A stretch of DNA of 64,000 nt, taken from Microbacterium sp. Leaf151 (GTDB lineage Bacteria > Actinomycetota > Actinomycetes > Actinomycetales > Microbacteriaceae). The notes under the pieces are model-generated. The model worked only from the letters and a program-made list of their open reading frames with translations, did no database searches and had not been told where the DNA came from. Each line of letters begins with the position of its first letter. The first letter of the stretch is position 1. A program made the translations under genes and the position numbers. Shown piece after piece: positions 1 through 64,000 of the stretch. The stretch spans positions 62,001-126,000 of the forward strand of contig NZ_LMOR01000004.1 of NCBI RefSeq assembly GCF_001424225.1, given 5' to 3'.

Positions 1-564
1 GAAGTAGTTGTCTTTGCCGAAGATGTCCTGGAACTCGGCCGCCGCGGCGCGCGCGGCGTCGTACTGACCGAGGCGGAGCCGGGTCTGCACCTCGCCGGAG
101 GGGCAGCCGGTGGTGGCGATCAGCCCCTTGCCGTACGTCTGCAGCAGCTCGCGGTCCATGCGGGGCTTGAAGTAGTAGCCCTCCATGCTCGCCCGGGACG
201 ACAGGCGGAACAGGTTGTGCATTCCCTCGGTCGTCTCGGACAGGAGCGTCATGTGCGTGTAGGCGCCGGAACCCGAGACGTCGTCGCCCTGCTGCTCGGG
301 GGTGCCCCACCGCACCCGCGCCTTGTCGGAGCGGTGCGTGCCGGGGGTGACGTAGGCCTCGATGCCGATGATGGGCTTGATGCCGGCGTCTTTCGCGGTC
401 TTGTAGAACTCGTAGGCCGCGAAGGTGTTGCCGTGGTCAGTCACCGCGATGGCCGGCATGCCCAGTTTGACGGCCTCTTGCACCATCGGGCCGATGCGCG
501 CGGCGCCATCGAGCATCGAATACTCGCTGTGCACGTGAAGGTGAGCGAAGGAGTCTGCTGCCAC
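1..564 (-). CDS. dnaE: DNA polymerase III alpha subunit, N-terminal part (runs off the left edge)
   Basis: The 188 visible residues are the PHP domain that opens bacterial replicative DNA polymerase III alpha. The start is GTG at 562-564, followed by [20 protein letters not shown]; the PHP metal-site signature HLHVH (H10, H12) and the VTDHGN motif (D43, H44) are present, as are GIEAYV and the stretch around [16 protein letters not shown]. This is the conserved DnaE1 start. The polymerase palm, fingers and C-terminal domains lie outside the window. The gene is divergent from the NUDIX gene, with about 100 bases between the two starts. Confidence 0.95.
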
Positions 565-652
565 GTATCGAGTGTACGTTCGGCCTCCGACATCGCTCCC
601 TGATGTTCGGGGCGGACGCCCAGTCGGCGATGACCGCCGCGCGCGGCTCGGC

Positions 653-658
653 TACGGT
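653..658 (+). promoter_or_regulatory. -10 hexamer of a probable leaderless promoter (NUDIX gene)
   Basis: TACGGT ends 6 bases before the GTG at 665, and there is no Shine-Dalgarno sequence in between. The start point would fall at or next to the start codon. No clear -35 is seen. Confidence 0.5.
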
Positions 659-664
659 GGGCGC

Positions 665-1138
665 GTGCCCACCCCTGACTTCGTGCTGGAGCTCCGCCGT
701 CACATCGGCATCCGTCCCCTCCCTCTCGTGGGGGTGACCGCGGTGATCGTGCACGACGGCCAGGTGCTGCTCGGCCGCCGCAGCGACACCGGGCGGCTCA
801 CGCCGATCACGGGCATCGTCGACCCGGGAGAAGAACCCGCCGACGCCGCCGTCCGCGAGGCGGAGGAGGAGGCGGGGGTGCGTATCCGCGCCGAACGGCT
901 CGCGTGGGTGCACCAGATCCCGCGGGTCACCTACGTCAACGGCGACCAGAGCGACTACCTCGACCTGACCTTCGCGTGCCGGTGGATCTCGGGCGAACCC
1001 GTGCCGGTGGACGGGGAGATGACCGAGGTGGGGTGGCATCCGGTGTCGGAGGTCGAACGGATCATGGATGCCGAGATGGCGTCGCGCGTGCGCGCAGCCC
1101 TGGCGGAGGGATCGACGCGGTTCGAGGGCGGGCGCTGA
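665..1138 (+). CDS. NUDIX family hydrolase
   Basis: A 157-residue protein with a complete Nudix box GX5EX7REUXEEXGU at residues 50-72 (G50, E56, R64, E65, E68, E69, G71), which binds the divalent metal and cleaves a nucleoside-diphosphate-linked substrate. The box is preceded by VGVTAVIVHDGQVLLGRRSDTGRL, typical of the fold's first strands. The GTG at 665 was chosen because it begins just before the conserved region and sits 6 bases after a TACGGT -10 box; longer in-frame starts would run back through that promoter. The substrate cannot be read from the sequence. It converges on the GNAT gene with only 3 bases between. Confidence 0.88.
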   Translation: MPTPDFVLELRRHIGIRPLPLVGVTAVIVHDGQVLLGRRSDTGRLTPITGIVDPGEEPADAAVREAEEEAGVRIRAERLAWVHQIPRVTYVNGDQSDYLDLTFACRWISGEPVPVDGEMTEVGWHPVSEVERIMDAEMASRVRAALAEGSTRFEGGR

Positions 1139-1141
1139 ACG

Positions 1142-1708
1142 CTAGAGTTCCCGCCGCATGAGGACGCGCGGGAATCCGGACAGCACCGACGTGGTCTGCG
1201 CCGCGAGCACGAAGCCGGACGCCTCGAACAGCCGCTTCGTGCCGACGTACGCCATGGTCAGGTCGACCTTCGCGTCGCCGTTGTCGACGGGGTAGCCCTC
1301 GACCACCGGTGCGCCGTTGTCACGGGCGAACGCGACGGCTCCGTCGAGGAGGGCGTGCGAGACGCCGCGGCCGCGATGACCGGGCCGCACCCGCACGCAC
1401 CAGATGCTCCAGACGTCGCGACCGTCGACGTGCGGGATCCTGCGGTTGCGCGCGAACGAGGTGTCGCGACGCGGGTGCACGGCCGCCCACCCGACCACCT
1501 CGTCGCCCTCGTAGGCCAGCACGCCGGGGGGACCCTCCGACAGCAGTTCGCGGACCCGCTCCCCGCGATCGAGGCCTTTCAGCGCCACATTCTCTTTGGA
1601 TGGGATGCGGTAACTGAGACACCAGCAGACCGACGCGTCCGGGCGCTTGGGGCCGACCATCGTCGCGATGTCGTCGAAGTCGGTCGCGGCCCGCACCCTG
1701 ATGTCCAC
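1142..1708 (-). CDS. GNAT family N-acetyltransferase
   Basis: A 188-residue protein with GTG start (VDIRVRAATDFDDIATMV). The acetyl-CoA-binding motif A is visible as VWSIWCVRVRPGHRGRGVSHALLDGAVAFA (R/Q-x-x-G-x-G/A form, here RGRGVS), followed by a C-terminal GTKRLFEASGFV motif B region. A Cys-rich SVCWCLSYR segment near the N terminus is characteristic of one actinobacterial GNAT subgroup. The acceptor substrate is unknown. It lies just downstream of the rluD-type gene on the same strand, 45 bases apart, so it may be read through from the lspA-rluD end of the cluster. Confidence 0.82.
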   Translation of the reverse strand: MDIRVRAATDFDDIATMVGPKRPDASVCWCLSYRIPSKENVALKGLDRGERVRELLSEGPPGVLAYEGDEVVGWAAVHPRRDTSFARNRRIPHVDGRDVWSIWCVRVRPGHRGRGVSHALLDGAVAFARDNGAPVVEGYPVDNGDAKVDLTMAYVGTKRLFEASGFVLAAQTTSVLSGFPRVLMRREL

Positions 1709-1753
1709 CCGACCCAGGGTGCCGCACTCGGTTGTCTGGGGGAAGACGCGGCC

Positions 1754-2677
1754 TCAGGCTCCGTCGCCGAGGATCTCCAGCGCGCGCGCCAGATCGGGCG
1801 GGTACGGCGACTCGAACGAGACACACTCCCCCGAGCCGGGGTGCGTGAAGGCGAGCCGGTGGGCGTGCAGCCACTGGCGGGTCAGCCCCAGGCGCGCGGA
1901 CAGCGTGGGGTCGCCCCCGTACAGCGGATCGCCCGCGCACGGGTGCCGGTGAGCGGCCATGTGCACGCGGATCTGGTGAGTGCGCCCCGTTTCGAGGTGG
2001 ATTTCGAGGAGTGACGCCCGGGGGAAGGCCTCGAGGGTCTCGTAATGCGTGATCGAGTCTTTGCCGTCGGGCGTGACGGCGAATTTCCACGAGTGGTGCG
2101 GATGCCGCCCGATCGGCGCGTCGATGGTGCCGCTGAGCGGATCGGGATGCCCCTGCACGACCGCGTGGTAGATCTTCTCGACCTCGCGCTCTTTGAAGGC
2201 GCTCTTGAGCAGCGTGTAAGCACGCTCGGTCTTGGCGACGACCATGAGACCGCTCGTCCCCGCGTCGAGGCGGTGGACGACACCGCGTCGCTCGGCCGGA
2301 CCGCTCGTGGCGATGCGGAAGCCCGCCGCCGCCAGCGCGCCGAGGACCGTGGGGCCCTCCCAGCCGAGCGAGGGGTGCGCGGCCACGCCCGCGGGCTTGT
2401 CGACGACGACGATGTCGTCGTCGTCGTGCACGATGCCGAGGTCGGCAACGGCGACCGGCACGATCTCGGGCTCGCGCTTGGGCTCCCATTCCACGCTCAG
2501 CCAGGTGCCCGCGCGGAGGCGATCGGACCGTCCGGCGGGGCGACCGTCGACGCTCACTCCCCCGGCGTCGGCGACCTCGGCCGCGAACGTGCGCGAGAAG
2601 CCGAGCATCTTTGCCAGCGCCTGGTCGATGCGCGTTCCGTCGAGCCCGTCGGGGACGGGCAGGCTCCGCGACTCCAT
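1754..2677 (-). CDS. RluA/RluD-type 23S rRNA pseudouridine synthase
   Basis: A 307-residue enzyme that isomerises uridine to pseudouridine in RNA. An S4-like RNA-binding domain covers about residues 12-60 ([31 protein letters not shown]). The catalytic motif [12 protein letters not shown] follows, with the nucleophilic Asp at about 138, and then the [14 protein letters not shown] and DPLYGG motifs. Length is usual for RluD. The ATG is 1 base after the lspA stop (TGA-C-ATG), so the two genes are translationally coupled. The lspA-rluD order is common in Actinobacteria. The exact rRNA target cannot be told from the sequence. Confidence 0.93.
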
Positions 2678-2678
2678 G

Positions 2679-3269
2679 TCAGCGGGTGCCCTGCTCGGGC
2701 GACGGCTCGACTTCGCCGTCGGCAGCGGCATCGGCCCCGGCCGCCCGCGACGCGCGGGTCTCGCGCGTGCCGTCGAGTCGGAGCCCCACCAGCACGAGGA
2801 TGGCGACGGAGATCATCATCGACACGATGAAGATGTCGGCGACGTTGTAGATCGCGGGCATCATCCAGGGGGTCGAGATGAAGTCGACGACATGCCCGAC
2901 AGGGAACCCCGGCTCGCGCACGAGACGGTCGGTGAGGTTGCCCAACACTCCGCCGAGGAGCAGGCCGAGGACGACGGCCCACAGCCGCGATCGCACACGC
3001 CGCAGGGCGAGGAAGACGATGACGCAGGCGACGACGGCCAGCGCGATCGTGAACACCCACGTGACGCCCTCGCCGAGCGAGAAGGCGGCACCGGGGTTGC
3101 GGACGAGGTAGAACTGCAGGGCTTCGCCCAGCACCGGTACGACGCGCTCCGGGGGAAGTGTGTCGATGGCGACGGTCTTCGCCAACTGGTCGGCGGCCAG
3201 CACCAGCACCGCGAGTATCGCGATGACGATGCCGGCCGCCGCCGGACGCAGAGGAGAACGACTGCGCAA
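2679..3269 (-). CDS. lspA: lipoprotein signal peptidase (signal peptidase II)
   Basis: A 196-residue membrane aspartyl protease that removes signal peptides from prolipoproteins. Four hydrophobic segments lie at about 12-32, 70-90, 96-112 and 142-163. The family motifs [18 protein letters not shown] and YNVADIFI are present, placing the catalytic Asp pair at D129 and D145. The charged tail (residues 165-196) is longer than usual. The best start is an unusual TTG at 3267-3269: no ATG or GTG occurs in frame before the first membrane segment, and GGA lies a few bases upstream. It begins 9 bases after divIVA. Confidence 0.94.
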
Positions 3270-3278
3270 AGAGTGGTC

Positions 3279-3899
3279 CTACAGACCGATCGCCGACACC
3301 GGCGTCGAGCCCGAGGACGTCGCGGTGGTGTCGAGGTCGCGGAGCTGACCCTCGATGTACGAACGCAGCTGCGAGCGGTAGTCGCGCTCGAAGTTGCGAA
3401 GCTCGGTGATGCGACCCTCGAGCGTCACACGCTCCTTCTCGAGACGGGCGCGCTCTTCGCGGCCCTTCTGCTCGGCCTCGGCGACGATGGACGCCGCCTG
3501 CGCCTGCGCGTCGCTGACGAGTTGGTCGCGCTGCGCGCGGCCCTCGGCGACGTGCTCGTCGTGAAGGCGCTGTGCCAGCTCGATGATGCCGGCGCTCTGG
3601 GCGGCGGGCTCGATGTCGGGGGTCGGCGTCGACGCGACAGGGGCAGGCGCGGGAGCCTCTTCGACGGCGGGCTCCGCCGCGGCGGGCTCGGCGACCGGGG
3701 CCTCGGTGGCGGCGGGGGTGGCCTCGCCGGACTCGTAGGCTGCGAGCTTGTTCTTCAGCTCGTCGTTCTCAGCGATCGTCTTGCGCCATTCGACGACGAT
3801 CTCGTCGAGGAAGTCGTCGACCTCGTCGGGGTCGAAACCCTCTTTGAAACGCACGTGCTGGAACTGCTTGGTGACGACGTCATCGGGGGTCAGTGCCAT
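3279..3899 (-). CDS. divIVA: DivIVA / Wag31 polar growth scaffold
   Basis: A 206-residue coiled-coil protein that marks the pole and directs apical cell-wall growth in rod-shaped Actinobacteria. The N-terminal membrane-curvature domain MALTPDDVVTKQFQHVRFKEGFDPDEVDDFLDEI is canonical. A Pro/Ala/Glu-rich linker runs from about 55 to 105, followed by a long coiled coil (EAEQKGREERARLEKERVTLEGR and onward). Start: ATG at 3897-3899 with AGAGGAA six bases upstream; a longer in-frame ATG at 3950 lacks conserved sequence. It is shorter than mycobacterial Wag31, mainly in the linker. It has its own promoter (see 3972-4001). Confidence 0.95.
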   Translation of the reverse strand: MALTPDDVVTKQFQHVRFKEGFDPDEVDDFLDEIVVEWRKTIAENDELKNKLAAYESGEATPAATEAPVAEPAAAEPAVEEAPAPAPVASTPTPDIEPAAQSAGIIELAQRLHDEHVAEGRAQRDQLVSDAQAQAASIVAEAEQKGREERARLEKERVTLEGRITELRNFERDYRSQLRSYIEGQLRDLDTTATSSGSTPVSAIGL

Positions 3900-3971
3900 G
3901 GTGATTCCTCTTTCGAGAGCTCTGATGAAGAAGGGGTGGGGGTGTCGCACCGAGGCGTACCGCTTCGGAAC

Positions 3972-4018
3972 AGCATAGCCGCCGCCCCTCCACAGTGTCG
4001 AAGTGCACTGTCGAAGTG
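3972..4018 (-). promoter_or_regulatory. Predicted divIVA promoter with a direct repeat
   Basis: On the minus strand, TCGACA (3996-4001) and TATGCT (3972-3977) form a -35/-10 pair 18 bases apart. Two copies of TGTCGAAGTG (3996-4005 and 4009-4018, plus-strand reading), 13 bases apart, overlap and flank the -35. The transcript would carry a leader of about 65 bases. Confidence 0.5.
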
Positions 4019-4034
4019 ACGGCGGCGATGCGGA

Positions 4035-4337
4035 TCACGCGGCCGCGAGGGACCGGGTGACGCTGAGCAACAGGAAGCAGACGAACATCACGATCGCGAA
4101 ACCGAAGTCGATCGCGATCCCCCCGATGCGCAGGGGCGGGATCACGCGACGGATCAGCTTGATAGGCGGATCCGTGACCGTGTAGACGATCTCGGCGAGG
4201 ACCAGGGTGGCGCCGCGCGGGCGCCACTCCCGGTTGAACATCGGGATGTACTCGAGCACGAGGCGCGCGAGCAGGATCACGATGTAGATGAACAGGATGA
4301 CGCTGAGAATGGAGCCGACCAGGCTCAGGACGGCCAC
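4035..4337 (-). CDS. YggT family membrane protein
   Basis: A 100-residue protein with two hydrophobic hairpins (about residues 5-30 and 72-97) and the family signature TVTDPPIKLIRRVIPPLRIGGIAIDFG between them. YggT proteins sit between sepF and divIVA in most Gram-positive dcw clusters and are thought to help membrane or division-site organisation; the molecular role is not established. Start is GTG at 4335-4337, 6 bases after the sepF stop, so translation is probably coupled to sepF. Confidence 0.92.
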   Translation of the reverse strand: MAVLSLVGSILSVILFIYIVILLARLVLEYIPMFNREWRPRGATLVLAEIVYTVTDPPIKLIRRVIPPLRIGGIAIDFGFAIVMFVCFLLLSVTRSLAAA

Positions 4338-4343
4338 GACGCG

Positions 4344-4817
4344 TTACTGGGACACGAAGGGCGCACCCTCGGGGTCGGCCTGCGCGATCGCACCGTCGCC
4401 GGAGACGGCGATGTTCTCGGGCGAGAGCAGGAACACCTTGCTCGTCACCCGCTCGATGCGTCCGTACAGCCCGAGCGAGAGTCCGCTCGCGAAGTCGATC
4501 AGGCGACGTGCGTCTGCGTCGCTCATCTGCGACAAATTGATGATGACCGGAATGCCCTCGCGGAAGTTCTCGGCGATCGTCTGCGCGTCGCGGTACTGCT
4601 TGGGGTGCACCGTGAGGATCTCGCTCACGGGCCCGGCAGTGGGCTGACGCACCACAGCGGGGCGGTGCAGGGGGGTCACCGGCGCGGCCTTCTCGATGGG
4701 AGCAGCAGTCTGTGCGGGCTGCTTGCGCGCGATGGGCTGCGGCGCTGTCTCCTCATAGGTCTCTTCCTCGTCGGCGAGGCCCAGGTACACCATCGTTTTC
4801 TTGAGGGGGTTCGACAT
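4344..4817 (-). CDS. sepF: Cell division protein SepF
   Basis: A 157-residue FtsZ-membrane anchor. The N-terminal amphipathic helix ([19 protein letters not shown]) binds membrane, a Pro/Ala/Gln linker covers about 25-60, and the SepF/YlmF core runs from about 65 to 150 ([58 protein letters not shown]). With no ftsA in this cluster, SepF is the likely principal membrane tether for FtsZ, as established for other Actinobacteria. GGAGG lies 6 bases before the ATG. Confidence 0.96.
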
Positions 4818-4848
4818 CGCATCCTCCGTTCGCTCGTCTGGTTCGAGG

Positions 4849-5532
4849 CTAGTCGCGCGGGGGCCTCGGGCCCGTGATTGCAGAACCGATCCGCAGGTGT
4901 GTCGCGCCCATCGCGATCGCTTCGGGGAAGTCGCCCGTCATCCCCGCCGAGATCCACTCGGCATCGGGCACGACCGCGCGCACCGCGTCGGCCGACCGGC
5001 GCAGTCGTTCGAATGCCCGCGCGGGTTCTTCGTCGAGCGGCGCGACCGCCATGACACCGCGCAGGCGCAGGGTCGAAAGACCCGCGACGTGGGCGGCGAG
5101 CTCTTCGACAGCGCTCGGGTCGACCCCGCCGCGGCCCGTGTCGTCGGTGAGGTTCACCTGGAGCAGCACGTCGAGCAGGCCGTCACCGTCGGCGCCGTCG
5201 AGCGCCTCGGCGATGCGTGCGCGGTCGACCGAGTGCACGGCATCCGCCGCCGCCCGCACGGCCCGCGCCTTGTTCGTCTGCGCCTGGCCGATGAAGTGCC
5301 ATCTCAGATCCGGAATGCCGTGCAACTGGGCGCGCTTGGCGGTGAGCTCCTGCTGACGGTTCTCCCCCACGTCGCGCACGCCCAGGGCATGCAGCTCGGC
5401 CACGAGCGTTGCGGGGTGGAACTTCGTGACGACGATCCGGGTGATGGCTGCGGCGTCGCGGTGCGCCGCGCGGGCGGCATCCTGAATGCGCTCGTCGACG
5501 GCGGCGAGACGGTCGGCCAGGGCGGTGTCCAT
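4849..5532 (-). CDS. YggS-family pyridoxal phosphate homeostasis protein
   Basis: A 227-residue single-domain fold-type III PLP-binding protein. The PLP lysine is K37 in [12 protein letters not shown]; other landmarks are [40 protein letters not shown] and the C-terminal [11 protein letters not shown] phosphate-binding motif. The family buffers free PLP and has no confirmed catalytic reaction. Its place between ftsZ and sepF is conserved in Gram-positives. AAGGAG lies 6 bases before the ATG. A hairpin (5553-5580) separates it from ftsZ, so it may be transcribed partly independently. Confidence 0.94.
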
Positions 5533-5552
5533 GAGGCTCCTTCGACGACGAG

Positions 5553-5580
5553 AGCGGGCCCGGTGGAGACCGGACCCGCT
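5553..5580 (-). terminator. Hairpin between ftsZ and the yggS-type gene
   Basis: The arms AGCGGGCCCGGT (5553-5564) and ACCGGACCCGCT (5569-5580) pair over 12 bp with one wobble and a 4-base loop. There is no long T run on the minus strand, so it may attenuate rather than end the ftsZ transcript. Confidence 0.5.
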
Positions 5581-5603
5581 TTCGTCGGAGAGATCGTGCG
5601 TGC

Positions 5604-6791
5604 TTACTTCAGGAAGTCGGGCACGTCGAGGTCGTCGTCGGCGTAGCCGTTGTCGTAGGAGGTCTCAGGCACGCGCGCGGTGACGGGTGCCGGCTCCGGG
5701 CGACGCTCGGGGGCGCGTTCGGTCGCGGCCTTCTGCTCCTCGGCCGCGTCGAGGTCGCGGGCGACGTCGTCGGCGGGGATCGCGGGCAGCACAGGGGCGG
5801 ATGCCGGACGCTGGGCGCCCACGGGGTCGATGCGCAGCGAGGGCCCGCCCCCGTCGAAACCGGCGGCGATCACGGTGACGCGCACCTCGTCGCCGAGGGT
5901 GTCGTCGATGACCGTACCGAAGATGATGTTCGCCTCGGGGTGGGCCGCTTCCTTGACGAGCTGGGCGGCGTCGTTGATCTCGAAGATGCCGAGGTTCGAT
6001 CCGCCCTGGATCGACAGCAGCACGCCGTGCGCGCCTTCGATCGACGCCTCGAGGAGAGGGGATTCCACGGCGAGCTCCGCGGCCTTGATGGCGCGATCCG
6101 CGCCGCGGGCGGAGCCGATGCCCATGAGGGCCGAACCTGCCCCCTGCATGACGCTCTTCACGTCGGCGAAATCGAGGTTGATCAGACCCGGCGTGGTGAT
6201 CAGGTCGGTGATGCCCTGGACACCCGCGAGCAGAACCTGGTCGGCGGTGGCGAAGGCCTCGATCATCGAGATGCCGCGGTCGCTGATCTCGAGGAGGCGA
6301 TCGTTGGGCACGACGATGAGGGTGTCGACCTCTTCCTTCAGGCGTCCGACACCGGCCTCGGCCTGGCTCTGCCGACGGCGACCCTCGAAGGAGAAGGGCT
6401 TGGTGACGACACCGATCGTCAGCGCGCCGATCGACTTGGCGATCTTCGCGACGACCGGTGCGCCACCGGTGCCCGTGCCGCCGCCCTCGCCCGCGGTGAC
6501 GAAGACCATGTCGGCGCCGCGCAGGGCCTCTTCGATCTCCTCCGCGTGGTCTTCGGCGGCGCGACGGCCGACCTCGGGGTCGGCGCCCGCGCCGAGACCC
6601 CGGGTGAGCTCACGTCCCACGTCGAGCTTGACGTCGGCGTCGCTCATCAGCAGCGCCTGCGCGTCGGTGTTGATCGCGATGAACTCCACGCCACGAAGGC
6701 CGAGCTCGATCATGCGATTGACGGCGTTGACGCCGCCGCCGCCCACACCGACGACCTTGATCACGGCGAGGTAGTTCTGGTTGTGGCTCAT
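5604..6791 (-). CDS. ftsZ: Cell division GTPase FtsZ
   Basis: A 395-residue tubulin homologue that forms the Z ring. The GTP-binding tubulin signature GGGTGTGG is at 103-110, the glycine-rich [15 protein letters not shown] at about 13-27, and the T7 synergy loop NLDFADVK at about 205-212. A variable linker (about 320-375) leads to the C-terminal peptide [11 protein letters not shown], the docking site for SepF and other partners. Start: ATG at 6789-6791 with GGAGG 6 bases upstream; an in-frame ATG at 6831-6833 lies inside the promoter and is rejected. No ftsA is adjacent, as usual in Actinobacteria. Confidence 0.98.
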
Positions 6792-6819
6792 GCCGGCCTC
6801 CGTTTGTCCCCGAACCGAA

Positions 6820-6843
6820 ACTCTAAACCTCATGTTGAGGGTT
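6820..6843 (-). promoter_or_regulatory. ftsZ promoter with FtsR-like palindromic operator
   Basis: On the minus strand the palindromic element AACCCTCAACATGAGGTT (6826-6843) is immediately followed by TAGAGT (6820-6825), a good -10 about 30 bases before the ftsZ ATG. The inner CCTCAACATGAGG is a perfect 5-bp-arm palindrome. Placement against the -10 is the position used by MerR-type activators. From memory the element resembles the AACCCT...AGGTT site described for Corynebacterium FtsR; an FtsR-like gene lies at 39347-40033. Confidence 0.6.
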
Positions 6844-6846
6844 AAA

Positions 6847-6867
6847 GAATTGCCCGGTATGCAATTC
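6847..6867. promoter_or_regulatory. Inverted repeat upstream of the ftsZ promoter
   Basis: GAATTGC (6847-6853) and GCAATTC (6861-6867) are perfect 7-base arms around a 7-base centre, in AT-rich sequence unlike its surroundings. It lies 3 bases beyond the FtsR-like palindrome and could overlap the -35. The binding protein is unknown. Confidence 0.45.
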
Positions 6868-7125
6868 CTTAGCTCGAAGGTAGGTGGCGGATCGGATGCC
6901 GCTCGCCCGACACGCGGCGTGTCGGACTATCGCCTCGCAGATCCGCGGCGGACGCCCGGGCCCACGCTCGTGGAGGACGCGCGACAGGGGTGGCGCCCGC
7001 CGTCGACCTCGGCGCACGACGGCCGCGGGGCCTGCCCGGGCACGACGCCGGCCTCCGCCCGCCCGCGCACGACGCCGGCCACGGCGATCGACCCCCACCG
7101 CGTCGGAGCGCGACGTCGTCTTCGT

Positions 7126-8058
7126 CTACGAACGGACGACGCCCGCGTCCGGAGAGGTGACGTCGTACTCCCTGGCGCGGTCGGGCGGGCTCTTCTGCAT
7201 CAGTCGATCGAGCACGAGAGCCTTCTCGGCCGAGCGCTCGGCGCTCCCCCACACGACCGTCGAGCCCGAGGCACCCAGCGTCAGGGTGACGTCGTCCGGA
7301 GTGGATGCCGAGACGCCCGTCACCTGCGCACGAACCGCGTCGGGGAGGGCCCGCACGACACGCCCGGCCGCGTGGAACGCCGCCGACCCCGTCCCCTCGG
7401 CGATGTCGAGCACGGGTTGGCCGGCCGGTGCGTCGGGGGTGGTCGACAGGGCGACACCGGCGGCATCCACCACCGTGAAACCCGCTGCGCCCTGCATGGC
7501 CCCGATGGGGGTGCGCTCGACGATGTTCACCACGAGATCGTGCGGCGGCCGGGCCTCGAGCGTGTAGGACTCCACGAGCGGGAAGCGCACGAGGGCCGCC
7601 TTCACCGCGCTGTCGTCGACGAGCGCGAGAGGGGTTCCGAGCTGCCCGACGAGCGCATCGGTGACGGCGGCAGCGTCGAGCTGCGACGTGCCGACGACGT
7701 CGATGCGCTCGACCGCGAAAAGCGGCGAGTAAGCCGCGCCCGCGGTGCCGGCCACGGTGAGGAGGATCGCCGCACCCACGCCGATCCAGAGGTTGCGACG
7801 GCGACGACTGCGCACCGTGAACCGCTTGACCTCGGCCGACAGCGCGCGACGGCGGGCGCGCGACGCCCGCAGCACGTCGCGGAAGCCCGCACCCGCGAGG
7901 GCCGGCTCCGATACGGCATCCGCCGTCTCCTGGCGCACGAGCGGTGTCACCGGTGCGGCGCCGACGATCGAGGCGTCCTGGTGCTGCGCGGCACGTTCGG
8001 TCCGCGCGGCGGGGCGGACGGACTCCGGCTGCTGCGGAAGGGGCGAGGGCCGCTTCAC
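7126..8058 (-). CDS. ftsQ: Cell division protein FtsQ (DivIB)
   Basis: A 310-residue single-pass membrane protein of the FtsQLB complex. A cytoplasmic N-terminal region (1-90, rich in Arg near the membrane) precedes one membrane segment (about 91-112, LWIGVGAAILLTVAGTAGAAY). The POTRA domain follows (SPLFAVERIDVVGTSQLDAAAVTDALVGQLGTPLALVDDSAVKAALVRFPLVESYTLEARPPHDLVVNIVERTPIGA), then the FtsQ beta domain. GTG start at 8056-8058, 2 bases after the murC stop, so coupled to murC. A 334-base gap with its own promoter separates it from ftsZ. Confidence 0.94.
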   Translation of the reverse strand: MKRPSPLPQQPESVRPAARTERAAQHQDASIVGAAPVTPLVRQETADAVSEPALAGAGFRDVLRASRARRRALSAEVKRFTVRSRRRRNLWIGVGAAILLTVAGTAGAAYSPLFAVERIDVVGTSQLDAAAVTDALVGQLGTPLALVDDSAVKAALVRFPLVESYTLEARPPHDLVVNIVERTPIGAMQGAAGFTVVDAAGVALSTTPDAPAGQPVLDIAEGTGSAAFHAAGRVVRALPDAVRAQVTGVSASTPDDVTLTLGASGSTVVWGSAERSAEKALVLDRLMQKSPPDRAREYDVTSPDAGVVRS

Positions 8059-8060
8059 GC

Positions 8061-9467
8061 TCAGACCGCCGCGGCCTCGGTGCGCGAAAGCGCGTCGAGC
8101 ACCTGCGGGATGATCTGGTAGACGTTGCCGCAGCCGAGGGTGATGACGTAGTCGCCCGGGCGGGCGATGCGAGCGGTGTAGTCCGCCGCCGCCTGCCAGT
8201 CGGGCACGTAGTGCACGTGCGCGGGATCAACGAACGCGCCGCTCACCAGTTCGCCCGTGACCCCGGGCACCGGGTCTTCGCGGGCACCGTACACGTCGAG
8301 CATGACGGTGTGGTCGGCGTGGGACTCGAGCACCTCGGCGAACTCGCGGTACATCTCCTGCGTGCGCGAATACGTGTGCGGCTGCTGGATGGCGATCAGG
8401 CGCCCTTCGCCCACGACCGTGCGCGCCGCCGACAGGGCTGCGGCGACCTCGGTGGGGTGGTGCGCGTAGTCGTCGTAGACGCTGACCCCCTGCGCGACGC
8501 CGTGCAGTTCGAAGCGGCGCACGGTTCCGCCGAAGCCCGCGACGGCGCGTGCGGCGTCGGCGAGCGAGTGCCCGAGCACGCGCAGCACGGCGACCGCGCC
8601 GGCGGCGTTGACGGCGTTGTGGGCACCGGGAACGCGCAGCTGCACGTCGATGCTCTCGCCGCCGGCGGTGAGGGTGAAGGCGACCGGGCCGTCGGTGCGG
8701 ATGCCGCTGAGGCGCACGTCGGCGGAGGCATCCTCTCCGAAGGTCACCACGCCCGGGTGCGTGATGCGCTCGCGCACCGCGCGCGCACCGGGGTCGTCGG
8801 CCGAGATGACCACGGCCTCGCTCGCGGCATCTGCGAAACGGGCGAACGCGGCGTCGAACGCGTCGCGGGAGCCGTAGTGGTCGAGGTGGTCGGGGTCGAC
8901 GTTGGTGATGAGCGCCACCGAGGTGTCGTAGAGCTCGAAGGTGCCGTCGGACTCGTCGGCCTCGATGACGACGAGGTCGTCGCCACCGGTACCGCTCGAG
9001 ACGCCGAGATCGGCGATGACTCCCCCGTTGACGAACGTGGGCGCGATTCCGAGGGCACGGAGGGCGGTGACGATCATGCCCGTCGACGTGGTCTTGCCGT
9101 GAGCGCCGGCGACCGAGACGAGGCGGCGGCCACCGATGAGCCAATGCAGGGCCTGAGAGCGGTGGATGACGTGGAGTCCGCGCTGCTTGGCGGTGACGAA
9201 CTCGGGGTTCTCGGGCCAGATGGCGCCGGTGTGCACCACCGTGTCGGCGTCGCCGAGGTGGGCGGCGTCGTGACCGACGTGGACCGTCGCGCCGCGCGCC
9301 GCGAGGTCTCGCAGGGCGGCGCTGTCGGAACGGTCGGAACCCGACACCCGGATGCCGCGGTCGAGGAACATGCGGGCGAGCCCCGACATACCCGATCCAC
9401 CGATTCCGATGAAGTGGGCGGAGGCGATGTCCTCGGGGAGGGGGAGGCTCAGGTCGGGTCTGATCAT
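8061..9467 (-). CDS. murC: UDP-N-acetylmuramate--L-alanine ligase
   Basis: A 468-residue Mur ligase that adds L-Ala to UDP-MurNAc. The N-terminal Rossmann motif [16 protein letters not shown], the ATP-binding [10 protein letters not shown] (121-130), the EADESDGTF and [12 protein letters not shown] motifs, and the C-terminal [10 protein letters not shown] and [16 protein letters not shown] motifs are all intact. Length is usual. It lies between murG (about 100 bases upstream) and ftsQ (2 bases downstream). Confidence 0.97.
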
Positions 9468-9569
9468 GGCGTCTGCGAGTTTACGTCGCCCACCCTGCGC
9501 ACATGCCCCGGCGCGCCCGCACGGACCCTGCGAACCCCCGGGACCGTCCTGCTGCGTGGCCCCCGGCCC

Positions 9570-10643
9570 TCAGCGCGCGAGCGCCTCGTCGATCAGCGCG
9601 ATGACGTTCTCGGTGCCAATGCGGATGCCGGTGCGGGCGGCAGCGGCCCGCATCGCCGCACGGCGGGCGTCATCGCGCAGCAGCGGCACGATGTCGTCGC
9701 GGACGCGGTCGGGCGTGAGGTCTGCGTCGGCGATGAGAATCGCCGCGCCCGCGCGCACGGCGGCGGCGGCATTGAGGCTCTGCTCGCCGTTTCCGACGGC
9801 GTAGGGAACGTAGACCGCGGGGATGCCGAGGGCGTTGATCTCGCTCACGGTCGCGGCCCCCGAGCGCGAGACGACGAGGTCGGCCAGCGCGAAGGCGAGG
9901 TCCATGCGGTCGACGTAGCGGACGACCGCATACCCGTCGACAGCGGGGTCGGGCAGATCGGAACCCTGTCCCGTCACATGCAGCAGCTGCCAGCCGGCGT
10001 CGAGCACGTCACGCCACGCTCCCCCGAACGCCTCGTTGAGCCTCAGGGCGCCGAGCGACCCCCCGAAGACGAGAAGGGCCGGGCGGGCGGCATCCAGTCC
10101 GAAGTGGGCGGCGGCTTCGGCGCGGGATGCCGTGGGGTCGAGGTCGACGATCTCGCGGCGAAGCGGCATCCCCACCTCTCGCGCGCCCCGCAACGGTGTG
10201 CCGGCGAAGGCGACGCCGACGGCTGCGGCACGTCGCGCACCCAGGACGTTCGCCAGGCCCGGCTTCGCGTTCGCCTCGTGCACGACGAACGGCACCCGCT
10301 CGCGGCGCGCGGCGATGTAGGCGGGCGCGGCGGCGTACCCGCCGAAACCGATGACGACGTCGACGCCTCGGGCGCGGATGAGCCGGCGCACGTGCGCCAC
10401 TGCCCGCAGGAAGCGGGTCGGAAACGCCGCGGCCGCACGGTCGGGGCGACGTGGGAACGGCACCTTCGCCACCGTGAGCAGTTCGTAGCCGCGCAGGGGC
10501 ACGAGGCGCGACTCCAGCCCCTCGCGCGTGCCGAGGACGAGCACGTCGTCCGCGGCGTCGCGCGCACGGAGGCCGTCGGCGACGGCGAGGAGTGGGTTGA
10601 CGTGCCCGGCGGTGCCGCCGCCGGCGAGGAGATAAGTCGTCAC
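9570..10643 (-). CDS. murG: UDP-GlcNAc:lipid I N-acetylglucosaminyltransferase
   Basis: A 357-residue GT28 enzyme that makes lipid II on the inner face of the membrane. Diagnostic motifs: the N-terminal GGGTAGHVNPL (residues 8-18), VIGFGGYAAAPAYIAA, FVVHEANAKPGLAN, the second nucleotide-binding loop FGGSLGALRLNEAF, and the UDP-GlcNAc motif VSRSGAATVSEINALGIPAVYVPY. Start is GTG at 10641-10643 (VTTYLLAGGG). A short 15-base direct repeat fills the gap to ftsW. Confidence 0.97.
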   Translation of the reverse strand: MTTYLLAGGGTAGHVNPLLAVADGLRARDAADDVLVLGTREGLESRLVPLRGYELLTVAKVPFPRRPDRAAAAFPTRFLRAVAHVRRLIRARGVDVVIGFGGYAAAPAYIAARRERVPFVVHEANAKPGLANVLGARRAAAVGVAFAGTPLRGAREVGMPLRREIVDLDPTASRAEAAAHFGLDAARPALLVFGGSLGALRLNEAFGGAWRDVLDAGWQLLHVTGQGSDLPDPAVDGYAVVRYVDRMDLAFALADLVVSRSGAATVSEINALGIPAVYVPYAVGNGEQSLNAAAAVRAGAAILIADADLTPDRVRDDIVPLLRDDARRAAMRAAAARTGIRIGTENVIALIDEALAR

Positions 10644-10658
10644 CGTACGACCCTAACG

Positions 10659-10690
10659 AGGTCGCGGGGCGGGCCAGGTCGCGGGGCGGG
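10659..10690. repeat. 15-bp direct repeat in the ftsW-murG gap
   Basis: AGGTCGCGGGGCGGG occurs at 10659-10673 and again at 10676-10690, a 17-base period. It fills much of the 52-base gap. No function is evident. Confidence 0.6.
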
Positions 10691-10695
10691 GCCGG

Positions 10696-11946
10696 TCAGC
10701 TCCGTCGAGCCGGACGCCGACCCGACGTGCTCCGGGGCGCCTCGTCCGCGACCGCGCGGCGGTCCGGGAGCGTGCGCGCGCACGACAGCAGCACGCCGCA
10801 CGCGATCAGCACCGACAGCAACGATGTTCCGCCCTGCGACATGAACGGCAGCGGTACGCCCAGAACGGGGAAGACGCGCAACACGACTCCGATGTTGACC
10901 AGCGCCTGGCCGACGATCCAGAGCGTAATCGCCCCCGCGATGATGCGAACGAACGTGTCGTCCGTGCGCCGGATGATGCGGAACGCACCCACCGCGAACA
11001 GCGCGAACAGCACGAGCACGACGAAGCACCCGATCAGGCCCAGCTCTTCGCCGATGATGGCGAAGATGTAGTCGTTGGCCGCGGCCGGGAGCCAGTCGTA
11101 CTTCTCTTTCGAATTGCCGAGGCCGAGACCGAACAGCCCGCCGCTCGCCAGGCCCCACACGCCGTGCAACGACTGGTAACAGGTCGTGTAGTAGCACGAG
11201 GCGTCGTCGGGCGCGAAGAGACTGCCGATGCGCTCCATGCGGTTCTCGCTGCCGACCGCCGACAACAGCACCACCGCGACCGAGAGCACCGCCGGCACGA
11301 TGAACATGCGCAGTTTGATGCCGGCGAAGAACAGCGCACCCAGCACGACCAGCACGAGGATCATCACGGTGCCCAGGTCTTTTCCACCGAGCACGGTGCC
11401 GATCACGAGCACCGACACGGGCACGACAGGGATGAACACGTGCGCCCACGAGGTGAGCAGCCGGCGTTTGCGGTACAGCACGGCGCCCATCCACAGCGCC
11501 AGCGCGAGTTTCAGGAACTCGGCGGGCTGGAACTGGAAGCCGGCGATCAGCACCCAGTTGCGGTTGCCGTTCGCGGCGATGCCGACTCCGGGCACGTACA
11601 CCAGCAGCTGGAACGCCGTGGCGAAGATCAGCGCGGGCCAGGCGATCTTCTGCCAGAAGCCCATGCGCGCGCGACTGAGCACGAACATCAGCGGGATGCC
11701 GACGATCGCGAACACGCTCTGCTTCATCACGTGGTCGAAGGGGCTCTGCCCCCCGTCCAGCGCCGAGGTCGCCGACAGCACCATGACCAGACCGAAGCCC
11801 GTCAGCAGCAGTGCCGCCGAAGCGATCAGCAGGAACTCTGTCGACACCGGCCGGAAGGCCCGCCCCAGCGAGACACGGGCGATGAGCCCGCCCCGCTCTG
11901 GTTGGTCGTCGGGGGCCTGCCGCGGAGGGGGCGCCGTCGTGGTCAC
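10696..11946 (-). CDS. ftsW: SEDS peptidoglycan glycosyltransferase FtsW
   Basis: A 416-residue polytopic SEDS protein that polymerises septal glycan with its partner transpeptidase FtsI. About ten membrane segments begin near residue 35. Family landmarks: ANGNRNWVLIAGFQFQPAEFLKLALALWMG, GGKDLGTVMIL, GLGLGNSKEKYDWLPAAANDYIFAIIGEELGLIG, and the C-terminal GVPLPFMSQGGTSLLSVLIACGVLLS. Start: GTG at 11944-11946 (VTTTAPPPRQ), preceded by a GAGGGGGA ribosome site and 11 bases after murD's stop; a longer frame would overlap murD. Confidence 0.96.
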   Translation of the reverse strand: MTTTAPPPRQAPDDQPERGGLIARVSLGRAFRPVSTEFLLIASAALLLTGFGLVMVLSATSALDGGQSPFDHVMKQSVFAIVGIPLMFVLSRARMGFWQKIAWPALIFATAFQLLVYVPGVGIAANGNRNWVLIAGFQFQPAEFLKLALALWMGAVLYRKRRLLTSWAHVFIPVVPVSVLVIGTVLGGKDLGTVMILVLVVLGALFFAGIKLRMFIVPAVLSVAVVLLSAVGSENRMERIGSLFAPDDASCYYTTCYQSLHGVWGLASGGLFGLGLGNSKEKYDWLPAAANDYIFAIIGEELGLIGCFVVLVLFALFAVGAFRIIRRTDDTFVRIIAGAITLWIVGQALVNIGVVLRVFPVLGVPLPFMSQGGTSLLSVLIACGVLLSCARTLPDRRAVADEAPRSTSGRRPARRS

Positions 11947-11957
11947 GCGTGTCCCCC

Positions 11958-13478
11958 TCAGTCGTTCGGTCTCATCGCTCCGTCGCCCCGACCCGCGATC
12001 CACTCCCGCACCGCGTCGGCGAAGCGCTCGCCGCGGTCGGAGTAGGACGAGAACTGGTCGAAGGATGCCGCCGCGGGAGCCAGGAGCACGGTGTCTCCGT
12101 CCCGGGCCACACCCGCCGCCAGTTCGACGACCTGGGCCATGACGTCTTCAGTCTCGGTGTGGTCGACCTCGAACAGCGGCACCGCCGGGGCGTGTCGTGC
12201 GAACGCCGCGACGATGTCGCCGCGCTCGGTGCCGATCACGATCGCGGCGCGCACGGCGTCGCCCCGGGAGCGCACCAGTTCGCTCAGGTCGACACCCTTC
12301 AGCAGTCCCCCCACGACCCAGACGGCGCCGGGGTACGCGGCGAGCGACGAGGCGGCCGCGTGCGGGTTGGTGGCCTTGGAATCATCGACCCACGTGACAC
12401 CGGCGTGCGCGCCGACGACCTGGATGCGATGAGGGTCGAGGCGGAAGCGCTCGAGGGTGTCGTGGATGTGCGCCGGCGTCGCCCCGAGCGAGCGCGCGAG
12501 GGCGCTCGCGGCGAGGATGTTGGCCACGACGTGGGGGGCGGCGAGCCCGTGCGCGGCGAGGTCGGCGACCGTGGTGAGCTCCAGGGCCGAGGTGGCCCGC
12601 TCCTCGAGGAAGGCGCGATCGACCAGGATGCCGTCGACGACGCCGAGGTCGCTGGGGCCTGGGACGCCGAGATCGAAGCCGATGGCGCGCGCGCCCTCCA
12701 TGACCTCGGCATCCTCCACCATCGTCCGGGTCGCGACGTCGGCCTTGTTGTAGACGCAGGCCGCACGCGTGCGGGCGTAGACGCCGGCCTTCGCATCGCG
12801 GTAGGCGTCGGCGCCGCCGTGCCATTCGAGGTGGTCGTCGGCGAGGTTCAGGCACACCGCCGCGTGCGGTGACAGCGCGTCGGCACCGCTCTGCAGGTTG
12901 AGGTACCAGAGCTGGTGGCTCGACAGCTCGACGACCAGGGCGTCGAAGCCGCCCGGATCGCGCACGGCGTCGAGCACGGGGGTGCCGATGTTTCCGACGG
13001 GGGCGGCCCGGAGGCCGGCGGTGACCAGCATCTCGGCCGTCAGACGTGTCGTCGTGGTCTTGCCGTTGGTACCCGTGATCAGCACCCAGTCGGCGGGGCG
13101 CCCGTCGGCGCGCACGACCTTGTCGCGCAGGCGCCACGCGAGCTCCACGTCGCCCCACAGGGCGATGCCCTCCTCCTGCGTCCAACGGATGACCGGGTGG
13201 TGGGGCGCGAAGCCGGGGGAAGCGATGACGACCTCGGGCGCGAAGTCGACGAGGGCGGCGGGCACGGCCTCCAGCGGGCCCTCGTACAGGTCGACGCCGA
13301 GCACGGGCAGGAGCCGTGCGTACTCGGCATCCGCCCGTTCCGTGGCGACGAGCACGACGGCGCCGAGTTCGGAGAGGGTGTCGGCGACCGAGAAACCCGT
13401 GACCGACAGGCCGAGCACGGCGACGCGCAGGCCCTTCCAGTCGGCGTGCCAGCTGGTGAGCGAGGAGAGGTCGGTCAT
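11958..13478 (-). CDS. murD: UDP-N-acetylmuramoyl-L-alanine--D-glutamate ligase
   Basis: A 506-residue Mur ligase that adds D-Glu. Visible motifs: N-terminal GLRVAVLGLSVTGFSVADTL, the ATP loop LITGTNGKTTTTRLTAEML, VELSSHQLWYL, NLADDHLEWHGG, and the C-terminal WVDDSKATNPHAAASSLAAYPGAVWVVGG and LLAPAAASFDQFSSYSDRGERF, typical of MurD. The ATG overlaps the mraY stop (ATGA), which fixes the start; in-frame sequence further upstream belongs to mraY. Confidence 0.97.
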   Translation of the reverse strand: MTDLSSLTSWHADWKGLRVAVLGLSVTGFSVADTLSELGAVVLVATERADAEYARLLPVLGVDLYEGPLEAVPAALVDFAPEVVIASPGFAPHHPVIRWTQEEGIALWGDVELAWRLRDKVVRADGRPADWVLITGTNGKTTTTRLTAEMLVTAGLRAAPVGNIGTPVLDAVRDPGGFDALVVELSSHQLWYLNLQSGADALSPHAAVCLNLADDHLEWHGGADAYRDAKAGVYARTRAACVYNKADVATRTMVEDAEVMEGARAIGFDLGVPGPSDLGVVDGILVDRAFLEERATSALELTTVADLAAHGLAAPHVVANILAASALARSLGATPAHIHDTLERFRLDPHRIQVVGAHAGVTWVDDSKATNPHAAASSLAAYPGAVWVVGGLLKGVDLSELVRSRGDAVRAAIVIGTERGDIVAAFARHAPAVPLFEVDHTETEDVMAQVVELAAGVARDGDTVLLAPAAASFDQFSSYSDRGERFADAVREWIAGRGDGAMRPND

Positions 13479-14581
13479 ACGCGTGAGAGCCATTCGACGT
13501 AGAAGAATCCGATGCCCGAGACGGCGAGGAGACCGGCGATGATCCACATGCGCACGACGATCGTGACTTCGGGCCAGCCGCGCATCTCGAGGTGGTGGTG
13601 CAGCGGACTCATGAGGAACAGGCGCTTGCCCTTCGTGGCCTTGAAGTAGGCCCGCTGAAGGATCACCGAGCCCGAAGCGATGACGTACACACCGGCGATC
13701 AGCACGAGCAGGATCTCGGTGCGGGTGAGGATCGCCATGGCGGCGATCACACCGCCGATGGCCATCGACCCGCAGTCGCCCATGAAGACCTTCGCCTTCG
13801 GGGCGTTCCACCAGAGGAATCCGACCAGTGCGCCGACGAACGCGGCCGACACGATCGCCAGATCGAACGGATCGCGCACGGCATAGCATCCTGCCTGCAC
13901 CGCGGGGTCGAGCACATCGGCGCACATCTGCTTGTTCTGCCAGAACGCCATGAGGCTGTAGGCGCCGACGACGAAGATGCCGGAGCCGGCGGCGAGACCG
14001 TCGAGCCCGTCGGCGACATTGACCGAATTGGATGCCGCCGTGCCGATGAACGAGATCCACGCCAGGTACAGCAGCCAGCCGAGCACGGGACCCAGGGCGA
14101 AGAGCGAGAGCACCTGGATGTCGCGGAAGACGGAGATGTACTCGGAAGCGGGCGTCTGGCCGAAGTTGTTGGGGAAGTTCAGGGCGACGACCGCGAAGGG
14201 GACCGTCACGATGATCTGGCCGGCGATCTTGCGCCAGCCCGACAGGCCCAGGCTGTTCTGGTGGCGCACCTTCATGTAGTCGTCGATGAAGCCGACCACG
14301 CCGAACCCGAGCATGAGCCACAGCACCAGCAGCCCCGACAGCGTCGGCGGATTGTTGCCGGCGTAGGACCCGATGAGGTAACCGATCATCGTGCCGAGGA
14401 TGAAGATCGTGCCGCCCATGGTGGGCGTGCCGCGCTTGGCCCCGTGAGAGGGGTTGTGCACGTTCTCAGGCGTACGGATGACCTGACCCCAGCCCCACCG
14501 CCGGAACCATCGGAGGAACACCGGTGTGAGGAACAGGGTGAAGGCGAGCGAGATCGCCGCTGCTGTCAGAAGTGATCTCAC
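13475..14581 (-). CDS. mraY: Phospho-N-acetylmuramoyl-pentapeptide transferase
   Basis: A 368-residue membrane enzyme that makes lipid I from UDP-MurNAc-pentapeptide and undecaprenyl phosphate. Ten hydrophobic segments and the catalytic loops are visible: HGAKRGTPTMGG, GFIDDYMKVRHQNSLGLSGWRK (Asp pair), NSVNVADGLDGLAAG, FMGDCGSMAIGG and PLHHHLEMRGWPE. GTG start overlaps the murF stop (GTGA), and its stop overlaps murD's ATG. Confidence 0.97.
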   Translation of the reverse strand: MRSLLTAAAISLAFTLFLTPVFLRWFRRWGWGQVIRTPENVHNPSHGAKRGTPTMGGTIFILGTMIGYLIGSYAGNNPPTLSGLLVLWLMLGFGVVGFIDDYMKVRHQNSLGLSGWRKIAGQIIVTVPFAVVALNFPNNFGQTPASEYISVFRDIQVLSLFALGPVLGWLLYLAWISFIGTAASNSVNVADGLDGLAAGSGIFVVGAYSLMAFWQNKQMCADVLDPAVQAGCYAVRDPFDLAIVSAAFVGALVGFLWWNAPKAKVFMGDCGSMAIGGVIAAMAILTRTEILLVLIAGVYVIASGSVILQRAYFKATKGKRLFLMSPLHHHLEMRGWPEVTIVVRMWIIAGLLAVSGIGFFYVEWLSRV

Positions 14582-15990
14582 GCGAACAAGTCTCCCAGAC
14601 GGTCGCCGAGGTGCCGGAGCCCCGCCGAGTTGGACGACTTCACCAGCACGCGGTCACCGTCGCGCAGTTCGGTCGAGAGGTAGTCGTACGCGGCGTCGGC
14701 GTCGGGGAAGAAGACGGCCTCGCCGTCCCACGACCCCTGGGCGATGGCCTCGAGGTACATGCGGCGGGCCTCGGGACCGATGACGACGATGCGCTGGATG
14801 CGCAGGCGCACGGCCAGGAGCCCCACGCGGTCGTGCTCCTCGTCGGCGTACTCGCCCAGCTCGCTCATGGCGCCGAGCACGGCGACCGTGCGTTCGCCCG
14901 GACCGGTGATCTGCGCGAGGGTGCGAAGGGCAGCGGCCATCGAGTCGGGGCTGGCGTTGTAGGCGTCGTTGATGATGCGCACACGGTCGGAACCCAGCGG
15001 CTGCATACGCCACCGCTCGGCGATCTCGACCGTCTCGAGGCGCGCGATGGCCTCAGCCGTCGATACACCCAGTGCGGTGGCGGCGGCGAGGGCGGCGAGG
15101 GCGTTCATGACGTGGTGCTCGCCCAGCACGCGAAGCGTCAGGGTGTGCGCCTGCCCATCGACGAGCAGGTCGGCGCGTGTTCCGGATGCCGAGACCTCGA
15201 CGTCGACGGCGCGTACCTCGGCGCGCTCGCTGCGGCCGAACCAGCGCACTCCCTGACCGCGCTCACGCGCGAGGGGCTTCATCGCGGCGACCCGCGGGTC
15301 GTCGACGTTGAGCACGGCGAGGCCCCCCTCGCGGGTGGCGCGCACGAGCTCGCTCTTGGCGTGGAAGGTCGACTCGATACCGCCGAACCCGCCGGCGTGG
15401 GCCATCCCGACCATCAGCACCACGCCGACATCGGGGGTGACAAGCCCCGCGAGGTGCGCGATCGCACCGGGGGCGCTCGCACCGAACTCGCTCACGAGGT
15501 AGCGGGTGGCATCCGTCACGCGGAGCATCGTCAGAGGAGCGCCGACCTCATTGTTGAATGATGCCCGCGGCGACACCGTCTCGCCCACGCCCTCGAGGAT
15601 GCGCGCGAGCAGGTTCTTGGTGGTGGTCTTGCCGTTGGAACCCGTGATGCCGACGATCTTCAGCTCGCCCGCGGCCCGCACGCGGGCCACGACGTCGCGA
15701 GCGAGGTCGCTGAGGGCGGCCACGACATCGGGCACCACGATCTGGCTGACCTCGTCGTCGAGCTCGCGCTCGACGATCGCCAGGACCGCTCCACGCTCGA
15801 CGGCGGTGCCGACGAACAGGTGACCGTCGGTGGTCTCGCCGGGCTTGGCGACGAAGATGTCACCGGGCGCGATCAGGCGGGAGTCGGTGTCGACCAGGCC
15901 CGAGACGAGGGTGTCGCCGGTGTCGCCGCCGCGCGCGACGAGACGACCGCCGAGCACGTCGGCGATGTGGGAGAGGCTGAGAGAGATCAT
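14578..15990 (-). CDS. murF: UDP-MurNAc-tripeptide--D-alanyl-D-alanine ligase
   Basis: A 470-residue Mur ligase that adds D-Ala-D-Ala. Markers: N-terminal DTGDTLVSGLVDTDSRLIAPGDIFVA with GHLFV, the ATP loop VGITGSNGKTTTKNLLARIL, SEFGASAPGAIAHLAGLVTPDVGVVLMVGMAHAGGFGG, and the C-terminal INDAYNASPDSMAAALRTLA typical of MurF rather than MurE. The gene before it is ftsI with only 64 bases between; no murE intervenes, unlike most dcw clusters. Its stop overlaps mraY's start. Confidence 0.97.
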   Translation of the reverse strand: MISLSLSHIADVLGGRLVARGGDTGDTLVSGLVDTDSRLIAPGDIFVAKPGETTDGHLFVGTAVERGAVLAIVERELDDEVSQIVVPDVVAALSDLARDVVARVRAAGELKIVGITGSNGKTTTKNLLARILEGVGETVSPRASFNNEVGAPLTMLRVTDATRYLVSEFGASAPGAIAHLAGLVTPDVGVVLMVGMAHAGGFGGIESTFHAKSELVRATREGGLAVLNVDDPRVAAMKPLARERGQGVRWFGRSERAEVRAVDVEVSASGTRADLLVDGQAHTLTLRVLGEHHVMNALAALAAATALGVSTAEAIARLETVEIAERWRMQPLGSDRVRIINDAYNASPDSMAAALRTLAQITGPGERTVAVLGAMSELGEYADEEHDRVGLLAVRLRIQRIVVIGPEARRMYLEAIAQGSWDGEAVFFPDADAAYDYLSTELRDGDRVLVKSSNSAGLRHLGDRLGDLFA

Positions 15991-16054
15991 TGCTGTGCGG
16001 ACGCCCTTTCCGATGTCGCATTCGTTACCGAGACGAGACCGGTGAGCGGGTGTC

Positions 16055-17848
16055 TCAGCCGAACTTGGGCAGTTCGGGGGTCGTGGTTCCGGAGGGGATG
16101 ACCCGGTAGGTCTTGAGGACCTGCGTCAGGGCCTTCTGGAACGCGGGCGCGGTGGCCGCCGACGATTTTACCGTCCGCGGTTCGTCGAGGTTGACCTCGA
16201 CGACGTACTGCGGGTCGTCGGCGGGGGCGAAACCGATCATCGTGGTGAAGTAGGCGTCGGACTTGTACGCGCCCGTGTCCGGGTCGGTCTTCTCTCCGGT
16301 ACCGGTCTTGATCGCCACGCGGTACCCGGGGATCGCGACCTGGTCGGCGAGCGTGCCCTGGGTCGCGACGTTCTCGAGCATCTGCGAGACCGTGTCGGCG
16401 GCGTTCTCCGACACGACCCGCTCGCCCTGGGCGTCGGGTACGTCGGTGACGGTGCCGTCGGCCGCGGTGCAGCCTTCGACGAGGGTGAGCGGCATCCGCA
16501 CTCCCCCGTTGGCGATCGTCTGGTAGGCGCCCGCGAGCTGGGGCACCGTGACGGCGAGACCCTGTCCGAACGTGGTGTTGTAGAAGGTCTGCTTGTCCCA
16601 TCCCGCGGGATCGCGCAGGATGCCGGACGACTCGCCGGGGAAGCCGACCGCCGTCTGCTGCGTCAACCCGAACTTCTCGAGGTACGAGACACGGGTGTCG
16701 AGCGGGATCATGTCGCCGAACTTCGAGATGCCGACGTTCGAGGAGTCGATGAGCACGCCCGTGAGGGTGTAGCGGTTCTCGGGGTGCGCGAACGAGTCGG
16801 AGACGCGCGCGCCGTCGCCGAACTCCTCGCGCGACGACGCCGTGACCGTGGTGTCGGAGGTGAAGGAACCGCTGTCGAGGCCGATGGCCGCCGTGATGGC
16901 CTTCATCGTCGATCCGGGCTCGTTCGGGTCTCCGAATGCGGCACTGCCGCGGTCGGAGTCCGGCGTCGCGGTGGGGTCGTTGGGGTCGACCGTGGGGTAC
17001 TCCGCCAGCGCCCGGATCTTGCCGGTCTTCGCTTCGACGACGGTGATCGTGCCGCGCAGCGACCCGGTGTTCTGCACCTGTTCGGCGATGAGCTGGCCGA
17101 GGTACCACTGCAGGTCGCGGTCGATCGTAAGCCGGAGGGTGCCACCGTCGACGGGGGGCTGGGTGACGACTTGGGTTCCCGGAAGCACCACGCCGTGCAG
17201 GCTCTGCTGGAAGACGACCTTGCCGTTGGTGGATGCCAGGCACGAGTCGTCCGCCGATTCCAGGCCCGCCAGCGCTTGGCCGTCGCTTCCGACGAAACCG
17301 AGGAGGTTCCCGCCGACGGCCCCGTCGGGATACACCCGACCCGCTTGCGGGGGGAAGCTGAGAAAGGGCAGGCCGAGGTCAGCGAGCGCCCGGTACTGCT
17401 CGGTGGGCACGCCCTTGGCGATCACGGCGTATTGCGATTCGGGATTGTCTGCCACGGAATCCGTGACGACCTTCTGCACGTCTCGCGCCTCTTGACCGAG
17501 GACGGAGGCGATGCGCGCGGCAAGCTCCGGCCACGCAGTCGTGACCTCGTTGCCGTCGTCGTCGTAGGTGGTCACGCCGTCGACGGCGAGGGACGGGTCG
17601 ATCTGCACGTCGTACCGGTTGATGCTCGTCGCCAGAGGCGTACCGTTCGCGTCGACGATGGGGCCGCGCGAGGCGTACAGCGTGCGCGAGGACTGCAGAC
17701 CCATCGAGAGCGAATCGTCGACGTGCTCGCGGGCGTTCACGACCTGGATGTCGATCAGTCGCACCACGAAGGCGACGAGCACGATCAGCACGACCGCGAG
17801 GGCGACGACGGTGCGACGCCGCGGGGATCGGGAGGTGGCTGTCGTCAT
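16055..17848 (-). CDS. ftsI: Septal peptidoglycan transpeptidase FtsI / PBP2-type (class B PBP)
   Basis: A 597-residue class B penicillin-binding protein. One N-terminal membrane anchor (about 13-32), a dimerisation domain (RTLYASRGPIVDANGTPLATS), and a transpeptidase domain with SxxK (S313-TM-K316), SxN (S369-S-N371) and KTGTG (514-518) are all intact. ATG at 17846-17848 (MTTATSRSPRRRT) is preferred; an alternative ATG at 17855-17857 overlaps the ftsL-like stop (ATGA) and would add three residues. It forms the septal synthase with FtsW. Confidence 0.96.
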   Translation of the reverse strand: MTTATSRSPRRRTVVALAVVLIVLVAFVVRLIDIQVVNAREHVDDSLSMGLQSSRTLYASRGPIVDANGTPLATSINRYDVQIDPSLAVDGVTTYDDDGNEVTTAWPELAARIASVLGQEARDVQKVVTDSVADNPESQYAVIAKGVPTEQYRALADLGLPFLSFPPQAGRVYPDGAVGGNLLGFVGSDGQALAGLESADDSCLASTNGKVVFQQSLHGVVLPGTQVVTQPPVDGGTLRLTIDRDLQWYLGQLIAEQVQNTGSLRGTITVVEAKTGKIRALAEYPTVDPNDPTATPDSDRGSAAFGDPNEPGSTMKAITAAIGLDSGSFTSDTTVTASSREEFGDGARVSDSFAHPENRYTLTGVLIDSSNVGISKFGDMIPLDTRVSYLEKFGLTQQTAVGFPGESSGILRDPAGWDKQTFYNTTFGQGLAVTVPQLAGAYQTIANGGVRMPLTLVEGCTAADGTVTDVPDAQGERVVSENAADTVSQMLENVATQGTLADQVAIPGYRVAIKTGTGEKTDPDTGAYKSDAYFTTMIGFAPADDPQYVVEVNLDEPRTVKSSAATAPAFQKALTQVLKTYRVIPSGTTTPELPKFG

Positions 17849-17853
17849 GGCTC

Positions 17854-18480
17854 TCATCGTGTCGCGGGAGTGGGCAGACCGTCGCTGATCGGCGGGGGTG
17901 TCGCGGATCCGGCGTCCGGGGTCGTCGCCCCGGTCGGGGCCGTGGCCGCAGCCTCGGGGGCCGTGCCGCCGGTCTCGGTGGTCGCAGCCGTCGGATCGGT
18001 GACCAGCGGCACACCCGCGATGAGGGCGTTGCCGACCGAACCGCGGCCTTTGGCATCCACCGACGATGTCGTGTCGGCCGGCTTGTCGGAACCGACGACG
18101 GCACCGTCGCTCAGACGCAGGTAGGTGGGCGACTCGTCGATGACCATCCCGAGGGCGGCGGCGTTGGCGGCCAGATACTGCGGGGAGTTCAGGCCCGCCG
18201 TCTCGTCGAAGAGGATCTGCTTCTGGTAGGTCAGGTCGCGCTGCTGCTGCGTGAGCGAGGCGATCTCGAACGAGCTCTGCGTGGTCAGGATGCTGAGCCC
18301 CATCTGCGCGAGCACGATCACCAGGGCGCCCGAGACGGCGATGATGCCGAACAGCCGCCGCGGTACGCGCCGACGGGCGGGGGCCGGGACGACGGTGAGA
18401 CGACGCTCGCGGACGGGCGTCGGGAAGTCGGGGAGGAAGTCGTCGACGACCCGGGGGTCGATGGCCGGGGATGCACTCAT
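17854..18480 (-). CDS. FtsL-like division protein
   Basis: A 208-residue bitopic protein in the ftsL position. An N-terminal cytoplasmic part with basic residues ([11 protein letters not shown]), one membrane segment (about 45-68) and a short extracytoplasmic coiled-coil-like stretch ([38 protein letters not shown]) match the FtsL/DivIC pattern. A long Ala/Thr/Pro tail (about 140-208) is extra. Sequence conservation of FtsL is low, so the call rests on position and topology. AGGAGG is 5 bases before the ATG, inside the end of rsmH, and the start overlaps the rsmH stop (ATGA). Confidence 0.85.
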
Positions 18481-19430
18481 ACGTCCTCCTGGATCCTCTC
18501 GGCCGCGCGCAGACGCACGGGGGTGGCACGGGGGTTGACCGCGCGTTCTTCGTCGCCCGCGAGCTCGGCTCCGCGCACGAGCAACCGGAACTTCGGAGCG
18601 TGTTCGGGCAGCTCTACGGGCAGTCCCCGGGGAGCGGTCGACGTCGACGCCGCCGCGAACTCGCGCTTGACCAGACGGTCTTCCAGCGACTGATACGACA
18701 GCACGACGATGCGCCCGCCGACGCCCAGGACACCGAGGGCGGCGGGAATGGTGCGTTCGAGCACCGACAGCTCGGCGTTGACCTCGATGCGCAGGGCCTG
18801 GAAGACGCGCTTGGCCGGGTGACGCTCGCGTAGCACGGCGGCCGGCGTCGCGGCCTGCAGCACGTCGACGAGCTGACCCGATCGCTCCAGCGGCTTCTCG
18901 GCGCGCGCGGCGATGATCGCGCGGGCGTATCGCCCGGCGAGCTTCTCTTCGCCGTAGCGCTCGAAGATCCGGCGCAGGTCGCCCTCGCCGTAGGTGGCGA
19001 GCACCTCGGCGGCGGTGACGCCCGTGGTCTGATCCATGCGCATGTCGAGGGGCGCGTCCTGCGCGTACGCGAAACCGCGCGCGGCTTCGTCGAGCTGGAG
19101 CGACGACACCCCGAGGTCGAACAGGATGCCGTCCACCTTCGACACTCCCGCCGATGCCACGGCCTCGGCGATCCCGTCGTAGACGGTGTGCACCAGGGTC
19201 ACGCGGTCGCCGAACCGTGCGAGCCGCTCCCCCGCGATCCTCAGGGCGTCGGTGTCACGGTCGAGGCCGACGAGGCGCGCCTCGGGAAAACGCTCGAGGA
19301 AGGCCTCGGAGTGCCCGCCCATGCCGAGCGTGCCGTCGACGAAGACGGCACCGGGCTTGTGCAGAGCGGGCCCGAGCAGATCGGCGCAGCGCTCGAGCAG
19401 GACGGGGGTGTGGATGTCGCGGATGTCCAT
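18477..19430 (-). CDS. rsmH: 16S rRNA (cytosine1402-N4)-methyltransferase
   Basis: A 317-residue SAM-dependent methyltransferase (MraW). Motifs: [13 protein letters not shown] at the start, the SAM loop [78 protein letters not shown] and [24 protein letters not shown] at 19428-19430 is chosen for the conserved start and a GGAGC ribosome site; a longer form from 19472 has no conserved sequence. It is the second gene of the cluster, about 100 bases after mraZ. Confidence 0.96.
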
Positions 19431-19529
19431 GATGACGGGCTCCGATCCTTCGGCTCTGATCCCCATCCGCATCGACCTGGCGCCGGGGAAGTGCGTCAGG
19501 GCGTGCGGCTGGGCATCACAGCCGGAGGG

Positions 19530-19961
19530 TCAGAACAATCCCGGGATCACCTCCTGCTCCATCTCGGCGTACGTGTCTTCGTTGCTCTCGGCGTAGGCGT
19601 TCCAGGCCTCCGCGTCCCAGATCTCGGCGTGGGCGCCGACGCCGGTGACGACGAGCTCGCGACCGAGCCCGGCATAACTACGGAGGGCCGGGGGAACGGT
19701 GATGCGGTTCTGGCTGTCGGGCTTCTCGGCGCTGGCCCCCGAAAGGAACATGCGCAGGAAGTCGCGGGCCTGCTTGTTGCTGAGCGGAGCCTCGCGGATC
19801 CGCTCGTGCACGCGCTCGAACTCCTCGGTGCTGAACACGTAGAGGCAGCGGTCCTGCCCCCGGGTGATCACCACTCCGGCGCCGAGATCGTCGCGGAACT
19901 TCGCGGGCAGGATGACGCGCCCCTTGTCATCGAGCTTGGGAGTGTGCGTACCGAGCAGCAT
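19530..19961 (-). CDS. mraZ: Transcriptional regulator MraZ
   Basis: A 143-residue protein made of two AbrB/SpoVT-like halves. The start [43 protein letters not shown] and the second DxxGR-like repeat [24 protein letters not shown] are family hallmarks. It opens the dcw cluster; MraZ is known in E. coli to bind repeats before its own gene and repress the cluster. Here three 10-bp repeats lie just upstream (19998-20027). The length of 143 equals the usual actinobacterial form, which supports ATG 19959-19961. Confidence 0.96.
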
Positions 19962-19997
19962 TCGGGCACCCACTCCCCTTCGTCCGGCCTGCGAAGT

Positions 19998-20027
19998 TTC
20001 CCCCACTTTACTCCACTGGCCTCCACT
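19998..20027 (-). promoter_or_regulatory. Tandem MraZ-like boxes upstream of mraZ
   Basis: On the minus strand three consecutive 10-base units read AGTGGAGGCC, AGTGGAGTAA and AGTGGGGGAA, sharing AGTGG(A/G)G at an exact 10-base spacing, one helical turn. A fourth AGTGGG occurs nearer the gene (19969-19974). A possible -10 (GATAGCT) lies directly upstream at about 20030, so bound MraZ would cover the start of transcription. Tandem TGGG-like repeats on one helix face are the established MraZ operator form in other bacteria. Confidence 0.65.
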
Positions 20028-20294
20028 TAGCTATCAAACGCGGCATCTTCCATCCGAAGTACCCGACGTGTACGGTGCAGGCCGCCCGTCGCAATGGCGT
20101 GCGAAATCCGCGGAATGACGGGGTTCACGGGGCCGGCGGAGTCCGCACGACGGCGCCCGTGGAGGGAAAGGGAGGGCCCGACCCCTTCCCTGTCCGCCGC
20201 GGGCCGGAACCGGCGGTGGCGGCGGCCAGGCCCCGGCGGCGACTCAGCGGGCCTGGACCCCGGGCCGGCGTGCGCGTGCCACGCCCCGGGCGCA

Positions 20295-20327
20295 CGAAAA
20301 AGCACCGGCTCCGAAGAGCCGGTGCTT
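20295..20327 (-). terminator. Rho-independent terminator of the DUF3040 gene
   Basis: A perfect 12-bp stem, AAGCACCGGCTC (20300-20311) with GAGCCGGTGCTT (20316-20327), has a 4-base loop. On the minus strand it runs into TTTTTCG, and it starts 20 bases after the DUF3040 stop. Confidence 0.88.
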
Positions 20328-20346
20328 CACGAGAATTCGAGGAGGG

Positions 20347-20742
20347 TTACTGCCCCTCGTTGCGGCGGTCCCACCGTTCGTTCATGCGGTCCATGAACGT
20401 CGAGCCCGAGGCACGCGCTGCCCGCGGCTTGGCGCCGCCGGATGCTCCGGCACCGGGGGCAGCGGCGACCGACCCGCGCGTGGGTGTCACCGCGAAGATC
20501 ACGCCGCCGACCATCAGGAGGAAGCCGAGCACACCGATCGCGATGCCGAGGAAGCCCGTGTTGAAGCCGATCGACACGCCCACCACCAGGGCGCCGAGCC
20601 CGGCGAGCACCAGGATCGAGCCGAGCACGATGTTGCGGTAGCTCAGGGCGCGACTGGGGGCGGTGACGACATCTGTGTCGTTACTCATGAGATGGCGCTC
20701 CATCTCATCCAGCAGACGCTGCTCCTGTTCGGAGAGTGGCAT
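20347..20742 (-). CDS. DUF3040 membrane protein
   Basis: A 131-residue actinobacterial protein that begins MPLSEQEQRLLDEMERHLM, the DUF3040 signature, then has two membrane segments (about 36-58 and 64-86) and a basic tail (MDRMNERWDRRNEGQ). The function is unknown; the family is widespread next to or near dcw genes in Actinobacteria. A TAGAAT -10 (20772-20777, minus) and AGAGGGGG ribosome site precede it. It is divergent from the polyprenyl synthase gene and ends in its own terminator. Confidence 0.9.
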   Translation of the reverse strand: MPLSEQEQRLLDEMERHLMSNDTDVVTAPSRALSYRNIVLGSILVLAGLGALVVGVSIGFNTGFLGIAIGVLGFLLMVGGVIFAVTPTRGSVAAAPGAGASGGAKPRAARASGSTFMDRMNERWDRRNEGQ

Positions 20743-20794
20743 GCATCCCCCTCTATTCTTCGATGTGGACGATTCTACGTGGGGCGAGGATCAC

Positions 20795-20800
20795 TAGGCT
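20795..20800 (+). promoter_or_regulatory. -10 hexamer of a probable leaderless promoter (polyprenyl synthase)
   Basis: TAGGCT ends 6 bases before the GTG at 20807; no ribosome site is present. Confidence 0.6.
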
Positions 20801-20806
20801 AGGCCC

Positions 20807-21886
20807 GTGCCGACCTCGCCGGAACCGATCGAAGCTGTTTCCCAGCGACTCGACAACTTCCTCACCGAACAGCTATTGTACGCCGCCGCTCTCGGTCCGG
20901 AGGCAGAGATGCTCACGCGATCCGGCGCGTCCGCGCTCCGCGGCGGAAAACGTCTGCGCGCGCGTTTCTGCCTCACTGGCTGGGGGGCCGTGCGACCGTC
21001 ACCCGCCGGCTTCGACGACGCCGCCCTCGCCGTGGCCACCTCTCTCGAGATCTTCCACGCGGCCGCCCTCGTGCACGACGACCTCGTCGACAATTCCGAC
21101 ACCCGTCGCGGGCAACCCGCGGCGCATCGCGCCCTGCAGGCCGCGCACCGGGACGCGGGCTGGACGGGCGACTCCGACACGTTCGGCCGCTCGGGGGCGA
21201 TCCTGCTCGGCGACCTTCTCGTCGCGTGGAGCGACGACCTGCTCGAGGAGGGCCTGCGGGACTCGCCTACCGCCGACGCGACCCGGCGGGCATACGCGCA
21301 GATGCGCCGCGACGTCACCATCGGACAGTTCCTCGACGTGGCGGAAGAGTCCGCGTACACCGTCCACCCCGACGACACGCACGCCGAACGCGCCCTGCGT
21401 GTGGCCTCGTACAAGTCGGCGCGCTACAGCATCCAGCAGCCGCTGCAGATCGGTGCGGCGCTCGGCGGCGCGGCTCACGCGCAGAGTGACGCGCTGGGCC
21501 GGTTCGGCCACGACGTGGGCATGGCGTTCCAGCTGCGCGACGACGTGCTCGGGGTCTTCGGTGACAGCGCCGTGACGGGAAAGCCCGTGGGCGACGATCT
21601 GCGCGAGGGCAAGCGCACCGTGCTGGTGGCCTATGCCCGCGAAGCCGTCTCCCCGCAGGAGCGTCGGGCGATCGACCAGCGGCTGGGCGACCCGGCTCTG
21701 GATGCCGAGCAGATCGGCATCCTGCAACGGACGATCGTCGACAGCGGCGCGCTCGCACGTACTGAGGAGCTCATCGCCCACTACGCCCGTCGCGCCGACC
21801 TCGCGCTCGCTGAAGCACCGCTTCGAGCCGATGCGGTCGACGAGCTGCGGACGCTCGCCCGCGCGGCCACGGATCGCGCGGCCTGA
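20807..21886 (+). CDS. Polyprenyl (geranylgeranyl-type) diphosphate synthase
   Basis: A 359-residue trans-isoprenyl diphosphate synthase. It condenses isopentenyl diphosphate with allylic diphosphates using two Asp-rich motifs: LVHDDLVDNSDTRRGQP (first, DDxxD form) and FQLRDDVLGVFGD (second). RGGKRLRARF and SARYSIQQPLQIGAALGG are further family motifs. Chain length cannot be set with confidence; geranylgeranyl is likely by analogy with mycobacterial idsA2 in the same gene neighbourhood. GTG start, leaderless-looking. The next gene, Rv2175c-like, converges from the other strand. Confidence 0.92.
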   Translation: MPTSPEPIEAVSQRLDNFLTEQLLYAAALGPEAEMLTRSGASALRGGKRLRARFCLTGWGAVRPSPAGFDDAALAVATSLEIFHAAALVHDDLVDNSDTRRGQPAAHRALQAAHRDAGWTGDSDTFGRSGAILLGDLLVAWSDDLLEEGLRDSPTADATRRAYAQMRRDVTIGQFLDVAEESAYTVHPDDTHAERALRVASYKSARYSIQQPLQIGAALGGAAHAQSDALGRFGHDVGMAFQLRDDVLGVFGDSAVTGKPVGDDLREGKRTVLVAYAREAVSPQERRAIDQRLGDPALDAEQIGILQRTIVDSGALARTEELIAHYARRADLALAEAPLRADAVDELRTLARAATDRAA

Positions 21887-21981
21887 CCGGACGCCGGCGA
21901 TGGCCGACGGCTCAGCGGTCGGCGCCGACGCCTCGCCGGCTCACGCAGGGGTCGGGCCTCGGCCTCTGCCGCCTCGACGAC

Positions 21982-22326
21982 TCAGGCGAGGGTCGCGGCG
22001 ACCCGGCGCACCTCGCTCTTGCGTCCCGCACGCAGAGCCTCGATGGGTGCGACGCCGATGGTCTGCTCCGGCGTGAGCAACCAGTCGATTGTCTCGTCGG
22101 GGTCGAACCCGGCGTCGTGCAGCACGATGATCGTGCCGCGCAATGCGGGCAGCGGGCGGCCCTCGGCGAGGAAGACGGCGGGCACCTTGAACACACCGTC
22201 ACGGCGGGATCCGACGAGGTAGTCCTCGTCGATCAGTCGACGCACGCGGCCGAGGGGCTCGTCGAGGAGCTCCACGAGGTCGGGGATCGTCAGCCAGTCG
22301 GTTTCGTAACGGGTCGTCTCGGTCAC
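21982..22326 (-). CDS. Rv2175c-like winged-helix DNA-binding protein
   Basis: A 114-residue protein with an N-terminal helix-turn-helix (WLTIPDLVELLDEPLGRVRRLIDEDYLVGSRRDGVFKVPAVFL) and a C-terminal part (LPALRGTIIVLHDAGFDPDETIDWLLTPEQTIGVAPIEALRAGRKSEVRRVAATLA) that matches the layout of mycobacterial Rv2175c. In M. tuberculosis that protein is a PknL substrate phosphorylated near its N terminus. Here the N-terminal residues VTETTRYET offer several threonines, and a PASTA kinase is two genes away. GTG start with GATAGT 6 bases upstream and no ribosome site, so probably leaderless. Confidence 0.85.
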   Translation of the reverse strand: MTETTRYETDWLTIPDLVELLDEPLGRVRRLIDEDYLVGSRRDGVFKVPAVFLAEGRPLPALRGTIIVLHDAGFDPDETIDWLLTPEQTIGVAPIEALRAGRKSEVRRVAATLA

Positions 22327-22332
22327 GGTGCA

Positions 22333-22338
22333 ACTATC
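22333..22338 (-). promoter_or_regulatory. -10 hexamer of a probable leaderless promoter (Rv2175c-like gene)
   Basis: GATAGT on the minus strand ends 6 bases before the GTG; no ribosome site lies between. Confidence 0.45.
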
Positions 22339-22475
22339 TCACCCTCTGCCGACGGCACATCTCGGCGACGGTGTCGTCACTCGTGTCTCATTCGTCACAT
22401 GCGCCTCACACGTTGACATCCGTATCGCAGCATGCGAGCGTGGCGGGCAGTCTGACGAACGGAAATCCCCCCACC

Positions 22476-23465
22476 ATGCGACGACTCCCCTTCCCTGCCC
22501 CGCCGACGACCCGACGCGTCGTCGCCGCTTGGCCCGCCGCCGTGGCGGGCACCATCGCCCTGAGCCTCGCCGGAGAAGGCGCGGCCCATGCGGCACCCCC
22601 GGCCCCGCCCCTCAGCTCCCTGCCGACCGCGCCGCTCAAGGTCCTTCCGGTGCTCACCGCCCTGACCGGCGCCGTCACCTACACCGTGCAGCCCGGCGAC
22701 ACCGTGTGGGGCATCGCCCGCGCCAACGGTCTCGACGTCGCCTCGGTGCAGGCGGCGAACGGACTCGGCCCCGACAGCGTCATCCGCCCCGGCCAGGTGC
22801 TCGTGCTGGGCGGCGCACCCGCCGAGCCCGCCGCTCCGACCCCGGCCCCCGCCCCGGCCCCCGCGGCCGTGACACACGAGGTGCAGCCCGGCGACACCAT
22901 CTCGGCGATCGCGAGCGCCAACGGCGTCTCGCTCGATGCGGTCCTCAGCGCGAACGGCCTCACCCGCGCGTCGATCATCTATCCCGGCGACGTCCTGCAG
23001 ATCCCCTCCGGCGCTCCCGCCGCAGCCCCCGCCGCCGTCGCCGCGGTCACCGCCCCCGGCCTCGACGCCGAGCAGTCCGACAACGCCCGGTTGATCATCC
23101 GCATCGGTCGAGAGCTCGGCGTCTCCGACCACGGCATCCGGATCGCCCTCGGCACCGCGATGCAGGAGTCGTGGCTGCGCAACCTCGACTGGGGCGACCG
23201 CGACTCGCTCGGTCTCTTCCAGCAGCGTCCGAGCATGGGCTGGGGCACCCCCGAGCAGATCCGCGACCCCGACCGTGCGACGCGCGTGTTCTACGGCGGC
23301 CCGTCCGACCCCAACGGCTTCACGACGCGGGGCCTCCTCGACATCCCCGGCTGGGAGCAGATGGCCTACGCCGACGCGGCGCAGGCCGTTCAGATCTCGG
23401 CCTACCCCGACCGCTACGCGCAGTGGGAGCAGCCCGCCACCACGTGGCTCGCGGTTCTGGGCTGA
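22476..23465 (+). CDS. Exported LysM peptidoglycan-binding protein with a C-terminal hydrolase-like domain
   Basis: A 329-residue secreted protein. A signal peptide covers about residues 1-40 (MRRLPFPAPPTTRRVVAAWPAAVAGTIALSLAGEGAAHAA). Two LysM domains follow (TYTVQPGDTVWGIARANGLDVASVQAANGL and THEVQPGDTISAIASANGVSLDAVLSANGL), joined by an Ala/Pro linker. The C-terminal about 130 residues (LGVSDHGIRIALGTAMQESWLRNLDWGDRDSLGLFQQRPSMGWG) resemble the lysozyme-like fold, with a possible catalytic Glu in AMQES. ATG at 22476 is chosen because it starts the signal peptide. It precedes the kinase gene by 60 bases. Confidence 0.86.
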   Translation: MRRLPFPAPPTTRRVVAAWPAAVAGTIALSLAGEGAAHAAPPAPPLSSLPTAPLKVLPVLTALTGAVTYTVQPGDTVWGIARANGLDVASVQAANGLGPDSVIRPGQVLVLGGAPAEPAAPTPAPAPAPAAVTHEVQPGDTISAIASANGVSLDAVLSANGLTRASIIYPGDVLQIPSGAPAAAPAAVAAVTAPGLDAEQSDNARLIIRIGRELGVSDHGIRIALGTAMQESWLRNLDWGDRDSLGLFQQRPSMGWGTPEQIRDPDRATRVFYGGPSDPNGFTTRGLLDIPGWEQMAYADAAQAVQISAYPDRYAQWEQPATTWLAVLG

Positions 23466-23513
23466 GTCGCGGCCCACGGTGAGCCGTTGCCCGGGCTCAC
23501 AGGGGCCGCTCCG

Positions 23514-23519
23514 TAGACT
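23514..23519 (+). promoter_or_regulatory. -10 hexamer of a probable leaderless promoter (Ser/Thr kinase)
   Basis: TAGACT ends 6 bases before the GTG at 23526, with no ribosome site. Confidence 0.6.
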
Positions 23520-23525
23520 CGACCC

Positions 23526-25478
23526 GTGAGCACGAGTCAGCAGGCAGACCCGCTGATCGGCCGTCTCGTCGACGGCCGGTACCGGGTGCGCGCGCGCATC
23601 GCGCGCGGCGGCATGGCGACCGTGTACGTCGCCACCGACCTGCGGCTCGAGCGTCGGGTGGCGCTGAAGGTCATGCACGGCCACCTCAGTGACGACACCG
23701 TGTTCCAGAGCCGGTTCATCCAGGAGGCCCGCTCCGCCGCGCGTCTCAGCGATCCGCACGTGGTGAACGTGTTCGACCAGGGCCAGGACGGCGAGATGGC
23801 CTACCTGGTCATGGAGTACCTCCCCGGCATCACGCTGCGCGAACTCCTGCGCGAGCACCGGCGACTCACGATCGATCAGACCCTGACCATCATGGATGCC
23901 ATCCTGTCGGGGCTCTCCGCCGCCCACCGCGCCGGCATCGTGCACCGCGACGTGAAACCCGAGAACGTGCTCCTCGCCGAGGACGGCCGCATCAAGATCG
24001 GCGACTTCGGCCTCGCGCGGGCGACGACCGCGAACACCGCCAGCGGCGCGCAGCTGATGGGCACCATCGCCTACCTCGCACCCGAACTCGTCACCCGCGG
24101 CACCGCCGACGCCCGCAGCGACATCTATTCGCTCGGCATCATGCTCTACGAGATGCTCACCGGCGAGCAGCCCTACAAGGGCGAGCAGCCCATGCAGATC
24201 GCCTACCAGCACGCGACGGACTCGGTCCCGCGTCCGAGCGTGAAGAACCCGTCGGTGCCCGAACAGCTCGACGAGCTCGTGCTCTGGGCCACCGAGCGCC
24301 GGCCCGATGACCGCCCGCTCGACGCCGGCACGATGCTGGAGCGCCTGCGCGCGATCGAGAAGGAGCTGGGGCTCGCCCCTCAGGTCGCCCGTGCCGTCGC
24401 CGTCGGCACCACCGGCGCTGCGAGCGCCGCCGAATCGCGCGAGCTCACCAAGGTGCTCCCCCAGACCGCGTCACTGCCCGTCGCCACCGCCGAAGAGCCC
24501 GACAACGCCGCGCGACTGCGCACCCGCACCCGCCGCCGCACCACCCGGGGCGTCTGGACTCTCGTGATCGTGCTGCTGCTGGCCGTCGGCGCGGCGGGTA
24601 CCGGTTGGTACTTCGGCTCGGGCCCCGGATCCCTCGTGGCCGTCCCCGATGTGTCGCAGCGGAGCTTCGCCGACGCCGAGACGCTGCTGGCGACCAACCA
24701 GCTGCGCGCGCAGGCACAAGAGGTCAACGATCGCGACATCCCCGCGGGCACGACGGTGGGGTCCGACCCTTCGCCGGGTGCGCGCCTCGACAAGGACGCG
24801 CTCGTGACCGTGTACGTCTCCGTCGGCCCCGCCACGCACCAGATCCCCGCCCTCGCCGGCAAGAGCGCCGACGAGGTGAACGGCATCTTCGAGGCCGCGT
24901 TCGTCGGCGTCTCCGACGAGCCCGCGCGGGAATTCTCGGATGCCGGCGACGGCACCGTGCTGTCGGCATCCGTCATCCCCCGATCCGGCGGCGACGCCAT
25001 CGGCTGCACCGACGGCTGCACCGTGTACGAGGGCGACGCGGCATCGCTGGTCGTGTCGCTCGGTCCTCTCCCCGACGTCTCCGGCGAGTCGCAGTCACGC
25101 GCCGAGCGCACGCTCGATGAGGCCGGCCTCTCCACCTCGATCTCGGAGCGGTACAGCGACAGCGTGGCATCCGGGGTCGTCATCGGCATCGGCGATCGCG
25201 ACGGCGAGGGCAACTGGCGCCCCGGTGACACGGTGCCCTTGTTCGTGTCGATCGGACCGGAGCCGGTGGAGATCCCCGGAAACGTCGTGGGCATGACCAT
25301 CCGCGAGGCGGTGACGGCGCTGGAGGGGCTCGGGTTCGAGGTGAACGCGGGCATCGACGACGGCACCCTGCCTCTCGGCTTCACGTACTGGGACGTCTAC
25401 AAGGTGCGGGCCACGAACCCCAAGGCGGGCGAGACCGCCCCCAAGGGCAGCACCATCACCCTGACGCCGACGCTGTAG
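23526..25478 (+). CDS. PASTA-domain Ser/Thr protein kinase (PknB/PknL type)
   Basis: A 650-residue membrane kinase. The kinase domain covers about 13-280: Gly loop IARGGMATVY, Lys48 (ALKVM), HRDVKPEN (140-147), DFG (160-162), and an activation segment rich in Thr (RATTANTASGAQLMGT). A membrane segment lies at about 343-363. Four extracellular PASTA repeats follow (about 369-434, 437-513, 514-577, 579-649); the second carries a Cys pair (GCTDGC). PASTA kinases sense muropeptides and control cell-wall synthesis. Context (Rv2175c-like gene before, aroG after) matches pknL of M. tuberculosis, but PknL itself lacks this PASTA array, so the name is left open. Confidence 0.94.
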   Translation: MSTSQQADPLIGRLVDGRYRVRARIARGGMATVYVATDLRLERRVALKVMHGHLSDDTVFQSRFIQEARSAARLSDPHVVNVFDQGQDGEMAYLVMEYLPGITLRELLREHRRLTIDQTLTIMDAILSGLSAAHRAGIVHRDVKPENVLLAEDGRIKIGDFGLARATTANTASGAQLMGTIAYLAPELVTRGTADARSDIYSLGIMLYEMLTGEQPYKGEQPMQIAYQHATDSVPRPSVKNPSVPEQLDELVLWATERRPDDRPLDAGTMLERLRAIEKELGLAPQVARAVAVGTTGAASAAESRELTKVLPQTASLPVATAEEPDNAARLRTRTRRRTTRGVWTLVIVLLLAVGAAGTGWYFGSGPGSLVAVPDVSQRSFADAETLLATNQLRAQAQEVNDRDIPAGTTVGSDPSPGARLDKDALVTVYVSVGPATHQIPALAGKSADEVNGIFEAAFVGVSDEPAREFSDAGDGTVLSASVIPRSGGDAIGCTDGCTVYEGDAASLVVSLGPLPDVSGESQSRAERTLDEAGLSTSISERYSDSVASGVVIGIGDRDGEGNWRPGDTVPLFVSIGPEPVEIPGNVVGMTIREAVTALEGLGFEVNAGIDDGTLPLGFTYWDVYKVRATNPKAGETAPKGSTITLTPTL

Positions 25479-25631
25479 TCGCCGCCCACCGGAGTCGCGG
25501 GCGACTCCGACCGGCTCAGTCACGGCGGCTCTCCCGTCAGGCTCGCTGAGACCGTCGAGGGGGTCGCCACCCGCCTCTCTCTCACCGGGGCCCCTCGAGC
25601 CCGTCAACGGGTTGGTTACCCGCACGAACGG

Positions 25632-25665
25632 CGACGCCCCCGACCACAGCGGATCGGGGGCGTCG
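25632..25665. terminator. Bidirectional terminator between the kinase gene and aroG
   Basis: Perfect 12-bp arms CGACGCCCCCGA (25632-25643) and TCGGGGGCGTCG (25654-25665) surround a 10-base loop, between two convergent genes. There is no T run, so efficiency is uncertain. Confidence 0.7.
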
Positions 25666-25683
25666 GCCTGACGGCGGGGCCGG

Positions 25684-27021
25684 TCAGCGCTTCTCGAGCT
25701 CCTCGGCCACGAGGAAGGCCAATTCCAGGCTCTGACGGTGGTTCAGGCGGGGATCGCAAAGACTCTCGTAGCGGGTCGCGAGGGTGGCTTCGTCGATCTG
25801 CTCCGAACCGCCCAGGCACTCGGTCACGTCATCGCCGGTGAGTTCGACGTGGATGCCGCCGGGGTGCGTCCCCACCGATCGGTGGGCCTCGAAGAACCCG
25901 CGCACCTCGTCGACGACGTCGTCGAAGCGACGCGTCTTGTAGCCGGTGGGGGTGGTGATCCCGTTGCCGTGCATCGGGTCGGTCACCCACAAGGGCACGG
26001 CGCCGGAGCCGCGGACGGCCTCGAGCAGCGGAGGCAGCGCGTCGCGGATCTTGCCGGCGCCCATGCGCGTGATGAACGTCAGCCGGCCCGGCTCCCGCTC
26101 GGGGTCGAGCTTGTCGATGAGTGCGAGCGCCGTCTCGGGCGTGGTCGTGGGGCCGAGCTTCACGCCGATCGGGTTGCGGATCTTCGAGAAGTAGTCGACG
26201 TGCGCGCCGTCGAGTTCGCGCGTGCGCTCGCCGATCCACTGGAAGTGCGACGAGGTGTTGTAGGCGAGCCCCGTGCGCGAGTCGATACGCGTCATGGGGC
26301 GCTCGTAGTCCATGAGCAGACCCTCGTGACCGGTGTAGAACTCCACGCGCGTCAGCTCGTCGAAGTTCGCCCCGGCGGCCTCCATGAATTTGATGGCCCG
26401 ATCGATCTCGGTGGCCATCGCCTCGTAGGCCTGATTGGCCGGGGTGCTTGCGAAGCCCTTGTTCCAGCTGTGGACCTCGCGGAGGTCGGCGAACCCGCCC
26501 TGCGTGAAAGCGCGGATGAGATTCAGGGTCGAGGCGGCCGTGTGGTAGCCCTTGAGCAGTCGCGCAGGATCGGCCCTGCGCGACGCCTCGGTGAAGTCGT
26601 AGCCGTTGACGATGTCGCCGCGGTACGCGGGCAGCGTCACGTCACCGCGCGTCTCGACGTCGCTCGAGCGCGGCTTGGCGAACTGGCCGGCCATGCGGCC
26701 CATCTTCACCACGGGCATCGAGGCGCCGTAGGTGAGGACGACCGCCATCTGGAGCACCGTCTTGATGCGGTTGCGGATCTGCTCGGCGGTCGCGCCGGCG
26801 AACGTCTCGGCGCAGTCACCGCCCTGCAGGAGGAATGCCTGACCTGCGGCGGCGCGCGCGAGACGGTCGCGGAGGTTGTCGACCTCGCCGGCGAAGACCA
26901 GCGGCGGGAGGGTCGCCAGCTCTGCGGATGCCGCGGCGACCGCGCCCTCGTCATACCACTGGGGCTGCTGCTTGATGGGCAGGGATCGCCAATGGTCGAG
27001 GTCGTGGAGCTGCTGATTCAC
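25684..27021 (-). CDS. aroG: Class II 3-deoxy-D-arabino-heptulosonate-7-phosphate synthase
   Basis: A 445-residue plant-type DAHP synthase, first enzyme of the shikimate pathway (phosphoenolpyruvate plus erythrose 4-phosphate). Landmarks: LPPLVFAGEVDNLRDRLARAA, FLLQGGDCAETFAG, VVKMGRMAGQFAKPRS, YHTAASTLNLIRAFTQGGFADL, YTGHEGLLMDYE, NPIGVKLGPTT, RMGAGKIRDALP, WVTDPMHGNG and GGIHVELTGDDVTECLGG. GTG start. TAGACT lies exactly 6 bases upstream and contains the stop codon of the acyltransferase gene, so aroG probably has its own leaderless transcript. Confidence 0.96.
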   Translation of the reverse strand: MNQQLHDLDHWRSLPIKQQPQWYDEGAVAAASAELATLPPLVFAGEVDNLRDRLARAAAGQAFLLQGGDCAETFAGATAEQIRNRIKTVLQMAVVLTYGASMPVVKMGRMAGQFAKPRSSDVETRGDVTLPAYRGDIVNGYDFTEASRRADPARLLKGYHTAASTLNLIRAFTQGGFADLREVHSWNKGFASTPANQAYEAMATEIDRAIKFMEAAGANFDELTRVEFYTGHEGLLMDYERPMTRIDSRTGLAYNTSSHFQWIGERTRELDGAHVDYFSKIRNPIGVKLGPTTTPETALALIDKLDPEREPGRLTFITRMGAGKIRDALPPLLEAVRGSGAVPLWVTDPMHGNGITTPTGYKTRRFDDVVDEVRGFFEAHRSVGTHPGGIHVELTGDDVTECLGGSEQIDEATLATRYESLCDPRLNHRQSLELAFLVAEELEKR

Positions 27022-27027
27022 TCCTGA

Positions 27028-27033
27028 AGTCTA
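27028..27033 (-). promoter_or_regulatory. aroG -10 hexamer embedding the upstream stop codon
   Basis: TAGACT on the minus strand ends 6 bases before the aroG GTG. Its first three bases (27033-27031) are also the TAG stop of the PlsC-type gene. Confidence 0.55.
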
Positions 27034-27744
27034 GTGGCGGGACGCGGGCGTCTTCGCCGCCTGCGCCGTGGCCAGACGGTCCTTCACCGTCGAGGCGTAG
27101 ACGTCTTCGTAACGCTGCTCTCCGAGGCGCTGGAGCGCCACCATGATCTCGTCGGTGACCGAGCGCAGCACGTAACGGTCGCCCTCCATGCCCTCGAACC
27201 GCGAGAAGTCCAACGGCTCGCCGATGACGATTCCGACCCGCCCGACACGTGGCAGGCGCTGACCGATCGGCATGACGGCACCGGTGTCGACCATGACGAC
27301 CGGCACGACCGGCACGCGGGCCTCGAGCGCCATGCGGGCGATTCCCGTGCGGCCTCGGTAGAGGGTGCCGTCAGGGCTGCGGGTGCCCTCGGGGTAGATG
27401 CCGAGCAGTTCCCCACGGCCGAGCACGCCGAGGCCCGTGTTGAGCGAGGCCTCCGACGCCTTGCCGCCGGATCGGTCGATGGGCAGCTGCCCCGTCGCGG
27501 TGAAGAACATCCGCGTCGCCCAGCCCTTGATGCCCTTGCCGGTGAAGTAGTCGCTCTTGGCGAGGAACGCCATGCGACGGTCGATCATGAGCGGCAGGAA
27601 GATCGAATCGGAGAACGACAGATGGTTGCTGGCGAGGATCGCCGCCCCCTCGGTCGGGATGTTTCGCCGCCCCACCATCCACGGGCGGAAGATCGCTTTG
27701 ATGACGGGCCCGATGACCACGTACTTCATCAGCCAGTAGAACAT
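27031..27744 (-). CDS. 1-acylglycerol-3-phosphate acyltransferase (PlsC type)
   Basis: A 237-residue membrane-associated acyltransferase that adds the second acyl chain in phosphatidate synthesis. The catalytic NHxxxxD motif (SNHLSFSDS, H41, D46), FxxR-type GQLPIDR, the glycerophosphate-binding YPEGTRSPDG (E119-R122) and VPVVPV motifs are all present, with a hydrophobic N terminus. ATG at 27742-27744, 2 bases after the glucokinase stop, so the two form an operon. The stop codon lies inside the -10 of aroG. Confidence 0.93.
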   Translation of the reverse strand: MFYWLMKYVVIGPVIKAIFRPWMVGRRNIPTEGAAILASNHLSFSDSIFLPLMIDRRMAFLAKSDYFTGKGIKGWATRMFFTATGQLPIDRSGGKASEASLNTGLGVLGRGELLGIYPEGTRSPDGTLYRGRTGIARMALEARVPVVPVVMVDTGAVMPIGQRLPRVGRVGIVIGEPLDFSRFEGMEGDRYVLRSVTDEIMVALQRLGEQRYEDVYASTVKDRLATAQAAKTPASRH

Positions 27745-27746
27745 CG

Positions 27747-28682
27747 TCAGCGCTCCTTACCGGCGAGGTCGGCGACCCCGATGAGGCCGGCGTCGTTGCC
27801 CAGACGGGCGATGGCGAATTCGGCGACCGGACGCTCACCGTACCCCGGGAGCGACGTCTCGTAGGCGAGCTTCACCGGGGCGAGCAGGTCGGCGCCCAGC
27901 TGTGCGACGCCGCCGCCGATGACGAACAGCTCGGGATCGAGCACGGCCTGGAAGCCGCCGCACGCCTCGCCGAGAGCGGTGGCGACGCGGCGGAGGGCCT
28001 CGACCGCGCCCGGGTCGCCGGCGAGCACGAGTCGTGAGACGGCGGGCCCGGGGATGGCGCCCTTCTCTTCGCGGATCGCGGCCAGGGCCGCCCCGATTCC
28101 ACCCTCGTCGGCGATCGCGTTCGCCTCACGCTGCAGGGCGCGACCCGAGGCGTACTGCTCCAGGCATCCGTTCTGCCCGCACCCGCAGGGGTGCCCGCCG
28201 CGCACGAAGCGCATGTGGCCGAGCTCGCCGCCGATGCCGTGGCCGCCGCGGAAGAGTTCACCCGCGCTGACGACGGCACCGCCGACACCGGTGCCCATGG
28301 TGAGCATGACCATGTCGTGAACGCCCTGACCGGCCCCGAAGCGGTACTCGCCCCAGCCTGCCGCGTTGGCGTCGTTCTCGATCGTGACGGGTGCGTCGAG
28401 GCGTTGCTCGAGGCGGGCGCGCAACGGTTCGTCGCGCCAGTCGATGTTGGGGGCGTAGATGACGGTGCTGCGATCGAGGCTGATGAAGCCGGCCGCCGCG
28501 ACACCGATCGCGTGGATGTCGTGCGCGCGGCGCAGGTGGTCGGCCATGTCGACCACGGCATCCACGAGGGCGGCGGGGTCGATGGGGGTGTCGACGCGGA
28601 GCTTCTCGATGATGGTGCCGTCGTCGTCGACGACGCCTCCCGCGATCTTCGTGCCCCCGATGTCGATGCCGACGTTCTGCAC
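27747..28682 (-). CDS. glk: ROK-family glucokinase
   Basis: A 311-residue ROK kinase. Motifs: N-terminal ATP loop VGIDIGGTKIAGGVVD, VTIENDANAAGWGEYRFGAG, the second phosphate loop LTMGTGVGGAVVS, the ROK signature GELGHMRFVRGGHPCGCGQNGCLEQYASG with the zinc-binding CxCxxxxC cluster, and FVIGGGVAQLG. These match actinobacterial GlkA, which phosphorylates glucose with ATP. Start: GTG at 28680-28682 with GGGAG upstream; a longer frame from 28802 lacks conserved residues and overlaps the divergent promoter. The acyl-CoA ligase gene is divergent. Confidence 0.92.
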   Translation of the reverse strand: MQNVGIDIGGTKIAGGVVDDDGTIIEKLRVDTPIDPAALVDAVVDMADHLRRAHDIHAIGVAAAGFISLDRSTVIYAPNIDWRDEPLRARLEQRLDAPVTIENDANAAGWGEYRFGAGQGVHDMVMLTMGTGVGGAVVSAGELFRGGHGIGGELGHMRFVRGGHPCGCGQNGCLEQYASGRALQREANAIADEGGIGAALAAIREEKGAIPGPAVSRLVLAGDPGAVEALRRVATALGEACGGFQAVLDPELFVIGGGVAQLGADLLAPVKLAYETSLPGYGERPVAEFAIARLGNDAGLIGVADLAGKER

Positions 28683-28840
28683 CGTGCTCCCTTCCGGGCC
28701 GACCGAGCGGCTCGGCCCGGTGAAGTCTAGCCATGCCGCGTGCGCGGCGCGGGACACCGCGTCCCGGTGTGGCCGGAAACCGTGCGGATAGACTCGACGC
28801 ACCGCTCGACGTTCTTTCCGGTGCCGAAGGAGTTACCGTG

Positions 28841-30664
28841 ATGCAGTTCGACCTCCCCCTCATCGTCCCCGCAGACCCGGATGCCAACGCGTCCGACCTG
28901 CTGGCCGACCGTGTTCGGGCGACCCCCGACCGTCCCCTGTTCGCCGTCCCCGATGCCGACGGCTGGCGTGACGTGACCGCTGCCGAATTCGAGCGTCAGG
29001 TGATCGTCCTGGCGAAGGGATTCGTCGCCGCGGGAGTGCAGCCGGGAGAGAAAGTCGCCTTCATCGCGCGCACGACGTACGACTGGACGCTCGTGGACTT
29101 CGCGCTGTTCTACGCCGGGGCCGTGATGGTGCCGGTGTACGAGACGAGCTCCCCCGCGCAGATCTCGTGGATCCTTGCGGATTCGGGCGCCATTGCCGTC
29201 GTGCTCGAGTCGGCCGACCATGCCGAGCGGCTCGACGAGGTGCGCAGCGACGTCCCCCTCGTGCGCGAGGTGTGGGCCATGCACGCGGGCGACCTCGACA
29301 GGCTCGTGGCGGGGGGTACGCACATCACCGACGAAGAGATCGAGCGGCGCCGTCACCTCGCGAAGGCGTCGGACGTGGCCACCCTCATCTACACCTCGGG
29401 CTCGACCGGGCGTCCCAAAGGTTGCGTGCTGGTGCACAGCAACTTCGTCGAGCTGGCGCGCAACTCGGCGAAGGCGTTGCACGAGGTCGTCGAGACGCAG
29501 GGGGCTTCCACGCTGCTCTTCATCACGACGGCTCACGTGTTCGCGCGGTTCATCTCGCTGTTGAACGTGCACGCCGGCGTGAAGACGGGCCACCAGCCCG
29601 ACACGAAGCAGCTCCTTCCCGCGCTCGGCTCGTTCCAGCCGACGTTCCTCCTCGCCGTTCCGCGCGTGTTCGAGAAGGTGTACAACTCCGCCGAGCAGAA
29701 GGCCGAGGCGGGCGGCAAGGGCAAGATCTTCCGCGCGGCCGCGGACGCCGCGATCGAGCACTCGCAGCGCCTGCAGGACGGCAAGAAGATCCCGCTCGGA
29801 CTCAAGCTCAAGTTCGCTCTCTTCGACAGGCTCGTCTACTCCAAGCTCCGGGATGCCATGGGTGGCCGCGTCGTCTACGCGGTGTCGGGATCCGCCCCGC
29901 TCGGCCCGCGTCTGGGCCACTTCTTCCGGAGCCTCGGCGTCGTCATCCTCGAGGGGTACGGCCTCACCGAGACCACCGCACCCGCCACGGTGAACCTGGC
30001 CACGAAGTCCAAGATCGGCACCGTCGGCCCCGTGCTGCCGGGCGTCGGCGTGCGGCTCGCCGACGACGGCGAGATCCAGGTACGCGGCATCAACGTCTTC
30101 CGCGAATACTGGCAGAACCCCGAGGCCACGGCCGAGGCGTTCGACGGCGAGTGGTTCAAGACCGGCGACATCGGAGCGTTCGACAACGACGGGTTCCTCA
30201 CGATCACGGGTCGTAAGAAGGAGATCATCGTCACCGCCGGCGGCAAGAACGTCGCCCCCGCGGCTCTCGAGGATCCGATCCGCGCCAACCCGATCGTCGG
30301 ACAGGTCGTCGTGGTGGGTGATCACAAGCCCTTCATCGCGGCGCTGGTGACCCTCGACTCCGAGATGCTGCCGACGTGGCTCGCCAACAACGGCCTTCCC
30401 TCCGACATGTCTCTCGCCGACGCCGCCGAGAACGACAAGGTACGCGCCGAGGTGCAGGGTGCCGTCGACCGCGCCAACACCCGCGTGTCGCGTGCGGAGT
30501 CGATCCGCAAGTTCACGATCCTCCCCACCGAGTGGACCGAGGCCAGCGGACACCTGACACCCAAGATGAGCATCAAGCGCAACGTCATCGTGTCCGACTA
30601 CGCCGACGCCATCGAGGACCTCTACGCCGTGCCGGTGAACACGACAAACGTGTCGCTGCCCTGA
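28841..30664 (+). CDS. AMP-dependent long-chain acyl-CoA synthetase (FadD15-like)
   Basis: A 607-residue ANL-superfamily adenylating enzyme that activates fatty acids as acyl-AMP and then acyl-CoA. Motifs: P-loop TLIYTSGSTGRPKGCVLVH, acyl-binding gate region, VSGSAPLGPRLGHFF, EGYGLTETTAPATVN, GEWFKTGDIGAFDNDGFLTITGRKKEIIVTAGGKNVAP (hinge and A8), and a conserved lysine near the end (LTPKMSIKRN). ATG at 28841 follows GTG in frame; AAGGAG lies 9 bases upstream of the ATG. A TAGACT box at 28789-28794 is a likely -10. Ends with a strong terminator. Confidence 0.93.
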   Translation: MQFDLPLIVPADPDANASDLLADRVRATPDRPLFAVPDADGWRDVTAAEFERQVIVLAKGFVAAGVQPGEKVAFIARTTYDWTLVDFALFYAGAVMVPVYETSSPAQISWILADSGAIAVVLESADHAERLDEVRSDVPLVREVWAMHAGDLDRLVAGGTHITDEEIERRRHLAKASDVATLIYTSGSTGRPKGCVLVHSNFVELARNSAKALHEVVETQGASTLLFITTAHVFARFISLLNVHAGVKTGHQPDTKQLLPALGSFQPTFLLAVPRVFEKVYNSAEQKAEAGGKGKIFRAAADAAIEHSQRLQDGKKIPLGLKLKFALFDRLVYSKLRDAMGGRVVYAVSGSAPLGPRLGHFFRSLGVVILEGYGLTETTAPATVNLATKSKIGTVGPVLPGVGVRLADDGEIQVRGINVFREYWQNPEATAEAFDGEWFKTGDIGAFDNDGFLTITGRKKEIIVTAGGKNVAPAALEDPIRANPIVGQVVVVGDHKPFIAALVTLDSEMLPTWLANNGLPSDMSLADAAENDKVRAEVQGAVDRANTRVSRAESIRKFTILPTEWTEASGHLTPKMSIKRNVIVSDYADAIEDLYAVPVNTTNVSLP

Positions 30665-30675
30665 CGCGAACGACG

Positions 30676-30706
30676 ACGGCCCGGTCCCCCCGCGGGGCCG
30701 GGCCGT
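30676..30706 (+). terminator. Terminator of the acyl-CoA synthetase gene
   Basis: Arms ACGGCCCGG (30676-30684) and CCGGGCCGT (30698-30706), with further C/G pairing inside, are followed by TTTCGTG, 12 bases after the stop. Confidence 0.8.
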
Positions 30707-30807
30707 TTCGTGTCACCAGACCAGGGCGGACGACGGGGACAGGGCGACCAGCCGCACGTCAGCCTCTCCTGGGCCCGCAGCCTGTTCGCGTGACGCGACT
30801 CTGGAGG

Positions 30808-31299
30808 TCAGAACCAATCGCTCTCGCGCACCTGGCGCATCGCCTCACGACGCGTGTCGGCGGGCAGGCGCGAGAGATACAGCATCCCGTCGAGGTGATC
30901 GGTTTCGTGCTGGAGCGCCTGCGCCAGCAACCCCTCGCCCTCGAGCACGACCTCCGCGCCGTCGAGGTCGACGCCCACGACCTTCGCCCACGGGTAACGG
31001 ATGGCATCGTGCCAGAGACCCGGGACCGAGAGGCATCCCTCCCCCACCGCCTCCGGCTCGCCGCGCGTCTCGACGAGCACGGGGTTCAGCACGTAGCCGA
31101 CGTCGCCGTCGATGTTGTAGCTGAAGGCCCGGAGGCCCACCCCGATCTGGGGGGCGGCCACCCCGGCCCGACCGGGCAGCTCGACGGTGTCGATGAGGTC
31201 CTGCACGAGAGCACGGACACCGTCGTCGATCCGACCGATGGGCGTACTGACGGCGCGCAGAACCGGGTCGCCGAACAAGCGGATCGGACGCACGGTCAT
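30808..31299 (-). CDS. def: Peptide deformylase
   Basis: A 163-residue metalloprotease that removes the N-formyl group from new proteins. The three signature motifs are GVAAPQIG (46-53), EGCLSVPG (C89) and QHETDHLDG (H131, E132, H135); Cys and the two His bind the metal. Length is usual for a short actinobacterial form. The ATG overlaps the stop of the MinD-like ATPase gene (ATGA), so def is translated from the same message as that ATPase. Confidence 0.95.
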
Positions 31300-33908
31300 G
31301 CGGCGGCCGCCGGGGATCGCAGCCCCTCGACCACGGCCGCGGCGAGCTCGCGCGCCGCCTGCCTGGTCGAGGGCTGCAGGTCGCGGAAGGTGATGGCGCT
31401 GCCCGCGGCGATGCGGGCGTCGTACGGCATCCGGATGACGGTGCGCACCCGCGAGCGGAAGTGCGCCTCGAGTTCGCTCTCGCGTACGAGAGGGGCGCCC
31501 GGCCGCGAATTGTTCAGGACCACCACGGCGTCGCGCACGCGCGCGGCGTACCCGTTGGTCTCGAGCCAGGTGAGGGTTTCGGACGCGAGGCGGGCCTCGT
31601 CGACGGAGAGCCCCGCGACGATCACGACGGTGTGGGCGAGTTCGAGGGTCGCCCCCATCACCGAGTGCACGATGCCCGTGCCGGTGTCGGTCAGCACGAT
31701 CGAGTAGTAGTGCGCGGCCACGTCGGCGACGCGTCGGTAGTCGTCGTCGCTGAACGCCTCCGACACCCGCGGATCGGCATCGGATGCCAGCACGTCGAGG
31801 CGTGTGGCGTCACGGGCCACGATCGAGGAGACGTCGTGGTAGCCGGCGACCTCGTCGTGGGAGCGCACGAGATCGCGCACGGTGCGGCCGTTCGGACGAC
31901 CCACCCGGTCGGCGAGCGTGCCGCGGTCGGGGTTGGCGTCGACGGCGATGATGCGGTCGTCGCGGGCATCGGCGAGGGCCATTCCCAACAGCGACGTGAC
32001 GGTGGTCTTGCCGACGCCACCCTTGCGCGAAAGCACCGGCACGAATCGCGCGCCACCGGAGAGGGGCGCGGCGATGCGCTGGTCGAGGTCTTTGCGATCA
32101 CGGGCACGGCGCCCGTCGCCGAGATTGATGCGGTGTCCGGACACCGAATAGACGAGCTGCTGCCAGAGTCCCTCGGGCTCGGGCTTGGAGATCTGGCGAG
32201 GATCGAGCAGACGGTCTGCGGTCAGCAGGTCGGAGCTCTCGCGGGCGTCGTCGATCTCGCCGATGCGCTTCGACGTCAGCGTGACCTCGGGCGCGGGCGT
32301 GCGGACGCGTTCCATCGCGTGCGCGCGGTCGACGCGCGCGGCCTCGTCGGCGGCGCGTGCGGCCTCATCGGCCTGGTGCGCGCCTCGGCGCGTGAGCGGA
32401 AGGGTGCCGATCGCCCCCGTCGCCGCGCGCTCGGCGCGGGTGGCGGGCACGGACCCGGTCGTGGGCGCCGCGTCGGATGCGGCCGCAACGGGGCCGGTCG
32501 CGGGAGCGGTCACCGACGCGGGAGCGTCACCGGTCGAAGGAGCCGCCTCCGTGGGGGTGGGTACCGGGCCGGTCGACGCGGCGCCGGTGCGCTGCGGTGC
32601 CGGGTGCGTCGTCGCCGACGGTCCCGCGCTCGCCGATGCGGTCGCCTCCACCCCGGGGGCTTCTTCGTCGGATGCCATGTCGTCCTCCTCCGGGGCCGTT
32701 GCCGACCCGCTTGCGGGTTCGTCCGTCTCGACCGCGGAGGCGGACACGGCGTCGTCGTCGTCGGTGCGGCTCCGGTCGGAAGCCGGAACCCACGGCGCGT
32801 GGGTGAGAGCGGTGCCGCCTGCCGCGGCATCCCGAACCGCGGGTGCACCCGAAGGCTCAGGGGCTTGCTCGAGGCCGTGCGCGCTCTCCGGCAGCGGGAC
32901 GTCGGTCACGCCGGCTGCGGGGACCTCGTCGGGATCGGCGGCGTCGGCCTCGAACAGCTCGACATCGTCGACGATCTCGGCGTCGCGCAGGTCGGCCGCG
33001 CGGACGTCTTCTCGCGTACCGGCGTGATCGAAGCCGACAGCGTCTCGGCCGGGCTCGGGGGCCGCGTCGTGACCGCCGTCGCGCTGGTCGGCGTCATGGG
33101 GAGCCTCCGCCTCGTGCCTGGACTCCTCCTGGTGGGCGTGCGCCGTGTGGGCGCCCGTGCCGGAAGAATCCCCGTACTCGGCGGCTTCCGGCTCGTGGGC
33201 GTCGTTCACGTCGAGGTGCTCAGCGTCATACGCCTCGGCGTCCTCGGCGACGTGCGCGCCCGCGTGCTCGGCCTCGTGCGTCTCGGCGTGCGCGACGGCG
33301 TCATCCGCGTCGTGGGTCTCGGTGTGCCCGACCCCGTGCGCGTCGACGTCGTTCTCGGCGTCGCGGGGATCGGCGTGCTCGGAGTCGGACGTACCGGCGT
33401 TCCCCGCGTCGTGCGTCTCGGTGTTCTCCGCGTCGTGCGTCTCGGCGTGCGCGACGTCGTCCGTCTCCGCGTTCTCGGCATCCCCGACGTGCGGGTACCG
33501 GGTCTCGGCGCCGTGCTCGTCGTCGACGAGCTCGGCATCCTGCACATCGTGGTTCTCGTCGCCGTACGTCGATGCGGTGTCGTCGGAGCCGTCGTGGGGC
33601 TCGAGGATGATGTCGCCGGTGGGCAGCAGTTCGACGTGGTGCACCTGGGCGATCTCGCGATCGCTGTTGTCGGAGCGTCGCTCGTACGGGGTGTCGAGGA
33701 GGGGACGATCGGGGTCGTCGATGGGAATCTCGTCTTCGATCACGTCGTCGTCGATGTCGTCGTCGCCGGTCACGGGCAGGTCGACACTGACCTGAGCGAT
33801 GTGCCCACCGAGGATCGTGATGCTGGCGGTATCGAGGTTCCCGCTCTCGTCGAGGACGCCGTGCTCGGCGTTCTCGTCGGGGTTCGCGTCGGTGCGGTCG
33901 GGGGTCAC
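31296..33908 (-). CDS. Large MinD/ParA-like ATPase with an acidic His/Asp/Glu repeat N-terminal region
   Basis: An 870-residue protein. The C-terminal about 260 residues are a deviant-Walker P-loop ATPase: [57 protein letters not shown] and [22 protein letters not shown]. The first about 570 residues are low complexity: an acidic start, about 150 residues of degenerate His/Asp/Glu/Ala repeats (such as [17 protein letters not shown]), then Ala/Pro/Thr-rich sequence and a short conserved [28 protein letters not shown] at 33906-33908 with GGAG eight bases upstream is preferred to a TTG four codons earlier. The layout recalls EspI-like ATPases of ESX loci, but no ESX gene is near; function unknown. 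Confidence 0.82.
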
Positions 33909-33924
33909 TGCAGTCTCCAAACGG

Positions 33925-33949
33925 GAAGAGGGCGCGAAAGCGCCCCCTC
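33925..33949 (-). terminator. Hairpin between pyc and the MinD-like ATPase gene
   Basis: GGCGC and GCGCC around a GAAA-type loop, extended by GAG/CTC with a small bulge, lie 6 bases after the pyc stop. It probably ends or weakens pyc transcription. Confidence 0.45.
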
Positions 33950-33954
33950 CCAGG

Positions 33955-36900
33955 CTACTGCGACGGGCGGATCACCAGCAAAAGGTCTCCTGCTTCGACC
34001 TGTTGTGTGCTACTGATCGCGACACGCTCCACGATTCCCTCGACGGGCGAGGTGATCGCCGCCTCCATCTTCATCGCCTCGATGGACGCGACTGCCTGGC
34101 CCGCCGCCACCCGGTCGCCCGGGCTCGCCTTCACCGTCACGACGCCCGAGAAGGGCGCGGCGACCTGACCGGGCTTCGAGGTGTCGGCCTTTTCTGCCTG
34201 GCGCGCCTCGACGTCGATGGAGCGATCGCGCACGAACACCGGGCGCAGCTGGCCGTTGAGGGTCGTCATGACCGTGCGCATGCCCTTGTCGTCGGCGTCG
34301 CCGACGGCCTCGAGCCCGACGAACAGCTGCACGCCCCGCTCGATCTCGACGACGTGCTCCCCACCCGCACGCAGCCCGTAGAGGTAGTCGGCGGTGTCGA
34401 GCACGCTGAGATCGCCGTAGTTCGCACGCATCTCTTCGAACGTCCGGGTCGGCCCGGGGAACAGCAGTCGGTTCAGGCGGGCACGTCGATCGCCCGACTC
34501 CCCCGCGAGGGCGGCGGTGTCGTCGTCGGTGAGCGGGGCGACGCCGATCTTGGCATCCCGGCCCGCCAGCACCTTGGAGCGGAACGGTTCGGGCCAACCG
34601 CCCGGCAGGTCGCCGAGCTCGCCCGCCATGAACGACACGACCGAGTCGGGCACGTCGTACTTCTCGGGGTTCTGTTCGAAATCGGCCGGGTCGGCCTTGA
34701 CGGCGGCGAGGTGCAGGGCGAGATCTCCCACGACCTTCGACGACGGGGTGACCTTCGGCACGCGCCCGAGAATGCGGTCGGCGGCGGCGTACATGTCCTC
34801 GATGAGCTCGAAGTCGTCGGCGAGGCCCAGGGCGATGGCCTGCTGGCGCAGGTTCGACAGCTGACCGCCCGGGATCTCGTGGCGGTACACGCGGCCCGTC
34901 GGACCGGCCAGACCCGACTCGAACGGGCGGTACAGGTGACGGACCGCTTCCCAATAGGGCTCGAGGTCGCTCACGGCTCCGAGGTCGAGTCCCGTGTCGC
35001 GCTCGGTGTGCGCGAGGGCGGCGACGAGCGCCGACAGCGACGGCTGGCTGGTCGTGCCGGCCATGGGCGCGGCGGCGGCGTCCACGGCGTCCGCCCCCGC
35101 TGCGGAGGCGGCCAGCAGCGTCGCGAGCTGTCCGCCGGCGGTGTCGTGCGTGTGCACGTGCACGGGCAGGTCGAACCTCTCGCGCAGCGCCGAGACGAGC
35201 TTCGCGGCCGCGGTGGGGCGCAGCAGACCCGCCATGTCCTTGATCGCGAGCACGTGCGCGCCCGCATCGACGATCTGCTCGGCGAGGCGCAGGTAGTAGT
35301 CGAGGGTGTACAGGCTCTCGGCCGGGTCGAGCAGGTCTCCGGTGTAGCAGACGGCGACCTCGGCGACGGCGGTGCCGGTGGCGAGCACGGCGTCGATCGC
35401 CGGCCGCATCTGCGACACGTCGTTGAGGGCGTCGAAGATGCGGAAGATGTCGACCCCGGATGCCGCGGCCTCGGCGACGAACGCGTCGGTGACCTCGGTC
35501 GGGTATGGGGTGTAACCGACGGTGTTGCGCCCGCGCAGCAGCATCTGGATCGCGATGTTGGGCAGCGCTTCGCGGAGGGCGTCGAGGCGCTCCCACGGGT
35601 CTTCGCCGAGGAAGCGCAGTGCGACGTCGTACGTCGCCCCGCCCCACGCCTCGATCGAGAGCAGACCCGGGGTCAAGCGGGCGACGTGCGGGGCGACACG
35701 CACGAGGTCGCGGGTTCGCACGCGCGTGGCCAGCAGCGACTGATGCGCGTCACGGAAGGTGGTCTCGGTGACCGCCAGGGCGGTCTGCTCGCGCAGCGCC
35801 CGGGCGAACCCCGCGGGGCCGAGCTCCTGGAGGCGCTGGCGCGAACCCGCCGGGGCGGGTGCCGCGAGGTCGAGACGCGGGAGCTTGGCGCCGGGGTCGA
35901 TCGAAAGCGGGTTCTCGCCGTTGGGGCGGTTGACCGTGGTGTCGACGAGCCACGAGAGGACCTTCGTGCCGCGGTCCTTCGACTCGCGTCCGCGCAGCAG
36001 TTCGGGGCGCTCGTCGATGAACGAGGTGCTGAGATCGCCGGCGACGAAGGCTGGGTCGTCGAGCACCGCCTGCAGGAACGGGATGTTCGTCGAGACTCCG
36101 CGGATGCGGAACTCGGCCAGCGCGCGTCGGGCACGCGCCACTGCGGCGGGGAAGTCGCGGCCACGGCACGACAGCTTCGACAGCATGGAGTCGAAGTGCG
36201 GGCTCACCTGGGAGCCGGCTGCCGTGGTGCCGCCGTCGAGGCGGATGCCGGCGCCGCCGGGCGAACGGTAGGTCGTGATCTTGCCGGTGTCGGGGCGGAA
36301 GCCCTGCGTGGGGTCTTCGGTCGTGATGCGGCACTGCAGGGCGGCGCCCCGCAGGTGGATGTCGTCTTGGAGAAGGTGCAGGTCGGCGAGGGTCTGGCCC
36401 GCGGCGATCCGCATCTGCGACTGCACGAGGTCGACGTCGGTGACCTCCTCGGTCACGGTGTGCTCGACCTGGATGCGCGGGTTCATCTCGATGAAGACGA
36501 CCTCGCCCGTGCGGGGGCCCGCGGTCTCGAGCAGGAACTCCACCGTGCCGGCGTTCTGGTACCCGATCGAGCGGGCGAAGGCGACGGCGTAGCGGTGCAG
36601 GTCTTGACGCACCGCGTCGTCGAGGTTGGGGGCCGGAGCGATCTCGATGACCTTCTGGTGGCGCCGCTGCACCGAGCAGTCGCGTTCGAAGAGGTGCACC
36701 GTCTCGCCCGTGGCGTCCGCCAGGATCTGCACCTCGACGTGACGCGGGCGCTGCACGGCCTGCTCGAGGAACATGCGGGGGTCGCCGAAGGCGCTCTGCG
36801 CCTCGCGCATCGCCTCAGCCAGCGCGGGGGCCAGCTCCCCCATGCTCTCGACGCGGCGCATGCCGCGCCCGCCACCACCGGCGACGGCCTTGGCGAAGAT

Positions 36901-37362
36901 CGGGAAGCCGATCTCTTCCGCTTGCGCCAGCAGCGCGTCGATGTCGTCGGAGGCCGGCGTGGAGCGCAGCACCGGGACGCCGGCGGCGATCGCGTGCTCT
37001 TTGGCGGTGACCTTGTTGCCCGCCATCGACAGCACCTCGGCGGGCGGGCCGATGAACGTGATGCCGTGAGCAGTGGCCTTCTCGGCGAGCTCCGGGTTCT
37101 CGGACAGGAAGCCGTACCCCGGGTAGATGGCATCCGCCCCGCATTCGCGCGCGACGCGGATGATCTCGTCGACGTCGAGGTAGGCGCGCACGGGATGACC
37201 GCGCTCGCCGATCTGGTAGGCCTCGTCGGCTTTCAGCCGGTGGAGCGATGCGCGGTCTTCGTAGGGGTAGACCGCGACGGTGCGGGCTCCCACCTCGTAG
37301 GCGGCGCGAAACGCTCGGATGGCGATCTCGCCGCGGTTGGCGACCAGGATCTTCGAAAACAT
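33955..37362 (-). CDS. pyc: Pyruvate carboxylase
   Basis: A 1135-residue biotin enzyme that makes oxaloacetate from pyruvate. Biotin carboxylase (about 1-450): KILVANRGEIAIRAFRAA, FPIFAKAVAGGGGRGMRRV, EMNPRIQVEHTVTEEVTDVDLVQSQ. Carboxyltransferase (about 530-800): ETTFRDAHQSLLATRVRT, EAWGGATYDVALRFLGEDPWERL, LRGRNTVGY, KDMAGLL and HVHTHDTAGG. The allosteric/PYC region and a C-terminal biotinyl domain with EAMKMEAAI follow. ATG at 37360-37362 has TGAGG upstream; a GTG two codons earlier does not fit the ribosome site as well. It is divergent from the parA-type gene. Confidence 0.97.
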   Translation of the reverse strand: MFSKILVANRGEIAIRAFRAAYEVGARTVAVYPYEDRASLHRLKADEAYQIGERGHPVRAYLDVDEIIRVARECGADAIYPGYGFLSENPELAEKATAHGITFIGPPAEVLSMAGNKVTAKEHAIAAGVPVLRSTPASDDIDALLAQAEEIGFPIFAKAVAGGGGRGMRRVESMGELAPALAEAMREAQSAFGDPRMFLEQAVQRPRHVEVQILADATGETVHLFERDCSVQRRHQKVIEIAPAPNLDDAVRQDLHRYAVAFARSIGYQNAGTVEFLLETAGPRTGEVVFIEMNPRIQVEHTVTEEVTDVDLVQSQMRIAAGQTLADLHLLQDDIHLRGAALQCRITTEDPTQGFRPDTGKITTYRSPGGAGIRLDGGTTAAGSQVSPHFDSMLSKLSCRGRDFPAAVARARRALAEFRIRGVSTNIPFLQAVLDDPAFVAGDLSTSFIDERPELLRGRESKDRGTKVLSWLVDTTVNRPNGENPLSIDPGAKLPRLDLAAPAPAGSRQRLQELGPAGFARALREQTALAVTETTFRDAHQSLLATRVRTRDLVRVAPHVARLTPGLLSIEAWGGATYDVALRFLGEDPWERLDALREALPNIAIQMLLRGRNTVGYTPYPTEVTDAFVAEAAASGVDIFRIFDALNDVSQMRPAIDAVLATGTAVAEVAVCYTGDLLDPAESLYTLDYYLRLAEQIVDAGAHVLAIKDMAGLLRPTAAAKLVSALRERFDLPVHVHTHDTAGGQLATLLAASAAGADAVDAAAAPMAGTTSQPSLSALVAALAHTERDTGLDLGAVSDLEPYWEAVRHLYRPFESGLAGPTGRVYRHEIPGGQLSNLRQQAIALGLADDFELIEDMYAAADRILGRVPKVTPSSKVVGDLALHLAAVKADPADFEQNPEKYDVPDSVVSFMAGELGDLPGGWPEPFRSKVLAGRDAKIGVAPLTDDDTAALAGESGDRRARLNRLLFPGPTRTFEEMRANYGDLSVLDTADYLYGLRAGGEHVVEIERGVQLFVGLEAVGDADDKGMRTVMTTLNGQLRPVFVRDRSIDVEARQAEKADTSKPGQVAAPFSGVVTVKASPGDRVAAGQAVASIEAMKMEAAITSPVEGIVERVAISSTQQVEAGDLLLVIRPSQ

Positions 37363-37416
37363 GCGCACCTCAGGTCGATCTGGCGGGGCTGAATGTGCTC
37401 ACAGCCTAGGGGAAGG

Positions 37417-37422
37417 TAACGT
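37417..37422 (+). promoter_or_regulatory. -10 hexamer of a probable leaderless promoter (parA-type gene)
   Basis: TAACGT ends 8 bases before the GTG at 37431, with no ribosome site. Confidence 0.45.
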
Positions 37423-37430
37423 GGACTCTC

Positions 37431-38243
37431 GTGCACGTACTCTCCGTCAGCTCTCTCAAAGGCGGGGTCGGCAAGACGACCGTGACACTCGGGCTGGCTT
37501 CCGCAGCCTTCGCACGTGGCGTTCGCACTCTCGTCGTCGACCTCGACCCGCAATCCGACGTGTCGACCGGCATGGACATCTCGGTGGCCGGCCGTCTCAA
37601 CATCGCCGATGTCCTGGCGAACCCGAAAGAGAAGGTCGTGCGTCAGGCGATCACCTCCAGCGGGTGGGCCAAGGTGCATCCCGGCACCATCGACGTGCTG
37701 ATCGGCAGCCCGTCGGCCATCAACTTCGACGGCCCGCACCCGAGCGTCCGCGACGTCTGGAAGCTCGAGGAGGCCCTGGCCACCATCGAGAGCGAGTACG
37801 ACCTCGTGCTCATCGACTGCGCCCCCTCGCTGAACGCCCTCACGCGCACCGCGTGGGCCGCGAGCGACCGCGTCGTCGTGGTCACCGAGCCGGGACTGTT
37901 CTCCGTCGCCGCCGCCGACCGCGCCCTCCGTGCGATCGAAGAGATCCGTCGCGGCCTCTCGCCGCGCCTGCAGCCGCTGGGCGTGGTGGTCAACCGCGTG
38001 CGGCCGCAGTCGATCGAGCACCAGTTCCGCATCAAAGAGCTGCGCGACATGTTCGGTCCCCTCGTGCTCAACCCTCAGCTGCCCGAGCGCACCTCGCTCC
38101 AGCAGGCGCAGGGTGCCGCGAAACCGCTGCACGTGTGGCCCGGCGACTCCGCGCAGGAGCTCGCCGCCGACTTCGACGCGCTGCTCGACCGGATCGTCCG
38201 CACCGGCCGCATCCCCGTCGCCAACGAGGCACCGCAGGCCTGA
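37431..38243 (+). CDS. ParA family ATPase
   Basis: A 270-residue deviant-Walker ATPase: [21 protein letters not shown] (K10 and K15 are the two lysines), VVDLDPQSDVSTGMDI, LVLIDCAPSLNALTRTAWAASDRVVVVTEPGLFSV and PLGVVVNRV. ParA-type proteins position chromosomes, plasmids or protein clusters. No parB or centromere-like repeats flank it and it is not in an oriC context, so its cargo is unknown. GTG start with a TAACGT box 8 bases upstream suggests a leaderless message. It is followed by a repeat-rich gap. Confidence 0.9.
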   Translation: MHVLSVSSLKGGVGKTTVTLGLASAAFARGVRTLVVDLDPQSDVSTGMDISVAGRLNIADVLANPKEKVVRQAITSSGWAKVHPGTIDVLIGSPSAINFDGPHPSVRDVWKLEEALATIESEYDLVLIDCAPSLNALTRTAWAASDRVVVVTEPGLFSVAAADRALRAIEEIRRGLSPRLQPLGVVVNRVRPQSIEHQFRIKELRDMFGPLVLNPQLPERTSLQQAQGAAKPLHVWPGDSAQELAADFDALLDRIVRTGRIPVANEAPQA

Positions 38244-38280
38244 GCCCTCCTCCGCCCGGCGGTACGCGCCCTTAGTCGTG

Positions 38281-38381
38281 CCGCGCCGCTCGTCGTAGCG
38301 AGCCGTTCGTAGAACCGCGCCGCTCGTAACACCGCGCCGCTCGTCGTACCGCGCCGGCCGTCGTGCCGCGCCGGCCGTCGA
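38281..38381. repeat. Six-copy imperfect 17-bp tandem repeat
   Basis: Units at 38281, 38298 (16 bases), 38314, 38331, 38348 and 38365 share a consensus near ACCGCGCCGCTCGTCGT. Units 3 and 4 differ only at the end; units 5 and 6 carry GGCC for GCTC. A partial unit (TAGTCGTG) precedes the first. Confidence 0.8.
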
Positions 38382-38453
38382 CGGCAGGCGTCGGCCGTGG
38401 CCGCCGTCCCCGTGTCGATGGCGCGCGGAGCCGGTCGAGGACGCTCTCCAGGT

Positions 38454-38630
38454 GCGTGAGAAACGGCATCCGCCGGCAGAATACGTCGCCGAGGTGTTTC
38501 TTCCCGCCGATCGCCTTTCTCGAGCTACGACGCCCCGATCGCGCACTCCCCCCCACGGCCGCGAGAAACGGCCACCCGCCGCAAGACACGCGTCGCCGAG
38601 GCGTTTCTTCCCGCCGATCGCGTTCGTCGC
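38454..38630. repeat. Two-copy imperfect direct repeat of about 70 bp
   Basis: Both copies (from about 38454 and about 38561) contain GAGAAACGGC, then GTCGCCGAGG(T/C)G and TTTCTTCCCGCCGATCGC, separated by about 107 bases. The core differs at one base over about 30. Confidence 0.8.
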
Positions 38631-38704
38631 GGAGCCGCCACGACTTCGACGACGAAGACCGCAGGATGCCGAGGCGACCGGGGGTCGAAGACGACGCGGA
38701 CGCG

Positions 38705-39250
38705 TCAGGCGGTGCGTGCGGCGCGACGCGCGGCGAGCTCGTCGACAGCGTCGGGCTGAGCGGTCTCGAAGTCGACGAGGGTGGATTCGACCTCGCGCAG
38801 GACCTTGCCGACGGCGATACCGAACACGCCCTGGCCGCGGCTGACGAGGTCGATGACCTCGTCGTTCGAGGTGCAGAGATACACCGAGGCACCGTCGCTC
38901 ATCAGCGTCGTGCCTGCCAGATCGCGGATGCCGGCGACGCGCAGCTGCTCGACGGCGGTGCGGATCTGCTGCAGCGAGATGCCGGTGTCGAGCAGGCGCT
39001 TGACGAGCTTGAGCACGAGGATGTCGCGGAAGCCGTAGAGACGCTGCGAGCCGGAGCCGCTCGCGCCTCGGACGGTCGGGACGACCAGTTCGGTACGCGC
39101 CCAGTAGTCGAGCTGGCGATAGGTGATGCCGGCCGCACGCGCGGCGACGGCCCCGCGATAACCGGTGTCGTCATCCATCTCGGGCAGACCGTCGGTGAAG
39201 AGGAGGTCCGCGGCGAACCGAGGTTCACCGAGTGCGTCGCCAGCTTTCAT
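38705..39250 (-). CDS. MerR family regulator (Rv1830-like)
   Basis: A 181-residue protein with an N-terminal MerR-type winged helix (YRGAVAARAAGITYRQLDYWARTELVVPTVRGASGSGSQRLYGFRDILVLKLVKRLLDTGISLQQIRTAVEQL). No metal-binding cysteine pattern is seen in the C-terminal part (a single Cys, YLCTS), so it is not a classical metal sensor. Position next to an FtsR-like MerR gene and an FHA gene matches mycobacterial Rv1827-Rv1828-Rv1830, without the Rv1829 gene between. The ATG is at 39248-39250. Confidence 0.88.
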   Translation of the reverse strand: MKAGDALGEPRFAADLLFTDGLPEMDDDTGYRGAVAARAAGITYRQLDYWARTELVVPTVRGASGSGSQRLYGFRDILVLKLVKRLLDTGISLQQIRTAVEQLRVAGIRDLAGTTLMSDGASVYLCTSNDEVIDLVSRGQGVFGIAVGKVLREVESTLVDFETAQPDAVDELAARRAARTA

Positions 39251-39346
39251 GCTCGCGTCCCTCCTGTTCGGTTCGTTGCTTCCACGCTAGATCAGCGAGG
39301 GTTCCCCGGCAATGACATCCGCTCCGAGACGCGCGGCGTGTCGCAC

Positions 39347-40033
39347 TCAGGAGAGCATCCGGTCCAGGGCGTCGCGGACGAACATGGTGCGCACCTCGTC
39401 GAGGCGAGCCGCCAGCTCGGGAGCGAGCTCGCTCGCGCGCGCCCGCGACGGCGCGTCGGGGCGGCGGAGAAGCGCCGACAGCGCCGACTCGACCAGCGAC
39501 ACCTCGCGCTCGGCGCTCTGGCGCAGAGCCCGCACGTGGCGCGGTTCGATGCCGTGTCGGTCGAGGGCGACGAGGGCCCGCAGCAGCGCAACCGTCTGCT
39601 CGGGGTAGCTCTCGGCGCCGATGATGACGCCGGTGCCCACGGCGTCATTGAGAAGCTGGGGTCCTGCGCCGGCGGCGGCGAGCAACTCGTCGCGACGGTA
39701 CCGGCGCGGGGCGCTCGTCATCGACGGGATCGACGTGGGCGGCGCGGGATTCCGACCGGCGTCGAGGTCGGCGAGATAGTCGCGGATGACGACGAGCGGC
39801 AGGTAGTGATCGCGTTGGAGCGTCAGAGCCAGACGCAGGCGTTCGAGATCTGCGGGCGAGAACTTGCGGTACCCCGACTCGGTCCGCGTGGGCGAGACGA
39901 TGCCCTGCACCTCGAGGAAGCGCAGCTTGCTGGAGGTGAGCGCGGGGAAGTCGGGCGTCAGGCGCGCGAGCACCTGCCCGATACTCAGCAGCCCCGCAGC
40001 CGTCTGACGACTACGGGACGGGGCTGCCGCCAT
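39347..40033 (-). CDS. FtsR-like MerR family regulator (Rv1828-like)
   Basis: A 228-residue protein with an N-terminal MerR domain (LLSIGQVLARLTPDFPALTSSKLRFLEVQGIVSPTRTESGYRKFSPADLERLRLALTLQRDHYLPLVVIRDYLADLD). This SKLRFLE...GYR.F pattern is that of Rv1828 and corynebacterial FtsR, which activates ftsZ. An FtsR-like palindrome precedes ftsZ in this same window. The ATG overlaps the stop of the FHA gene (TGATG), so the two are co-translated. It lacks the Cys residues of metal sensors. Confidence 0.88.
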   Translation of the reverse strand: MAAAPSRSRQTAAGLLSIGQVLARLTPDFPALTSSKLRFLEVQGIVSPTRTESGYRKFSPADLERLRLALTLQRDHYLPLVVIRDYLADLDAGRNPAPPTSIPSMTSAPRRYRRDELLAAAGAGPQLLNDAVGTGVIIGAESYPEQTVALLRALVALDRHGIEPRHVRALRQSAEREVSLVESALSALLRRPDAPSRARASELAPELAARLDEVRTMFVRDALDRMLS

Positions 40034-40518
40034 CAGTGCTCTGCCGCGGGCAGATCGACGGGCGAACCGAAGAAGTTCAGGCGGAACTTGCCGATGCGCA
40101 CCTCGCTTCCGTTGACGAGCGCGGCGCGGTCGACACGCTCGCCATTGACGTAGCTGCCGTTGAGAGAGCGCTGGTCGACGATCTCGAAAGACGTTCCCGT
40201 GCGCGTGATCTCGGCGTGTCGACGCGAGACCGTGACGTCGTCGAAGAACAGGTCTGCCTCGGGGTGGCGGCCGACGGTGGTGATGTCGGTGTCGAGCAGG
40301 TAGCGGGCACCGGTGGTCGGCCCGGAACGGACGATCAGCAGAGCGGCACCCGACGGAAGGGCGCCGATCGCCTCGACCTCGGCCTCGGTGAGGTCTGCAC
40401 CGAAGGGGACGAACGACAGGTCGGCGTCGTGGGTCTGGGTCGTGTCGTGCGAACCGGCGGCGGCGGCTTCGCCTGCACGCCGGATGTCGTCTCGCTCGAA
40501 TCGGCTGGTCTCGTCCAC
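40033..40518 (-). CDS. GarA/OdhI-like FHA protein
   Basis: A 161-residue protein with a C-terminal FHA domain (about 75-150: YLLDTDITTVGRHPEADLFFDDVTVSRRHAEITRTGTSFEIVDQRSLNGSYVNGERVD; GRHP, SRRH and NGSYVNG are the phosphothreonine-binding loops). The N-terminal tail holds DTTQTHDADLSFVPFG, which aligns in position with the ETTSVF phospho-switch of GarA/OdhI. In relatives the unphosphorylated protein inhibits 2-oxoglutarate dehydrogenase. GTG start with GAAGGAG upstream. It heads an operon with the FtsR-like gene. A TATGGT -10-like box lies about 25 bases upstream. Confidence 0.9.
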   Translation of the reverse strand: MDETSRFERDDIRRAGEAAAAGSHDTTQTHDADLSFVPFGADLTEAEVEAIGALPSGAALLIVRSGPTTGARYLLDTDITTVGRHPEADLFFDDVTVSRRHAEITRTGTSFEIVDQRSLNGSYVNGERVDRAALVNGSEVRIGKFRLNFFGSPVDLPAAEH

Positions 40519-40774
40519 GGCTTCTCCTTCTCATTCACCATAACCGACCGGTTCGCACCGGAAGGGCGACCGGCCTCGAGCGGGCCATGATGATGCGTGA
40601 TGTGTCTCGGCCCGTCGATACCGGCACCGCGGTTCGGGGCGCGAAACGGTCGACGAGACACTCGAACCTATCGACCCGAGCACGCCCCTGTCGAGTCCGG
40701 GGGCCGGTGCGCGTCGGGCTCCGAGTCCTGCGCAAAGGGGCAAGGCTCCCAGGCCCCTCCTCGTCTGTCCTCAT

Positions 40775-40780
40775 TAGGGT
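40775..40780 (+). promoter_or_regulatory. -10 hexamer of a probable leaderless promoter (copC)
   Basis: TAGGGT ends 6 bases before the ATG at 40787. Confidence 0.5.
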
Positions 40781-40786
40781 CGGAGC

Positions 40787-41428
40787 ATGAGGTCCTCCCA
40801 GGCGCCGCGCCGGCGCACCCTTCCCGCCGTCCTGGCCGCCGCGTTCCTGGCCGCCGCAGCCTTGCTCGCTCCGGCGCTTCCGGCTGCGGCGCACGACGAA
40901 CTGATCGCGACGGACCCGACCGCCGACGCGGTGCTCGAGTCGCCGCCGGCGCAGATCACACTCTCCTTCAGCGCTGACGTGCTCCCCGACGCGGGCGCGA
41001 CGGTGGTCGAGGTGACCGACGCCTCGGGCGCGTCCCTGACCGACGGCACGCCCGAGGCCGCGGGCGCCGAGGTGACGCAGGCGCTGGCGGGCCCGGCATC
41101 CGGTGCCGTCACCGTTCGCTGGCGCGTGGTGTCCAGCGACGGCCACCCCATCGACGGCGAATTCGCGTTCTCGGTCCCGACCGCCTCTCCCACCCCGACA
41201 CCGTCCGCATCCCCGACCGCCTCCCCCGTCGCGTCGGCGACCGAGGAGGCGACGACCGTCGCGTCGGCCGAACCCACCGCGGCCCCCGTCGAGACGGCGG
41301 CTCCGGCGTCTCCGCTGCCGTGGATCCTGATCGTCGTGGCGCTGGTGATCGTGGCGGGCGTGCTGGTGTACGTCTTCGCGTCGCGGGGAGCGCGGAAGAC
41401 CGCCGGAGGCGGCACCGCCGGGCGATAG
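40787..41428 (+). CDS. CopC domain copper-binding protein
   Basis: A 213-residue exported protein. The signal peptide ends at about AAA-H36, leaving His as the new N terminus (HDELIATDPTADAVL), a known Cu(II) ligand in CopC proteins; the second site is DGH (D118, H120 in VVSSDGHPIDGEFAFSV). An Ala/Thr/Pro linker precedes a C-terminal membrane anchor (about 177-197) with a basic end. No CopD domain is fused or adjacent. The stop codon TAG is part of the -10 of lpdA. Confidence 0.87.
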   Translation: MRSSQAPRRRTLPAVLAAAFLAAAALLAPALPAAAHDELIATDPTADAVLESPPAQITLSFSADVLPDAGATVVEVTDASGASLTDGTPEAAGAEVTQALAGPASGAVTVRWRVVSSDGHPIDGEFAFSVPTASPTPTPSASPTASPVASATEEATTVASAEPTAAPVETAAPASPLPWILIVVALVIVAGVLVYVFASRGARKTAGGGTAGR

Positions 41429-41431
41429 GCT
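41426..41431 (+). promoter_or_regulatory. lpdA -10 hexamer embedding the copC stop codon
   Basis: TAGGCT ends 6 bases before the lpdA ATG; its first three bases are the copC TAG stop codon (41426-41428). Confidence 0.55.
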
Positions 41432-41437
41432 GGAGCC

Positions 41438-42835
41438 ATGCCTCATTACGATCTGGTCATTCTTGGTGCGGGTCCCGGCGGGTACGTCGCCGCCGTCCGC
41501 GGCGCACAGCTCGGACTGTCGGTCGCGATCGTCGAAGAGAAGTACTGGGGCGGTGTGTGCCTCAACGTGGGCTGCATCCCCTCGAAGGCGCTCCTGCGCA
41601 ACGCCGACCTCGCGCACACGTTCCACGCGAAGGCCGACCTGTTCGGCATCTCGGGCGACGTGCACTTCGACTTCGGCAAGGCGTTCGACCGCTCGCGCAG
41701 CGTCGCCGCCGGCCACGTCAAAGGCATCCACTACCTGATGAAGAAGAACAAGGTCACCGAGTACGAGGGCCGCGGCTACTTCGCCGACGACCACACGATC
41801 GATGTGACCAAGACCGACGGCTCGAAGGAGCAGGTCACCTTCGACAACGTCATCATCGCCACGGGCTCGACCGTGCGCCTGCTCCCCGGTGTCACCCTGA
41901 GCGAGAACGTCGTCACCTACGAGGAGCAGATCCTCACCCGCGAGCTCCCCGAGTCGATCGTCATCGTCGGCGCCGGCGCCATCGGCATGGAGTTCGCCTA
42001 CGTGATGACCAACTACGGCGTGAAGGTCACGATCATCGAGTTCCTCGATCGCGCCCTCCCCAACGAAGACGCCGAGGTCTCGAAAGAGATCCAGAAGCAG
42101 TACAAGGGCTACAGCGTCGACATCCTCACCTCCACCAAGGTCGAGTCGGTCACCGACCACGGCGACAAGGTCACCGTCGCCTACACCGGCAAGGACGGCG
42201 CGCAGGGCTCGATCGACGCCGACCGCGTGCTCATGTCGATCGGTTTCGCCCCCAAGGTCGACGGCTTCGGACTCGAGAACACCGGTGTGAAGCTCACCGA
42301 GCGCGGCGCGATCGACATCGACGACCACATGCGCACGAACGTGCCGCACATCTACTCGATCGGTGACGTCACCGCCAAACTGCAGCTCGCCCACGTCGCC
42401 GAGGCGCAGGGTGTGGTCGCCGCCGAGACGATCGGCAAGGCCGAGACGCAGACGCTGGGCGACTACCGCAACATGCCGCGCGCGACGTTCTGCAACCCGC
42501 AGGTCGCCTCGTTCGGTCTCACCGAGCAGCAGGCGCGCGACGCCGGCCACGACATCAAGGTCTCGAAGTTCCCCTTCTCGGCCAACGGCAAGGCGAACGG
42601 TCTCGGGGAGCCCGTCGGCTTCGTCAAGCTCGTCGCCGATGCCGAGACGCTGGAGCTCATCGGTGGCCACCTCATCGGCCCCGACGTATCCGAGCTGCTG
42701 CCCGAGCTCACGCTGGCGCAGAAGTGGGACCTGACCGCGCTCGAGGCTGCCCGCAACGTCCACACGCACCCGACACTGTCGGAGGGCCTGCAGGAGGCGT
42801 TCCACGGCCTGACGGGTCACATGATCAACCTCTGA
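41438..42835 (+). CDS. lpdA: Dihydrolipoyl dehydrogenase (E3)
   Basis: A 465-residue flavoprotein that reoxidises dihydrolipoamide in 2-oxoacid dehydrogenase complexes. FAD motif [22 protein letters not shown], redox-active disulfide [16 protein letters not shown] motif [37 protein letters not shown], and the C-terminal His-Glu pair [12 protein letters not shown] are intact. ATG at 41438 has TAGGCT 6 bases upstream and no strong ribosome site. No E1 or E2 gene is adjacent. The GarA/OdhI-like gene, a probable regulator of the same complex, is less than 1 kb away. Confidence 0.96.
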
Positions 42836-42848
42836 TCGACAGAGCGAC

Positions 42849-42882
42849 GAAGGCCCGCCCGGTTCACGCCGGTCGGGCCTTC
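42849..42882 (+). terminator. Terminator of lpdA
   Basis: Arms GAAGGCCCGCCCGG (42849-42862) and CCGGTCGGGCCTTC (42869-42882) pair with one mismatch and a 6-base loop, 14 bases after the stop. Confidence 0.8.
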
Positions 42883-42986
42883 TGTCGTTCTCCGGGTGGG
42901 AATCCCGGCATTCATCTCTCTTGCGCGCACCATCGGCGCCCGGCGAGATGCCGCATCGGCGCTCCGCGTCGGAGGTCGTGCGGGGG

Positions 42987-43631
42987 TCAGTGACCGAGGG
43001 CGCGGGCGAGTTTGGATCCGGATGCCGCGTGCCGACCGCCCGCGGCGAACACCGCCGCGTCGACCGCGGTGAAGAACTCTGCGCGTCCCTGATCGTCTGC
43101 GGGGGCCGCGGGGCCGAGCTCGACCTCCCACTCGCGCCACGCGGACTCGACGCCGAGACGCTCGTCGCGCGCCCGCACACGGTCGTCGACGAACTCCGCG
43201 ACCACCTCGCCGTCGACGTCGAGAAGGTCGTACGCCGTGCGATTGTTGCGCACGCGCGCGAGCGGGGAGAACGGTGGCGCGGCGATCGAGGCGACGGCAT
43301 CCTGAACCGCCGGAGGCACCACGGGGTCGGCCTCGTCATCGGCGATGTCGCCGAGCGGCCACTGACGTTCGCTGCGCCCCGCGCCCTGCGCCGGGCCTTT
43401 CACATGCCACCCCTCGTCGGGACCGCCGCGCCGGCGGCGGACCGCCACACCGGCGCGGGCGAGCTCGGCGTTCGTGGTGTCGACGTAGCGCGCGTCGAGA
43501 TCACGGGGCTCGGGATCACCGACCCGTGCGACACCGGGTAGCGCCGACCAGTCCGGGAGCGGCGTGGCGTCGTCGACGTCGTACTTCGCCTCGACCTCGA
43601 CGCTCGACGCGCCGTGGTCGGCTTCACTCAA
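42987..43631 (-). CDS. CYTH domain protein
   Basis: A 214-residue protein of the CYTH/triphosphate tunnel family. The signature ExExK is in SVEVEAKYDV, followed by ARYVDTTNAELARAGVAVRRRRGGPDEGWHVKGP and later ARVRNNRTAYDLLDVDGEVVAEFVDDRV and WREWEVELG, the tunnel strands rich in Arg, Lys and Glu. The family binds triphosphates or polyphosphate in a metal-dependent way; no CHAD domain is fused. The only plausible start is TTG at 43629-43631, overlapping the stop of the small upstream gene (TTGA). Confidence 0.82.
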   Translation of the reverse strand: MSEADHGASSVEVEAKYDVDDATPLPDWSALPGVARVGDPEPRDLDARYVDTTNAELARAGVAVRRRRGGPDEGWHVKGPAQGAGRSERQWPLGDIADDEADPVVPPAVQDAVASIAAPPFSPLARVRNNRTAYDLLDVDGEVVAEFVDDRVRARDERLGVESAWREWEVELGPAAPADDQGRAEFFTAVDAAVFAAGGRHAASGSKLARALGH

Positions 43632-43855
43632 TCGTCGCGTCCGTCGGCGTCGGGGTTGATGTCTTCGGTTTCCTCCGTGTACGCGAAGACCGTCTCGGTG
43701 GGGCCGTCGGACTCGCCGGTGTTCGTCGGCTCGCCCTGGCGGCGGTAGACCAGCTGGCCCTCGCTGTAGGGCATGATCAGCGTGTCGTCGGAGTCGTTCT
43801 CGAGCGGGAGGACCTGCCCGTCGAGCGGGCCTCCGGTCAGTCGTGCAATAGCCAT
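43628..43855 (-). CDS. Small conserved acidic protein, function unknown
   Basis: A 75-residue protein, MAIARLTGGPLDGQVLPLENDSDDTLIMPYSEGQLVYRR followed by an acidic tail rich in Glu, Thr and Asp. The GGPLDG turn and a short beta-rich pattern are the only landmarks. ATG at 43853-43855 is preceded, after 6 bases, by TACGCT on the minus strand, so it is probably leaderless. Its stop overlaps the start of the CYTH gene. It is not recognised as any family of known function. Confidence 0.75.
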   Translation of the reverse strand: MAIARLTGGPLDGQVLPLENDSDDTLIMPYSEGQLVYRRQGEPTNTGESDGPTETVFAYTEETEDINPDADGRDD

Positions 43856-43861
43856 GTTGAA

Positions 43862-43916
43862 AGCGTAGACCGCGACCCCGACACCGCCCGGCACCTTGAC
43901 AGTGCTCGCTTAGAAT
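43862..43916. promoter_or_regulatory. Divergent promoter region
   Basis: TACGCT on the minus strand (43862-43867) serves the small acidic protein gene with a 6-base gap. TAGAAT on the plus strand (43911-43916) serves the amidotransferase gene with a 7-base gap. A TTGACA at 43896-43901 is only 9 bases before TAGAAT, too close for a normal -35. Confidence 0.5.
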
Positions 43917-43923
43917 CGCTCGG

Positions 43924-44679
<756 letters not shown>

Positions 44680-44801
44680 CCGCCCCCACTCGCGGAACGA
44701 GCGGGGTCGTCCACCGCTGCTCCCGGGGACGGGCGCTGTCGTCGGCCCATGCTCGCGCCAACGAGCGCGCTGAACCGCCCCGGGCGGTTGCGAGCGCCCC
44801 T

Positions 44802-45548
44802 TCAGAGCCGGTGACGCGCCGGTACCCGCACCACCGCGATCGGCGCGGTCGCGGCGGGGTGCGCACGGCGAAGTGCGGGCTCGAGCCCGAGGTCGACGAG
44901 GTGCACGCGACCCGAGAGGCCGGGACCACGGCCGAGCACCAGCCCGGCCTTGACGGCCCCGAACGTGACCGTGACGTCGGCGGGGAGCACGGCGCCCTCC
45001 GCCGTCCCGTCGTCGGGGTCGAGGCCGCTCGGCAGGTCGACGGCGACGACGCGCGGACGCTCGGGGAGGGCGAGGAGGGCTTCGACGAGCGCGCGGGCGG
45101 AGCCGCGGAGGCGGCGGTCGCTCAGCCGTCCGATCCCCAGGATGCCGTCGAGCACGAGCGAATACCCGCTCAGTCGGGCGGACACGTCGCTGGCCGAGAC
45201 CACGCGTGCGCCGGCGGCGGTCGCGGCATCCAGCGCACCGCGGTGCACGCGGTCGCGCACGAGCACCACGTCGACCCGATCCGCCCGGCCCGCGAGGTCG
45301 GCGGCCGCGTAGAGAGCGTCGCCGCCGTTGTCACCGGCGCCGGCGAGCACGAGCACGGCACCGGGGGCTGCGAGCAGCTCGCCGGCGACGATCTCGGCCA
45401 GGGCCTCAGCCGCCCACCTCATGAGGGGTCGTCCCTCGGCGAGGAGGGGAGCCTCGGCGGCACGGACCGCGTCGGCGGTGTAGGCCGCGGTGCGCGGTGC
45501 GGCGGGCGTGGCTGCACGCTCGCGGTCCTCAGCCGGGCTGTCAGACAT
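44802..45548 (-). CDS. NAD(P)H-hydrate epimerase domain protein (YjeF N type)
   Basis: A 248-residue protein with the YjeF N-terminal fold, which epimerises damaged NAD(P)HX. Motifs: YTADAVRAAEAPLLAEG, the nucleotide loop VLVLAGAGDNGGDALYAAADLA, LVLDGILGIG, VVAVDLPSGLDPDDG and TVTFGAVKAGLVLG. The dehydratase (YjeF C) domain that is usually fused in bacteria is absent here; a partner would have to be encoded elsewhere. ATG at 45546-45548 is preferred to one ten codons earlier. Confidence 0.86.
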   Translation of the reverse strand: MSDSPAEDRERAATPAAPRTAAYTADAVRAAEAPLLAEGRPLMRWAAEALAEIVAGELLAAPGAVLVLAGAGDNGGDALYAAADLAGRADRVDVVLVRDRVHRGALDAATAAGARVVSASDVSARLSGYSLVLDGILGIGRLSDRRLRGSARALVEALLALPERPRVVAVDLPSGLDPDDGTAEGAVLPADVTVTFGAVKAGLVLGRGPGLSGRVHLVDLGLEPALRRAHPAATAPIAVVRVPARHRL

Positions 45549-45595
45549 GAGTCGTCGATCCGGGGGCGGCGCCGTCACCGGAACCGGTCGGTGTC

Positions 45596-46669
45596 TCAGA
45601 CATCGCTCTTCGCCCGCGCGTCACGTTCGGCGTCGGTCTCTCGTGCCGCCGCTTCGGGGTCGGTCTTCGCGAGGGTCTCGCGCTCCTTCGCCTCGGCTTC
45701 GCGCGCGGCGTTGAGTTCGCCGAGGGCGGCGCTCATCGCCTTCTCGGCACGCCGGACGCGGAATTGGATCATCGTCGCGGCACCGTACTTGGCCCGCACG
45801 CGATCGTGGTCCTCCTCGGTGGCGACCGTGATGTATGCGCCGGCGATGAGGATGACCTGGCTCGACAGGTTCAGCCACAGCAGGAGGGCGATGAGCGAGG
45901 CGAAGGTGGCCAGCAACGGGTTGCTGCTCGCGCCCCCGACGAACAGTCCCGACAGCTGCTGCAGCACCACGAGGCCGAGGCCGCCGATCAGTGCGCCGCG
46001 GATCAGGGTGCTCCTCCGGGCGCGCACCCCCGACAGCAGCGCGAAGGCGGCGGCGATCGCGGCGGAGTCGAGGGCGAGCACGACCAGCGTCGACAGCAAC
46101 CAGGTGAGGACCGCGGTGACCCAGGAGTCGGCGGAGACACCGAGCAGTTCGCGGACGAACGTGAGTCCCGCCGTGGCGAGGAAGGTGACCGCCGCGCCCG
46201 CGACGAGGGCGAGACCGATCCCTACCGCGAGGGCGAGGTTGCGCAGGAGTACCCACACGATGAGGGTGTCGTCGGTGGTGACGCCCGCGATCTGCCGTAG
46301 AGCGGCACGCAGCGACCCGATCGCGCCGATGGCGGCGCCGATCAGACCCAGAGAGCCGAGGATGCCGGCGAGCGTGAGTCCGGCCGGCGCCTCGATGTCC
46401 TCGATCTTGATCAGTCCGTTCTCTCCGACGAGCCCCGGGACCACGCTGTTCACCGACCGAACGAGGGCGCTCAGCCCCTCGGGGTTGCCGGCCAGCCAGA
46501 GGGACGCGAACGAGAAACCGATGAGCACGGCGGCGAACAGGCTGAACAACGTGCGATAGGTGACGCTGTCGGCCAGGCTCGGACCGCGCGCCCCCGAATA
46601 GACGAGGAAGGCGCGCACGAGGCGGAGCGACAGCGCCCACGCGGTGACGCGACGGATGAGGTCGAGCAT
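45596..46669 (-). CDS. YihY/BrkB family membrane protein
   Basis: A 357-residue inner-membrane protein with six predicted membrane segments. The family pattern is clear: YSGARGPSLADSVTYRTLFSLFAAVLIGFSF, then GLIGAAIGAIGSLRAALRQIAGV, RSTLIRGALIGGLGLVVLQQLSGLFV and LLLWLNLSSQVILIAGAYITVATEEDHDRVRAKYG. A charged, coiled-coil-like tail (EAEAKERETLAKTDPEAAARETDAERDARAKSDV) ends it. The function is unproven; the old label ribonuclease BN is an error of the family. Start ATG at 46667-46669 gives a normal N terminus. Confidence 0.9.
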   Translation of the reverse strand: MLDLIRRVTAWALSLRLVRAFLVYSGARGPSLADSVTYRTLFSLFAAVLIGFSFASLWLAGNPEGLSALVRSVNSVVPGLVGENGLIKIEDIEAPAGLTLAGILGSLGLIGAAIGAIGSLRAALRQIAGVTTDDTLIVWVLLRNLALAVGIGLALVAGAAVTFLATAGLTFVRELLGVSADSWVTAVLTWLLSTLVVLALDSAAIAAAFALLSGVRARRSTLIRGALIGGLGLVVLQQLSGLFVGGASSNPLLATFASLIALLLWLNLSSQVILIAGAYITVATEEDHDRVRAKYGAATMIQFRVRRAEKAMSAALGELNAAREAEAKERETLAKTDPEAAARETDAERDARAKSDV

Positions 46670-46762
46670 GGGCTCAGCGTATCGACGCGGGCGCGAACGG
46701 TCCCGCAGGGTTGACCGCGGCGCGCGGGCGGGACAGAGCCGTCCGATCCGGGCCGCGCACGC

Positions 46763-46878
46763 GATCCGCGCCGCTGCCCCGCGACGCACCCGATCCGCAC
46801 CGCTGCCCCGCGACGCACCCGATCCGCACCGCTGCCCCGCGACGCACCCGATCCGCACCGCTCCCCCACGATGCACCC
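46763..46878. repeat. Four-copy 29-bp tandem repeat
   Basis: Units begin at 46763, 46792, 46821 and 46850 with GATCCGCACCGCTG and end with CGACGCACCC. Units 2 and 3 are identical, unit 1 differs at one base and unit 4 at several. A 29-base period is not coding. It lies in the 211-base gap upstream of the yihY-type gene and ends just after the stop of the prepilin peptidase gene. Confidence 0.9.
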
Positions 46879-46880
46879 GA

Positions 46881-47339
46881 TCACGGACCCGCGAGCAAGC
46901 GCCCCCACGCGCCCGCCAGCAGATACGGTCCGAACGCGATCGACGCACCGCGCACGCCTGCGAGCAGGGCGCCGGACGCAGCGACCCCGCCTGCGATGAA
47001 TCCCAGTGCGATCCCGGATGCCACCGCCTCGGGGCCGACCCACCCGAGCACCGCGCCGCAGAGCCCCGCGAGCTTGACGTCACCGCCGCCGAACGCTGTG
47101 GGCCGAGCGAGGTGCACCGCGAGGCAGGCGAGGAACGCCGCCGCCGCTCCGCCGGCGACCCCCACTGCACGCACCGGCTCTCCGATCGTCGCGGCCGCTC
47201 CGCCCAGCAGCATCAGCACCCCTCCGGCGCCGGGCACGAGGATCGCATCGGGCAGGCGGTGGGTGCGGGCGTCGATCACGGCGAGCACGACGCCGAGCAC
47301 CGCGAACACCGTCAGCGCGGGGGCGAGGGCCCATGGCAT
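46881..47339 (-). CDS. A24 prepilin peptidase (TadV/CpaA type)
   Basis: A 152-residue membrane aspartyl protease. The two catalytic Asp motifs are IDARTHRLPD (Asp23) and FGGGDVKLAG, with the C-terminal FGPYLLAGA typical of the family. There is no N-methyltransferase domain, so it is the short CpaA/TadV form. No pilin, ATPase or Tad genes are in the window. Start ATG at 47337-47339; the DUF1905 gene is 8 bases upstream on the same strand. Confidence 0.87.
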   Translation of the reverse strand: MPWALAPALTVFAVLGVVLAVIDARTHRLPDAILVPGAGGVLMLLGGAAATIGEPVRAVGVAGGAAAAFLACLAVHLARPTAFGGGDVKLAGLCGAVLGWVGPEAVASGIALGFIAGGVAASGALLAGVRGASIAFGPYLLAGAWGRLLAGP

Positions 47340-47347
47340 CCGGGATC

Positions 47348-47644
47348 TCAGGCGTCGAGCACGACGAGGTCGACCACGATGGTCGCGCCGGGGTCGATCC
47401 CCTCGGCGTCACGCACCGCGCGCTTGAGCGGGAGGACGTAGACGGAACCTGCCTGCGGGAAGATCGACGTGCGCCAGCTCGACCCACCGATTGTGGCCTC
47501 GACCCGCACGCCCCCGAAGCCTCGGCGGTACGTCTGCGTCTCACGGATGTCGGCACTCAGCTCGGGCGGCAGGGCGACGAAGTACCAGTCGCTGTCGCTG
47601 CGGGCCTCCCAGCGGAACACGTCGCCGTCGAATCGCACGATCAC
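47348..47644 (-). CDS. DUF1905 protein
   Basis: A 98-residue beta-rich protein whose whole length matches the DUF1905 pattern: VRFDGDVFRWEARSDSDWYFVALPPELSADIRE, RRGFGGVRVEATIGGSSWRTSIFP, YVLPLKRAVRDAEGIDPGATIVVDLVV. The function is unknown. GTG start at 47642-47644. It is followed 8 bases later by the prepilin peptidase gene. Confidence 0.88.
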   Translation of the reverse strand: MIVRFDGDVFRWEARSDSDWYFVALPPELSADIRETQTYRRGFGGVRVEATIGGSSWRTSIFPQAGSVYVLPLKRAVRDAEGIDPGATIVVDLVVLDA

Positions 47645-47738
47645 ACGGGCCTCCTCTCGTCGCGGTCACCCTACTCCGGGCCTCGGACGCCGGCGGAGCG
47701 CCGTCCCCTGGGGAGAAGGCGTCCCCGCGTCCGACTCG

Positions 47739-48149
47739 TCAGGGACCGACCGTCGATCGCCCGCGGCGAAGCACCCGTGAGGTGATGGCCGCATCGGCCG
47801 CGGCGGCGACCAGCACCGCGCTCGCGTAGACGACGAGGTCGCGCGCGTCGAAGCCCGTGCCGAGCACCAGCGCGATCAGCGGTATCCGCTCGGCGAGCGC
47901 GACCGGGAGTCCGCTCAGCTGCAGCAGCTCGACGAAGACGCACCACCCGGTGGCCGCGATCGCGAGGATCAACCGCCCCACCCGAGGCAGGAGCAGGACG
48001 AGTCCCGTGTAGACGGCGACGGCGTAGAGGGCATCGCCCGCGATGTCGGTGGCCGCCGATGATGGCAGGACCTTCGCGACGACCAGCCCCGCTGCCACGA
48101 CCACGACCAGCGCCGCCAACGCGACGAGACGACGGCGCGCGGGCGTCAT
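47739..48149 (-). CDS. DUF2809 membrane protein
   Basis: A 136-residue protein with four hydrophobic segments (about 8-28, 36-55, 60-82, 92-118) and DUF2809 features: GDALYAVAVYTGLVLLLPR, CVFVELLQLSGLP and LVLGTGFDARDLVVYASAVL. The function is unknown. ATG at 48147-48149 overlaps the stop of the mug gene (ATGA), so it is the second gene of a two-gene operon. Confidence 0.85.
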   Translation of the reverse strand: MTPARRRLVALAALVVVVAAGLVVAKVLPSSAATDIAGDALYAVAVYTGLVLLLPRVGRLILAIAATGWCVFVELLQLSGLPVALAERIPLIALVLGTGFDARDLVVYASAVLVAAAADAAITSRVLRRGRSTVGP

Positions 48150-48712
48150 ACCGGCACTCCGGCCGCACGGGCGGGTTCCGCGTACGCGCGGGCCAGCGTG
48201 GCGACGGTGTCGTGCGCGTTCAGGCCGCTGGGATTGGGCAGCACCCACGTGGGCACGTCGGCGATCGACTCCTCCTGCCGCCCGGCGACGGCGCGGGGGC
48301 GCCGGAACCCCTGTCGATACGCCGTCAGACCCACGACGGCCACCACCCGCGGACGCCACGCCGCGACGCGGTCCTCGAGCGCTGCGGCCCCGGCGCGCAG
48401 CTCGTCGCGAGACAGTTCGTCGGCGCGCGCGGTCGCACGGGCGACGAGGTTGCTCACCCCGACGCCGGCGTCGAAGATCATGCGACGATCGTCTTCGCCC
48501 AGCTCCTCGGCGTATCGCGGTAGCCGGGGCAAGACGCGCGCCTCCACGAGCGCGGGCCAGAACCGGTTGCCCGGACGCGCGAACGGGGTGCCCGTCGCCG
48601 CCGTCCACAGCCCCGGGTTGATGCCCACGAAGAGCAGACGCACCCCCGGCTCGACGAGGTCGGGGATGGTGGCATCCCGGAACGACTCCAGCTCGGCGCG
48701 CGTGAATCCCAT
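48146..48712 (-). CDS. mug: Mismatch-specific uracil/thymine DNA glycosylase (Mug type)
   Basis: A 188-residue glycosylase that removes uracil or ethenocytosine opposite G. Motif 1 is FVGINPGLWTAATGTPFARPGNRFW (Asn of GINPG), and motif 2 is LPNPSGLNAH. ATG at 48710-48712 is chosen for the conserved start MGFTRAELESFRDATIPDLV and a CATAGT box 6 bases upstream on the minus strand; no ribosome site. It is divergent from the alpha/beta hydrolase gene and overlaps the DUF2809 gene. Confidence 0.9.
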   Translation of the reverse strand: MGFTRAELESFRDATIPDLVEPGVRLLFVGINPGLWTAATGTPFARPGNRFWPALVEARVLPRLPRYAEELGEDDRRMIFDAGVGVSNLVARATARADELSRDELRAGAAALEDRVAAWRPRVVAVVGLTAYRQGFRRPRAVAGRQEESIADVPTWVLPNPSGLNAHDTVATLARAYAEPARAAGVPV

Positions 48713-48718
48713 GAGACC

Positions 48719-48724
48719 ACTATG
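48719..48724 (-). promoter_or_regulatory. -10 hexamer of a probable leaderless promoter (mug)
   Basis: CATAGT on the minus strand ends 6 bases before the ATG. Confidence 0.4.
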
Positions 48725-48769
48725 ACCACTACCCCGGGTGGCGGCTGAGCGTCTGCCAGGATCTGAGGA

Positions 48770-49567
48770 ATGGATGCCGTGCCCGCCCTGACCGAGATGC
48801 CCGCGCCGCAGTACGTCCTCGTCGGCGACAACGTGCGCCTGGCGACGTACACCTGGGGTGACCACGAGGCCGATCCCGTGCTGTGCGTCCACGGCTTCGG
48901 ATCGAGCACGCGCGACAACTGGGTCAACACCGGTTGGGTGCGCGACCTGCTGCGCGCCGGTTTCCGCGTGGTCGCCGTCGACCAGCGCGGCCACGGAGCG
49001 AGCGAGAAGCCGTTCGACGCCGCGTCGTACACGATGCCCACCCTGGTGTCCGACCTCGTCGCCGTGCTCGACACCTACCTGCTCGATTCCGTCCGCTACC
49101 TCGGGTATTCCCTGGGCGGTCGTGTCGGCTGGCAGCTCGCCGTCGACGCGCCCGAGCACGTCGAGCGGGCGGTGCTCGGCGGCATCCCCGACGGTCGCCC
49201 CCTCGCGCGCCTGAAGGTCGAACAGGCCCGCGCGTTCCTCGACCACGGGACCCCGGTCGACGACGCCACGACCCTGCGCTACGTCTCGCTCGCCGAGCGG
49301 GTTCCCGGCAACGATCTGCGAGCCCTGGTCGCGATCGCCGAGGGTATGCGCCTGGGCGAGACCGATCCCGATCCGACGTCGCCGCCGCAGCAGCCGGTGC
49401 TGATCGCCACGGGCACCGAGGATCCGATCCACGACCAGTCGGCGCGCCTGGCCGCACTGCTGCCGCACGGCGAGTTCTCCGACATCCCCGGGCGCCACCA
49501 CGTCAACGCCCCCGGTGCGCGCACGTTCCGCGAGGCCGGTCTGGAGTTCCTCGCGCGCGAGGTCTGA
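48770..49567 (+). CDS. Alpha/beta hydrolase
   Basis: A 265-residue enzyme with the nucleophile elbow GYSLGG (Ser114), oxyanion HG at CVHGFGSS (41-42), an acid in GTEDPIHD and a histidine in GRHHVNAP, so the triad is complete. DQRGHGASEKP is typical of the family. The substrate is unknown. A CAGGAT box lies 7 bases before the ATG, a weak leaderless-promoter candidate. It is divergent from mug. Confidence 0.87.
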   Translation: MDAVPALTEMPAPQYVLVGDNVRLATYTWGDHEADPVLCVHGFGSSTRDNWVNTGWVRDLLRAGFRVVAVDQRGHGASEKPFDAASYTMPTLVSDLVAVLDTYLLDSVRYLGYSLGGRVGWQLAVDAPEHVERAVLGGIPDGRPLARLKVEQARAFLDHGTPVDDATTLRYVSLAERVPGNDLRALVAIAEGMRLGETDPDPTSPPQQPVLIATGTEDPIHDQSARLAALLPHGEFSDIPGRHHVNAPGARTFREAGLEFLAREV

Positions 49568-49710
49568 GGCGCACGCCCCCATCGCCCCGCGCAGCGAATA
49601 CCGCGGCGCGGCGGGGCGAGCACCCGCCGCCCGGGCGGGCGGGGAGCGACCGTCACTCCGAGAACGACGGTTTCCGCGTTGTTACGCCTCCGTGAATGTC
49701 GAGATCATCA

Positions 49711-49740
49711 TTGTTATCGGCTCGGCTGCGCTGATACCGT
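49711..49740 (+). promoter_or_regulatory. Promoter of the Lrp-type regulator
   Basis: TTGTTA (49711-49716) and TACCGT (49735-49740) are 18 bases apart, and the -10 ends 8 bases before the ATG, so the message is probably leaderless. An AT-rich patch (about 49698-49717) could be the regulator's own site. Confidence 0.5.
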
Positions 49741-49748
49741 CGCCCATC

Positions 49749-50219
49749 ATGAGCATCTCGGCCGAACGTACCACCGTTCTCGATGGTCTCTCCAAGGCGA
49801 TCGTGGAGCAGTTGCAGGAGGACGGGCGCCGCTCGTACGCAGAGATCGGCAAGGCCGTGGGCCTCAGCGAGACCGCGACGCGCCAGCGCGTGCAGAAGAT
49901 GCAGGATGCCGGCATCCTGCAGATCGTCGCTGTCACCGATCCGCTGCAGCTGGGGTTCGCGCGACAGGCCATGATCGGCGTGCGCGTGTCGGGTGACACC
50001 CGGGTCGCGGCCGCCCAGATGACGGAACTCCCCGGTGTGACGTACGTCGTCTCGACCGCGGGGTCGTTCGACCTCCTCGTCGAGGTCGTGTGCGAGAGCG
50101 ACGACGACCTCATCGACCTGCTGAACGACCGCATCCGCTCACTGCCCGGCGTCGTCTCGACCGAGACGTTCGTCTATCTCAAGCTCCACCGTCAGCTCTA
50201 CAACTGGGGAACACGATGA
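49749..50219 (+). CDS. Lrp/AsnC family regulator
   Basis: A 156-residue feast/famine regulator. N-terminal helix-turn-helix (LDGLSKAIVEQLQEDGRRSYAEIGKAVGLSETATRQRVQKMQDAGILQIVAVTDP) and C-terminal RAM ligand-binding domain (FARQAMIGVRVSGDTRVAAAQMTELPGVTYVVSTAGSFDLLVEVVCESDDDLIDLLNDRIRSLPGVVSTETFVYLKLHRQ). Its stop overlaps the aminotransferase start (ATGA), so it most likely controls that gene and the permease after it. The ligand is probably an amino acid or amine. Confidence 0.93.
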   Translation: MSISAERTTVLDGLSKAIVEQLQEDGRRSYAEIGKAVGLSETATRQRVQKMQDAGILQIVAVTDPLQLGFARQAMIGVRVSGDTRVAAAQMTELPGVTYVVSTAGSFDLLVEVVCESDDDLIDLLNDRIRSLPGVVSTETFVYLKLHRQLYNWGTR

Positions 50220-51610
50220 CCCTTCTCGACACCGACCAGAACTCCACTCTCCAGGCGAAAGCCCGCGACCACCTCTGGATGCACTTCTCCCGTCAGTCGG
50301 TGATGACCGACGGCCCCGGCGTTCCGATCATCGTCAAGGGCGAGGGCCACCACATCTTCGACTCCACAGGGAAGCGCTACATCGACGGCCTCGCCGGGTT
50401 GTTCGTGGTCAACGCCGGTCATGGGCGGCGACGCATCGCGCAGGCGGCGGCGAAACAGGCCGAGGAGTTGGCGTTCTTCCCGCTCTGGTCCTACGCCCAC
50501 CCCGCCGCGATCGAACTCGCGGAGCGCCTCGCGAACCTCGCCCCCGGCGACCTCAATCACGTCTTCTTCTCGACGGGCGGCGGCGAGGCCGTCGAGACCG
50601 CGTTCAAGCTGGCGAAGCAGTACTGGAAGACCCAGGGCAAGCCCTCGAAGCACAAGGTGATCTCCCGCGCGATCGCCTACCACGGCACGACGCAGGGCGC
50701 CCTGGCGATCACGGGCCTGCCCGTCATGAAGCACATGTTCGAGCCCGTCACGCCGGGGGGCTTCCGCGTGCCGAACACGAACTACTACCGCGCCGAGGAG
50801 TCGGGCTTCGGGGGCGGCACCCCCGAGGAGTTCGGCCTGTGGGCCGCCGACCGCATCGAGCAGATGATCCAGTTCGAGGGGCCCGAGACGGTCGCCGCGG
50901 TCTTTCTCGAACCGGTGCAGAACGCCGGCGGATGCTTCCCGGCCCCGGCGGGGTATTTCCAGCGGGTGCGCGAGATCTGCGACAAGTACGACGTGCTGCT
51001 CGTCTCCGACGAGGTCATCTGCGCCTTCGGTCGTCTCGGGCACTACTTCGGCGCCAGCGCGTACGACTACCAGCCCGACATGATCACCTTCGCCAAGGCC
51101 GTCACGAGCGGCTACTCGCCGCTGGGAGGCACGATCATCAGCGATCGCGTCTACGAGCCCTTCGCGCACGGCGACGCGTCGTTCCCGCACGGCTACACCT
51201 TCGGCGGACACCCGGTGTCGGCCGCGGTGGCACTGGAGAACCTCGACGTCTTCGAGGAGGAGGGGCTTCTCGAGAACGTCCGCACGAACTCCCCCGTCTT
51301 CCGCTCGACGCTGGAGCAGCTCCTCGACCTGCCGCTCGTCGGAGACGTGCGCGGAGACGGCTACTTCTTCGGCATCGAGCTCGTGAAGGACAAGGCCACC
51401 AAAGAGACCTTCGACGACGACGAGTCGGAGCGATTGCTGCGCGGCTTCCTCTCGAAGGCCCTCTTCGAGGCCGGACTCTACTGCCGCGCCGACGACCGTG
51501 GCGACCCCGTCATCCAGCTCGCCCCGCCCCTGACCATCGGCCCGTCCGAATTCATCGAGATCGAACAGATCCTCCGCGCGACCCTCACCGAGGCGGCGAA
51601 CCGTCTCTGA
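50216..51610 (+). CDS. Class III (omega) aminotransferase
   Basis: A 464-residue fold-type I PLP enzyme. PLP lysine K294 (MITFAKAVTSGYSPLGG), D265 (VSDEVICAFGRLG), STGGGEAVETAFKLAKQYW and YHGTTQGALAITG are typical of aminotransferases of the putrescine/beta-alanine:pyruvate group. Which amine is used cannot be told from sequence; the Lrp regulator before and APC permease after suggest uptake and breakdown of one amine or amino acid. ATG overlaps the lrp stop. A hairpin at 51619-51647 follows. Confidence 0.92.
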   Translation: MTLLDTDQNSTLQAKARDHLWMHFSRQSVMTDGPGVPIIVKGEGHHIFDSTGKRYIDGLAGLFVVNAGHGRRRIAQAAAKQAEELAFFPLWSYAHPAAIELAERLANLAPGDLNHVFFSTGGGEAVETAFKLAKQYWKTQGKPSKHKVISRAIAYHGTTQGALAITGLPVMKHMFEPVTPGGFRVPNTNYYRAEESGFGGGTPEEFGLWAADRIEQMIQFEGPETVAAVFLEPVQNAGGCFPAPAGYFQRVREICDKYDVLLVSDEVICAFGRLGHYFGASAYDYQPDMITFAKAVTSGYSPLGGTIISDRVYEPFAHGDASFPHGYTFGGHPVSAAVALENLDVFEEEGLLENVRTNSPVFRSTLEQLLDLPLVGDVRGDGYFFGIELVKDKATKETFDDDESERLLRGFLSKALFEAGLYCRADDRGDPVIQLAPPLTIGPSEFIEIEQILRATLTEAANRL

Positions 51611-51618
51611 CAGACCGG

Positions 51619-51647
51619 GGATGCCGAGCCCACCCCGTTCGGCATCC
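51619..51647 (+). terminator. Hairpin after the aminotransferase gene
   Basis: GGATGCCGA (51619-51627) and TCGGCATCC (51639-51647) form a perfect 9-bp stem with an 11-base loop, 8 bases after the stop. There is no T run; it may reduce rather than stop read-through to the permease. Confidence 0.5.
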
Positions 51648-51745
51648 TCACCCCGCCCTGCTCCACGGCCCGACCCCGGCCGACACGTCCGCTCCCACTC
51701 AGAGCGGTGCTCCGCGTGCTGTACCCCGCCATCAGCCCCACGGAC

Positions 51746-51806
51746 GCGACACACGATCGCGCACCGCACCCGCTCGCGCGACACCCGATCGCGCCCCGCA
51801 CCCTCT
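51746..51806. repeat. Two-copy direct repeat upstream of the permease gene
   Basis: Copies of about 29 bases start at 51746 and 51778 (32-base period); both read GCGACAC(A/C)CGATCGCG then C(A/C)CCGCACCC-like sequence. The second ends just before the permease ribosome site. Confidence 0.65.
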
Positions 51807-51816
51807 AGGAGGAGCC

Positions 51817-53241
51817 ACGAACGAGAACATCGCCGCCCCGACGGCCACGTCCGGCTCGGCAGCAAAGCTCGCCCGCACCCTCGGCCTCTGGTCGATCGTG
51901 GGTCTCGGCCTCGGTTACATGACCCCGACCGTCGTGTTCGACACCTTCGGCCTCGTCGCCGACGAGACGAACAACGTCGTCCCCGCGGCCTACGCGGTGG
52001 CCCTCATCGTGCTCGCCTTCACCGCCGTGAGCTACGGCAAGATGGTCCGGGTCGTTCCGAGCGCGGGCTCCGCCTACACCTACGCTCGGGAGTCCATCCA
52101 CCCCGGCGTCGGCTTCGTCGTCGGGTGGACCGCTCTCACGGACTACCTGCTGCTCCCCATGGTCAACGCGCTGATCCTGCGCAGCTACATGGAAGCGCTC
52201 TTCCCCGACGTCCCCGGGTGGCTCTGGGTCGTCGTCTTCACCGCGGGCGTCACCGGCGTCATCTATCTGACGATGCGCGGCACCTCGAACATCAACATGA
52301 TCCTGCTTGTCTTCTCCATCGTCGTCATGACGGTGTTCGTCGTCATGGTGGTGGTGCAGCTCGTGGGCGGAGCGGGCGCGGGGACGCCCGTCTCGCTCGC
52401 GCCCTTCGTCCACGACGACGTGCAGTTCGGCGCCGTCCTGGCGGGCGCCACGATCGTGTGCTTCTCGTTCATCGGCTTCGACGCAGTGTCGATGTACTCC
52501 GAAGAAGCCAAGACGCCCAAGATCATGCCCCGCGCGATTCTCCTCACGCTCGTTGCCGGAGGTGTCATCTTCCTCATCGCGGCATACGTCACGCAGCTGC
52601 GCTTCCCCGACGCGTCGGCGTTCCCGACCGAGGCGATCGAGAACAGCACCCTGCCCGAGATCGGCGTCCAGGTCGGCGGGCCGGTGCTGCAGGCTGTGCT
52701 GACGGCTGCCGGATTCGCTGCGACCCTGGCGTCGTGGCTCGCCTCTCACGCGTCGGTCTCGCGGATGCTGATGGTGATGGGGCGCAACAACGTGCTGCCC
52801 CGCCGCATCTTCGGCTTCGTCAACCCCAAGACGCACACCCCGACGATCTCGATCGTGATCGTGGGCCTCGTCAGCCTGCTCGCGATCTCGTTCACCCTCG
52901 AGCAGATCGCGGCGTACATCAACTACGGCGCGCTCGTGGCCTTCACCTTCGTGAACGTCTCGGTGATCGCGTGGTTCGCCGTCCGCAGGGGGCTGCGCAA
53001 GACCCCGGGCGACATCTTCCGCTACATCGTGATGCCGGGCATCGGCGTGCTCCTCACGGGCCTGCTGTGGGTCAACCTCGACGCGCACGCCCTCATCGGC
53101 GGTCTCATCTGGACCAGCCTCGGCGTGGTGTACCTCGTCATCCTCACGCGCGGCTTCCGCCGCCCGATCGCCTCGTTCGACGAGAACCAGCCGGTGACCG
53201 GTGTCAACAAGACGGTGTCGGGCCCGCGCTCCGACCTGTGA
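51817..53241 (+). CDS. APC family amino acid/amine permease (start codon ACG, or start lost)
   Basis: A 474-residue transporter with about 12 membrane segments. It begins LARTLGLWSIVGLGLGYMTPTVVFDTFG, has the GFDAVSMYSEEAKTPKIMPRAILLTL segment typical of APC family proteins, and ends with a short cytoplasmic tail. The conserved start (NENIAAPTATSGSAAK) is preceded by AGGAGG at 51807-51812 and, 4 bases later, by ACG at 51817-51819, where ATG would be expected. No ATG, GTG or TTG occurs in frame between the ribosome site and the first membrane segment. It may use a rare ACG start, be inactive, or reflect a base error. Likely co-functions with the Lrp-aminotransferase pair. Confidence 0.85.
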   Translation, partial: TNENIAAPTATSGSAAKLARTLGLWSIVGLGLGYMTPTVVFDTFGLVADETNNVVPAAYAVALIVLAFTAVSYGKMVRVVPSAGSAYTYARESIHPGVGFVVGWTALTDYLLLPMVNALILRSYMEALFPDVPGWLWVVVFTAGVTGVIYLTMRGTSNINMILLVFSIVVMTVFVVMVVVQLVGGAGAGTPVSLAPFVHDDVQFGAVLAGATIVCFSFIGFDAVSMYSEEAKTPKIMPRAILLTLVAGGVIFLIAAYVTQLRFPDASAFPTEAIENSTLPEIGVQVGGPVLQAVLTAAGFAATLASWLASHASVSRMLMVMGRNNVLPRRIFGFVNPKTHTPTISIVIVGLVSLLAISFTLEQIAAYINYGALVAFTFVNVSVIAWFAVRRGLRKTPGDIFRYIVMPGIGVLLTGLLWVNLDAHALIGGLIWTSLGVVYLVILTRGFRRPIASFDENQPVTGVNKTVSGPRSDL

Positions 53242-53417
53242 CCCGCGCCGGGGGCGTGGCGCCGGCGACCGGATGTCACGCCTCCGGCGCTCCCGCGCGA
53301 GTCGCCGCCGGCGCGGTCGTCACGCGCCCGCACTCCTCCGGACGTCTCCACCCGGGCAGGGCCCCGGCGACCGGATGCCACTCGCCGCGGCCCCGCCGGA
53401 GTCCCCGCGACGGCCTC
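53242..53417. repeat. Direct repeat in the gap between the permease and subtilisin genes
   Basis: CCGGCGACCGGATG(T/C)CAC occurs at 53262-53279 and 53364-53381, 102 bases apart, between convergent genes. No strong terminator hairpin was found. Confidence 0.55.
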
Positions 53418-54983
53418 TCAGCCCGGCGCGCTCGCGGTCACCGGATCCATGGCGACCAGCGCCCCCGACGGCATCCGCGCCGTACCGGTGATGAGCACCG
53501 TGTACGCGTGCCCCGGCTGCCGGTCGGTGAAGACGGTCGACGAGCGTGAGCCCGAGACGGTGACCGGGTACTCCCGCCCCGTGGTCGTGTCGGTGACGGT
53601 GAGCGCGAACGAGGTGAACGAACCGATGTCGTTGGTGGCCCACGTGATGGCGAGACCGGCGGCGTCCGTGGAGACCGTGAGCGAGGCGATGCGGGGAATG
53701 CCGGCAATGGCGGCCACGAGGTCGGGCGTGCCGGCGGGGAGGCCTGAGATGTGCCCCGTCGCGGCAGCGGTGGTGAGTTCCTGCTGCACCTCCGCCGTCG
53801 CCCACGTGGGGTGGAGCTGAAGCAGTCGGGCGGCAAGTCCCGCGACGTGGGGAGACGCCATCGAGGTGCCGCTGATGGTGTTGGTCGTCGAGCCGATCCA
53901 CGTCGAGGTGATGTCGGAGCCCGGGGCGAGGATGTCGACGCACGAGCCGAAGTTGCTGTACCAGGCGAGAGCCCGCTCCGTGTCGAACGCTCCCACGGTC
54001 AGAGGTGCGGGAGCGCTCGCCGGGGAGACGTTGCACGCGTCCTGCGCCTCGTTGCCCGCGGCGACGACGACGACGAACCCCGCCTCGACGAGGTCGGTGG
54101 CGAATTCGTCGACCAGGCTGATCTGGGGACTTCCCAGGCTCATGTTCACCACCGACTGCGCGGAGTCGTTGTTCTGCTCGATCCAGAGCATCCCGTACAG
54201 CACGTCGATGATCGATCCCGTGCGGCCGCACCCCAGCACGCGGACCGGCACGATCCGCACGTCCTTCGCGACCCCGTAGGTGGTGCTGCCGATCGTGCCG
54301 GCGACGTGGGTGCCGTGACCGTTGCAGTCCTCGGTGCCGCGACCGTCGCCGACCTCGTCGTGACCGGCGGCGACATCCACGCGACCGCCGAAGTCGGGAT
54401 GGTCGGACTGCACCCCGCTGTCGACCACGAACGCGGTGACCCCCGCACCGGTCGAGTCGTACAGGTAGGCGTTGTCGCCGACGGCGCTCGAGTTGTCGAC
54501 CGCGTCCAGCCCCCACGAAGGAACCGGCGTCTGGGCCTGGTCGGCGGAGACAAGGTCGTTCGGGATGACCGTGGCTTCGGGAAGCGCGTCACGCACCGCG
54601 GCGACGTCGGTCTCGCGGACGGCGGCGTACGCCACGTCATCGAGCGTGCGGGGGCTCACCACCGTGACACCGGGGAGGGACTGCAACTGCTCGAGCCGGT
54701 CGGCGGGGACCGCGACGAGGTCGTACGACAGTTTGATCCGCAGGCGCTCCTCGTCGGTGGCATCCGCGGGGATGCCGAGGGGTGCCGACCAGGCTTCCGT
54801 CGGCGCGGGGCTCGGTGTCGCGGGGGCGGGCTGCGCCGCACGTACCTCGGAGGTCGGGACCGACCGCGTGTCGTCGACGATCGGACGGATCGCGGAGCCC
54901 ACGCCGGCGACGACGAGCAGCACACCGAGGAGGCCGAGCGCCCCCCACCGGCGCCTGTGGGTGGGTCGGTGACGCTGCGACAC
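53418..54983 (-). CDS. Secreted S8 (subtilisin-like) serine protease
   Basis: A 521-residue exported protease. N-terminal signal or anchor (about 11-31), a propeptide-like region (about 80-150), and a catalytic domain with D188 (FVVDSGVQSDHPDFGG), H223 (CNGHGTHVAGTIG), N311 (AAGNEAQDACN) and S374 (SGTSMASPHVAGLAA). Paired cysteines at about 220/252 and 317/348 suggest disulfides. A fibronectin-III-like domain covers about 430-520. GTG start at 54981-54983 with AAGGAG upstream. It starts 20 bases after the stop of an exported four-repeat protein and is presumably co-transcribed with it. Confidence 0.92.
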   Translation of the reverse strand: MSQRHRPTHRRRWGALGLLGVLLVVAGVGSAIRPIVDDTRSVPTSEVRAAQPAPATPSPAPTEAWSAPLGIPADATDEERLRIKLSYDLVAVPADRLEQLQSLPGVTVVSPRTLDDVAYAAVRETDVAAVRDALPEATVIPNDLVSADQAQTPVPSWGLDAVDNSSAVGDNAYLYDSTGAGVTAFVVDSGVQSDHPDFGGRVDVAAGHDEVGDGRGTEDCNGHGTHVAGTIGSTTYGVAKDVRIVPVRVLGCGRTGSIIDVLYGMLWIEQNNDSAQSVVNMSLGSPQISLVDEFATDLVEAGFVVVVAAGNEAQDACNVSPASAPAPLTVGAFDTERALAWYSNFGSCVDILAPGSDITSTWIGSTTNTISGTSMASPHVAGLAARLLQLHPTWATAEVQQELTTAAATGHISGLPAGTPDLVAAIAGIPRIASLTVSTDAAGLAITWATNDIGSFTSFALTVTDTTTGREYPVTVSGSRSSTVFTDRQPGHAYTVLITGTARMPSGALVAMDPVTASAPG

Positions 54984-55003
54984 GGGGTCTCCTTCTGGTT
55001 CGT

Positions 55004-56380
55004 TCAGCACGACGCCACCGCCGAGGCGAGGGGCACGACGACGCGCGTGGCCCCGCGCGATGCGGGTGATGGGGCCCCGACGGCGGTGACCTCGGAGGCG
55101 ACGAGTCCGACCCCGTCCTGGTAGATGTCGGATCCCACGCGGAACAGGTCGGCACCCAACGGAGTCGCCCCCGACGGGACGCCGCGGGCCGCCCGCACGA
55201 CGTTTCCCGACACCATGAGCAGCGCGGCATCCCCCGTCGCCCGGACGACCGGCAGCAGTCGTTCGCCGGCGAAGAACGGGTTGGGGGTGAGTGCGCCCCA
55301 CGCGGAGATCCCGGATGCCACCACCCCCGTGCCGAACGAGGAGGAGCCGTCCCAGCTGACGCGGTGGATCGCGCCCGCGGCGAAGAACAGGTCGTCGGCG
55401 AGGGGTGTCGCACCCGCTGGCGGGCCGCCGGCGGATCCGAACTCGAACGCCGTCCGGGTGTCGCCGTCGGGCAGGCGCAGGAGCCGCGGCGAGCCGTCGG
55501 TCGCGCGATACGGCAGATACGAGCGCCCCGCGGCATCGGCGTCGTGATCGACGAGCTGGCCGCAGAGGTCGACGTCGGACGCGACGAGACCGCCCGCACG
55601 GTGAAGCGCGGAGCCGGAGAGGAACAGGTCCGCGGCGACCGGTGCCGCTCCCGACGGGACGCCCGCGACAGCGGTGACCGCGCCGGAGACGGTGTCGAAG
55701 ACCGCCGCGCTGCCGTCGACGCGCCGCAGCGGCAGCAGGAACGCGGTGGCATCGCCGACCGCGGGCGCGAGGGCCCCGACGGCGTCGATCCCGGTCGCGA
55801 CGGCGCCCACGCCCGCGCGGTACAGCACGCCCGACGACAGGTACAGGTCGAGGGCGACGGGCGACGCGCCGACCGGCACGAGGGAGGCGTCGGCGAGCCC
55901 CCGCGGCGATGACAGCAGGCGCGCATCGAACGACGTCAGCGTCGCCGTCGCCCCCGTCGCCCCTGAGGTGGTGGCCGCGATGGTCCCGACCGCGCCGCCC
56001 GCGGGAACGTGGACCGAGCCGCACGGGGCGGAGCCGTCGGCCCCGGTCAGGATCGTCGCGGTGACGGCGCCGCCGTCGAAGGTGTATCCCCCGGCCAGCT
56101 GCAGCGTCACGCTCGCTCCGGCGATGGCGTCGACGCCGTCGGAGAGACGCACGACGACGTCGGTGAAGACGCCGCAGGCGACGCCGGCGTACGACGTCGA
56201 CGAGAACGACAGCACGGGACCCGAGACGGCTGCCGCCGGCGACGCCGAGATGAGAGCAATCGCCGGAACCGCCCACGCGGCGGCGTGGAGGACCGCGCGA
56301 CGACCGGGAGCCGCGTGCGGGACCGCGCGATGACCGGACACGGTGGCATCCCGGTGCGAGGGATCAGAGGGGTGGGACAC
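55004..56380 (-). CDS. Exported protein with an Ig-like domain and four internal repeats
   Basis: A 458-residue protein not recognised as a named family. A signal peptide with a twin-arginine (GRRAVLHAAAWAVPAIALISASPAAA, about 26-51) is followed by a beta-rich Ig-like domain (about 54-155) with two cysteines (C69, C120). Four repeats of about 60-80 residues then begin near 168, 240, 318 and 399; each starts with a G-x-P-x-GA-x-P(V/L)-x-x-DL(F/Y) motif and contains a later VAS/VAT(G/S) element and usually LLP. The last two residues are Ser-Cys. Start: GTG at 56378-56380 with AAAGGA upstream. It precedes the subtilisin gene. Confidence 0.75.
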   Translation of the reverse strand: MSHPSDPSHRDATVSGHRAVPHAAPGRRAVLHAAAWAVPAIALISASPAAAVSGPVLSFSSTSYAGVACGVFTDVVVRLSDGVDAIAGASVTLQLAGGYTFDGGAVTATILTGADGSAPCGSVHVPAGGAVGTIAATTSGATGATATLTSFDARLLSSPRGLADASLVPVGASPVALDLYLSSGVLYRAGVGAVATGIDAVGALAPAVGDATAFLLPLRRVDGSAAVFDTVSGAVTAVAGVPSGAAPVAADLFLSGSALHRAGGLVASDVDLCGQLVDHDADAAGRSYLPYRATDGSPRLLRLPDGDTRTAFEFGSAGGPPAGATPLADDLFFAAGAIHRVSWDGSSSFGTGVVASGISAWGALTPNPFFAGERLLPVVRATGDAALLMVSGNVVRAARGVPSGATPLGADLFRVGSDIYQDGVGLVASEVTAVGAPSPASRGATRVVVPLASAVASC

Positions 56381-56642
56381 GGGTGGCGGTCCTTTCTGTG
56401 CCGACCGCACCGGGTGCGGGGCGGGGCGGACGACGTCGCCGCGAGCATGCCCCACCGTCGGCGCAGTGCCCTCGCTCGTCGGACCGCGCGAGACGGGGTG
56501 AGGGCGGAGGAGGTGGCACCCTGTCCCGAGTCGGCGGGCTTCCCGCGCCCCGGCCACCGATACCCGCGCCGTCGTCCGATTCACCCGCCCCCTCGCCCGC
56601 CATGCGCGCGCCTCTCGAATCGTGGCCGCACGGGCCCCCCGG

Positions 56643-56648
56643 TAGACT
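56643..56648 (+). promoter_or_regulatory. -10 hexamer of a probable leaderless promoter (jetA)
   Basis: TAGACT ends 7 bases before the GTG at 56656; no ribosome site lies between. It would drive the whole jetABC operon. Confidence 0.5.
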
Positions 56649-56655
56649 CCTCTCA

Positions 56656-58131
56656 GTGACCCGCACCCGCGCCGAAGCCGCCTACCTGCGCTCGATCACG
56701 GCGTTCAAGAACCCCACGCTCGATCTGCTGCACGGTCGGTTCGCCCCCTTCGTCGTGGCCGTGCTCTCCGTGGTGTTCTCACCCGACAGATCCGCCGTGG
56801 CCGTCGCCGACGCGCACGTCGAGGTCGCCGGGGCCATCGACGAGCTGCGCGCCGCCGGTCTCGACACCGACGACGACCGTCGCATCCCCGCCGGTTCCGC
56901 GCGGGAGATCTGCCGCGGATGGGTGCGGGTGGGCTGGTTGGGCCTGCAGATCGAGGACGACGTCGAGGTGTACCGCCTGTCAGCGCACGCCGTGGGGGCT
57001 CTCGAGATCGCCGGTCGCGCGGGCGGCGGTCGGGCCCGCGTGTCGGGCTCTCGCGTGCGCACGCTGCTCGAGGCGGTCGAGCGGCTCGCCCGCGACGCCG
57101 AGAGCGACCCCGACCGTCGTCGCGAGATGCTGCTCGCGGAGCGGGAAGCCATCGACGCCGAGCTCGCCGCGCTGAACGAGGGTGTCGTCGAACCGCTCGA
57201 CGACGAGCACCTCCTGGAGGAGGCCGAGAACGTCATCCATCTCGCCCGCGAGCTCCCGGCCGACTTCTCGCGCGTGGCCGAATCGATCGCCGCCATGCAG
57301 CGCGATGTCGTCGCGGAGCTCCGCCGCGACGTGCGCCCCACGGGCGAGGTGCTGCGCGAATACCTCGAACGCGGCCGTCAGGTGATGCAGGCCACCCCCG
57401 AGGGCCGGGCGTTCCAGGGGGCGCTGCGCCTGATCGGCGATCCGGAGCACATCGACGACCTGACCGACCAGCTGCACGCCGTGCTCACCCAGCCCTTCTC
57501 GCGGCTGATGACCCCCGACCAGCGGGGCGAATTGGATGCCATCGCCCGTCGTGTCGAGGCGGGGGTGCAGGAGGTGCTCACCGCCCAGCGGCGCGCCTCG
57601 CACGTCATCACCGCGCAGGTGCGCACGCACGACCCCATCCGCGACCGCCAGGTCGACGACCTGCTGCGCGGAGTCATGGCGGGGCTTCACCGCTGGAGCC
57701 AGACGCGCGTACCCGGACGCGTGGAGCCCGTACGCACCCTGCCGCTCGCCGACATCGGGCATCTCCGGCAGTCGCTCAGCGACGTCCGTCCGAGCGGTGC
57801 ACCCGAGCCCCTGGCATCCGAGGATCCCGATGCGGAGTTCGCCGGCGTCGACACCCGCGCCTGGGGCGGACCGCACTACGCCGAACTCGAGGCGTACGTC
57901 GCCACCCTCGGCCGGGGCTTCGACCTGGCGACCGCGTTCGCCGGTGCCGATGCCGGCACCCGCCGCCCGGTCGACCTGGTGGGCCTCCTCGAGATCATGC
58001 ACCGCGGCGGCCTGACCGAGACGGACGACGTCTCGATCGTCGAGGCCGTGCGCCCCGACGGCACGACGCGGCGCTTCGCGTTCGGGGCGGTCAGAGCAGA
58101 GAACCTCAGAGAAACGGATGCCGATGACTGA
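56656..58131 (+). CDS. jetA: Wadjet/Mks kleisin-like subunit JetA (MksF, DUF3375)
   Basis: A 491-residue DUF3375 protein. It begins [41 protein letters not shown], the family start, then a winged-helix-like region, long helical segments ([38 protein letters not shown]) and [20 protein letters not shown]. In Wadjet type I / MksBEF complexes this is the kleisin that bridges the SMC heads. GTG at 56656 is chosen by the conserved start and the TAGACT box. Its end overlaps jetB. Confidence 0.88.
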
Positions 58132-58831
58132 CGTGGACCTTCGAACACCCGAAACCGACTCCCCGGTGTTCATCGCCCCCGTCGCGATGGAGAACGACCC
58201 CGACGCGCTGTTCGCCGGCGACCGCGGCATCCTGGATGCCGAGGTGCGGCGCGTGCTCGTGCGCATTCTGCAGCGCCGATTCCTGCTCGCTGAGAACTCC
58301 CCCGCCGAGTGGAAGCTGCTGATCGAGCACCAGCAGAGGATCGAGTCGCGTCTGAACGACCTGTTCGTGCGTCTCGTGGTGGATCACTCCCGGGGCGTGG
58401 CGTACAAGGAGCAGGTCCGCAGCGACGAACTCGACGTGCCGATCCTGTTGAAGGACGAGGCGTATTCGCGCGCCGAGACGCTGGTGCTCGTCTACCTGCG
58501 CACGGTGTTCCAACGCGAGACCACGGCCGGTACCGCCTCGGCCCGCGTCGACGTCGAAGAGGTCGAGCAGACCGTGCTGACCTACTTCGCCGAGAGCGAC
58601 GGCACCCGCGCCAGCCAGCAGCGTGCCGTGCGCACCGCGATCGCGCGCCTGGACCGCGAGGGCATCGTCGAGGAGGAGTCCGAGGGCCGCTACCGCATCG
58701 GCCCCCTGATCGAAGTCGTGCTGAGCGCCGAGACGCTCCGCGAGCTCCAGCAGTGGCTCGACGAACAGACACAGGGCTCGCCCGTCGAGGTCCCGGCATC
58801 CGAGACTCCCGGGAAGGATCTCCTCTCATGA
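58118..58831 (+). CDS. jetB: Wadjet/Mks KITE-like subunit JetB (MksE, DUF4194)
   Basis: A 237-residue DUF4194 protein with two winged-helix-like halves: [59 protein letters not shown], then [23 protein letters not shown], and the C-terminal [42 protein letters not shown] subunits bind the kleisin. ATG at 58118 (alternative 58124) overlaps the end of jetA; the stop overlaps the jetC ATG (ATGA), so all three subunits are translationally linked. Confidence 0.88.
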
Positions 58832-61800
58832 CCATGCTCGACACGCTCTTCGGGCTGATCCCCGCCGCGTCCCGCGGGCAGCAGTGGGTAGCCGAAGACC
58901 TGCAGTTGGTGAACTGGGGCGGCTACGACGGCACGCACCGCGTGCGCTTCGCGCCGACGGCGACGCTGCTGTGCGGCGGATCGGGATCGGGCAAGTCGAC
59001 GCTCATGGACGCGTACGTGGCGTTGATGATGCCCCACACGACCCCCTTCAACGGCGCGTCGAACGGCGCGGTGGTGGGGCGCCCTCGCGGGCAAGAACAG
59101 CGCAACATCCTGTCGTACGGCCGCGGCAAGCTCGACGAGTCGCGCACCGACGAGGGCACGAAGGTGCGGGTGCTGCGCGGCGACGGAGTCGACACGTGGA
59201 CGGCGATCGCGATGACGTGGGCCGACCACGACGGCGCCCGGTTCACGGCGGTGCGGGCGTGGTACATCCCGGCCTCGGCGCGCACCCTCGACGACGCCGT
59301 CAAAGTGCGGGCGACCGTGCACGGAGTGTTCGACCTGCGGGCGCTGGAGCCGGCCGCGCGCACCCATCTGTCGGATGCCGCGGTGCGGGCGACGGGCTTG
59401 GACACGCTCCCGACCGACCGCGAGTTCTCGGCGCGGCTGCACGCGGTGCTGGGCATCGGCGCAGCGGGGTCGGGGGCGAAGGCGATGAGCCTGCTCGCCC
59501 GCATCCAGGCCGGGCAGCAGATCACCACCGTCGACGACCTCTACAAGCGCATGGTGCTCGAAGAACCCGAGACCCTCGCTGTCGCCGACGCCGTCGTGTC
59601 GCACTTCGACGGGCTCGAGTCCACGCGCACGCGCATGCTCGAGGCACGGCAGCAGGTGCGGGCCCTGCAACCGATCCGCGCGATGAGGACGCGTATCGAC
59701 GAGGCCGCGGAGCGCCTCCGCCTCATCGACGCGCTCGGACGCTTCGGCGACCCCGCGTCGCGCGCGTCGCTCTGGCGCGCGCGGCGACGGGTCGACCTGC
59801 TCGGCTCCGTCGAGGCGGAACTCCGCGTCCGCACGCACTCCACCGACGCTCTCGTGCGCGAACGACAGGGGCTGGCGGATGCGGCCGAGGCCGAACGCGA
59901 GGGACTCGGCGACGTGCTGCGCGCAGCCGGCGGCGACCGGCTCGACGCCGCCCAGCGGGAGCTTCGCGGACTCGAGCGTCGCCTGGCGGGGATGGAACGC
60001 GATCGCGAGCGGTTCGAGGCGGCGTTGGCGGTGCTCTCGGTCGAGGTGACAACCGAGAAGCAGTTCGCCGCGGTGGAGGACGACGCGCGGCGCACCCTCG
60101 CGGACGCGGATGCCAAGACCGCCGTCCGCGAGGCTTTCGTCGCGGCCAGCGGCACCCACACCGACCTGCGCCAGAAGCTCGCCGCGCTCGAAGCCGAGCA
60201 CCGCCGCACCCAGACGCGCGACGACAACATCCCGCAGCGCCTGCACGAGGCGCGCGAGGCTCTGGCCGCGGCAGCCGGTCTCACCGCCGCCGAGCTGCCC
60301 TTCGTCGCCGAGCTCGTCGACGTCCGCACCGAGTACGAGCCGTGGCGCGGGGCGTTCACGCTGGCCCTCGGTGGCTTCGCGACGACGCTGCTGGTGGATG
60401 CCGCGCACCTGGCATCCTTCCGGTCCGCGATCGACGGCGTGCGACTGTCGGAACGTCTGCGGTTCGAGGGGGTGTCGACGGGGCTCCCCGAGCGCACCGG
60501 CCTCGACCCCGCGACGCTGCCCGGACGCCTGGAGTACCGCCGCTCCCCCTTCACCGGCTGGCTGCAGGACCGGCTCGAGCAGCAGTTCGCGTTCCTGTGC
60601 GTTGATTCCTCCGCTGAGCTGGCCGCCCACCGCCTCGCGCTGACCGTGTCGGGGCAGACGAGTCAGGGTTCGCGCGGCGCGCACGGCGGATCGACCCGCC
60701 AGAGCGTGCTCGGATTCTCCTCCCGTGTGCGCCTGTCCGAGCTCGGCGAGCAGATCGTCGCGGTACGTCGCGACCTCGCCACGGCGAAGGCCGCGGTCGA
60801 GACGGCGGCCGCAGCCCTCGATGCGTTCGACGCACGGCGCAGCGCCTTCGAGAAGATCGTCGATCTCTCGTGGGACCAGGTCGACGTGGCATCCGTTCAA
60901 CGCGATCTGGACCGCTGGAACGAGACGATCGTCGAGATCACGGCCGGCAACCCCCGCATCGCCGAGCTGCAGGAACAGATCTCGGGTACCCGCGCCCGCG
61001 CCGCGCGGCTGCGCGAAGAGATCGGCGGAGCCAAGACCGAGCAGCAGGCGCTCGCCGCGCGGTGGGCCGAGATCACGGATGATGTGGATGCCGCGCAGAT
61101 CCTGCTCGAACGTGCGGACGATGCGGGAGTCGCCCTCTCGGACGACGAGCACGCCTATCTCGACAGCCTCTTCGTGGCGCCGGGCGCGTCCGATGCCACG
61201 CCGTCGCAGCTGCTGGCACGGTTCGACGCGGCCCTCGAATCCGCATCGAAGCGTCTGCTCGAGGAGCAACGGGCGGCGCAGGAGACCTGGGCCGACCAGC
61301 GCGAGAGCCTGCGACGGACGTTGACGGCGTTCATCGACCGGTGGCCGAGTCCCAACCTGCTCGCCGATCCCGACGAGTCGCTCGGCGACTTCGAGCGGAT
61401 CCTCGCCGACCTCGAGGCCAGCGGCCTGCATGAACTCGAGGCGGAGTGGCGGGATTCGCTGCTGCGGCTGTCGGGCAACGACCTCACGAACCTCGACTCC
61501 GCGCTGACGCGGGCCATGCGTGAGATCCGCGAGCGCATCGCCCCGATCAACGACATCATGCAGGACCTGCCGTTCTACGACGACGCGCACCGTCTGCAGA
61601 TCGTGCCGCGCGAGAGCCAGTCGGAGGTGCGTCGACGGTTCCGACGGGAGCTGCGCGATGTGCGTGCCGCGATCGACGCGGCAGGGTCCGACGAGGAACG
61701 CGAGGCCGTGTACGCACGGATGGCCCGGCTCATCGATCGCATCCGCCCGACGGCGCCGGACTTCGCCGACCTCGTCGACGTGCGCAACCACGTGCGGGTG

Positions 61801-62175
61801 AGCGCCGAGCGCTTCCGCGCCGAGACCGGTGAGCACGTCGCCCTGTACGACCACATCGGCGAGAAGTCGGGTGGTGAATCGCAAGAGCTCATCGCGTTCA
61901 TCGTCGGCGCAGCACTCCGGTATCAGCTCGGGGATGCCGGAGCCGAGCGCCCTCGCTACGCGCCGGTGTTCCTGGACGAGGCGCTCATCAAAGCCGACGC
62001 GCACTTCACCAAGCGCGCGATCGGTGCGTGGCGGGGGCTCGGTTTCCAGCTCGTCATCGGCGCACCGAACGACAAGTACAGCGCGATCGAACCGCACGTG
62101 GACGTCGAGTACGACATCTTGAAGGACACGCGGGGGCGCTCGTGGGCGAAGGCGAAGGTGGGGGTCGCGGGCTGA
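58828..62175 (+). CDS. jetC: Wadjet/Mks SMC-like ATPase JetC (MksB)
   Basis: An 1115-residue SMC/Rad50-like ATPase. Walker A is GGSGSGKST (50-58), preceded by [21 protein letters not shown]. Two long coiled-coil regions (about 280-480 and 680-900) flank a hinge-like region around TALGLGF-type strands (about 520-600). The C-terminal signature motif KSGGESQ (1013-1019), Walker B FLDEA (D1050, E1051) and a final [16 protein letters not shown]-loop/switch region are intact. In Wadjet the complex extrudes DNA loops and recognises small circular DNA. ATG overlaps jetB. No jetD follows in the window. Confidence 0.92.
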
Positions 62176-62642
62176 GGGCGACGCACACGCGGGCGCTCGC
62201 GCGCGACGGCGACGGTGAGGCCGCGGGCCGACGCGGAGCGGCCGGGGTTCGTTCGGGGGCCGTCGCGGTGGAGGGTCGCGAGCGGGTCGCCGGGGGTATC
62301 TGGGGCTTCTTACCGCGGCGGTCGCCGTGGATCGTCGCGGTCAGGACGCTGGCAATACCTGGGGATTCATGCCGCGGCGGTCGTCGCGGAGGGTCGCGGC
62401 TTGGACGCCCGGGGTACCTGGGGATTCATGCCGCGGCGGTCGTACGCCAGGAAGAAGGGCGTGTTCGGAGGATCGCCTCCCCGACACCCGTCCCATCTCG
62501 CCCGATCGAAACCAGCCCTGCGCCGACAACTTTCTTCCGAGACGTCACAGTGCACGCGGCGCCCCCGGAAGCGGCACCGATATCGCCCCTCCCGCCGGAC
62601 TCACGCGTCGTCCAGGGAAGCGGCGACGTGTCGTCGCCATCG
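62176..62642. other. Gap after jetC (467 bases) with a 59-bp repeat
   Basis: No gene is supported, and in particular no jetD (MksG) start. It holds 2.6 copies of a 59-bp direct repeat (62297-62448). The remainder shows no clear promoter or terminator, although the flanking genes converge. Confidence 0.75.
62297..62448. repeat. 59-bp direct repeat downstream of jetC
   Basis: Units begin at 62297, 62356 and 62415 (the last partial). Each opens with TA(T/C)CTGGGG and contains CCGCGGCGGTCG; units 2 and 3 are identical over their first about 29 bases. The CCGCGGCGG core can pair with CGCGG later in the unit. Confidence 0.85.
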
Positions 62643-64000
62643 CTAGAACGGCGGTGGGTCCTCCGCGATCTGCGCGCCCAGCGGAGACGTCCAGCGCAGG
62701 TCGCCGGTATCGGGGTCGCGGGACGGATGCCAACGGGATTCGTGGCGAAGGCGGTGATGATGTCGACACTCTGGCGCAAGGTTGTCGTCATCAGTTCTGC
62801 CGCCGTCGATCCACGCCGTGAGATGGTCGAGATCGCAGTCTCGGGCGGAGCGTCCGCACCCGGGAAACACGCACGTCGGTGACGTGACCCCGAGCCAACG
62901 GCGCAGAGCGGTGGGCACCCGGTAAGTCGAACGGTCGAGCGCGAGCGGAACGCCGGTGAGCGGATGGGTGAGGACGCGGACCCACGAAGTCGCCTCGCCC
63001 GCGAGCCGACGAGCGGTATCGAGGTCGATCGGACCGTAGCCGTCGAGGACGGCGGGCTCCGTGCCCGCGCCCAGCAGGGTGAGCGCGGGGACGGTCACGA
63101 CGACCGCCGCGCGCCGCGTCGACGCCGGGGTCGCCGCGGTCGGTGAGAGGGGTCCCGCCGGGGCAGCGGGCGTCGAACCACGGACCGCCGAACCGCCGCT
63201 CCCCGAAGCAGTGCCCACCGAACCACTGCTCCCCGGAGCACGCGATCCCGAGCTACGGAGGGCGGAAGTTCCGTCAGCTGAAGAATCCGTCTGCGTTGCC
63301 GGCGTCGTCAACGGCGTGGGCTGCGCGGGCGGCGCGGGCGACGTGGTCACGAAGTCGGCGAACACATCGGCTCGTAGCTGTGCGAGCGTCCGGTCCTCGT
63401 CAGCGGCGACCCTCAGGTGACGGGCGGCCCGATCGATCCGTGCCATGGCGGCGGCGGCGCGATCCACGGGCAGAAGGGCCGAGAGCGTCGCCATACCGTC
63501 GAGTTCGGCGGTGAGCCACACGCCGCGGTCACGCGTCGCGCGTCGATGCCGGGCCTCGAGAGACTCTCTGTGCACTCGCTCTCGCAAGGAGCGAGCGGCG
63601 GCAACGAAGCGGGCGGGCGGGAGGTGGAGCGCACGATCCAGCGCGCCTTCGTCGAAGGCCCGCCACGATTCATGTCCCTCAGACGCAGGCGTTGCACAGG
63701 AGGGATCCGGGGTCAGCGCGCCATCGCCCGCAGGGCAGTCATCGTTGGCCGAGTCCAGCTCGGCGGAGCCGAGCCCGAGCTCATCCGGTGACTCCGGCGG
63801 TGTGGCGGTCGGTACGGCCACCGTCACGACTTCCGCGTCCGGCAGCGACGTCGCCAAGCGTGCCGACTCGATCGCGTGACGCTCGGAGATGCTCCCCTCC
63901 ACGAATGCCGCCCAGACCTCGGGGCAGCGCGTCTGCAGCGTGTCGGAGTTGGCGGCTCGCGCTCGCACGGTCTGTTCCGACACGCAGAGTCTCGTCGCCA
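62643..64000 (-). CDS. DUF222/HNH endonuclease (13E12 REP type), 5' end beyond the window
   Basis: The frame is open to the right edge (ATRLCVSEQTVRARAANSDTL), so at least 450 residues are visible and the N terminus is missing. The DUF222 helical region (RATRDRGVWLTAELDGMATLSALLPVDRAAAAMARIDRAA) is followed by a low-complexity Ser/Gly/Ala/Thr linker and a C-terminal HNH domain: SPTCVFPGCGRSARDCDLDHLTAWIDGGRTDDDNLAPECRHHHRLRH. Such genes are repeated many times in actinobacterial genomes; their role is unproven. It converges on jetC with the 59-bp repeat between. Confidence 0.9.
   Translation of the reverse strand, partial: ATRLCVSEQTVRARAANSDTLQTRCPEVWAAFVEGSISERHAIESARLATSLPDAEVVTVAVPTATPPESPDELGLGSAELDSANDDCPAGDGALTPDPSCATPASEGHESWRAFDEGALDRALHLPPARFVAAARSLRERVHRESLEARHRRATRDRGVWLTAELDGMATLSALLPVDRAAAAMARIDRAARHLRVAADEDRTLAQLRADVFADFVTTSPAPPAQPTPLTTPATQTDSSADGTSALRSSGSRAPGSSGSVGTASGSGGSAVRGSTPAAPAGPLSPTAATPASTRRAAVVVTVPALTLLGAGTEPAVLDGYGPIDLDTARRLAGEATSWVRVLTHPLTGVPLALDRSTYRVPTALRRWLGVTSPTCVFPGCGRSARDCDLDHLTAWIDGGRTDDDNLAPECRHHHRLRHESRWHPSRDPDTGDLRWTSPLGAQIAEDPPPF

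Follow-up and report, generated by a model that had tools for sequence, protein, structure and literature searches.

What becomes of a Wadjet operon when the nuclease subunit that normally closes it is missing? The question is posed by locus L041, which lies at the end of the stretch of DNA analysed here (the window: 64,000 nucleotides, positions 62001-126000 of contig C4 in the 3.6-Mb genome G000) and in which genes for JetA, JetB and JetC are followed by no jetD. The original prediction left three options for this operon: a three-subunit MksBEF-like complex, a decayed Wadjet, or a system whose nuclease is encoded elsewhere. Its features, in window coordinates, are:

56656..58131, plus strand: JetA/MksF, kleisin (DUF3375); 491 aa, GTG start, TGA stop
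58118..58831, plus strand: JetB/MksE, KITE protein (DUF4194); 237 aa, ATG start, TGA stop, 14-base overlap with JetA
58828..62175, plus strand: JetC/MksB, SMC ATPase; 1115 aa, ATG start, TGA stop, 4-base overlap with JetB
62176..62642, no strand: gap at the position of jetD in JetD-bearing relatives; 467 bases, no jetD trace, a 59-base tandem repeat inside
62643..64000 and on past the window, minus strand: convergent DUF222/HNH gene; a neighbour, not judged a component of the system

A complete JetABC core and an empty jetD position

Assignment of the three products rests on domain models, defence-system models and solved structures. JetA matches Pfam PF11855 (DUF3375; 2.4e-108), has JetA1 as its best PADLOC model (709 bits) and finds the solved JetA chain 8q72_E in the PDB (E 4.7e-12). 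JetB matches PF13835 (DUF4194; 1.3e-38), PADLOC model JetB1 (373 bits) and the solved JetB chain 8dk1_E (E 3.7e-07), and also scores above the cut-off of the Pfam MksE model (33.9 against 27 bits). For JetC the matches are to SbcC_Walker_B (8.8e-22) and AAA_29 (1.5e-20) in Pfam, JetC1 in PADLOC (1707 bits) and the solved JetC chain 8as8_A (E 1.9e-49), and the protein carries a Walker A motif, the signature KSGGESQ and a Walker B motif, VFLDEA. Its nearest named relative among the best 80 of 130 loci, from which records of the same genome were possibly excluded, is JetC of M. proteolyticum CECT 8356, at 97% identity. Genome G000 also encodes an ordinary SMC (822 bits).

The overlapping starts that were predicted to join the three genes are confirmed, with all frames intact, and the non-coding interval before the minus-strand gene, whose stop lies at 62643, is exactly 467 bases. 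Viewed as a type I Wadjet, the operon has JetA with DUF3375, JetB with DUF4194 and JetC with all three ATPase motifs, and has no JetD Toprim nuclease within it. Viewed as MksBEF, it holds an Mks/Jet SMC, a kleisin and a KITE protein in a single operon with no MksG.

Several searches bear on the absence of JetD. Neither PF09983 nor PF11795 finds a match in the whole of G000, although both match Corynebacterium glutamicum, which served as the positive control. Tblastn with 20 JetD proteins, from related and less related operons, detects no remains of jetD within 3 kb downstream of JetC. A profile made from these proteins is likewise without a match over the entire locus, which extends 6 kb beyond the window. 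Thus the missing subunit stands as predicted, a jetD just beyond the window is absent up to 6 kb, and for this genome a JetD encoded elsewhere is excluded as far as the two Pfam models can detect one. Apparent JetD matches did arise by tblastn in many loci of the window's lineage, the window included; these proved to be the JetC end read out of frame, from seeds that overran upstream, and with trimmed seeds the window's matches disappeared.

JetD is usually absent from the window's lineage

We surveyed 366 Microbacterium genomes and found JetA relatives in 165 and JetD in 47. The window's own JetA lineage (lineage 1, JetA at 56% identity or above) is present in 128 of the 366, counted among the matches listed, two of which are partial. 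A JetD match lies directly downstream in only 3 of these 128 genomes, a count which, in at least the seven genomes where a contig ends near the operon (G016, G044, G055 on contig C431, G238, G288, G311 and G353), reflects the whole-genome search. The three differ in state: G245 has a complete JetABCD operon, G042 an intact JetD beside a frameshifted JetC, and G114 (locus L077) a JetD pseudogene. Counting fragments, some JetD match occurs anywhere in 16 of the 128 genomes, and the remaining 112 have none at E 0.001.

Of 398 family genomes, 100 have a JetA relative and 48 a JetD. Lineage-1 loci from other genera of the family have an adjacent JetD in 4 of 16 cases, leaving out a decayed fragment in G575. 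For lineage 2 (32-38% identity) the figures are 3 of 11 loci in the genus, where identity is 32-35%, and 2 of 38 in the family, the latter including two loci cut by contig ends, G539 and G659, the first of which has a JetD on another contig. At the level of the order, 66 of 159 genomes have JetC relatives and 34 have JetD. Loci from named organisms overlap the genus, family and order genomes and are not independent of them; 76 of 79 (from the best 80 of 130) have no JetD match in flanks of up to 3 kb, some of them shorter. The signals in the other three are a single frame in Schumannella soli, a pseudogene in M. helvum and a JetD split over two frames in Agromyces humi. Microbacterium testaceum StLB037, with JetC 89-90% identical, belongs to a species that has the core but no jetD. 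On plasmids, JetC was found in 5 PLSDB records at E 1e-20, every one below 60% identity.

The JetD-less arrangement is the usual state of the window's lineage and not a local accident. The original prediction had named, as an outcome that would count against it, a lineage that normally has MksBEF only, and this is largely what we find, the JetD-less state being the commoner. One point against the MksBEF-like reading is that the lineage is patchy in the genus and its tree mixes genera, a pattern closer to that of accessory or defence genes than to that of a condensin with a housekeeping role.

JetD as an ancestral partner, apparently lost several times

The JetDs that remain attached speak to the ancestry of the operon. 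In a JetD tree of 20 rows, the lineage-1 JetDs form one clade (100/99) and the lineage-2 JetDs another (99/96), a split that JetC shares. In pairwise comparisons, JetD identity correlates with JetC identity over both lineages (Spearman 0.82), though only moderately inside lineage 1 (0.48). Because the attached JetDs form one clade, just as their JetCs do, we take JetD to be the ancestral partner of the lineage, as read from these trees.

The number of losses depends on the model of change. Mapped onto a JetC tree with 104 loci, the presence or absence of JetD takes no fewer than 8 changes, or 18 losses if only loss is permitted, a figure that becomes 15-17 when weak branches are collapsed. Adding loci from the order (134 rows) gives 11 changes, or 25 loss-only losses, 23 with collapsed branches. 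These are quick trees with long-branch warnings, built from hand-chosen and not random loci, in which L077 was coded as lacking JetD and L059 as having it. The 104-row tree omits L048, L072, L073, L154, rows missing JetA or JetC, those with JetC under 600 aa, and those whose aligned part contains a stop (in L062 the alignment ran past the natural stop); from the 134-row tree, L072 and L073 were dropped, as were rows containing a stop or a short JetC. Additionally, the JetD of L076 pairs with that of L097, while its JetC pairs with those of L098 and L099. This discordance suggests that some exchange or regain of JetD is likely to have taken place, and the loss-only figures are therefore upper readings.

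Two loci preserve remains of the gene. L090 (genome G173) is the sister of the complete operon L076. The two match until about 35 bases past the point where JetC coding stops; similarity is then regained in a 73-base piece (84% identical) that corresponds to a part of jetD close to its 3' end, and the intervening 1,013 bp of L076 are absent. In L077, the jetD pseudogene retains residues 1-251, and from about residue 332 onwards the sequence lies in another frame. Taken with the trees, these remains indicate that jetD was lost several separate times.

The core is retained after the loss

We used motif conservation and dN/dS as measures of whether the motor is still maintained. Walker A, signature and Walker B are present in all 108 JetD-less loci that have JetA, JetB and a near-full JetC, a set chosen by design for long JetC. 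Stops were apparent in four loci, and all were alignments running past the natural stop. Across 16 pairs of JetD-less loci, dN/dS for JetA, JetB and JetC lies between 0.014 and 0.21; one JetD-bearing pair gives 0.10-0.15, and mixed pairs, one with and one without JetD, give 0.02-0.21.

The position of the pairs in the tree is what dates this constraint. The window locus belongs to a JetD-less clade with 17 members (support 97) from three genus codes, and the loci with which it was paired here, L147, L042, L047 and L044, lie inside this clade. Since these pairs are drawn from within a JetD-less clade, selection acted after the loss, and the core is under purifying selection without its nuclease, which argues against plain decay.

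A point against the MksBEF-like reading is that JetB shows no loosening in one short motif, which is conserved to much the same degree whether or not JetD is present, in a comparison whose 114 loci filed as JetD-less include L073 (represented by the JetB of a second, JetD-bearing operon) and some loci cut by contig ends. The JetD contact motif of JetB itself (IFDR, as named in the available text of PMC10586767) could not be mapped onto the window, because the PDB alignments begin only after the N-terminus of JetB, and no JetB chain was matched by a second query.

What a nuclease-free JetABC may do

Of the options originally offered, the three-subunit MksBEF-like complex fits best. We consider it probable, though well short of certain, that the operon derives from a type I Wadjet: an ancestor lost jetD, and selection has kept the remaining SMC-kleisin-KITE core as a nuclease-free, MksBEF-type accessory SMC complex. 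Such a complex would be driven by ATP, would presumably extrude loops and would work alongside the ordinary SMC of the cell; lacking JetD, it would not be expected to cleave DNA. The most likely outcome would be an accessory complex that organises or otherwise handles DNA, with either the chromosome or circular foreign DNA as its substrate. That the three proteins assemble, extrude DNA and act on chromosome or plasmids without cutting is what we would expect of such a complex.

A different use of the same core is that JetABC still restricts circular DNA without cleaving it, reeling in and trapping or silencing plasmids much as Smc5/6 silences some viral genomes. Because the distribution is patchy and crosses genera, as that of a defence gene would be, there is room for plasmid control of this kind, and the core is intact after the loss. 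Against it, none of the four subunits could be dispensed with in the systems examined experimentally (PMC10586767, in its available text), and in C. glutamicum deletion of mksG had the same plasmid effect as deletion of MksB or MksF (PMC10123090, likewise), and we regard non-cleaving restriction as unlikely, if worth keeping in mind. A broader form of it holds that type I Wadjets in Actinomycetota, by losing nothing but jetD, have repeatedly become nuclease-free SMC machines which capture or silence circular foreign DNA rather than cleave it, and which pass from genus to genus as a distinct and milder kind of plasmid control; this is similarly speculative and doubtful.

JetABC might instead borrow a nuclease encoded elsewhere, either the JetD of another Wadjet or an unrelated enzyme. 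In its favour, 16 lineage-1 genomes have some JetD match; G055 has a complete JetABCD close by, and in G302 another JetA, together with a JetD, lies some 12 kb downstream. Against it, 112 genomes, the window's included, have no JetD match, and the neighbourhood supplies no obvious substitute. Among 115 loci filed as JetD-less (a set that includes L077 and L073, with rough gene calls), the gene that follows JetC shares its strand in 58 and runs the other way in 57, and belongs to many unrelated clusters. No conserved non-Jet neighbour was found in this set: no cluster exceeds 12 loci, the 12-locus cluster is a shadow frame inside the Jet genes, and the next largest has 10. We therefore hold a nuclease supplied in trans to be quite improbable.

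That the operon is a decaying Wadjet remnant on its way out seems very improbable. Decay of a sort is visible in the lineage, with jetD broken in L077 and deleted in L090, JetC frameshifted beside an intact JetD in L059, and JetA reduced to a fragment with stops in G575. Yet in the JetD-less loci frames and ATPase motifs are intact, albeit in a set selected for long JetC, and genomes with the loss in common show low dN/dS, so that the decay of the motor proposed as one of the original options is unsupported.

It is scarcely credible that the adjacent gene is a substitute nuclease: although it is the next gene and has an HNH-like segment, it lies on the opposite strand, 467 bases away, and the DUF222/HNH cluster occurs in just 9 loci, all with lineage-1 JetC, in only 5 of which it is the next gene, and at distances from JetC that reach 2.6 kb in L052 and 7.8 kb in L078. 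Given this occurrence at varying distances we reject the gene as a consistent partner, and the caution with which it was first put forward, as an unsupported substitute, was well placed. The gene matches Pfam DUF222 (2.8e-16), with HNH just below the cut-off (20.8 against 21.4 bits); a rough gene call in the locus gives it a full length of about 593 aa and a start near 64424 in window numbering.

Relation to known systems

A close comparison is with type I Wadjet JetABCD and C. glutamicum MksBEFG, which share with the window the JetA, JetB and JetC families and the gene order, but have the nuclease JetD/MksG that is missing here. In the available text of PMC10586767, type I Wadjet JetABC is taken as a dimeric, DNA-extruding SMC motor, which on small circles activates JetD, and MukBEF, and likely MksBEF, are proposed to derive from a Wadjet-like defence complex.

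Members of the group without JetD are already published (PMC7617805 and PMC10586767, as far as their available text goes). The former describes operons that, like the window, have no match to MksG, an absence which it checked by predicted structures of the neighbouring proteins; it speaks of 'several' such members, whereas we describe recurrent loss within a genus. What is added here is that fine-scale recurrent loss of jetD in one genus and its family, with remains in two loci and the core retained. Our literature search, whose scope was main texts and not supplements, found nothing published on the repeated loss of jetD in Actinomycetota.

Close relatives in four states sit near each other in one tree: JetD present, jetD broken, jetD in pieces, and no trace of it. 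Therefore, the change from a plasmid cutter to a nuclease-free motor can be studied in closely related complexes. For annotation, a JetABC match in this group should not be taken to imply an active, plasmid-cutting Wadjet.

Two nuclease-free systems complete the comparison. A part in chromosome segregation is reported for Pseudomonas aeruginosa MksBEF (PMC7485682, in its available text). E. coli MukBEF, like the window, combines an SMC, a kleisin and a KITE protein without a nuclease, but the model for the MukB N-terminus, PF04310, matches the window's JetC only below its cut-off (20.6 against 23 bits).

Tandem arrays in the gap after JetC

Part of the gap that follows JetC in the window is occupied by a tandem repeat, the core motif of which was found at three places genome-wide, all of them within this one interval:
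window 62244-62442, tandem repeat, three copies at 59-base spacing.

Arrays were counted at a period of at least 12, in gaps between genes taken from rough gene calls, across the compared loci that lack jetD. They were more frequent directly after JetC, in 17/75 of the gaps, than in the other gaps of the same loci, at 42/518 (p = 0.0006). When only convergent gaps of these loci were considered, arrays were present in 14 of the 43 that follow JetC and in 14 of the 92 others (p = 0.02); for same-strand gaps the corresponding counts were 3/32 and 21/312 (p = 0.48).

Conservation and surroundings of the operon

JetB carries a short motif immediately ahead of its first domain, and two genes lie upstream of JetA, divergent from it:
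window JetB residues 31-39, motif LFAGDRGIL
window 55004-56584, minus strand, 526-aa frame without a Pfam match
window 53418-54980, minus strand, subtilase (Peptidase_S8, 4.4e-43), beyond the 526-aa frame.

The motif is kept at all 17 JetD-bearing loci and at 112 of the 114 filed as JetD-less, a set that includes one misfiled locus, L073.

Distant, decayed and second Jet systems

Six loci in a different family of the order (L176, L179, L180, L183, L186 and L187) form a distant JetC group at about 28% identity, in which no JetD was seen; with the query used, JetA was not found at any of the six, nor JetB at five.

At L059 (genome G042, contig C22) JetD is intact and JetC is frameshifted: residues 1-416 are read in one frame and 447-1113 in another. 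This is either the opposite of the loss normally seen, with JetD kept and JetC broken, or a mistake in the assembly. Another genome (G575:C4:458998-459408) has a decayed copy of JetA, a fragment interrupted by two stops.

JetD-less JetABC operons also lie near a second system with JetD, at L078 (G302) and at L048/L073 (G055). In G055 a DUF222 gene is followed by a complete JetABCD, an order that assumes that contigs C431 and C430 adjoin, as we presume.
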